From Candidatus Aenigmarchaeota archaeon LH_S4 (lineage in GTDB: Archaea > Aenigmatarchaeota > Aenigmatarchaeia > QMZS01), in assembly GCA_023659975.1 (NCBI GenBank), contig JAGXOI010000004.1, forward strand, positions 1-36,888: a stretch of 36,888 nucleotides of DNA. The letters are read 5' to 3'. Positions 1 to 36,888 of the stretch are shown piece after piece (positions within the stretch are counted from its first letter, which is position 1; the number at the start of each line of letters is the position of its first letter). The notes under the pieces are model-generated. The model did not search any database. It worked only from the letters and a program-made list of their open reading frames with translations, and was not told where the DNA came from. Made by a program: the position numbers and the translations under genes.

Positions 1-1
1 A

Positions 2-145
2 AAGGTGGAATTAGATGTAGATGTAGTAAATAAACTAATAAAACTGAAAGAAATGAGAGACACTTATTCAAGTGTGATAAGAAAGTTGCTTGAAAAAGAA
101 GAACGTCTTAATGGTTATGTTTTGTGGTCATGGAATGGAGGATAA
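2..145 (+). CDS. C-terminal part of a small antitoxin-like protein (truncated by window edge)
   Basis: Open frame from position 2 to TAA at 143-145: KVELDVDVVNKLIKLKEMRDTYSSVIRKLLEKEERLNGYVLWSWNGG; resembles short VapB/RHH-type antitoxins. Confidence 0.4.
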   Translation, partial: KVELDVDVVNKLIKLKEMRDTYSSVIRKLLEKEERLNGYVLWSWNGG

Positions 146-234
146 AATAAAAGGAAATTGGGATGAAGATATAATTATAAAATGAGGAATATCTTGCCTC
201 AAAAATTATTTATTCTTTAACTTGTCTTACCTTT

Positions 235-579
235 ATGGATTTAGGAAAATATTCAGTAAATAGAAAAGATGGTAAAAATTGTAAGGCATTTATAGGATAT
301 AGCAAGAAAGCCCAGTTTATTTTTCATGAAAACTACTCAGCTACTCCAAATAAAGACATATATGCAAACATATTTAAAAAATTTTTTAATAGTGTAGTAA
401 TTAACATTTTAAATGGATTTTCTATTAAAGAATCTGTAGAAAGGACAAAAAGATTAGTAGATCAGTTAGAAAAAGAATTTGAGAAAAAATATCCAGAAGT
501 GGCATTTATTGCAAAATACAAACTTAGAGAAAAAAAAGAGGCTTTGGAAGCCATTGGAGATTTAGAAGCAAGTTTTTAA
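235..579 (+). CDS. hypothetical protein (114 aa)
   Basis: ORF track; no motif recognised. Confidence 0.4.
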   Translation: MDLGKYSVNRKDGKNCKAFIGYSKKAQFIFHENYSATPNKDIYANIFKKFFNSVVINILNGFSIKESVERTKRLVDQLEKEFEKKYPEVAFIAKYKLREKKEALEAIGDLEASF

Positions 580-615
580 ATAAAAATATATATAATTAAT
601 TCCTACTTAAAATTT

Positions 616-921
616 ATGAATGAGTGGATAAAGAAAAGTATAGAATTAGCTAATGGCAGAGGATATTTAGATAAACTAAATAAAGTTTATCCTGTTACTT
701 TTAGTGTTAAAAGACCATTAGAACAGAATATAAAAAATAGATTAAAGGTTTTATTTGATAGAAAAGCTAAACTTGGCTTGCTTAAAATGCTTATAAACTT
801 AGAAAAATTCCCAATCAAAGACCCTTATGTAGCTTTTTTTAAAAGAAATCCTAAAGCCTTAGAAACAAACCCAAAAACCGTTAGGAGAATAGCAAATATT
901 TTGATGAATATACCATATTAA
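616..921 (+). CDS. hypothetical protein (101 aa)
   Basis: ORF track; basic protein, no confident family. Confidence 0.4.
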   Translation: MNEWIKKSIELANGRGYLDKLNKVYPVTFSVKRPLEQNIKNRLKVLFDRKAKLGLLKMLINLEKFPIKDPYVAFFKRNPKALETNPKTVRRIANILMNIPY

Positions 922-1106
922 TCACCTTTTTTAGATTTTACACATTCTAAAGTTACCGTTCCCTTTTCTAAGTTGACTTCCAACTCCAAAATTTTTTTAT
1001 TTTTAAAAGGGTATTGGGAATCATTTACAACAGATGCAGGAATTACTAAATATTGAGTATTTGCATCCTTACTTTTATGTAATTTTATAGATTTCTTTAA
1101 AACCAT
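918..1106 (-). CDS. AbrB/SpoVT-like small DNA-binding protein (62 aa)
   Basis: Short ORF with swapped-hairpin-like pattern (YLVIPASVVNDSQYPF...LELEVNLEKGTVTLE). Confidence 0.4.
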   Translation of the reverse strand: MVLKKSIKLHKSKDANTQYLVIPASVVNDSQYPFKNKKILELEVNLEKGTVTLECVKSKKGD

Positions 1107-1259
1107 ATATATTTTATATAATATTTATATATGTAGTTTTCGGTGATAGAATATATATGTTAAAGGAAATAGCTAATTCTCATTTTTTGAACCTTCGGAA
1201 ATACTTTAGCAGTATAACACTGTAATAATATCTCACCTAAATTTAAAACAGATTATATA

Positions 1260-3251
1260 ATGGAAAGTGAAGAAAATTTTAAAGAGCAAATTTATGAATT
1301 TTTAAAAACAAAACAAGAAGAACTTGTTTTTGCTTCAACAAATGATAAACCATTAATTTTAGATTATTTTGATTTGGATAAATATAACCCTGGATTGGCG
1401 GAAAATTTGTTGGAAAATCCAGAAGAGGTACTGAATTTATTTGAGGAAGTAATTAAAGATTTTAATTTGGAAACTAAAATAGGAATTCAGTTCAAAAATT
1501 TACCAAAAACACAAACGGTAAGGATAAGGAGTTTGAGAACAAAACACATGAACAATTTTTTAAATGTAGATGGAATGGTAAAAGTTGCTTCTGAAGTAAA
1601 ACCGAGAATCTATGAAACTGTTTATGAATGTCAGGAATGTGGAGAAAAATTTTCCTTGGAGCAGAGGGGCTCAACAATTGTAAAACCTTTTGTTTGTCCA
1701 AGTTGCAAAAAAAGAACAGGTTTTAAATTTTTAGAGAAAAAAATGTATGATTCAAGGTGGCTCACAATACAGGAGCCTTTTGAGATAACAACTGGTGAGA
1801 AACCCGGGGAAGTAAAAGTTTTTTTGAAGAAAGATTTAACAACTCCAGAGATACAGAGGATAACTGACCCAGGAAATAGAATTTTTATAAATGGTATCTT
1901 AAGAGAGTTACCGAGAACTATTAGAGGAAGGGAAGCGACCCAGTCAGATATTTATATAGAAGCAAATTATCTTGAACTTGCTGAGAAAGAAATAGAAGAA
2001 ATAGACATTAGCAGAGGGAATGAAAAGGAAATTTTAGATTTAGTAAAACAACCAGATATTTATAATAAATTAGTTAATTCTCTTGCTCCCTCAGTCTATG
2101 GGAATAAGGAAATAAAAGAAGCAATATTATTACAACTTTTTGGAGGAACTAATGCAGAAATGCCAGATGGAACACATATAAGGGGAGACATACATGTGCT
2201 TCTTGTTGGTGACCCTGCAACTGCAAAAAGTCAGTTACTCAAATTGACTTATAGACTAATACCCAGGAGTCGTTATGTTTCTGGAAAAGGAGTAACAGGA
2301 GCTGGTTTAATTTCTACAGTTAGAAAAGATGAATTCACAGGAGGCTGGGTTTTGGAAGCAGGGGCTTTAGTCCTCTCTAACAAGGGATTACTTGCGATAG
2401 ATGAATTTGAAAAGATGGATAGGGATGATGTAGTTGCAATGCATGAAGCTCTTGAGCAGGGGACAGTGAGTATAGCAAAGGCAAGTATCGTGGCAACTCT
2501 TCCTGCACAGACCTCAGTTTTGGCAGGAGCAAACCCAAAACTTGGAAGATTTGATATCTACACACCAATTGCCGACCAGATAGTTATACCCCCTACTCTA
2601 TTATCCCGTTTTGACTTAAAATTTGCCTTAAGAGATATCCCAAATCCAGAAGAAGATAGGAAACTCGTGGACCATGTTTTATTAGCAAGAAAAGATTTAA
2701 AGACAATAGAACCAGAAATTTCACATTCTTTATTGAGAAAATATATTGCTTACTCAAAACAGAATATAAAACAAGTTGAGTTAAGCGATGAAACCTTAGA
2801 GGATTTCAAGAAATTTTTTATAGATATGAGAAGTAAATACACAGAAGAAGATAAAATTGTACCAATAACTTTTAGGCAGTTTGAGGCTTTAATAAGATTA
2901 GCCCAAGCATCAGCAAAAATAAAACTGAGAAACAAAACAATAAGGGAGGATGCTGACAAGGCAATAAGAATTATGCAGGTCAGTTTAAGACAATTAGGTT
3001 TTGATACTGAGTCAAAAAAATTAGATATTGATAGGGCAGAAGGCTCTGTTGCAGGAAGCCAGAGATCAAAAATAAGAGTTTTGTTGGATATTATTGACAA
3101 GTTGGAAAAAGAAATGAAAGAAGTTTTGATAGAAGATGTTGGAGCACAGGCAGAAGATAAAGGAATCACAGAATGGCAGGAATTAGTCCAAAAACTTAAA
3201 AGGGAAGGTTTGCTATATGAGCCAAAAAGTGGGCATCTGAGAAAAGTATGA
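1260..3251 (+). CDS. mcm: Replicative DNA helicase MCM
   Basis: 663 aa; zinc motif CQECGEKF..CPSCKKR, Walker A GDPATAKSQLLK, IDEFEKMD Walker B, LLSRFDLKF arginine-finger motif. Confidence 0.97.
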   Translation: MESEENFKEQIYEFLKTKQEELVFASTNDKPLILDYFDLDKYNPGLAENLLENPEEVLNLFEEVIKDFNLETKIGIQFKNLPKTQTVRIRSLRTKHMNNFLNVDGMVKVASEVKPRIYETVYECQECGEKFSLEQRGSTIVKPFVCPSCKKRTGFKFLEKKMYDSRWLTIQEPFEITTGEKPGEVKVFLKKDLTTPEIQRITDPGNRIFINGILRELPRTIRGREATQSDIYIEANYLELAEKEIEEIDISRGNEKEILDLVKQPDIYNKLVNSLAPSVYGNKEIKEAILLQLFGGTNAEMPDGTHIRGDIHVLLVGDPATAKSQLLKLTYRLIPRSRYVSGKGVTGAGLISTVRKDEFTGGWVLEAGALVLSNKGLLAIDEFEKMDRDDVVAMHEALEQGTVSIAKASIVATLPAQTSVLAGANPKLGRFDIYTPIADQIVIPPTLLSRFDLKFALRDIPNPEEDRKLVDHVLLARKDLKTIEPEISHSLLRKYIAYSKQNIKQVELSDETLEDFKKFFIDMRSKYTEEDKIVPITFRQFEALIRLAQASAKIKLRNKTIREDADKAIRIMQVSLRQLGFDTESKKLDIDRAEGSVAGSQRSKIRVLLDIIDKLEKEMKEVLIEDVGAQAEDKGITEWQELVQKLKREGLLYEPKSGHLRKV

Positions 3252-3285
3252 TGCAACCCTTTTCTATTTGTAAAATTGAGAGAAA

Positions 3286-3804
3286 ATGATAATAACAATT
3301 TCTGGGGAAATAGGAGCTGGAAAATCAACAATTGGAAAAGAGTTGGCAAGAAAACTCAATTATAATTATATTTCAACAGGGGAGATTTTTAAAAAACTTG
3401 CAGAAGAAAGGAAAATGGGTTTAACAGAGTTTTTAAAATATGCTGAGAAAAATTTAGATGTGGATAAGAAGATTGATGAAAAACAAAAAGAACCTAAACA
3501 AAATTGTGTTTTAGATTCAAGACTTGGTTTCTATTTTGCAAAACCTAACTTAAAAATCTGGCTAAAAGCTCCATTAGATATAAGGATAAAAAGAAATGCA
3601 AAAAGATACAATTTGAAAGAAGCAAAAAAGGAAATAAAATACAGGGAAAAAACAGAAAAAGAAAGATATAAAAGACTTTATTCTGTTGAGATATTTAACC
3701 TTGAAAATTATGATTTAATCATCGACACAGAAAAATTTAATATTGAGCAGATTGTAAAAATGATTTGTGTTTTGGTTGAATTAGTAGATAGAGAAAAAAA
3801 TTAG
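3286..3804 (+). CDS. cmk: Cytidylate kinase (archaeal type)
   Basis: MIITISGEIGAGKSTIGKELARKLNYNYISTGEIFKKLAEE P-loop nucleotide kinase signature. Confidence 0.85.
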   Translation: MIITISGEIGAGKSTIGKELARKLNYNYISTGEIFKKLAEERKMGLTEFLKYAEKNLDVDKKIDEKQKEPKQNCVLDSRLGFYFAKPNLKIWLKAPLDIRIKRNAKRYNLKEAKKEIKYREKTEKERYKRLYSVEIFNLENYDLIIDTEKFNIEQIVKMICVLVELVDREKN

Positions 3805-3917
3805 ATAGAAAAAGAGCTAAAACCAGTAATATGACTTAAAATTAGGGATAACTGCCCTGCAGAATATAAAATAGGGTATTTTAAGTTAAATAAATATAAA
3901 TACTTTATTAATATATT

Positions 3918-4196
3918 ATGGCAGTAAATGTGAAGTCTTTTTCTGATGTTGTTGGGAAGGATGTTTTTACCTTAGATGGGAAATATTGTGGGAAAGTCAA
4001 GGATTTTAAACTAGACCTGCTGAAATTCAGAGTCACTTCTTTGGTTGTAGAAGCTTTTAGAGGAACTTTTCTTTCTGAGATTTTAGGGGGTGAGAAAAAA
4101 GGGGTTATTGTTCCTTATTCTTCTGTTGAATCTGTAGAAGATATAGTGTTAATAAGAAATATTTTTAAAGGAGTTAGTGAAGAAAAGACACAATAA
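3918..4196 (+). CDS. PRC-barrel domain protein
   Basis: DVVGKDVFTLDGKYCGKVKDFKLDL...GVIVPYSSVESVEDIVLI pattern. Confidence 0.75.
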   Translation: MAVNVKSFSDVVGKDVFTLDGKYCGKVKDFKLDLLKFRVTSLVVEAFRGTFLSEILGGEKKGVIVPYSSVESVEDIVLIRNIFKGVSEEKTQ

Positions 4197-4318
4197 TTTA
4201 TTTTTAAATATCTTTTAAAACTAATAACCCAACTTACCAAATTATAAAAGGAGATATTTTAATCTTATAGTTAACCAAAGGCAAGAAAACTCCCGACTTT
4301 AGTCGTGGAGAGTGTTAA

Positions 4319-4478
4319 AGCCTTGGGCGAGATTTGATTACAAAGTTAATAATCTAGCGATTAAAAGACTTACTCGCGACCTGCTGCTTTCCCCTCTAAA
4401 ATACATTTATTTCTTACAAACCCTTTTTATAAAAAGGCTCATACGAGGCAGCTGCTCTACCAACTGAGCTACCAAGGC
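4319..4478 (-). tRNA. tRNA-Thr(CGU) with two introns (anticodon-loop intron 4389-4441 and T-loop intron about 34 nt within 4332-4372)
   Basis: Minus-strand exons: GCCTTGG TA GCTC AGTTGGTA GAGC A GCTGC CTCGTA [53-nt intron] A GCAGC AGGTC GCGAG T [34-nt intron] TCAAAT CTCGC CCAAGGC T. After removing both inserts a 73-nt canonical tRNA remains, all four stems fully paired, T-loop TTCAAAT, anticodon CGT, U73 as in archaeal tRNA-Thr; no encoded CCA. Confidence 0.9.
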
Positions 4479-4520
4479 ATAATTATATTCTGGGTTAATT
4501 CTTTTAATTCTCTTTAAATT

Positions 4521-4793
4521 ATGGTAAAAGCGCCCTATAAGAGGATTCACAAACATGGAAAGGGGAGAGGAAATGAGCCAATGGTAGTATGTTCTTTTTG
4601 TGGGAAGAAAGTTCCAAAATATAAAACATTTGAGAAAAAAGGAAAATTTTCTTTATCAGACCCTTCAATGAAAAAGGAATTGTCCAAAAATAAAGTAATG
4701 CTTCCTTCAAAGAGATTATATGTTTGTTTAAGTTGTGCGAGACACAGGAAGATTTCTCAACCAGGAAAATCAAGGAAATCCAAGAGAGATTAA
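4521..4793 (+). CDS. rps26e: Ribosomal protein S26e
   Basis: HGKGRGNEPMVVCSFCGKKVPKYKTF...RLYVCLSCARHRKI: CxxC pairs and S26e-like pattern. Confidence 0.8.
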   Translation: MVKAPYKRIHKHGKGRGNEPMVVCSFCGKKVPKYKTFEKKGKFSLSDPSMKKELSKNKVMLPSKRLYVCLSCARHRKISQPGKSRKSKRD

Positions 4794-4835
4794 TTTTTTG
4801 CTTTTAGCAATTTCATCTTTAATAAAAAATGAAAA

Positions 4836-5372
4836 TTAATTTTTTGGCTTGTCAAAAATAAAGATACCATCCTGAAACCTTCTTCTATCCATCTTAGAAT
4901 GTTTTGTTAATCTTTCTACTCTTGCTGCGGTTTGTCCTGCAAGTTCTTTGTTTAGACTAAAAACCTCTATTTCATCCTTTTTTATTTCTATTTTTACTCC
5001 TGCAGGAATATTCATTTTCTTAATTACTTTTTGTCCAAGAAAATTTGACAGAATAATTTTGTTTCCTTTTTGCTCTATTAAGAGGGGGAAGTGAGTATAA
5101 ACAATTTTTAACTTGTATTTATACCCAGATTCAACACCCTTAAAAAGGTTTAATATATGTGCGGCTACTGTTCCTAATAGTGCCTTACCTCTTTTGTTCT
5201 CTATTACTGAGGAAAGTTTTATCTCATCTTCTAATTTTTCAATTTTCAATATATTTGTAATTCCTCTATTATACAGATCTCTCTCCAACTCTCCAAGTTT
5301 CCCTCTAACTTTTACTTTAAATCCTTCTACTGAACATTCTATTCCTTTAGGAATTTTAATTATTTTTTCCAT
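4836..5372 (-). CDS. rpl6: 50S ribosomal protein L6
   Basis: IPKGIECSVEGFKVKVRGKLGELERDL...GFKYKL-like region...GQTAARVERLTK...RRRFQDGIFI. Confidence 0.92.
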   Translation of the reverse strand: MEKIIKIPKGIECSVEGFKVKVRGKLGELERDLYNRGITNILKIEKLEDEIKLSSVIENKRGKALLGTVAAHILNLFKGVESGYKYKLKIVYTHFPLLIEQKGNKIILSNFLGQKVIKKMNIPAGVKIEIKKDEIEVFSLNKELAGQTAARVERLTKHSKMDRRRFQDGIFIFDKPKN

Positions 5373-5429
5373 TAATTAAATTAGGAAATTTTTAATTAAC
5401 TACTTGCGTTTATTTTTGAAGTTTTATTT

Positions 5430-6083
5430 ATGCAAAAAATTATTGCAGTAATTCCGTGTTACAATGGAGAGAAAACAATAGGAACGGTTATAAAAAAATC
5501 CTCTAAGTATGTTGATAAAATTATTGTTATTGATGATAGTTTTACAAAAAAAATTGGTAAAATTGCTGAGAAAGATGGGGCAGTTGTTTTTTATAATAGG
5601 GGGAACAAAGGAGTGGGATATTCAAGGAGGAGAGGAATAAAAGAAGCTTTAAGAGTAGGGGGATATATAATTGTAACTTTAGATGATGATTTACAGCATA
5701 AACCCGAAGACCTACCAAAATTCATTGAAAAAATAAAAGAAGGATACGAAGTGGTTATAGGAGCAAGAAAATTAAAAAAATATCCTTTTATAAAAAAATT
5801 TGGAAATTTCTGGCTTACTCTATTAACAAACATTATTTGTAAAACTAGAGTGTATGATACAGAATGTGGTTATAAAGCATTTTCGAAAAAAGCCGCTAAG
5901 AAATTGAATTTAAAAGCACAGAGGTACGAGATTGAAGCTGAGATTGTTTATGAGCTTGGCAGGAATAACTTAAAGTATACTTGTATAAAAATAGACTCTC
6001 CACTATATCGAAAAGGAGTTACTATAACACAAGGAATAAAAAACTTTATTTATTTGCTCAAAAGAAAAATTTCTGATTTATAA
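5430..6083 (+). CDS. Glycosyltransferase family 2 (dolichyl-phosphate mannose synthase-like)
   Basis: IIAVIPCYNGEKTIGTVI...IIVIDD...VTLDDDLQHKPEDLPKFI. Confidence 0.88.
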   Translation: MQKIIAVIPCYNGEKTIGTVIKKSSKYVDKIIVIDDSFTKKIGKIAEKDGAVVFYNRGNKGVGYSRRRGIKEALRVGGYIIVTLDDDLQHKPEDLPKFIEKIKEGYEVVIGARKLKKYPFIKKFGNFWLTLLTNIICKTRVYDTECGYKAFSKKAAKKLNLKAQRYEIEAEIVYELGRNNLKYTCIKIDSPLYRKGVTITQGIKNFIYLLKRKISDL

Positions 6084-6693
6084 TTTTTTTAAGTCCCTCT
6101 AAATCTCTAATCACAAAATCAATATTCTTATTATCTGGCTCTTTTATATATTTTCCTTCTTCCCTCTTAATTCTCACAGTAATAAGGTTTGGAAAAACTT
6201 TTTTTGCTTCATAAAGAGTGTTTGGAGCGTCTTCAACAAAGAGCCCAACTTCTTTTTCTTTCAGAATTTTTTTGAGATCAGAGACTTTATTAATATCTTG
6301 TGTAATAATAATTTTATTGAAATAAGAAAGTATTTTTGAGTTTTCAATTTTTTCTTTTTGGAATTTTTTTTCTCCATAAGAGAGGAGGATAAGTTCATTT
6401 TCTTTTTCTAAATTCCTTAGAACAGGCAAAACATCAGGATATACAAACTGGTCTGCTCTGTTAATAATTTTTTTAAATGCTATCTTTAACTTTTTAAGAT
6501 TAAGTTCTGGCTTTTCTTCAATTATTAATTTAAATTGGTTTTCGGAATTATAACCAAAGGCACCTTTTGATTTCTGAAAAGTCTCAGAAAACAGTTTATC
6601 ACTAACACCTGACCCCTTAAATTCTTCCTTTAAATTTTCAAACAATTTTTTTGTTGAAAATAGAGTGTAGTCAAAGTCAAATATTATTTTCAT
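6058..6693 (-). CDS. HAD-superfamily hydrolase
   Basis: [15 protein letters not shown] motif I; later [13 protein letters not shown]. Confidence 0.85.
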
Positions 6694-7925
6694 GCTTTAC
6701 TTACCACACTTTCAAATTTTGAATAATATTTTGTGTTATCTGAAACATTTTCTCTTACTATAGTATTAGGTCCAATAATACAGTTATTACCAATTAAAAT
6801 TCCAGGCATTGTGGAAACATTAATCCCAAACTTTGTATTCTCTCCAATTACTAAACCAAAAGATTTTAGACCAGTATTTACTTTTTCTCCTTTCACAATT
6901 GTGTCAATTTCCTTTCTATCTAACTTAACATTTCCAGTAACTATTCCTGCCCCAATTCTGCTGTGCTTACTAATTACAGAATCCCCAATATAACCTGAAT
7001 GGACATGCACATCCTCCTGAAATATACTCTTTGCAATCTCTGAATGAGCACCTACTAAACAATTATTTTCTATTACAGAATTTCTTACCAATGAGAAATT
7101 TCCAACAATTGTATTGTCTCCAATATAGCAGTTCTTCAAAACAGAATTTTCAAAAATTTTCGCATCCTTTCCAACATAACAATTTTCAATTAGAACATTT
7201 TTTCCTATTGATGCTGATTTGTCAATATAATTATCTTTCTGTTTTAAAATTTGTTTTTCAATTTCAAGTAGATGCCAAGGATATTTTAAAGAAAGGGCTT
7301 CTTCTTCTACTCTGGCAACAGGAACATCATTTTCCTTCATATATAAAGATAGAGCATCTTCGAAAGAATAGGTATGTTCAGGAACACGCCTGTAATAATT
7401 AAAAAATTCTTTTGGTAATAAGTAGATACCCAAAACCTTTAAATTAGATGGAGACTCTTCTTTTTTTGGTTTTTCAACTATCCTCTTTGCTTTATCTCCT
7501 TCTAAATCAAAAATTCCATATAATTCTGGATTTTCTGTTTCTTTTCCCAATAAAATCATTTTTGCATCAGTTTGTTTTTTCTTTTTAATCAAAATATTGA
7601 TAAAATACCTGATATCAAGATAATTTGGATTTAAAACGAGAAAATCCTTTTCAACAAATTCTTCTGCTTGCAAAACAGCATTTCCCATCCCCTTAGGCTC
7701 AGATTGAGCAACAAATTTTATTTTTGGATATTTATTTTTTATTTCCCTTTCAATATCTTTTTTTGGTCCCTGAATAATTATAATATCTTTTATTCCAGCT
7801 TTTTTGACTCCTTCTATTATCCATTCAATCAATGTTTTACCACAGACTTTAATAAGAGATTTATGTTTTTGATTCAAAGGCCAAAACCTTGAACTTTCCC
7901 CAGCTGCTAAAATTACTGCTTGCAT
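6690..7925 (-). CDS. NDP-sugar pyrophosphorylase with left-handed beta-helix domain (GlmU-like)
   Basis: [35 protein letters not shown] plus C-terminal hexapeptide repeats. Confidence 0.9.
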
Positions 7926-8884
7926 AATTTTAAAATCTCTTCTACAACTTTTTTTGGATTATAAATTATTGGACCTTCTTCAACCAATAAGTTTTTTCCA
8001 ATAAATTTATTTTTATTTTCTAAGTTATCAAACTTTGTAATCTCAATTAATTGAGGCTCTTCTTTTCTATATTCTTCTATTCTTTCTTTTTCTGGAACAG
8101 ATTTATTAAAAATAACAAAATTAAGTTCACAGCCAATATACTTTTCAATCTCTTTTGTATAATCTAAAACAGAGAAATTTTGTGTCTCTCCCAATTTTGT
8201 CATTGCTGGGCAAATAAAAACTTTTTTAGCCTTTGTTTTTTGAATTGCTTCTTTCATTCCTTCTGGTAGAAAACAAGGAATAATACTAGAGTAAATGTCC
8301 CCAGGTCCAAAAATAAGAATACCTGCTTCTTTGATTTCTTCTAAAACTTTTGGATAAGCCTTTGCTCCTGGTTTTAAATAAACATCTTTAATTTTCAGGT
8401 TTGGACTATGTTTTTTTGGAACATCAATTTCATCTTCTCCAATAATTTTAGTACTGTTTTCCAAAATTGCTATAACTTGTGTTTTTTCTATTGTTGCAGG
8501 TAAACACCTCCCTCTAACATCTAAAAATTTGTGTACGATATCCAAAACTTTTTCATAGTCTTTTGTAATATACTCCAGACCACCAATAAAAATATTAGAA
8601 AACTTATGTCCTTTATGACCTCCTCCAAATTCTTCATGACCAAATCTAAAATTCCATAATTCTTTTTTCCACTCTGGAGCTTCTGACAAAGCTAATAAAT
8701 GTCTCCTAATATCCCCTGGAGGCAAAACATTAAAATCTTTTCTTAATTGTCCTGTAGAACCCCCATTATCAACCATCGAAGTAACGGAAGTTATTTCAAC
8801 AGGATATTTTTTTAACTCAGATAAAACAACTTTCGGAATTGCGTTTCCACCCCCAAAACAAACAATTTTTTTCATTTCCTCCAC
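7913..8884 (-). CDS. YvcK/CofD-like protein
   Basis: [59 protein letters not shown]. Confidence 0.88.
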
Positions 8885-9163
8885 CTATATATCTGTTTTT
8901 ATTTTTTTACAATTATTGCCTATTTCTTTCAATACTTTTTTATAGTTCTTATAGTTAGTTGTATCAATCTGATAGATTTCTAATTTATCATCTTTATCTA
9001 ATGAATTATATAACTTATTTAACACCTCAATATTTTTATCGAGAGCAAAAACTCTTGAACCCTGCTCTAAGAAGTCTTTAACAATTGCTCCACCTATTCC
9101 TCCAGTTCCAACAACTATGATGTTTTTATTTTTAAGACTAGGGTATATTGCTTCTATAGTTAA
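8885..9163 (-). pseudogene. N-terminal remnant of an SDR/Rossmann oxidoreductase
   Basis: Start-less minus-strand frame: KLTIEAIYPSLKNKNIIVVGTGGIGGAIVKDFLEQGSRVFALDKNIEVLNKL..., stops after about 90 codons. Confidence 0.6.
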
Positions 9164-9164
9164 T

Positions 9165-9407
9165 TTACCCTGGATTTTTATTTAAAAGATTTTTTATGAA
9201 TTCTGGCTTGCAGATATACTCATATGCACCACCTTTATGATAGTCAAGATTTTCTACTGCTACTGGAATATCAAGAGATTTTGACCATTCAGACAAACTT
9301 TTTAAACTTTCTGAAAATGTTTTTAATAATATGTAAATGATATTTTCATTTTCTAAAACCCCAGATTTGATATTCAAAAGTTTGATTTTCTTCTTTTTTA
9401 AATTCAT
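9165..9407 (-). pseudogene. Fragment of sugar isomerase/epimerase-like TIM-barrel protein
   Basis: SLKSLSEWSKSLDIPVAVENLDYHKGGAYEYICKPEFIKNLL resembles the middle of an AP-endonuclease-2 family TIM barrel; only 80 aa. Confidence 0.5.
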
Positions 9408-10005
9408 TGTATTTTGTTTTATGTATTGGTTCAGCTAACTTGGATAGCATTGAATAGTACGCATCCATTATTGATCCTCTTGTTAAAGGCGTTTCTGGGG
9501 CATTTGGCTGATTTTTAATGTTTGCCATTACCAGCATACCTTCAGGTTTTAATGTATTCACAAGTTTATCCAAATAATCATACATTTCTGTAAGTGGCAA
9601 TTTTGCCCCTAAGTAATATATTGTTTCACTATAAATAACTACATCAAAGCTGTTTTTTGGAATTTTATTAATATATTCTAAGATATCTGCGTTGATTAAC
9701 TCAACTCTATCTTTATAAACTTCAATGTTTTCTCTTGCTCTTTTAATAGCATTTTCAGATATATCAATTCCAACGATTTTTGCATTATAAAATTCCTCTG
9801 CCAACATCTTTGTGTGAGCCCCTTCAGCACAACCTATTTCTAGAAATTTTTCAGGTTCTGTTTTTAACATACCTCTTATTACTTGTATTTGTCTTTTATA
9901 TTTTCTTTGTTCATACTCAGAAGTAAAAAAGCCCCAAGGATCCGAACTGTTAAATTCTTCTTCATCAAAATACTTTTTATCAAATTTTCCTCCCATAATT
10001 ATCAT
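9346..10005 (-). CDS. Class I SAM-dependent methyltransferase
   Basis: SSDPWGFFTSEYEQRKYKRQ...FLEIGCAEGAHTKMLAEEF...VGIDISENAIKRA. Confidence 0.88.
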   Translation of the reverse strand: MIIMGGKFDKKYFDEEEFNSSDPWGFFTSEYEQRKYKRQIQVIRGMLKTEPEKFLEIGCAEGAHTKMLAEEFYNAKIVGIDISENAIKRARENIEVYKDRVELINADILEYINKIPKNSFDVVIYSETIYYLGAKLPLTEMYDYLDKLVNTLKPEGMLVMANIKNQPNAPETPLTRGSIMDAYYSMLSKLAEPIHKTKYNEFKKEENQTFEYQIWGFRK

Positions 10006-10080
10006 CTACTTTTTTATCTATATAAAAAGGTGTTAAACCACATTCTTCTGCCACCCTTCTTATATATTCTGATGCCATAT

Positions 10081-10833
10081 TTATGCCTTTATCTTTTCAG
10101 ATTTTCTCCCATGAAATATTTCTGTTACATCTTCAGCATTTTCAAGGGATTTAACAAATAAATTATATTTTTTATTAATCTCTGGTATTCCAATAATTTC
10201 AGAATAATTTTTTTCTCTTTTCCTGTAAGTAGAATAAAGTAGAGAAAAGTATTCATTAATGTGATTTGCCATTTCATCAAATCTACCCCATTCAACTTGT
10301 GATTTATGTTTTCTTATTCCATCCAACTTTCTTTCAATTTGATTGTCTATGTCAATTTTCAAGATTTTATCAAACTTTCCTGGGTTGTGGTAGTAGAGGG
10401 GAAAAAGCCAGACAATATAATGAGATTCTAAAGGATTTTTAGCAAGTTCTAAAGCTTTATGTCCAATTTCATAAGTTGCTCTATGGTCAGGATGACCTTC
10501 TGCTTTGTTAGGAATGAAAGCAACATCACTATATTTTATTCTTTTTGCAACCTCTTCGATAGTGCTTTGATCATTTTCGTAATTCTTAAGTTTTCCATCC
10601 TCAATATCAAAGTTATAAAAATTTTTAATTCCAAGATATTTCCTCTCCTCCTTGCCTTCCTCTGCTCTCATCTTTTTTATCGTTTTAGGAGGTAAATTTC
10701 CACCATGCCTCCCATCGGTCATTTGAATATAATTGATTTCCCAACCATTATTTATTAACTGAAGCAGAGTTCCTCCTGTTGAGATTATTCCATCGTCATT
10801 ATGGGGATTCAAAACATAAGCTTTTTTAGTCAT
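10081..10833 (-). CDS. LmbE/PIG-L family deacetylase
   Basis: AYVLNPHNDDGIISTGGTLLQL...MTDGRHGG...RAEEGKEERKYLGI...EGHPDHRATYEIG. Confidence 0.9.
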   Translation of the reverse strand: MTKKAYVLNPHNDDGIISTGGTLLQLINNGWEINYIQMTDGRHGGNLPPKTIKKMRAEEGKEERKYLGIKNFYNFDIEDGKLKNYENDQSTIEEVAKRIKYSDVAFIPNKAEGHPDHRATYEIGHKALELAKNPLESHYIVWLFPLYYHNPGKFDKILKIDIDNQIERKLDGIRKHKSQVEWGRFDEMANHINEYFSLLYSTYRKREKNYSEIIGIPEINKKYNLFVKSLENAEDVTEIFHGRKSEKIKA

Positions 10834-11603
10834 TTTTCACCACCCTCCTCTGGAACCTTTCCTGAAAATTTCTCATCCATGAAGTCATCGATTAGCTCTT
10901 TTGCTTTTTCTTCATATACATCCATTCTCTTGTACATATAAACCGTTCTATCAAAATTACATTTAGAGCACCCCCAAGCCCCACCGTTATCCCAATATTC
11001 ATAAATTCTGAATAGATAACGCCGATCCATACTCCTGTGAAGTAATCCTTTGACTTTGTTTTTAGTTATATATTTAAGTAGTCCCTTTTTTCTAAATCTC
11101 TCTTCAAAATCCTTGCCTTGGTGACGAGATTTATATTCTTCTTTTATCTCTTTATATTCTTCTTCAACATCTTTACCCAATTCTCTTAAAAATTTTTGTA
11201 TATCCTCGGGTTTACATATATCCGTTTCTGCCCCCTCTGCTAGCTTCAGGTATCTCCCCTTCTTTATGTCATTTGTGGATTTACTAATCAAATTTTTTAC
11301 TTGTTTTTCATATCTTTTTAACCCATCTAACATAAAAGATGCTTTGCCAGCATCCGTACATTCTCGAGAAAGTTTATAACGGTGGCTTGGTTCTTCATTG
11401 CTCTTAACGTAACTCCTATAAAGCAACCATGTATACAGGAAAGTCGGTATTCTTTTCATATCTTCATCAAAGGTTCTGCCTGGATATTTACAATCATATT
11501 CTTTTTTTGAGTTTATATAGTCTTTTTTAACGTCTTCAAATAAATATTCTAAAAAATTTTTTTCATCATCCTGCTCAGATACTCCTGTTTCTACCATCTT
11601 CAA
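10830..11603 (-). CDS. Uncharacterised protein with two diverged internal repeats (257 aa, TTG or ATG start)
   Basis: ORF track; repeat A FLEYLFEDVKKDY..KKEY...GRTFDED and repeat B FLRELGKDVEEEYKEIKEEY...GKDFEER. Confidence 0.65.
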   Translation of the reverse strand: MKMVETGVSEQDDEKNFLEYLFEDVKKDYINSKKEYDCKYPGRTFDEDMKRIPTFLYTWLLYRSYVKSNEEPSHRYKLSRECTDAGKASFMLDGLKRYEKQVKNLISKSTNDIKKGRYLKLAEGAETDICKPEDIQKFLRELGKDVEEEYKEIKEEYKSRHQGKDFEERFRKKGLLKYITKNKVKGLLHRSMDRRYLFRIYEYWDNGGAWGCSKCNFDRTVYMYKRMDVYEEKAKELIDDFMDEKFSGKVPEEGGEK

Positions 11604-11729
11604 TCACCTCAAAACCCTATAAACATAAAGGAGGTGCCTATCCATTAGTTTTCCATTTAGATCTGCGGGATCTTTAGCATGGACTTTACCAAAACTTCCT
11701 ACCCCAAAAAGAGCTGTTTTTTCTGCCAT
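11604..11729 (-). pseudogene. Internally deleted copy of the Gfo/Idh/MocA gene (41-codon in-frame remnant)
   Basis: MAEKTALFGVGSFGKVHAKDPADLNGKLMDRHLLYVYRVLR; start matches N-terminus and end matches C-terminus of the 13445-14623 gene. Confidence 0.8.
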
Positions 11730-11871
11730 ATAATCAAATAGTAATAAAACTATTTATGGTTTAAATTATTATGTCATTCTATTTTTTCCCGTTCAAAAAC
11801 AATTTTTTCAAATTCTTTCGTTAAATCTACTCTTTCTAATTAAGAATTTTTCTAAATAAAAAGAAAAAAAA

Positions 11872-12114
11872 TCATTGATATTTCTTCTCTGCTCCTGCTT
11901 CAATTTCTTCTCTTACTCTTTCCAATGTTTCCCTCACTTCTTTATACAATTCTGAACCTTTACCACCAATTACATCTTTTATTGTATCTATTGCTCTTTC
12001 ACATCCTTCTAGATAATCGTCCAATTTTTCAGTAATAAGTTCTCGGTCTTTCTCTGGAAGTTCTTTTGCATCATTAATTATTCTCCGTCCTATACTGTGT
12101 ATATTCTGTCCCAC
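11872..12114 (-). CDS. Hypothetical helical protein (80 aa)
   Basis: ORF track; predominantly charged, helical composition. Confidence 0.45.
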   Translation of the reverse strand: MGQNIHSIGRRIINDAKELPEKDRELITEKLDDYLEGCERAIDTIKDVIGGKGSELYKEVRETLERVREEIEAGAEKKYQ

Positions 12115-12153
12115 AGCCCTGGATTATAAAAAGTTTTATAAATAATAAAAAAT

Positions 12154-12270
12154 GAAGGAAAATATGCAAAAGAACCAAACAATGAGGAAATTGACTTTGT
12201 GATTAAAAATTTAAGAGAACTCGAAAACTATTTAAAATTGTTTGCTAAAACTTCTTCAACACTAAAGTAA
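12154..12270 (+). pseudogene. C-terminal fragment of a HAD hydrolase paralogous to 6058-6693
   Basis: Frame reads EGKYAKEPNNEEIDFVIKNLRELENYLK versus [26 protein letters not shown] in the intact gene. Confidence 0.7.
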
Positions 12271-13339
12271 AAATTAGCAAACCTACTCCAAAAATTATAA
12301 ATAGGTTTGAAAGAGTAAAATAAATTAACAATAAACCCCCAAGTAAAGCTCCAAAAGCAACTCCAAAGGATTCTATCGCTGTATCCACAATTGATCTTTG
12401 TTTTTTAAAAATATGTAATCTACCAAATAAAAAACTTTTTTCTGATCTCAGAAAGATGCTAAGCGAAAACTCAAAAAGGTATAAAATAAAGATAAAAACA
12501 AGACTCTGTACAAAACCCAGCAAAATTGTTGTTATTGCAAAAACTATGGAAAAGTAAAAAAATAATGATTTGTTATCATAATAATCAAGTTTTCTTGCAG
12601 AAAAAAACAGAGGAAGGAACAAAATTAAATTTGCAAAAAAGAACAAATAGATGATTTGATTTATTGTTAATCCAAAGTTTTTTAAAAAAAGAACAAAGAA
12701 ACCTCTGTAAAAACCAACAAGACACATTACAACAAAAGGTAAAACCAAAACCCTTTTATTTTTTATTTTAAACTTTATTTTTTCCTCTAAAAATTCTACT
12801 TTTTCAAGTTTGAAGATTGGGAATAAAGTTATGAAATAAATAAAAGTTGAAGATAAGAAAGCTAAAGGAAAATTTCCAATAAATATTAAAATTCCTCCAA
12901 TAATAGGAGCGAGAATTGCAGAAATAAGAGGAGCCAAATAAAAGTACTGAAATTCGCTAGTCCTCGCTTTTGTTTTAAATAAAATTATTCCTCTTGTGGA
13001 AACATAAAACAGACCAGAGAAAAATCCAAGTAAAACCTGCATTAAGAGAAATTGAAACAAGGTAGAAACAAAAAGCATTGAAATTGAGTAAAAAGAATAG
13101 CCAAAAACAGAAATTGCTAATAAAACTTTTATGTTTCCTTTTTTTAAGAGAAGAAATAATAAAGAAAAGAAACCAACACAGAAATAGATAATAAAATAAT
13201 TTAATCCAATATAGGATAAAGAAAACCCTTTTAAATCAAGGAATAGAGGATAGTAAAGAGAAAATAGTTTATAGCCAGAAAGTAAAAGGAAGTGTATAAT
13301 TGGAATGATAAAAATTGGTTTTTTTATATTAGATAACAT
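12245..13339 (-). CDS. MFS-type transporter
   Basis: 364 aa, about 10-12 hydrophobic segments, MFS-like architecture. Confidence 0.7.
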   Translation of the reverse strand: MLSNIKKPIFIIPIIHFLLLSGYKLFSLYYPLFLDLKGFSLSYIGLNYFIIYFCVGFFSLLFLLLKKGNIKVLLAISVFGYSFYSISMLFVSTLFQFLLMQVLLGFFSGLFYVSTRGIILFKTKARTSEFQYFYLAPLISAILAPIIGGILIFIGNFPLAFLSSTFIYFITLFPIFKLEKVEFLEEKIKFKIKNKRVLVLPFVVMCLVGFYRGFFVLFLKNFGLTINQIIYLFFFANLILFLPLFFSARKLDYYDNKSLFFYFSIVFAITTILLGFVQSLVFIFILYLFEFSLSIFLRSEKSFLFGRLHIFKKQRSIVDTAIESFGVAFGALLGGLLLIYFTLSNLFIIFGVGLLIFTLVLKKF

Positions 13340-13444
13340 TAAAGAATTTATAAAAAATTAATAAAAATTAAAATTTATTCGAGTTCAATCAAAGCTATTA
13401 ATTTTTGAATCTTCTCCCATATCTTTATTTCCTACCATCTTTAA

Positions 13445-14623
13445 TCACTCCAAAACCTTATAAACCATAGCCTTTGGCTTGCCACCTTCATAATAAACTT
13501 GTTCTGCTGTATCTTGGTATCCTAAGGCTTGATCTAAAGAACAAGTTAAGTCTTTCTTTGAATTTGATTCATGGAAATTCTTTAACATTGCAAAAAGTGG
13601 AACCCATCCATACTTTGGTTCTCCATCTTTCCATTTTTCTTCTGGAACATATTTATTCATCTTTTCCTCTAATGTTTCTGCATTTGCTCTTTTCAGAACT
13701 TCATCTTGTTTTTCCTTATCTGTGATATATTGACCTTTAACCTTTTCCAACAAATAATCAACATTTCTTTTTCCTTCAACTCTTGCCGCTATTGGGTTTA
13801 TTTCTGGTCTTGCCAAAGTGTTTCCATATTGTGCTGTTTTTCCATCTCCATCTATTAGCATATATTGTCTTATTTCAGGGTCAGCAAAACTTCCTTCTAT
13901 TTCCGATACCATTCCATCAGGAAATAGTAATCCAAATTCTGCCCTCACATCAGTTGAAAAAGGATATTTTGGATTTCCATTTTCAGGAAGTTCAGACCAG
14001 GTTTGAATTTTTGCATTTTTAACCTCTGGAGGTTTTTCTGCAAAAGAACTTCCTGACACATACTTTCTAAACAAATCCACTTCTGACAAATCATGCATTA
14101 AATCCTCTAAAGTAATTCTTGAACCTACTCCACCACCAATTCCCCTCTCAGATACACCCCTTAAATCTTTACTTCTCCTATTAAAAGAATATCCTGGTTC
14201 AAAATCCATATCTTCTTTATTGGCTTGTACTACTGGATGAGCCATTTCTATATAATTAACACCAATTTTTGCATTAGGATAATTTTTTGTAATATATTCA
14301 AGTTCACTTGCTTTTTCTGCAGGTGGTTTTTCCACAAAAATATTTTTTCCATAATCAACACCTAAAAGTGTTAATGGAAAATGGCTGGGTGTATTTGTTG
14401 CAATATCCCAATTATTTGTTTTGATTGCATTCTCGAATATCTTTTCTTTCTCACCTAATCTGACAGCATCTTCATTAATAAAATTTACACCATATTTCTC
14501 CGCTATCTCTTTCTTTGCAGGATCTGTATCTACTATACAACTTAAATAACCTAGGCCTGCAAGGTCTTTAGCATGGACTTTACCAAAACTTCCTGCCCCA
14601 AAAAGAGCTGTTTTTTCTGCCAT
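13445..14623 (-). CDS. Gfo/Idh/MocA family oxidoreductase
   Basis: EKTALFGAGSFGKVHAKDLAGLGYLSCIVDTDPAKKEIAEKYGV Rossmann; NIFVEKPPAEKASELEYI motif. Confidence 0.88.
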   Translation of the reverse strand: MAEKTALFGAGSFGKVHAKDLAGLGYLSCIVDTDPAKKEIAEKYGVNFINEDAVRLGEKEKIFENAIKTNNWDIATNTPSHFPLTLLGVDYGKNIFVEKPPAEKASELEYITKNYPNAKIGVNYIEMAHPVVQANKEDMDFEPGYSFNRRSKDLRGVSERGIGGGVGSRITLEDLMHDLSEVDLFRKYVSGSSFAEKPPEVKNAKIQTWSELPENGNPKYPFSTDVRAEFGLLFPDGMVSEIEGSFADPEIRQYMLIDGDGKTAQYGNTLARPEINPIAARVEGKRNVDYLLEKVKGQYITDKEKQDEVLKRANAETLEEKMNKYVPEEKWKDGEPKYGWVPLFAMLKNFHESNSKKDLTCSLDQALGYQDTAEQVYYEGGKPKAMVYKVLE

Positions 14624-14714
14624 ATAATCAACCAGTAATAAAATTATTTATAGTTTAAATTATAACATTTTTTATAAAAACTTAAAGAGGATTATAAAAA
14701 ACTTTATAAGAGTT

Positions 14715-15611
14715 ATGGAAGAAAAAATCATAGTTAGTCCAGAGACAAAAGAAAGTTTTAAAGCAAGGGAGTTGAAAAAAATAGAAGAGTTGAAAGTTCT
14801 TTCTGATAAAACAAGACTTAAGATTTTGAAGACTCTGTCTCAAAAACCTTTTTATCCAAGAGGATTATCTATAAAGTTAGGTATACATGAGCAAAAAGTT
14901 TATTATCATTTACATTTGTTAAAAAAACATAGTTTTATAGGAGAAGAAAAAAGTGAAGGTAATTTAAAGCGTTACAAGACAAAACCAGTTGCTTATTGTT
15001 TAATTCCAAAATTTGCTGAAAAAGCGGAGAGTAATTTGAAAAATTTTTTTCCCTCACCACCTGAAATTTTGAAGGGTTTTACAAAAGAAGGCGAAATAAA
15101 CAGCAAAATTATTGTTGGGGCTACTTATCCCCATGGGAAGTTCAAGAAAGGAAGTAAATCAGGTTATTTATCTGGGGAAATAGCAGCTTTACTTGGAAAA
15201 TATGGGGCTTCTAAAGAGAAACTTATCTATACTGATGAAGAACTTACTGAAAAAGAAAAAAAAGACAACTTGATAATTATCGGTGGCCTATATGTTAATA
15301 CATTACAAGGAGAAATTAATGGAAGTTTGCCTATAAGATTTGATGAAAATGGAACAAAAATAATTTCTACAATTAGTGGAGAAGAATATGTTGACCCTGA
15401 TTGTGGTTTTATTTGTAAATCTATAAATCCTTTTGACAAGGAAAAGGAAATTATTGTTATTGCTGGTTTGGAGAGTATTTCGACGAGAGCAGGAGTTTTT
15501 GCTTTCAAATATAATATTGACAGGATAAATAAAGGAAATATGTACAAAAGGAAGGTAAAAGGAAAAGTTATAAAATGTATGGAGAATAAAGAATCTATAT
15601 TTTTGGAGTGA
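14715..15611 (+). CDS. ArsR-like winged-HTH regulator fused to an S-layer-protein-like C-terminal domain
   Basis: VLSDKTRLKILKTLSQKPFYPRGLSIKLGIHEQKVYYHLHLLKK HTH; C-term PHGKFKKGSKSGYLSGEIAALLGKYG...LIIIGGLYVNTLQGEINGSLPIRF...DPDCGFI resembles archaeal S-layer proteins. Confidence 0.75.
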   Translation: MEEKIIVSPETKESFKARELKKIEELKVLSDKTRLKILKTLSQKPFYPRGLSIKLGIHEQKVYYHLHLLKKHSFIGEEKSEGNLKRYKTKPVAYCLIPKFAEKAESNLKNFFPSPPEILKGFTKEGEINSKIIVGATYPHGKFKKGSKSGYLSGEIAALLGKYGASKEKLIYTDEELTEKEKKDNLIIIGGLYVNTLQGEINGSLPIRFDENGTKIISTISGEEYVDPDCGFICKSINPFDKEKEIIVIAGLESISTRAGVFAFKYNIDRINKGNMYKRKVKGKVIKCMENKESIFLE

Positions 15612-16858
15612 ATATGCAAAAAGTTTATGTTTATCAGATAGGTTGTGGAACTTTTGGAAAGTATGGTTTTGAAAAACTATTGCAATTATCTAAAAAATAT
15701 GATTTTGTTGAGTTTGCTGGAATTACGGAGATAAATCCTGAAAGAAGGGAATTTATAAAAAAGAAAGCAGAATATAAATCAAAATTAAAAATATTTGACC
15801 ACACTTTTGATATGTACCAAGAAGCTCTGAAGTTAAAAGATAAGGGCAAAATAATGATATATGATGTTGGTCCTTCAGAATTGCATTATTCTCATTTATC
15901 AAAATCAATGAAATTTGGTTTTTGGCACCTTGCAGAGAAACCTTCAGCTCTAACAAGGGAAGAATTTGAGCAAGAGCTAAAATTACCAAAAAAATGGAAT
16001 TGTGATTTTATTGAAGAAGAGAATGAAGTTGTATTAACAGCAATTAACTATCTTAAAAGAAACAAACTAAAAATTAAATCAATAGAAGTATTTAGAGAAT
16101 CTTCAATAGGTTTACAGAAGATTTTAGGAACTTTCGTTAGAGAAGCTGTTAAAGGAGGTTGTTTATTAGACAAATCCGCCCATGAAATCTATATCTTTTC
16201 ATTTTTAAGTACTTGCAAACAGGAAATTAAAAATATAAAACTAACAAAAGCAAGAGTAGATTATCTAATGATAGAATCTTTAAATAAAGAAAATTTTCTT
16301 GATATTTTTGGTCAGATAAAAAATGAGATAAGTGAAGAGACTGCAACAGCCGAAAATATTGTAGGAGGGCTCTTAGAAACTAAAAAATCAAAAATTCCTT
16401 TCAAATTATATTCAAGTTGGCTTGGAGTATCTGAAGAAGGGAAGAAAATAAGCAATAAACTAAAAAAATTAACAAACTATGAATTTGTAAGGAAAAAACA
16501 AGAAAAAGGAATGGAAATCCCTTACGAAGATTTCAGGTTATTTATTTTAAATTGTGGCTCCGTTAGTTTGTATGGAGAAATGAAAAACAGAAAATTATTT
16601 GTTGAAAGAGATAAAAAAATTGGAGAAGTAAAATTGCTAAATCTGGAAGAAGATCAGCTTTACAGGATTTTGGAGAAATCTGTTTTTAAAGTTTTAAAGG
16701 GAGAGGAGACAAACTTAGAAAATATGAAAAACATAGTAAGAATAGTTTTTGATGGAAAAGAAAAAATACAGGAAAGTTTAAGGAATAAAGATAAATTAAA
16801 AGAAATTGAAAAAACGAAAGGGATAATAAAAGAGAGGATAAAGAGTATTACAAAATAA
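15608..16858 (+). CDS. Gfo/Idh/MocA-like oxidoreductase (divergent)
   Basis: VYVYQIGCGTFGKYGFEKL...FAGITEINPERREFIKKKA...FWHLAEKPSALTREEFEQ; overlaps upstream regulator by 4 nt. Confidence 0.75.
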   Translation: MNMQKVYVYQIGCGTFGKYGFEKLLQLSKKYDFVEFAGITEINPERREFIKKKAEYKSKLKIFDHTFDMYQEALKLKDKGKIMIYDVGPSELHYSHLSKSMKFGFWHLAEKPSALTREEFEQELKLPKKWNCDFIEEENEVVLTAINYLKRNKLKIKSIEVFRESSIGLQKILGTFVREAVKGGCLLDKSAHEIYIFSFLSTCKQEIKNIKLTKARVDYLMIESLNKENFLDIFGQIKNEISEETATAENIVGGLLETKKSKIPFKLYSSWLGVSEEGKKISNKLKKLTNYEFVRKKQEKGMEIPYEDFRLFILNCGSVSLYGEMKNRKLFVERDKKIGEVKLLNLEEDQLYRILEKSVFKVLKGEETNLENMKNIVRIVFDGKEKIQESLRNKDKLKEIEKTKGIIKERIKSITK

Positions 16859-16929
16859 TATCCAAGAAACTGATTTTAACCTTAGATGGTTGGTTTAGAA
16901 ACAGAGGTATTTAAAGTCTTCTATGTATT

Positions 16930-17159
16930 ATGAAAGCTAAAAAATTATGATTCGGACTACTGGTTTTGGGACAAATGTTGGAAAGAGTTTTCTGGTTGCT
17001 TTATTTTGTAGGCTCTTTAAAGAGGAAGTATATAGAGTAGCACCGTACAAAAGCTTAAATCTGACCCCGGTAACTTATCTCAAAGATGGAAAAGAATTCA
17101 GATATGCTCATGTATTGCAAGCTAAAGATGGTGAAGAAGAGCCAGATTATAAAAGGTAG
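16930..17159 (+). pseudogene. cobQ: Cobyric acid synthase (CobQ) N-terminal remnant
   Basis: MKAKKL / MIRTTGFGTNVGKSFLVALFCRLFKEEVYRVAPYKSLNLTPVTYLKDGKEFRYAHVLQAK; P-loop and VAPYKSxN pattern; -1 nt shift near TTATGATT and stop after about 75 codons. Confidence 0.75.
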
Positions 17160-17225
17160 CTTAATTATCAAAGCTGTTTTTTATTTATGTAGACTTAAAT
17201 TCAGTATTCTGATATACTTAATAGT

Positions 17226-17597
17226 ATGGAATTAGAAAAATCCCTAGTTTTAGCCCAAGCAGTTTATTTAAGAGATAAAACTCGAGAACATTTAATGACT
17301 ATCTATCTTAATGCCAGAAATGAAATGATTTGGAAAAAACAGTCAACATTTATCGGAACCCTAAATGCTAATATTGTTCACCCTCAAGAAATTTTTGAAG
17401 AGGCTCTAAAACATCATGCTGCCTCAGTAATTTTAGTTCATAACCATCCCTCTGGCGACCCTGAACCATCAGAAGCCGACCTCGAGATCACCAAAAGAAT
17501 CCTTGAGGCCGGCAAAATCTTAGGAATTGATGTCTCAGATCATGTAATGATTACTAAAAATAAAATTTTTAGTTTTAAAGATAAAAAGCTGATTTAA
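17226..17597 (+). CDS. radC: RadC-like JAB domain protein
   Basis: IVHPQEIFEEALKHHAASVILVHNHPSGDPEPSEADLEITKRILEAGKILGIDVSDHVMI: canonical HNHPSGDPEPS..D motif. Confidence 0.93.
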   Translation: MELEKSLVLAQAVYLRDKTREHLMTIYLNARNEMIWKKQSTFIGTLNANIVHPQEIFEEALKHHAASVILVHNHPSGDPEPSEADLEITKRILEAGKILGIDVSDHVMITKNKIFSFKDKKLI

Positions 17598-17601
17598 AAT
17601 T

Positions 17602-17853
17602 ATGGCAAAAAAGAAAAGTTATCAAAATTTATCAAAAGAAAAACTTTTGGCCGAAATTGAACGGCTGAAAAAGGAATTTTTAGAAAATAATACAGTTAGT
17701 ATATATGAATTTTTTTATTGGTATAGAATAAAATCAAATTACAGAGATTTAGAATTTCTAGATAAGGACATAGATGATAGACAATTTAGAGATTTTTATA
17801 AAAATTATTTTGAATTAACTGTCTCGTTTTACGAAGCACTTAAAAAATTTTAA
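17602..17853 (+). CDS. Hypothetical protein (83 aa)
   Basis: ORF immediately after RadC. Confidence 0.5.
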   Translation: MAKKKSYQNLSKEKLLAEIERLKKEFLENNTVSIYEFFYWYRIKSNYRDLEFLDKDIDDRQFRDFYKNYFELTVSFYEALKKF

Positions 17854-17857
17854 CACT

Positions 17858-19396
17858 ATGAGCAGAAACCTATATAACAATCCAAATATAGAAAAAATAT
17901 TGTCCAGCGTTGAAAACCAAAATTTTGAGAAAAAAATCCGCTCGTATTCAAAAAAAAGATTTAACTTCTGAATTTTCTGCCTTTGCTAATAGTAGCGTTG
18001 AGGGAGGTCTAGTTGTTTTAGGCATTGAGAATGATACAGAAGTGATAGGCATTAATGCCGTAGGCAAGATAAAATTAATAAATTAATCGGGGCCCAAAGA
18101 ATTTTTTGTCCATTAGTAAAACTGGAATATAAAGAAATTCCAATAACAAACAACGAGGGACGAGAAGACAGATTGTTGCTTTTTTATGTTGAATTTTCTC
18201 CTGATAAAGTTATTAAACTAAATTCAGGCGAGGCTTACGAAAGAATCGGAGATCAAACCTGTAAAATGTCACCAGAAAAAATTAGACAGATGGAATACAA
18301 TAAAAGACAAGCCGATTTTGAAAAAGAGTTAATACCGACTTTAACTATTGAACAGTTAAACCAAGATTTGATGGAAGATTTTATTAAGAAATGGATTGAA
18401 AGGGACGGATTAAAAAACAAGCCATCTGTAGAAGATTTAATTTTAATGAAAGGACTTGGACAAAAAGAGCAAGATAAAATAAAAATAAATTATGCCGGCG
18501 CTTTGTTATTTTATAATAAACCAGATGAATTTATACCAGGGGCAAAAATCAGATTTTTTAAGTACGAAGGGATAAAGATTGAAACAGGAACCCGTTCTAA
18601 TATTGTTAAAGATAAATTTTTTGAAGGCCCCATATCTAAACAAATTGACCAATTAGCAGAAATGGTCAAGTCACAGATAAAAGAATTAAGTTTTTTGGGT
18701 GATGATGGCAAGTTTAAAACTGTTTTGGAATATCCAGAATTTTCTTGGTACGAAGCGGTTGTTAATGCTGTTGCACACCGCGCCTACAGTTTAAAAAACG
18801 CCAACATTTTTGCCAGAATGTTTAATGACCACATAGAAGTTGAAAGTCCGGGTAATCTACCAGGCATAGTAACTGAAGAAAATATCTATAAAGAAAATTT
18901 TCCGCGCAATCCCCTCCTGATGCAAGGTTTATTATATTTGGGGTATGTTAAATCTGCTAGCGAGGGTGTAGATAGGATTAGAGAAGAAATGATTAATCTG
19001 GGATTACCCGATCCAGAACTTCAAAATGATAAAAAAGCAGTACTGTTTAAAGTGATTTTAAGAAACAATATTGAAAAGAGACTTGTAAAGAGTGATTTAG
19101 AGGACATGAAAGAACTAAATCAAGAAATTTTAAAAGATCTTAAAGAGAATGAGAAAAAAATTATTTATTATTTAGTAAAAAACAAAAGAGGGAAGATATC
19201 TGATTTTCAAGGAGAATTAAATCGTTCTCGGTCATCAACAGTTGAATATGTCAGATCGTTAGAGGCTAAAAAACTAGTTAAGAGAAGTCAGGAACTCGGC
19301 CCAAATGTTGAGTATAGTTTAACAGGATTAGTATTAAAGATGCCACAAGAAAAATTGCAAAATAAGAAAAGTTCGGCACAAAAAAAGCTTTTTTAG
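17858..19396 (+). pseudogene. AlbA_2/Schlafen-like putative DNA-binding protein with C-terminal HTH, frameshifted near the N-terminus
   Basis: Across frames: FEKKSARIQKKDLTSEFSAFANSSVEGGLVVLGIENDTEVIGINAVG / KINKLIGAQRIFCPLVKLEY...; then 407-aa ORF with GEAYERIGDQTCKMSPEKI, WYEAVVNAVAHRAY, NPLLMQGLLYLGYVKSASEGVDRI. Confidence 0.78.
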
Positions 19397-19398
19397 GA

Positions 19399-19530
19399 TT
19401 CCGTACATCTTCCGTACATCTTCCGTACATCTTCCGTACATCTTCCGTACATCTTCCGTACATCTTCCGTACATCTTCCGTACATCTTCCGTACATCTTC
19501 CGTACATCTTCCGTACATCTTCCGTACATC
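19399..19530. repeat. 12 perfect tandem copies of the 11-mer TTCCGTACATC
   Basis: Direct reading: 132 bp = 12 x 11, no mismatches; begins 3 nt after the stop of the preceding ORF. Confidence 0.98.
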
Positions 19531-20579
19531 AAGATCATTTTGAAACAAGCCGAGCTTTGCAATGTTCATATTTTGAGGATTTAGATGATACAAAAATAGG
19601 AGAGAATGAAATTTTGTTTTTTAACTGGGAGAGTATCAATAAAAAGGATAATGTTTATATTCGTGATAATAAGCAAGATTTCAATTTGTCTAAAGTTTTA
19701 GAAAGAACCAAAGAAGAAGGCCGAGAAGTAATTAGTCAGGGTTGAAGGAATGATTAAGAAAGCCATTATTTTGAATGAAAAGTTTATTAATTTATTGAAG
19801 AAGGGGAAATTGAATCAAGTTTAAGTAAAAGTAGCGATGAACTGGTAATTGATGCGGCTTTAAAAAAGAGGGAAGAATTATTAAAAGCATTTCAAAAAGA
19901 AAAAGTCAAACTTAAACCTTTAGTTTTGATTTAACTCCCAGATAGGATCGGGAAATTGGAAGATAGGATGAAAGACAGGGTAATCAGAATTTTGAAGGAT
20001 AAATACAATATTTCAACAGAAACTGGAAAGTTAGCAATTTGGCTTTCGAGTGAACATATTAGTAAAGAAAACGTGGAAAAGCCAGATAGCGAAGTTGAAG
20101 TTTTAATTTTCAAACAAGCGATTGCCTTAGATTGGGATTGTCCCCGTGCGCGGCTTTTGGTTCTGTTTAGAGAGTGGCATAGTCCGATATTTTCTATTCA
20201 AACTGTCGGAAGAATTATGCGAATACCCGAGCCGGATAAAGGATATTATAAGAATGATATTTTAAATTATGGTTATAGCTACACCAATTTAAACGATATT
20301 GAAATTCAAGAAGATATCGCTGGTGGTTATTTCGCTATTTATACCAGCAGAAGACGAGAAGATTATAAGTCAATTAATTTATTACCATGCCATTCAGAGC
20401 GTCACAGAGAAAAAACAAGATTGTCTCCATTATTTACTGAGATATTTCTGAAGGAAGCAAAAAATTATGGGCTTAAAAGAAAAATTGATAGAAAAGCAAA
20501 GAAATGGGACATAAAAGTATTTAATTTTATAATTTATGCCGCAGAAAAATGGAAAAATAGGGAGGTGTATATTTTTTAA
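19531..20579 (+). pseudogene. Type III restriction enzyme Res/helicase-like remnant (frameshifted, N-terminus missing)
   Basis: Fragments GENEILFFNWESINKKDNVY..., then IFKQAIALDWDCPRARLLVLFREWHSPIFSIQTVGRIMRIPEPDKGYY (SF2 motifs V/VI of Res subunits); intervening stops. Confidence 0.8.
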
Positions 20580-20591
20580 TCCTAACAAGGC

Positions 20592-20660
20592 ATACAAAAA
20601 CTTCAAGAATTATTTGAAAGTGTTTTATCTAAATCCTTTAAAGGAGAACTGGCAAAATAA
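20592..20660 (+). pseudogene. hsdS: C-terminal scar of a type I restriction HsdS subunit
   Basis: Frame reads IQKLQELFESVLSKSFKGELAK*, matching the typical HsdS C-terminus (LF.S.L..AF.GEL). Confidence 0.6.
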
Positions 20661-20899
20661 CAGAAAGTCGAAAAATTAATTGAGAAATAGAAAATAACTC
20701 TTTTTTGAAAAATTTGAAAGGGATTAGAAGCTCAGCAAAAGGTAAGAGTAGAAAGTTCAACAGAAAACTAAACTCAGTACCTGTATAAATCAAAGTTGTT
20801 TTAAAGTAACCCATAACTGAGGTTATATATATAAAAAATCAGTAGAAAGGCTTGTAGTTCAGAGTGAGATAATCTCAGGACTTTAGTTATAGAGAGGGG

Positions 20900-22267
20900 T
20901 TAAATCTTGATTCCATCTTTCTCTGCTTCCTCTCTAATAACACCCATAATTTTATTCTTAATTTCTTCCAAGGATTCTTTACTTTTTCCTTCAAACCTTA
21001 AAACAAGTTTTGGCTCTGTATTTGAGGCTCTCACCAAACCCCAACCGCTTTCAAATTCAATCCTTGCTCCATCTACTGTGATAACTTCGTACCTCTTCTT
21101 AACAAATATCTCTTTGACCCTCTCAACAAATTCAAATTTTTTATCATCTGGATAAGAAATTCTTATTTCAGGAGATGAATAATATTCTCCGAAATTAACC
21201 ATTTCAGATAGTTTTTTATCAGAGTTTGATAGAATTTCAAGTATTTTTAATGATGCAAAAAACCCATCATCATAGTAATATTCAGGGAAATAAAAATGAC
21301 CACTTAATTCTCCTCCAATTGCTTTTTTCTTTCTCGCTTCCTTCATTATATAGGAGTGTCCAACCCTGACAAATTCTGGAATACCCCCAGACTTTTTTAT
21401 AATTTCAGAAGTTAATCTTGAGCACCTTACTTCAAATAAAAACCTTAGATTTTTTTCCTTTTCTAAGGCACTTTTTGCAATCAATATAAGAAGAATATCA
21501 CTCCTAATAATATTTCCTTTCTCATCCACAACACCAATTCTATCTCCATCCCCATCATAGGCAATTCCTATATCACCTTCATTTTTTATAACTTCTTCCC
21601 TTAAGTATTTTAAAGTTTCTTCCCGAAGAGGGTCAGGTATATGATTTGGGAAAGTTTCATCAGGTTCAGGAAATAAAAATTTTACCTCACAATTTAAATT
21701 TTCAAAAAGTTTTTTCGCAACTTCTCCACAAGACCCATTTCCAATATCAACAATTATTTTTAGTTTTCTATTTATTTCTATTTTAGATAACAAATACTGA
21801 ACATATTTGTCTATAAACTCTCTTTTAACAACTTTTCCTTTTTCTGTAAATTCATAAAATTCTCCCTCTATAACTTTATCCTTAATTTTTCCTATTCCTG
21901 TTTCATAAGTTAGAGGCAATCCATTTTCTTTGCAGAGTTTAATACCATTCCATCCAGAAGATAGATGAGAACCAGTAACAATAGCTCCACCATCTTTTTT
22001 TTCATTGCAAATTACAAAGTAAACTACAGGTGTTGGAACCGTGCCAATATCAATAACATAAACCCCAGAATAACTCAGTCCTTCTATCAAGGCATTTTTC
22101 AAATTTTCTCCAGAACTTCTCAAATCTTTCCCTATAATTACTTCTTTCCCTGCCCCAATCAAATTACCAAAACTTTTACCAATTTTGTTTGCGAGTTCTT
22201 CATTTATTTGGGTTGGAAAAATCCCCCTAATATCGTAAGCCCGAAAAACATTTTTATCTACTTCCAT
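20900..22267 (-). CDS. Phosphomannomutase/phosphoglucomutase
   Basis: VFRAYDIRGIFPTQINEELANKIG...VTGSHLSSGWNGIKL...AYDGDGDRIGVVD...GGELSGHFYF. Confidence 0.93.
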   Translation of the reverse strand: MEVDKNVFRAYDIRGIFPTQINEELANKIGKSFGNLIGAGKEVIIGKDLRSSGENLKNALIEGLSYSGVYVIDIGTVPTPVVYFVICNEKKDGGAIVTGSHLSSGWNGIKLCKENGLPLTYETGIGKIKDKVIEGEFYEFTEKGKVVKREFIDKYVQYLLSKIEINRKLKIIVDIGNGSCGEVAKKLFENLNCEVKFLFPEPDETFPNHIPDPLREETLKYLREEVIKNEGDIGIAYDGDGDRIGVVDEKGNIIRSDILLILIAKSALEKEKNLRFLFEVRCSRLTSEIIKKSGGIPEFVRVGHSYIMKEARKKKAIGGELSGHFYFPEYYYDDGFFASLKILEILSNSDKKLSEMVNFGEYYSSPEIRISYPDDKKFEFVERVKEIFVKKRYEVITVDGARIEFESGWGLVRASNTEPKLVLRFEGKSKESLEEIKNKIMGVIREEAEKDGIKI

Positions 22268-22270
22268 AAT

Positions 22271-23386
22271 TCACTTTACTGTTACTGACTTTGCAAGGTT
22301 TCTTGGTTTATCCGGGTTATTTCCTTTTGCAACAGCTAAATAATAAGCGAGTAACTGAAGAGGAATAATAGTAAGAAGAGGGTAAAAAATTTCATCTACC
22401 TTTGGAATTTTTATCCAAACATCGAAAATCTCATTTCCCTCATCAGAAACCCCAATAATAAAACCCCCTCTTGACTTTGCTTCTAAGGCATTGTTCAAGG
22501 TCTCCTCATAGGTATAATCCTTTGGGCATATTGCAATAACAGTAGTTCCTTCTTCAATCAAAGATAGGGTTCCATGTTTTAGTTCCCCGGCAGGCATCCC
22601 CTCTGCGTGGGCATAGCTTAGTTCCTTCAACTTCAATGCTCCTTCAGAAGCAATTGCAAAATCAATTCCTCTCGCAATAAAATAAAAATCTTTTTTATCC
22701 TTCAATTTTTCTGAAAGTTCTTTCAGGATATCTTTATCAATAATACTTTTTATTTTATCCCCAATCTCTTTCAATTTTATTTTTCCTTCCTGAATTTTGT
22801 ATATAGTAGCAAAAGCAAGAAGATACAAAACAACTAACTGCCCTGTAAAAGCCTTTGTTGAAGCAACCGCGATTTCAGGACCGCAATTCAGGAAGAATAT
22901 TTTGTCAGAAATTCTATCTAAAGATGAGTTTTCAACATTTGTTACCGAAACAATTTTTGCCCCATTTTCTTTTGCTTTTTTAACTCCCTCAAGAACATCC
23001 GCTGTTTCCCCAGACTGCGAGATAGCAATTACTAAAGTATCTTTATCAACAGAATCAACAAAATACTGAAACTCATGAGCCATTATAACTTCAGAAAATT
23101 TTTTCGCAATCTTGGAAAATAAATATCTTCCAATTATCGCTGCATATCTTGCAGTTCCGCAGGCAGTAAAAATAACATTTTTTGCCCTCAAAATCTCCAT
23201 TGCGGTTTCAAGTAGTTTCTGCTCATCCTGTTCTGTTGCTTTTTTTACTGTTTCTTGCTGTTCCAAAATTTCCTTTAACATGTAATGTTCTCCTTTCAGG
23301 TAGTTCTCTCTTTCTTCAAATTTAACTTCCTCTATTTTTTTGTTTATTTCTTTTTTAGTTCCAACATCAAAAATTTTTATTGTCAT
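22271..23386 (-). CDS. glmS: GlmS isomerase (double SIS) part as separate polypeptide
   Basis: YMLKEILEQQETV...FTACGTARYAAIIGRYLF...ISQSGETADVLEGV...AEGMPAGELKHGTLSLIEEGT...KPRNLAKSVTVK. Confidence 0.9.
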   Translation of the reverse strand: MTIKIFDVGTKKEINKKIEEVKFEERENYLKGEHYMLKEILEQQETVKKATEQDEQKLLETAMEILRAKNVIFTACGTARYAAIIGRYLFSKIAKKFSEVIMAHEFQYFVDSVDKDTLVIAISQSGETADVLEGVKKAKENGAKIVSVTNVENSSLDRISDKIFFLNCGPEIAVASTKAFTGQLVVLYLLAFATIYKIQEGKIKLKEIGDKIKSIIDKDILKELSEKLKDKKDFYFIARGIDFAIASEGALKLKELSYAHAEGMPAGELKHGTLSLIEEGTTVIAICPKDYTYEETLNNALEAKSRGGFIIGVSDEGNEIFDVWIKIPKVDEIFYPLLTIIPLQLLAYYLAVAKGNNPDKPRNLAKSVTVK

Positions 23387-23483
23387 ATTTTTCTTTCAAC
23401 CTGGTAATTGTACTATCAAAAGGTTTCACATCTTCTTCTATTCTTTCTTTAATCCTAACCCCACCTCTTACAAATTTTCCCAT
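23367..23483 (-). CDS. Small ORF (38 aa) between the two GlmS parts
   Basis: ATG at 23483 to TGA: MGKFVRGGVRIKERIEEDVKPFDSTITRLKEKYDNKNF; overlaps start of the SIS gene. Confidence 0.45.
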   Translation of the reverse strand: MGKFVRGGVRIKERIEEDVKPFDSTITRLKEKYDNKNF

Positions 23484-23485
23484 TT

Positions 23486-24133
23486 TCAATTCAAAACAAC
23501 CAATTCATTATCATCCAAAAAAATAGCCTTTTTTGTTTCATCTGCAAATGCCCTCTGGTCTGATGCAATAAAATATTCTTCTCCTGTAGAATTATTTTTT
23601 ACTCCAACAATCATAGGAGAGCCATTTTTTACACCAACCAATCCGCTAAAATCTTGATGTAAAGCAACAATAGCATTTCTTCCTTTTAGTCTTAAAAATG
23701 ATTTTCTTACCGCTTCTGGAAATTCAAACCCAGAATACTCTTCTATTAAATGACAAATTATTTCTGTATCAGTCTCTGATTTGAATTTATATCCTTTACT
23801 CAACAATTCTTTTTTTAGTTCCTGAAAATTTTCTACAATCCCATTATGTACAATTGCTATTTTGTTATCTTCGCTAGTATGGGGGTGAGCATTTTCTTTT
23901 GATATTTTCCCTGTAGTAGCCCACCTGGAATGTGAAATAGCGCAATTACTTTTTATATTAGGTAGGTTATCTAATTTTTCAAAATCTCCAACATCTTTAA
24001 TAATTTCAATTTTATCCTTGTTTTTTAAGCCAAAACCCCAACTATCATAACCCCGGTAATTTAGTTTTTTCAAACCTTTCTGCAAAATAGGCCCTGCTTC
24101 CCTATTTCCAAGATATCCAATTATACCACACAT
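23486..24133 (-). CDS. glmS: GlmS glutaminase domain as separate polypeptide
   Basis: MCGIIGYLGNREAGPILQKGLKKLNYRGYDSWGF...SHSRWATTGKIS..NAHPH..; ends LDDNELVVLN*. Confidence 0.9.
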   Translation of the reverse strand: MCGIIGYLGNREAGPILQKGLKKLNYRGYDSWGFGLKNKDKIEIIKDVGDFEKLDNLPNIKSNCAISHSRWATTGKISKENAHPHTSEDNKIAIVHNGIVENFQELKKELLSKGYKFKSETDTEIICHLIEEYSGFEFPEAVRKSFLRLKGRNAIVALHQDFSGLVGVKNGSPMIVGVKNNSTGEEYFIASDQRAFADETKKAIFLDDNELVVLN

Positions 24134-24191
24134 ATTAATAACTAAATTAAATATCTTTAAATACCTTTGTATTACTAAGTATTACTATTAT

Positions 24192-26492
24192 CTAATTATT
24201 TTTAAGTAAATCAAAACTATCCAAATTCTTTTGTTCATTTAAAAAATCACTTTTTGAGTAACCAAGAACACTAAGAATTCTAAGTGCTGCAGGAATAACT
24301 TGATTATTTATATAATAATCAGGGTCATAATCTCTTGCTTCTTCCCACCATTTTGCTTTTTCAGATATTGATTCTCCATCCTTGGTTATAATATATTGAA
24401 CAATTAGACCTCTGTTGATTTTAATATTTCTTTTTTTTAATTCTCTCGCGACTTTTACGTGGGGAGCGATTTGGGTATAATTTTCCAAATCTTTTGTTAA
24501 ATGCCGGTTTATTATTAATTTTTCTTGTTCTATTTCTTCTTTTTTAATTTTCCTGACAACCTCACCAACAAATTTAACAGCTTCTTTCTCTTTGTTATTT
24601 AAAACAAATTCCAAAACTTTTCTCTGAGCTTCTTTTGCAATCTTACTCCAATCACCCCTTACAAATTCAAAACCTTTAATTTCTATATTCCCTCTCTCGT
24701 CTATTAGAGCATACCTCTTCTTTGCCCCTCCTGAGGCAGTAGAAACAAAGATACCTCTCTTATAAAAACTTTCATATTCAAGTTCCATTATCCCAGGCAA
24801 TTTTTTATTAATTTCAGCAAGAAAGTTTTTTATATCTTTTGTCTCTCCAGTAATCATAAGTGAGTCAGTATCCCCATAAACCACTTTAAACCCTTCTTCT
24901 TCAGCCTTTTTTATTGTTTCTATTATATATTTTCTTCCTAATGCAGTTATTGATTCTGCGCATTCTTTTGAGTACCACCTTGCTCCAAAAAATCCAAGAT
25001 AACCATAAGTTGCATTTGCAAGAGTCTTTAATGCTTTTTCATCAACACCCTTTCCAAATTTTTTCTTTATCTCTGCCCTCTTTCTTATTAACCTCTCAAC
25101 AACATCAACAATAAAACCCTTTCTCTTTTTTGTAAATTTGTGCACTTTTCCATCAATCTTTACTTCTACCTCTCCCCCCCTATCTAAAGTATCTGGAGAA
25201 AGGTTATATGAAACTAGAATACTTGGATACAGGGATTTGAAATCTAAAACATGTATATTTTCATACAATCCTGGAGTTGGTTTGTGTACATAACCACCAA
25301 TATAGGTTTCTCTTCTTCTTTGTTCAATTTCTTTATCTGTTGGCTTGTTTTTTATTAAAATTCCCTTTCTCACCGCCTCTTTCTTTAGATAATTCTCAAC
25401 AAGTTGGCTGAACCCAACTCTTGTCCCTTCAAACAAACTTATTCCAACCAGATTTGAGAATCTGCTCTCCAGAGGGAGAATTTTTTCTCCAATTAGATAG
25501 GTTATTTTACAATCCTGTGAATTATATCTTAGAATTTTATCTATTTTTTTGATTTCATTAGAATCCCAGAGTTTTTTAATTTCTTCAATTTCCAAATCAT
25601 TTTTTCCTTCCCCCAAGAAAAATTTTGCAACTTCATCCAGTTTATTTGTTACAGTTTTTACTTCTGCCCCTAAATGTTTTGTAATAATGTTATACAAATC
25701 AACATGCATAACATTTCTGAAATTTGCTCTTGTTCTGGAAAGCAAAACAGGAGAGCCTAATCTTAATTCTTCTGCCCGAATCTTTAAAAAAGGCAAATCA
25801 AAATTATCTCCATTATAAGAAATTAAAACATCAAATTCTTCAATTATCTTAAAAAATTTTCTTAGCATCTCTCTTTCATCCTTAAGAACAATTACATTCT
25901 CAAAATTTGATTTCTTCCAAGTTAGGATCGCTTTTTTATTTTTGCTGTAAATTCCAATACAAATAATTTTGTTTTCTTTTGCATTAAAACTTGGTTTATA
26001 TATTTCAATATCAAATGCTGCAACAGAAGGTTTATATAATATTCCATCTACTTTTTTCAATTCCCCATTTTCAATTTTGTAAGGACTCAAAAAAGAAATC
26101 TGTTTATCCAAACAGTATCTTTTTGCAAAGGGAATGTCATATTCTCTCTTGTGCAGGACTCCTTTTGTGTGTCTAACTTCTTCTTTCAGCAAAGGAATAT
26201 CTCTTGGCAAATAACAGAAAATTTTCAGAATTTTTAATGTTTTGTTTATTTCAATTCTATCACTAACTTCTATTCTTTTTGTTTTTATTTCTTCCCCTAA
26301 ATGTTTAATCTTTACTTCTTCAATCCTTTTTTTAGTTTCTTCAATTTTATCCTGTTCAGGAATTGCATAAAAATAAGGCTCAAAATTTTTATCCTCAAAA
26401 ACCTTTTTTCCCCCTTTTTCATCCCTTCCAAAAACTTTTATTATTGGGTCCCTATCTAAAACTTCATAGTCTGCATAAAGAGGATAGAACAT
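24192..26492 (-). CDS. polB: Family B DNA polymerase (single chain)
   Basis: FDIEIY exo I, YNGDNFDLPFL exo II, DFKSLYPSILVSYN, LANATYGYLGF, VVYGDTDSLMI. Confidence 0.97.
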   Translation of the reverse strand: MFYPLYADYEVLDRDPIIKVFGRDEKGGKKVFEDKNFEPYFYAIPEQDKIEETKKRIEEVKIKHLGEEIKTKRIEVSDRIEINKTLKILKIFCYLPRDIPLLKEEVRHTKGVLHKREYDIPFAKRYCLDKQISFLSPYKIENGELKKVDGILYKPSVAAFDIEIYKPSFNAKENKIICIGIYSKNKKAILTWKKSNFENVIVLKDEREMLRKFFKIIEEFDVLISYNGDNFDLPFLKIRAEELRLGSPVLLSRTRANFRNVMHVDLYNIITKHLGAEVKTVTNKLDEVAKFFLGEGKNDLEIEEIKKLWDSNEIKKIDKILRYNSQDCKITYLIGEKILPLESRFSNLVGISLFEGTRVGFSQLVENYLKKEAVRKGILIKNKPTDKEIEQRRRETYIGGYVHKPTPGLYENIHVLDFKSLYPSILVSYNLSPDTLDRGGEVEVKIDGKVHKFTKKRKGFIVDVVERLIRKRAEIKKKFGKGVDEKALKTLANATYGYLGFFGARWYSKECAESITALGRKYIIETIKKAEEEGFKVVYGDTDSLMITGETKDIKNFLAEINKKLPGIMELEYESFYKRGIFVSTASGGAKKRYALIDERGNIEIKGFEFVRGDWSKIAKEAQRKVLEFVLNNKEKEAVKFVGEVVRKIKKEEIEQEKLIINRHLTKDLENYTQIAPHVKVARELKKRNIKINRGLIVQYIITKDGESISEKAKWWEEARDYDPDYYINNQVIPAALRILSVLGYSKSDFLNEQKNLDSFDLLKNN

Positions 26493-26515
26493 AAAATTAT
26501 CTTCTAAAATAAGTT

Positions 26516-28285
26516 ATGAGTCTGAGTTTAGAAGAATTAGCAGAATTTCTAAAGAGCGGGAAAGACCTGGATAATCTGCCAGACTCTTTCTCAATTGTTG
26601 TAAATGAGAGAAAATTTGAGTTTAAAAGGGAACCAAGAGAAAAACAAAAATTGGTAAAATATCCAAGAGAGAAACTGATAGAGGAAATAAAATGGCCACA
26701 GAATTCCGGAACTTATGACCTTGGTGATGTTGCAAATCCAGTTGTTCTGATTTGCCCTGCACAGGATAGAGAGTTACAGGAACATGCAATTTCCGCAGGA
26801 GTCTGCGCAACAGGGCCTTGTCTAACCCCAAGAGGAGTTGAACTTTTGATAACAAATATTATTTCAAATCCAAACATAAGATATTTAATTCTTGCCGGAA
26901 GAGACTCTGGGCATTTAACTGCTGACTTAATTGAAAATCTGGTTTTAAATGGAGTTGATGAAAATAAAAAGGTAATTGGTACAAAATGTCCCTCTTTCCC
27001 TTATTTACCAAATTTACCATTAGAGGCTATTGAGAGACTTAGAAAGCAAGTAGAAGTTATAAACTTAATTGGTATTTTTAATCCTGCTTTAATAACTTTG
27101 CTGGTAAGGCTTTGCCTACAGGAACCGGAGAATGCTTATAAAATGAGTTATGAAAAACAAGTTTTGCCTTTATTGAGAACAATTAAAAAACAGGATACAA
27201 TCACTTTATTTGATAAAGGCGCCTCTAAACAAGAGCCAATCATATTATCTTATTCTCTTGTTGATTTACAGTCCCTGCCTTGTGAATCATTTTCAACAAT
27301 AGGAACAACAATTTATTCTTCTACTGTAGAAGAAGCACATCTGGTTTTAGTTGATTTCCTGAAGAGAGCAGGAGTCTGGGTAAAGCAGGAGAGCAACAGA
27401 ATGAGTTTAGACACTTTGGCAACAACTATTGTTATAGAAAACCTTAAACAAAAGAGCTATCCCAAAAATTACAAACCAGTTGAATGGGTTGATTCTGATA
27501 AGAAACTGAAACAATATCTTCAGGCATACAGAGTCTGGAATTATTTGATTCCCTGGAGCAATGTTATTTTTGATAAAAATCTGGAGAAGACAGTTCCTTC
27601 TATTCCAGATATGTCTAACATCTCTTATTCCTATGGAACCAGAATTACAGCAAAAGGAATGGAACATTGCAATAAACCAGAAAGAGAAAATATTATCAGG
27701 TTGGTAAAATCTTTTCAGGAAAAGTACTACGAAAAAATTCCGGATTTTAAGGCAGTACTTAGTTTTTATGATGAATTGAAAGAACTACAAAAAGAGTCTT
27801 TTAACCAGTTATTAGCGATTGCAAAAGCATGCTCTATTGTTGTTTCTGATGAGATTACCGGGACTTACAGACCTTACCTGCAACTACAGAACGCAGATGA
27901 TTTGAGACCAATAGACCCAAGAAAAATGCACAATCCCTGTTATTGCATGTTCTTTCCATTATTAAGGAAAACTTATTACAGACAATACAACAAAGACGGG
28001 ATTTTAAGGAGATTTTTAGTTCCTACTTTAAGTAAAGGAGAACAGGAGGATTTGAAATATGGGTGGTTATTTACACCGATGGCTTATTTAAGAGCCCATG
28101 ACTGGTTTGCATTTCCCGCAAATGTTCATGGTTCTTTAGCACTAGGAAATTTTATTCTCTGGTACATAGAGAAAGAAACAGGAGAAAAAATTCCCTGGGG
28201 CTGCTATTCTCATCATGCTTCTTCATTAGAATTAGTTGATTACTCTTTAGATAAAGATTTGATTAGTAAGTTGAGTGAAAAGTAA
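26516..28285 (+). CDS. MtrA-like/DUF4346 N-terminal domain fused to thymidylate-synthase-like C-terminal domain
   Basis: N-term GVCATGPCLTPRGVELLITNIISNPNIRYLILAGRDSGHLTADLIENLVLNGVD matches MtrA; C-term NPCYCMFFPLLRKTYYRQYNKDGILRRF...MAYLRAHDWFAFPANVHG...GCYSHHASSLEL matches ThyA pattern. Confidence 0.82.
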   Translation: MSLSLEELAEFLKSGKDLDNLPDSFSIVVNERKFEFKREPREKQKLVKYPREKLIEEIKWPQNSGTYDLGDVANPVVLICPAQDRELQEHAISAGVCATGPCLTPRGVELLITNIISNPNIRYLILAGRDSGHLTADLIENLVLNGVDENKKVIGTKCPSFPYLPNLPLEAIERLRKQVEVINLIGIFNPALITLLVRLCLQEPENAYKMSYEKQVLPLLRTIKKQDTITLFDKGASKQEPIILSYSLVDLQSLPCESFSTIGTTIYSSTVEEAHLVLVDFLKRAGVWVKQESNRMSLDTLATTIVIENLKQKSYPKNYKPVEWVDSDKKLKQYLQAYRVWNYLIPWSNVIFDKNLEKTVPSIPDMSNISYSYGTRITAKGMEHCNKPERENIIRLVKSFQEKYYEKIPDFKAVLSFYDELKELQKESFNQLLAIAKACSIVVSDEITGTYRPYLQLQNADDLRPIDPRKMHNPCYCMFFPLLRKTYYRQYNKDGILRRFLVPTLSKGEQEDLKYGWLFTPMAYLRAHDWFAFPANVHGSLALGNFILWYIEKETGEKIPWGCYSHHASSLELVDYSLDKDLISKLSEK

Positions 28286-28406
28286 GTTTTATCTAAAAAC
28301 TTTTAACTTTAAATAGCCAAGAAGTCTACTTCCAAAATCTTAGTTAATAATATAGATTTTGGTGGTAGCTCAATTACCTTACTAAAGGATTTTTGTTATA
28401 TTATAT

Positions 28407-29603
28407 ATGTTATTGAGAAATTATAAATACAGAATTTATCCAACAGGAAAACAAAAAATAAGATTAGAAAAACAATTTGAGGTTTGTAAAAACTTACATA
28501 ATGATCTATTGGAAATATCCAAAGAAACTTATAGATGTAGTGGAAAATCTATAACAAGCAGAAAAGATTTGTATCAACTTACCAATATTCTAAAAGAAAG
28601 TTATAGAGGACATTCTCAGGTTATACAGAATGTTGCAGATAAGTTAAATAAGAGTTATAAAGCATTTTATCAGAGAATAAAAGAAAAACAGAAAGGCAAA
28701 GTTGGTTACCCAAGATTCAGGAAGAGAATAAATAGTATAACCTATCCGCAGAATAATGGTTGTTTCAAGTTCAAAAATCAGAGAAGACTTCATATAACTC
28801 AAATAGGTTCTGTTCCTATTGAATTGCATAGGATACCAAAAGGAAATCCAAAAACTCTAACAGTTAAGAAAACACTAAGTAACAAATGGTTTATTTCCTT
28901 TAGTTGTGAAATAGAAAACAAACCAGTTAAACACAAATATCCTGAAAACAAAGTTGGAATAGATTTAGGATTGGAGAATTTTGCTACTCTGTCGGACGGA
29001 ACTGTTATTGAGAATCAGAGATTTCTAAAGGGGAGTGAAAGGAAGTTAAAAAGAGAGCACAGGAAATTATCCAAGAAAAAGAAGGGTTCAAATAACAAGA
29101 ACAAACAAAGAGTGAAATTAGCAAGGGATTATGAAACCTTAACTAATCAGAGATTGGATTTTCTACATAAATTAAGTTATCACCTTACACAACAATATGA
29201 TTTCATAGCCATAGAAAATTTAGGTGTATCAAATATGGTTAAGAATCATTATTTGGCAAAATCAATATCTGATACAAGTTGGTCTGTTTTTACAGGAATG
29301 CTCACTTACAAGGCTTCAAGTGCTGGAGGTGAGTTAGTAGAAATAGACAGATTTTACTCATCTTCCCAGATATGTTCTGATTGTGGAAATAAACAAGATA
29401 TGCCACTATCAAAGAGAATCTATAAATGTGAAAAATGTGGTGCAAAAATACCAAGAGATAAGAACTCTGCAATAAACATATTAAGGGAAGGAATAAATAC
29501 CGCTGGACGAGTGGGAATTCACGCCTGTGGAGATTTGACCTCTACTGACCAGTCAGCAAGTCGGGTCGTGGAAGCAGGAACTATATTCGATGATTCTCAA
29601 TAA
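28407..29603 (+). mobile_element. tnpB: Solo TnpB (IS200/IS605-type RNA-guided endonuclease), no adjacent tnpA
   Basis: KVGIDLGLENFATLSDG, DFIAIENLGVSNM, CSDCGNK..KCEKCG zinc ribbon, PRDKNSAINILREG; three RuvC acidic residues retained; SRVVEAGT C-terminus. Confidence 0.93.
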
Positions 29604-29670
29604 CATAATTTCATCGTTGGAAGATACTTCCAAAAATCAATTTGGTGGTGGAGGATGTCACATTAACAAT

Positions 29671-30153
29671 CTACTCAAAAACCTTCAACAATTGTGGTTT
29701 AGTAATCTCCTTGTCAATTCTCAAAAAAATTGCTCCAGAAAATCTATTTTTAGGCTTGTAAGTAAAATTTTTGTATTTAGAAGAGAAATTTATCTTTCCA
29801 GAGAAATTACAGTTAACAGAATCATTCTTATTAAGATAAAAATCTTTTCCATTTATTTTAAAGTTTATTCCACTATCAAAGAAATTTGCAACCTTTAAAT
29901 TATCTTCTTCTGCAAGTAAATAAAAAAACTCTATAGTCGGATAATTTTCCTTGACAAAATTTCCAAAATTTAAAAGGTTATAACTTCCTTCTATACTTGA
30001 ATAAGCAATCCAGTAATTATATTCTTTTGCTATATTTTCTAACAGAGGCTCATCAACTTTTGGAAGATAAATCTCTTTTTGTAAATTTGATGTTGTTAAA
30101 AACAAGGCAACAATTAGACTAATTGCACCAAGAACAAAAATTTGTCCTTTCAT
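29671..30153 (-). CDS. Pilin-like / class III signal-peptide secreted protein (putative)
   Basis: MKGQIFVLGAISLIVALFLTTSN N-terminus; rest soluble. Confidence 0.45.
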   Translation of the reverse strand: MKGQIFVLGAISLIVALFLTTSNLQKEIYLPKVDEPLLENIAKEYNYWIAYSSIEGSYNLLNFGNFVKENYPTIEFFYLLAEEDNLKVANFFDSGINFKINGKDFYLNKNDSVNCNFSGKINFSSKYKNFTYKPKNRFSGAIFLRIDKEITKPQLLKVFE

Positions 30154-30268
30154 AATTTAATCCTTTTAAAAAAACTTCAATCAAAAAAAGAAATTGGTTA
30201 GGTTTTCGCTCAAGCCTTTTTTATAAATATATCCAATAAAAGGCTCGACTTAATCCAAAATCAGTTTA

Positions 30269-31141
30269 TCAGGATATAAATTTAGAAATCCAATCAGGTC
30301 TTTCCGGTGGTTCTGTATTTAGCATTTCTCTCCATTTTTCATCTGTAAGCCTGTCACTCATTTTCCAGGGAAATTCATAATAACTAAAAATTGGGCCAAC
30401 TGCAAGACCAATTCTTCCATCTTTTGATTTGTGAGCAACAACAACCCAGTCAATTTTTCCTGTTCCAACCTCCAGAGCTTTTTTAGTGTTTGTTTCTGTG
30501 TGAACATCTGCAATTATTGTTGTCTTAAATGCATCTTCTTTTCCTTCTAAGTTTTTGTGTGTTTCTACTCCCGGACCAAATGGTTTTTTGTTTGTTTCAA
30601 TAGTCAATGCAGAAGCCAAATCCTCAATAATTCTGTTGAAGGTAGAATCAATATCCTTTATATAGTTATAATCCTCCTCAGTTAAGACTTTTCCTTCTAA
30701 TTCTTTTTCTGAGATACCCTGTAATCTTGCCATCATATCTCTGCTCTGCTCAAGAGAGCTTTTAACATCTTCTGTCATTACTTCCTGCTCTTCCAGACCT
30801 TTTATCAAAAACTTACTAATAAATTTAGCCCTTGCATAAAGTTCAGGATTCGGCTCAACATACCCATAATATTTTGAAGCCATCGGCGGTGCTGATGAAC
30901 TATACGCCATTGCAACTGCTCTTGTATAACTTTGCTTAACATAAAGAATAGTATCATGCCTTAACTGAGCCCATGATGATAAAGCAGTTATTAACTCTTT
31001 GTTTTTCCAGAGTTTAGATCTCATCCAGTTTGGATAACCTTGTTGTTTTTCCTTTAAGACCGGCTGAAGCATCCAGAGCCAGGTATTATACAAATTTTCT
31101 GTCCACTTACTCTGGTTATAATTATTTACTAAATCCTTCAT
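30269..31141 (-). CDS. DUF3160-like protein, C-terminal part
   Basis: QGYPNWMRSKLWKNKELITALSSWAQLRHDTILYVKQSYT; start overlaps upstream stop (ATGA). Confidence 0.8.
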   Translation of the reverse strand: MKDLVNNYNQSKWTENLYNTWLWMLQPVLKEKQQGYPNWMRSKLWKNKELITALSSWAQLRHDTILYVKQSYTRAVAMAYSSSAPPMASKYYGYVEPNPELYARAKFISKFLIKGLEEQEVMTEDVKSSLEQSRDMMARLQGISEKELEGKVLTEEDYNYIKDIDSTFNRIIEDLASALTIETNKKPFGPGVETHKNLEGKEDAFKTTIIADVHTETNTKKALEVGTGKIDWVVVAHKSKDGRIGLAVGPIFSYYEFPWKMSDRLTDEKWREMLNTEPPERPDWISKFIS

Positions 31142-32877
31142 TTCCTGATTTTATTTTCATAATTACAATAATTTGAGGTATTTTTCTCTGATAAGATCTC
31201 ATCTGCCCTCTTAGAGCCAAGAGCAGACATTACATCTAAACCAGTTGGCATAAACCTGCAGACAGAGTAAAGTTTTTCATAGACTTCTTTAGGAGTGTCA
31301 TCTGGACAACCAGAACAACCACAATATAATTCTATTGCAGCATCACACACTTCGTTCCAATATTTTGTTCTGTTTTCCTCCATATTTTCACAGGATTTAT
31401 AAAATTCTTTTGGTTTGGAGCAAACAGGAGGACCTAAACAACTTGTTGTAACACAATAATCTAAAACTTCACTATAATAGGGAGAATCTGGATTAGGCCC
31501 AACATTATTGTAGACTAAATCTGATAAAATATGAGAATCAACAGCATACCTCTGCCCAATTAATCTTAGTCCCTGGGTTGTGTCTTTTAGATTTCCTGCT
31601 AGATCAAACTCAAAACCACCCAGGATTTTTGGTCCTCTCATTTTTCTAATTTCTCCCTGCATTTTCTCAGTTATCGGTTGTTTTAACTCTTCACTTTCAT
31701 TAAATTCATAATTGAAAAGGTTAAAAACCGCAGTATCATATTCATAAAAAGTTAAATCATCTGAAGCTCCTGCAAAGAAACCTGTTACAGTGTAGATTTT
31801 ATTCCAGATTTCATCAGCATCATACTCTTTTCCTTCAAATTTAACTTTTGCAGATTTGACAGCATCAGTTAGTAAAACAGCCTGTTTTGTCCATCCTTCT
31901 CCCCTCGCTTTAAAAGTCATTCTTCCAAGCCACATCATTGATTTGAAATATTGTTTTAATTCTTCGCTTGAAGTATAATGGCCTCTTGGAACATATTGAG
32001 AATAATCCTCACAATAACACTTTCTTGAGCAAACCTCTTTATAGAATTCTACACTATCCCAAACTTTCCCCTCATAAGTAATCTTCAGACCTTTTATTGC
32101 CTGATTACACTTCTCTCCATCAGGATAAGAACCTTGGGTAAAAACAAAACCATCAGAACATTTTGCCGGGCAGTCTTTGCTGAAAAGAGGATTTTTGTAA
32201 AATCCTTTGTGTTCCTCAATTCTTTTTATTTCTTCGTTTACTTCTTTTTTTACCATTCTTGGAACTCTAAAATCAGGATTTAGAAGTTTCTTTGCAACAG
32301 AAAGATATGCTATGTTTCTTCTTGACAATTCTTTTAACTCGTTATCTTCTAAACCATTGTATTGGGCAATTGATTCACCAATGACTCTGTCCAAAAAAGA
32401 GTTCAGCATTGGAGTAAGTTTGTTAATTTCTATGTTCTTTAAGAGTTCATTAAACTCAATGTGAAATAAATGCATTATAGAATCTGTTGTTATAAAAATT
32501 GGAACCCCTTCCCTATCCTTGCTTTTCCATTTTGTATCAGTAAGTTCTTTATAAGCTAGCTCAAATCTGTCTTTGTCTCCAGGCAGAATAACAACTCCAT
32601 TATCCAATAGGGTATCAATCTGCTCTTGGGTAAGTTGTTTATTGAATTTTTCAACCAAATCTCTCTGATAGTTTTCAGGTAACTCTGTTAAAGGTAATTC
32701 ATATTCTGGATTATTGTACTGTTTTGTGGTAAAATTATATTCTGGAGGAGCATAACTCAAAATTGGCTCCTTTATTTTACCAGAAGTATATTTTGCTATT
32801 TTTTCATTCATCACACACCCAGAGATTAGAACTATAGATAACACCAGCAATACTAAAATAAATTTTTTCTTGGACAT
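31138..32877 (-). CDS. DUF3160-like lipoprotein, N-terminal part
   Basis: Lipobox LISGC; VPIFITTDSIMHLFHIEFNELLK...YNGLEDNELKELSRRNIAYLSVAKKLL; ...GLDVMSALGSKRADEIL. Confidence 0.82.
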   Translation of the reverse strand: MSKKKFILVLLVLSIVLISGCVMNEKIAKYTSGKIKEPILSYAPPEYNFTTKQYNNPEYELPLTELPENYQRDLVEKFNKQLTQEQIDTLLDNGVVILPGDKDRFELAYKELTDTKWKSKDREGVPIFITTDSIMHLFHIEFNELLKNIEINKLTPMLNSFLDRVIGESIAQYNGLEDNELKELSRRNIAYLSVAKKLLNPDFRVPRMVKKEVNEEIKRIEEHKGFYKNPLFSKDCPAKCSDGFVFTQGSYPDGEKCNQAIKGLKITYEGKVWDSVEFYKEVCSRKCYCEDYSQYVPRGHYTSSEELKQYFKSMMWLGRMTFKARGEGWTKQAVLLTDAVKSAKVKFEGKEYDADEIWNKIYTVTGFFAGASDDLTFYEYDTAVFNLFNYEFNESEELKQPITEKMQGEIRKMRGPKILGGFEFDLAGNLKDTTQGLRLIGQRYAVDSHILSDLVYNNVGPNPDSPYYSEVLDYCVTTSCLGPPVCSKPKEFYKSCENMEENRTKYWNEVCDAAIELYCGCSGCPDDTPKEVYEKLYSVCRFMPTGLDVMSALGSKRADEILSEKNTSNYCNYENKIRK

Positions 32878-32912
32878 AACTATTTTACTTTTATATTAAC
32901 AATTCTATAATT

Positions 32913-33752
32913 ATGCTACTTGAATTACATTCTCATTCATGGTATTCCAAAGGAAGTATTTTGGGAGAAGAGAATACTGTTTCTCCTATTGAAATGGTTA
33001 AAGAAGCGAGAAGAAGAGGTTTGAGTGGAATTGCAATCACAGACCATAATAATTTTAAAAGTTGGGAATCCCTGAAAAAACTAAAATTTGATGATTTTGT
33101 TGTAATTCCTGGAGAAGAAGTTTCAACTTTGCAGGGGCATCTTCTTACTCTTGGAATCACAGAAGAGATAAAACCAAAACAGGATGTTCTTGAAACAATA
33201 GACAAAGTTCATCAGCAGGGGGGAATAACAATAGCTCCACACCCTTTTGACATTGCAAAGGAAGGTATTAGAGATTTTTCAAAATTTACTGATGTAATAG
33301 AAGTTTTTAATTCTATGAGTCTTGATAAATTTGCAAATCTTAGGGCAAAGAGGTTTGCAGTTAAATTTGGCAAGCCAATGTCTGTTGGAACAGATGCACA
33401 TCAAAAAAGCTGGATTGGGAGAAGTATAACACAGGTGAATTCTTATCCAGATATAGATTCAGTTTTAGAAGAAATTATGTCTGGGAATACACAATTAAAA
33501 AAACAACATCTTTCTGTTAAGGAAATGACAGATTGGTACTTAACAAGACTAAACAGAAATTATGATAGTGCTTTGAAACACATAGATATAAATTATGGGC
33601 TCTTCAAAAGAGGTCTCACAAAAAATTTAATGAAATTTTCTGGTAAGGAGACTTTTTTCTCAAGAGGTCTTGTATCTTCACTCTCCTATTTTTCTTTAAC
33701 TTTCTCAATTATCTATTCTTTTTTTGTTAACTTTCCAAGATGTTTAGCTTAG
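32913..33752 (+). CDS. PHP-domain metal-dependent phosphoesterase
   Basis: LELHSHSWYSKGS...GLSGIAITDHNNFKSW...VIPGEEVST...HPFDI...VGTDAHQK. Confidence 0.92.
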   Translation: MLLELHSHSWYSKGSILGEENTVSPIEMVKEARRRGLSGIAITDHNNFKSWESLKKLKFDDFVVIPGEEVSTLQGHLLTLGITEEIKPKQDVLETIDKVHQQGGITIAPHPFDIAKEGIRDFSKFTDVIEVFNSMSLDKFANLRAKRFAVKFGKPMSVGTDAHQKSWIGRSITQVNSYPDIDSVLEEIMSGNTQLKKQHLSVKEMTDWYLTRLNRNYDSALKHIDINYGLFKRGLTKNLMKFSGKETFFSRGLVSSLSYFSLTFSIIYSFFVNFPRCLA

Positions 33753-34081
33753 AAACTTTGGCTCTGATTGTTCTATTTTTCATTTTTGTTTATTTAGTTT
33801 ATAAAGGAATTAAACTTTTGTTTAGATATTTGCTTATTTCTGGAGTTTCTGCTCTATTCCCTATAATAGCAATAAAATATCTTGGAGTTAATTGGCCACT
33901 TAATTTGGGGACAATACTTGTTTTTGTTTATCTTGGAGTTCTTGGTTATACAATTTATTTAGGTTTATCGATTGTTGAAAAAATAGGAAAACCTATTGTA
34001 GGTCTTGCTAGTAGGAAGAAAAAGAAGGAAAAACAGATGGAGAAAAGAGTTGAAAAATTAGAGAAAGAAGATGAGGAGTAA
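33740..34081 (+). CDS. Small membrane protein with charged C-terminus
   Basis: Hydrophobic N-terminal segments, C-term KKKKEKQMEKRVEKLEKEDEE. Confidence 0.6.
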   Translation: MFSLETLALIVLFFIFVYLVYKGIKLLFRYLLISGVSALFPIIAIKYLGVNWPLNLGTILVFVYLGVLGYTIYLGLSIVEKIGKPIVGLASRKKKKEKQMEKRVEKLEKEDEE

Positions 34082-34204
34082 TTATTCGCTCTCCAACTTT
34101 TTCAATTGGACAGAGCCACACTTAGGACAGACTTTTTGTGCGGGCTCCAGAATAATTGGTTTTCCAATCCACCCACATTTTAGACATTGATATTTCTTAG
34201 CCAT
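34082..34204 (-). CDS. 40-aa zinc-ribbon protein (not in the ORF track)
   Basis: MAKKYQCLKCGWIGKPIILEPAQKVCPKCGSVQLKKLESE; two CxxC knuckles; 3 nt from ftsY stop side. Confidence 0.75.
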   Translation of the reverse strand: MAKKYQCLKCGWIGKPIILEPAQKVCPKCGSVQLKKLESE

Positions 34205-34207
34205 AAT

Positions 34208-35104
34208 TTATTCCAATATCTTCTTAATAATTTTCTCAGAATCAAACTTCTCCAAATCTTTATATTCCTGTCCTGTTCCGAGGAACAGAATTGGTTTTTT
34301 TGTTTTCTGTTTTACTGAGAGGATTGATCCTCCTTTCTCATTTACATCAACTTTTGTCAGAATCAGGGCATCGAAACCGGTTTCCCCGAATTTCTCTATC
34401 TGCTCCAGAATATCGTTTCCTGTCAAAGAGTCAAGAACAAGAATTTTCATATCCGGCTTGTTGATTCTGACAATTTTGTTGAGTTCTTCAATCAGGTTTT
34501 TGTCAGAATGTAATCTTCCTGCAGTGTCTGCAAGGACAACTCCATTAATTGTCTCTGCATGTTTTCTTGCATCAAAAACAACTGCTGCTGGGTCTCCCCT
34601 GTATTGGTGCTTTACAATATCTATTCCAAGTTTCTCTGCATGAGTTGAAATTTGCTCAATTGCCGCCGCCCTGAAAGTATCTCCTGCAGCAAAAACAACA
34701 GGAATTTTCTGTTTAAGCATTAGAGAACCAATTTTGGCAATTGTAGTTGTTTTTCCTGAACCATTAAATCCAAAAAACAAAATAGTGCAGAAACTCTGCT
34801 CTTTTATTTTATTTTTTATAAATTTTGAAAAATCAAATTCCTTTTGCTCAACTAAATTGTATAATTCATTTCTTAAAACTTCCTTTACTCTCTTCTTTTC
34901 TTTATCTTTCAGTTTATCAACAATTCGTTCTGCAACATCAAAAGAAACATTTGCTTTCACCAATTCTAACTTGAAGTTTTTCAAATCTTTTTCAGAAACT
35001 TTATTCGAGAATAGTTTTCTCTTTTTAGGCTCTTTTTTTTCTTTGGCAGGTCTTTCAAATTTTTTTGTTATTCCCTTTACTGTCTTTTTTAAAAACTTGA
35101 ACAT
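34208..35104 (-). CDS. ftsY: Signal recognition particle receptor FtsY
   Basis: FGFNGSGKTTTIAKIG, AAGDTFRAAAIEQ, LADTAGRLHSDKNL, LTKVDVNEKGG. Confidence 0.95.
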   Translation of the reverse strand: MFKFLKKTVKGITKKFERPAKEKKEPKKRKLFSNKVSEKDLKNFKLELVKANVSFDVAERIVDKLKDKEKKRVKEVLRNELYNLVEQKEFDFSKFIKNKIKEQSFCTILFFGFNGSGKTTTIAKIGSLMLKQKIPVVFAAGDTFRAAAIEQISTHAEKLGIDIVKHQYRGDPAAVVFDARKHAETINGVVLADTAGRLHSDKNLIEELNKIVRINKPDMKILVLDSLTGNDILEQIEKFGETGFDALILTKVDVNEKGGSILSVKQKTKKPILFLGTGQEYKDLEKFDSEKIIKKILE

Positions 35105-35129
35105 TATTTAAAATGTTTTTTTATTAAAA

Positions 35130-36824
35130 ATGTTTTTTAATATTATGAGGCGAGTATTGCTTTTGTTAGTAGGCTTGATGTTGCTTAGTGGTTTGACTTT
35201 TGGACTTCAGGTAAGTGTAGCACAAAATACTAATGACACAAGCGAAGGAGATAATGTACAGAAGGATTTAGCGGAGGAAAATAATCCAGCAGTCTCCATT
35301 AATATCTCGAATCCAATCTATGTTTCTAAGGGGAAGTGTAAGCGAATAATCGAAATAAATATTACGAATTATAACATTTCAAAAATTGATTCTTTTGATC
35401 TGATAAATATCAATGGATCCGAGTATCTACCTGAGTTTGGCTACCCATTGCTTCCAATGATAAGTGTTCCAATACTTCTGCCAAAAGATTCAAATATTGG
35501 TGATGTTAACATGGTTAGCAATGTCTCCAGCATGATAGGTCACTACAACATTCCTTGCATTAATGAGTCTGGCTACACAAGTTGTAACATTACAGGAACT
35601 TTCCCATCTCCTATCTACGTATATGATGTATCAGAGTTTGACGAGTATAAGAAATTGAGAGTAAATTTGGCTTTGGTACAATACAACCCACAAACAAACG
35701 AAACAATCCTAAACAACTACACGAAACTGGAACTTACCTACCAAACTCCAATAACATTAGCAGTAACTGACTTCTCATCAGATAAAACGGAATATGTAAC
35801 TGGTGAAACAATAAACACTTCTTTAACTGTAGAAAACGTTGGTTCAGATGCATTAACAGGACTTCGAGCAAACCTGAGCTTAAAAGACTCACATGGAATA
35901 GTAAAAGCATCATCACTAAGTGCACCCTTCGATGTAGCATCAGGAAAATCAAAAACCGTTTATACCACACTAAGCCAGAACCTTCCGCATAGGTCATATC
36001 TTGCAGAGATGAACGTGAAAAGCAGCACAGGAGATGTAGTTGGAAGTTCCTCTAATTACATACACATAAAGTCAGGTGGTATAGTTGACTCTTCTCTACC
36101 AAGCGAAGGAGATAATGTTAATGAAACAGGGAGTGAAACTAGTAAAGTAAAAGAAAGAACTCAGGAAAGGATGGAAGAAGTAAGGCAGAGGATGGAAAGA
36201 AACCAACAGAATGCTAGTAAAGTAAAAAAGAGAATGGAAGAAGTAAGGCAGAGGATGGAAAAAAATCAAGAGAGATCTAACGATATATTAGAGAAAGTAG
36301 AAGAAAGAGTAAAAGAAAGAACTCAGGAAAGGATGGAAGAAATAAGACAGAAGATGGAAAGAAATCAAGAGAGATTTAACGAGACCTTAGAGAATTTATC
36401 TGAAAAAGACAAGGAAGTCCATAGACATGGTTTTAGGGTAAGTAATGCAGTACATTCTTTATTAGCTACGGAAAATTGGACAGGAGGTATAGGCGAAGAA
36501 GTTTCTCAAATAGCCCAAGATATTAATAAATCAGTTAACAAAACTGTTGAGGCAGAGCAAAAAATAAATAATAGAGGAGGATTCTCAAAATTCTTGTTTG
36601 GAGGAGATGAAAAAGCTGCAGAAAAAATTCAAAGCCAGGTAAATAAAAATCAACAAAGATTACAAAGACTTGAGCAATCACAACAGAACTGCAATTGTTC
36701 AGAGGAAGTTAAGAACATGATGCAGGAGCAAATTCAGGAAATAGAACAGGAACAACAAAGATTGCAGCAAATAGCACAGGAAGAAAAACAAAACAAAGGA
36801 CTTCTAGGTTGGTTGTGGAAGTGA
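35130..36824 (+). CDS. Secreted protein: signal peptide, gingipain-propeptide-like and CARDB-like regions, long coiled coil
   Basis: MRRVLLLLVGLMLLSGLTFG; YLPEFGYPLLPMISVPILLP; VTGETINTSLTVENVGS; repeated RMEEVRQRMERNQ heptads. Confidence 0.65.
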   Translation: MFFNIMRRVLLLLVGLMLLSGLTFGLQVSVAQNTNDTSEGDNVQKDLAEENNPAVSINISNPIYVSKGKCKRIIEINITNYNISKIDSFDLININGSEYLPEFGYPLLPMISVPILLPKDSNIGDVNMVSNVSSMIGHYNIPCINESGYTSCNITGTFPSPIYVYDVSEFDEYKKLRVNLALVQYNPQTNETILNNYTKLELTYQTPITLAVTDFSSDKTEYVTGETINTSLTVENVGSDALTGLRANLSLKDSHGIVKASSLSAPFDVASGKSKTVYTTLSQNLPHRSYLAEMNVKSSTGDVVGSSSNYIHIKSGGIVDSSLPSEGDNVNETGSETSKVKERTQERMEEVRQRMERNQQNASKVKKRMEEVRQRMEKNQERSNDILEKVEERVKERTQERMEEIRQKMERNQERFNETLENLSEKDKEVHRHGFRVSNAVHSLLATENWTGGIGEEVSQIAQDINKSVNKTVEAEQKINNRGGFSKFLFGGDEKAAEKIQSQVNKNQQRLQRLEQSQQNCNCSEEVKNMMQEQIQEIEQEQQRLQQIAQEEKQNKGLLGWLWK

Positions 36825-36832
36825 CTTCCTCT

Positions 36833-36850
36833 TCCTGAATAAATTCAGGA
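36833..36850. terminator. Perfect 8-bp inverted repeat (TCCTGAAT-AA-ATTCAGGA), possible terminator-like hairpin
   Basis: Direct reading, 9 nt after the stop of the preceding ORF. Confidence 0.35.
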
Positions 36851-36888
36851 GCTTCCTTAACCAAAACACTGTTTTGAATACAGAAGGC

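Follow-up and report, generated by a model that had tools for sequence, protein, structure and literature searches.

Introns in the anticodon loop and T loop of a tRNA-Thr(CGU) gene from an Aenigmatarchaeota genome whose readable tRNA genes are all interrupted

INTRODUCTION

The intron positions described in archaeal tRNA genes include 53/54, 56/57 and 59/60 (PMC4090602). Thermoproteales carry on average 0.84 introns per tRNA gene, and Pyrobaculum calidifontis has 71 introns in 46 tRNA genes (PMC8450103). Work cited in PMC4090602 proposed that introns of the Thermoproteales transpose. In the Asgard lineages Atabeyarchaeia and Freyarchaeia 92-95% of the tRNA genes are interrupted, according to passages of PMC11291895. 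Relaxed forms of the BHB splicing motif are, in the published cases, cut efficiently only by (alpha-beta)2 and epsilon2 enzymes (PMC6379350), and their cleavage has been linked to a Crenarchaea-specific loop (CSL) or an ARMAN-specific loop (ASL) of the splicing endonuclease EndA (PMC6379350; PMC12397907).

Here we describe a tRNA-Thr(CGU) gene of a member of the Aenigmatarchaeota (DPANN). It lies on a stretch of 36,888 nt that was analysed as a whole (the window); the closest matches of the MCM protein encoded in the window are from Candidatus Aenigmatarchaeota MAGs (73-82% identity). Like the Thermoproteales (e.g. Pyrobaculum), the source genome has short introns without reading frames, with BHB-type pairing and with several introns per gene, similar introns are common to different tRNAs, and T-loop positions range from 53/54 to 59/60. 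Unlike the Thermoproteales, it belongs to the Aenigmatarchaeota branch, all its readable tRNA genes are interrupted, 28 of the 34 in the T loop, and its EndA lacks a CSL. Its 63 introns in 34 genes compare with the 71 in 46 of P. calidifontis (PMC8450103). Frequent non-canonical positions and several introns per gene are shared with the Atabeyarchaeia and Freyarchaeia, but these are an unrelated lineage, and the passages on them in PMC11291895 describe no T-loop dominance, whereas the T loop is the main site here. In ARMAN-2 and Nanoarchaeum equitans, which are small DPANN archaea too, tRNA genes are also disrupted and BHB motifs relaxed; the enzymes of these two are, however, epsilon2 with an ASL, or two-gene (alpha-beta)2, whereas ours is a single EndA of 221 aa with neither ASL nor CSL. 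Among the open-access papers listed in literature searches, none had a title or abstract that describes tRNA introns in Aenigmarchaeota or Aenigmatarchaeota. The T-loop intron of the threonine gene is of a known kind (relaxed BHB); what is new is the genome-wide saturation of the readable tRNA genes, the preference for the T loop and the plain EndA.

MATERIALS AND METHODS

The source genome (G000) has 779 kb in 103 contigs and is 72% complete; the window is its contig C48. N bases occur in 49 of the 103 contigs (~74.5 kb in total), and the readable part amounts to 705 kb.

A BHB motif has a 4-bp central helix between exon and intron, flanked by 3-nt bulges: four exon bases, separated from the 5′ cut by two more, pair with four intron bases that stand at the same distance from the 3′ cut. 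Both strands of G000 were searched with a purpose-written tRNA finder, which tolerates introns in the D, anticodon and T loops. The census combines the finder with inspection and with a targeted search that added four genes; for 6 of the 34 genes the limits were set partly by hand. When choosing splice positions the finder gives a bonus for BHB central pairing, therefore the counts of 4-bp central helices are somewhat inflated; we judge the bonus not large enough to explain their excess. The finder does not simply invent introns, since in loci of other members of the class it called 26 of 39 tRNAs intronless. In G000 the 28 top matches, all scoring at least 42.9, were interrupted tRNAs. Two lower matches (37.8 and 33.5) were also tRNAs, which had been mis-parsed, and the top match not recognised as a tRNA in the whole genome, both strands included, scored 33.4.

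Orthologs of tRNA-Thr(CGU) were sought in the family by an acceptor/A-box pattern and then parsed. A pattern match in G008 was rejected as a tRNA: it resembles a protein-coding stretch and did not parse. In the MCM loci of relatives the finder detected no tRNA-Thr.

RESULTS AND DISCUSSION

Structure of the tRNA-Thr(CGU) gene

The earlier note on this DNA had read the minus strand as a tRNA-Thr(CGU) gene with introns at 37/38 and in the T loop. Its coordinates were confirmed (Table 1), and the orthologs described below support the reading. Exon 1 consists of GCCTTGG TA GCTC AGTTGGTA GAGC A GCTGC CTCGTA, exon 2 of A GCAGC AGGTC GCGAG T, and exon 3 of TCAAAT CTCGC CCAAGGC, after which comes U73. 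Removing both inserts restores a complete mature tRNA with the anticodon loop CUCGUAA and the T loop UUCAAAU. The perfect stems that the earlier note had claimed were found again: all four are fully Watson-Crick in a standard 72-nt body plus N73.

Table 1. Features of the tRNA-Thr(CGU) locus, in window coordinates
Feature	Position	Strand	Description
tRNA-Thr(CGU) gene	4320..4478	(-)	159 nt; spliced body 72 nt; N73 = U at 4319
Exon 1	4442..4478	(-)	acceptor 5′ strand, D arm, anticodon stem 5′ strand, CGU, to A37
Intron 1	4389..4441	(-)	53 nt, canonical 37/38; may slide by one base
Exon 2	4372..4388	(-)	A38, anticodon stem 3′ strand, variable loop, T stem 5′ strand, U54
Intron 2	4338..4371	(-)	34 nt, 54/55, inside T loop
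Exon 3	4320..4337	(-)	remaining T loop (UCAAAU), T stem 3′ strand, acceptor 3′ strand
PRC-barrel protein, 92 aa	3918..4196	(+)	neighbour, convergent with tRNA gene
S26e-type ribosomal protein, 90 aa	4521..4793	(+)	neighbour, divergent from tRNA gene

With a finder score of 52.3, the third best in G000, against 33.4 for the top non-tRNA match, a chance match is excluded. The expectation that standard scanners would miss the gene held: on the whole window ARAGORN reported 0 tRNAs and Rfam 0 matches. Group I introns were rejected as an explanation of the inserts. A group I intron has a catalytic core and is usually over 200 nt long; the inserts have 34 and 53 nt, and the window gave no Rfam match.

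Intron 1 starts with a GAGCCUUUUUAUAAAAAGGG hairpin, which is similar to the GAGCCTTTT repeat family of the genome, and its predicted central helix has three of the four base pairs at the best register. In intron 2 the exon bases GCGA (49-52) can pair with the intron bases UUGU ending two nucleotides before the 3′ splice site (4 bp, two of them wobble). The palindrome noticed earlier in this intron, TAATC-GCTA-GATTA, is present, and in the RNA an inner AGU/ACU helix would enclose the hairpin UAAUC-GCUA-GAUUA. The outer helix of the 54/55 intron is irregular and has a C-A mismatch, which places it outside the strict hBHBh′ motif; it was therefore classed as relaxed BHB.

Orthologs of the threonine tRNA in related genomes

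Three relatives have the gene interrupted at the same two sites (37/38 and 54/55). Exons and introns of the G007 gene are identical to those of G000, whereas the introns have 13 and 20 nt in G004, and 43 and 34 nt in G005. The C31-G39 pair of the anticodon stem in G000 is replaced by U31-A39 in G004, a compensatory change. The T-intron partner of GCGA is UUGU in G000, UCGC in G004 and UCGA in G005 (4, 4 and 3 bp), and the inner AGU/ACU helix beside the central helix is kept in these three diverged T-loop introns. In two more distant relatives the T loop is intact: the G001 gene has a D-loop intron only, and the G002 gene is uninterrupted. To judge from the sequences, this pattern of conservation of exons, sites and helices is what is expected of a working spliced gene.

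One could also regard the T-loop insert as a permanent extension of the T arm of the mature tRNA rather than an intron. In its favour, the minimum-energy fold has room for both the mature T stem and the internal hairpin. Such an extension is nevertheless hard to reconcile with the normal 7-nt T loop of the same tRNA in G001 and G002. Moreover, the insert varies in length from 20 to 34 nt and its removal exactly restores the loop TTCAAAT/TTCAAGT, and an exon-complementary 4-mer is found at the 3′ end of 24 of the 29 T-loop introns of G000. We consider a T-arm extension very improbable.

A second alternative is that the locus is a dead copy of a tRNA-Thr gene disrupted by two unrelated insertions, the real tRNA being encoded elsewhere. 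Two insertions in one gene would fit a pseudogene, and a genome that is 72% complete and has ~10% of its bases unreadable leaves room for another copy. In the readable part of G000, however, the finder and the targeted and pattern searches did not find a second, uninterrupted tRNA-Thr(CGU), and the predicted BHB pairing is present; the earlier note had named such a copy, together with lack of expression or of a BHB-like fold, as the sign of a pseudogene. The perfect exons, the compensatory changes between species and the interruption of the same two sites in G004, G005 and G007 also speak against it. Finally, all other readable tRNA genes are interrupted too, and if they were dead as well, the cell would have no tRNAs. 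We give the pseudogene hardly any credence.

The locus is thus very probably a functional single-copy tRNA-Thr(CGU) gene, whose transcript would mature by losing two protein-spliced BHB introns, one at 37/38 and one at 54/55. What can be read directly in the sequences is the exon structure, the intron boundaries, the pairing, the conservation and turnover among relatives, and the EndA and RtcB genes. From these we infer that tRNA-Thr(CGU) and the other tRNAs of G000 are transcribed, cleaved and ligated. In the predicted precursor the 3′ end of the intron would pair with exon bases immediately before the 5′ splice site to form the 4-bp central helix, the partner being the T-stem nucleotides 49-52 in the case of the T-loop intron. 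EndA would cut within the bulges flanking the central helix, and RtcB would ligate the exons, leaving the T stem free to form with its true partner. Some observations count against this reading. The central helix of intron 1 falls one pair short of four, and the T-loop motif has an irregular outer helix. For the T-loop intron, a competing fold that keeps the mature T stem is favoured over the BHB fold in G000 (-9.1 vs -6.9 kcal/mol) and in G005, and only in G004 are the two equally stable. The z of -1.84 for the minimum-free-energy fold of the G000 precursor is not informative by itself. G000 also encodes tRNA-Thr(UGU), which may read ACG by wobble, so the tRNA-Thr(CGU) gene need not be essential.

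Turnover of introns can be seen in a second tRNA. tRNA-Ile(GAU) is intact in G004 and G005, and is interrupted in the T loop in G006 (49 nt), G008 (100 nt) and G000 (71 nt). Intron turnover is therefore fast. Close relatives whose copies of one tRNA are intact, interrupted once or interrupted twice allow gain and loss of introns to be traced directly.

Introns in the tRNA genes of the whole genome

The threonine gene is one example of a genome-wide pattern, not an isolated oddity. From the 705 kb readable part of G000 we recovered 34 tRNA genes, all of them interrupted by one to three introns of 14-342 nt. There are 17 introns in D loops, 17 in anticodon loops and 29 in T loops (28 genes), 63 altogether; the first parse gave 62, and the number rose when tRNA-Val(GAC) was re-read with two T-loop introns. 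The Rfam tRNA model found only eight tRNAs above the cutoff in G000, and these already looked interrupted. Nearly all tRNAs of G000 escape ordinary gene finders, because every readable gene is interrupted, most often in the T loop. Standard annotation sees almost no tRNAs in such a genome, and this affects completeness estimates, codon studies and arguments about minimal genomes in DPANN.

A full 4-bp central helix can be formed by 14 of 17 D-loop introns, 11 of 17 anticodon-loop introns and 24 of 29 T-loop introns (23 of 28 in the first parse). Shuffling of the intron letters in the first parse gave expected numbers of 0.66, 0.49 and 0.92, respectively. In seven D-loop, four anticodon-loop and eight T-loop introns all three adjacent inner positions are paired as well, with fewer than 0.1 expected per class.

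T-loop introns of G000 span positions 53/54 to 59/60, with the threonine intron at 54/55. These positions were already known (PMC4090602); the division into two sites is drawn here from the pairing. At site A (59/60, ~18 introns) the exon bases UUCA/UUCG (54-57) pair with UGGA, UGAA or CGGA at the intron end; AA|N and AA|U are left as bulges, and the outer helix is the T stem. By its predicted pairing, site A is topologically equivalent to 37/38, as in both a 5-bp stem is followed by four loop bases that pair, two that bulge out and then the cut. At site B (53/54 or 54/55, ~11 introns including that of tRNA-Thr) the central helix is built from the T-stem bases 48-52. The T stem therefore cannot form before splicing, and there is no regular outer helix.

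In the tRNA-Val(GAC) gene, G000:C37:36950-37120 (-), an intron of 26 nt at 53/54 and one of 46 nt at 59/60 apparently interrupt the same 7-nt T loop, and a further intron lies in the D loop.

Splicing enzymes

G000 has an RtcB gene and one EndA gene. The EndA protein, whose architecture bears on the cleavage of T-loop introns, has 221 aa and combines PF02778 with PF01974 (N-terminal and catalytic domains). Its best solved relatives are Methanocaldococcus jannaschii 1a79 and Nanoarchaeum equitans chain 3iey_A. Tyr151, His167 and Lys199 form the catalytic triad, as judged by homology, and do not vary across the family alignment. A second EndA subunit was not found at permissive thresholds in six genomes of the family. 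The EndA loop CFGKIKDDKNELSL is short and has no insertion relative to Sulfolobus chain 2cv8, thus no CSL. The ASL is also absent from G000 EndA; within the class only two enzymes, the fused ones of G013 and G019, show its Y-K motif. A basic loop between the catalytic Tyr and His, resembling that of the N. equitans subunit, was considered as a CSL substitute and rejected: it is present also in members of the class with mostly normal tRNAs and, being common to most of the class, does not track intron load.

A T-loop intron had been taken earlier to imply a splicing endonuclease of broad specificity. This stands in part: the 54/55 site has no regular outer helix, but introns at 59/60 can form a strict BHB like those at 37/38, and the sole EndA found has no CSL- or ASL-type insertion. 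Excision of site-B introns might still need a dedicated broad-specificity endonuclease or a second subunit that escaped detection. The published enzymes that cut relaxed motifs efficiently are all (alpha-beta)2 or epsilon2 (PMC6379350), an adjacent alpha/beta pair or a fused EndA occurs in G015, G021, G018, G019 and G013, and the basic Tyr-His loop is like that of the N. equitans subunit. We nevertheless think a special enzyme unlikely, though clearly less so than the two alternatives weighed above. Even with permissive searching, a single PF01974 gene was found in each of G000, G001 (96% complete), G002, G004, G005, G008, G011 and G023, the enzyme lacks a CSL-type insertion, and the basic loop does not distinguish intron-rich members of the class from those with mostly normal tRNAs. 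If the plain EndA does splice the site-B introns, G000 would be an exception to the link between relaxed-motif cleavage and CSL or ASL. Complete interruption of the readable tRNA set, chiefly in the T loop, offers a natural test of the idea that special EndA loops and intron diversity evolved together, since the intron-laden genomes here have a plain single-gene EndA.

Within the class (loci L236-L255) EndA occurs as a single gene, as adjacent alpha and beta genes (G015, G021) and as a fused gene (G018, G019, G013). The EndA proteins of the family (L001:1135-1800, L142-L150) have a lysine-rich N-terminal tail of ~20 to >100 residues.

Intron families and hairpin repeats

The introns form sequence families common to different tRNAs and sites. 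One family is shared by Gly(CCC), Gly(UCC) and Val(CAC), another by the D-loop intron of Leu and the T-loop introns of Val(UAC) and Tyr. Beyond the tRNA genes there are related hairpin repeats as well, some arranged in tandem and some within the 23S rRNA gene. As hairpin families are common to introns, the 23S array and intergenic copies, a mobile hairpin element may feed the growth of introns.

These observations suggest a wider scenario, which we put forward tentatively and with rather more doubt than confidence. In part of the Aenigmatarchaeota, spreading BHB introns may have invaded the whole tRNA set by way of the T loop, where the near-invariant TTCR would offer them a universal landing site at 59/60 that shares its geometry with 37/38. 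A single-polypeptide EndA without CSL or ASL would remove even the relaxed introns of site B, and the mobile hairpin element may contribute to intron growth.

The array in the 23S rRNA gene (AAGCCTTTT...AAAGGCTT; G000:C15:27078-27160 (-), L036:6621-9717) lies near the peptidyl-transferase region and is probably an rRNA intron. The 16S gene looks long too, with 1553 nt matched to a 1478-position model. In the window a copy of the 23S-type repeat (GAGCCTTTTATTGG...AAAAGGCTTGAGCGAAAA) is found at 30203-30245, apparently intergenic. Long anticodon-loop introns are present in tRNA-Trp(CCA), G000:C56:1059-1471 (+) (342 nt, including an N gap) and in tRNA-Gly(UCC), G000:C16:10017-10466 (-) (305 nt). 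Both consist of tandem or nested repeat copies, as if introns had inserted into introns.

Interrupted tRNA genes in the class

Three genomes of the class sample, with 32-34 strong tRNA matches, look normal. G000, G001, G011, G019, G023 and G024 have 0-8 strong matches despite mostly high completeness; G019, G023 and G024 were judged from match counts only. Intron-heavy tRNAs occur in another family of the class too: in G011 (45% GC), with 40% of the genome scanned, every tRNA with a good score is interrupted, four in the T loop. G024 is 87% complete and has no tRNA match at E <= 1e-8; it is possibly even more interrupted than G000.
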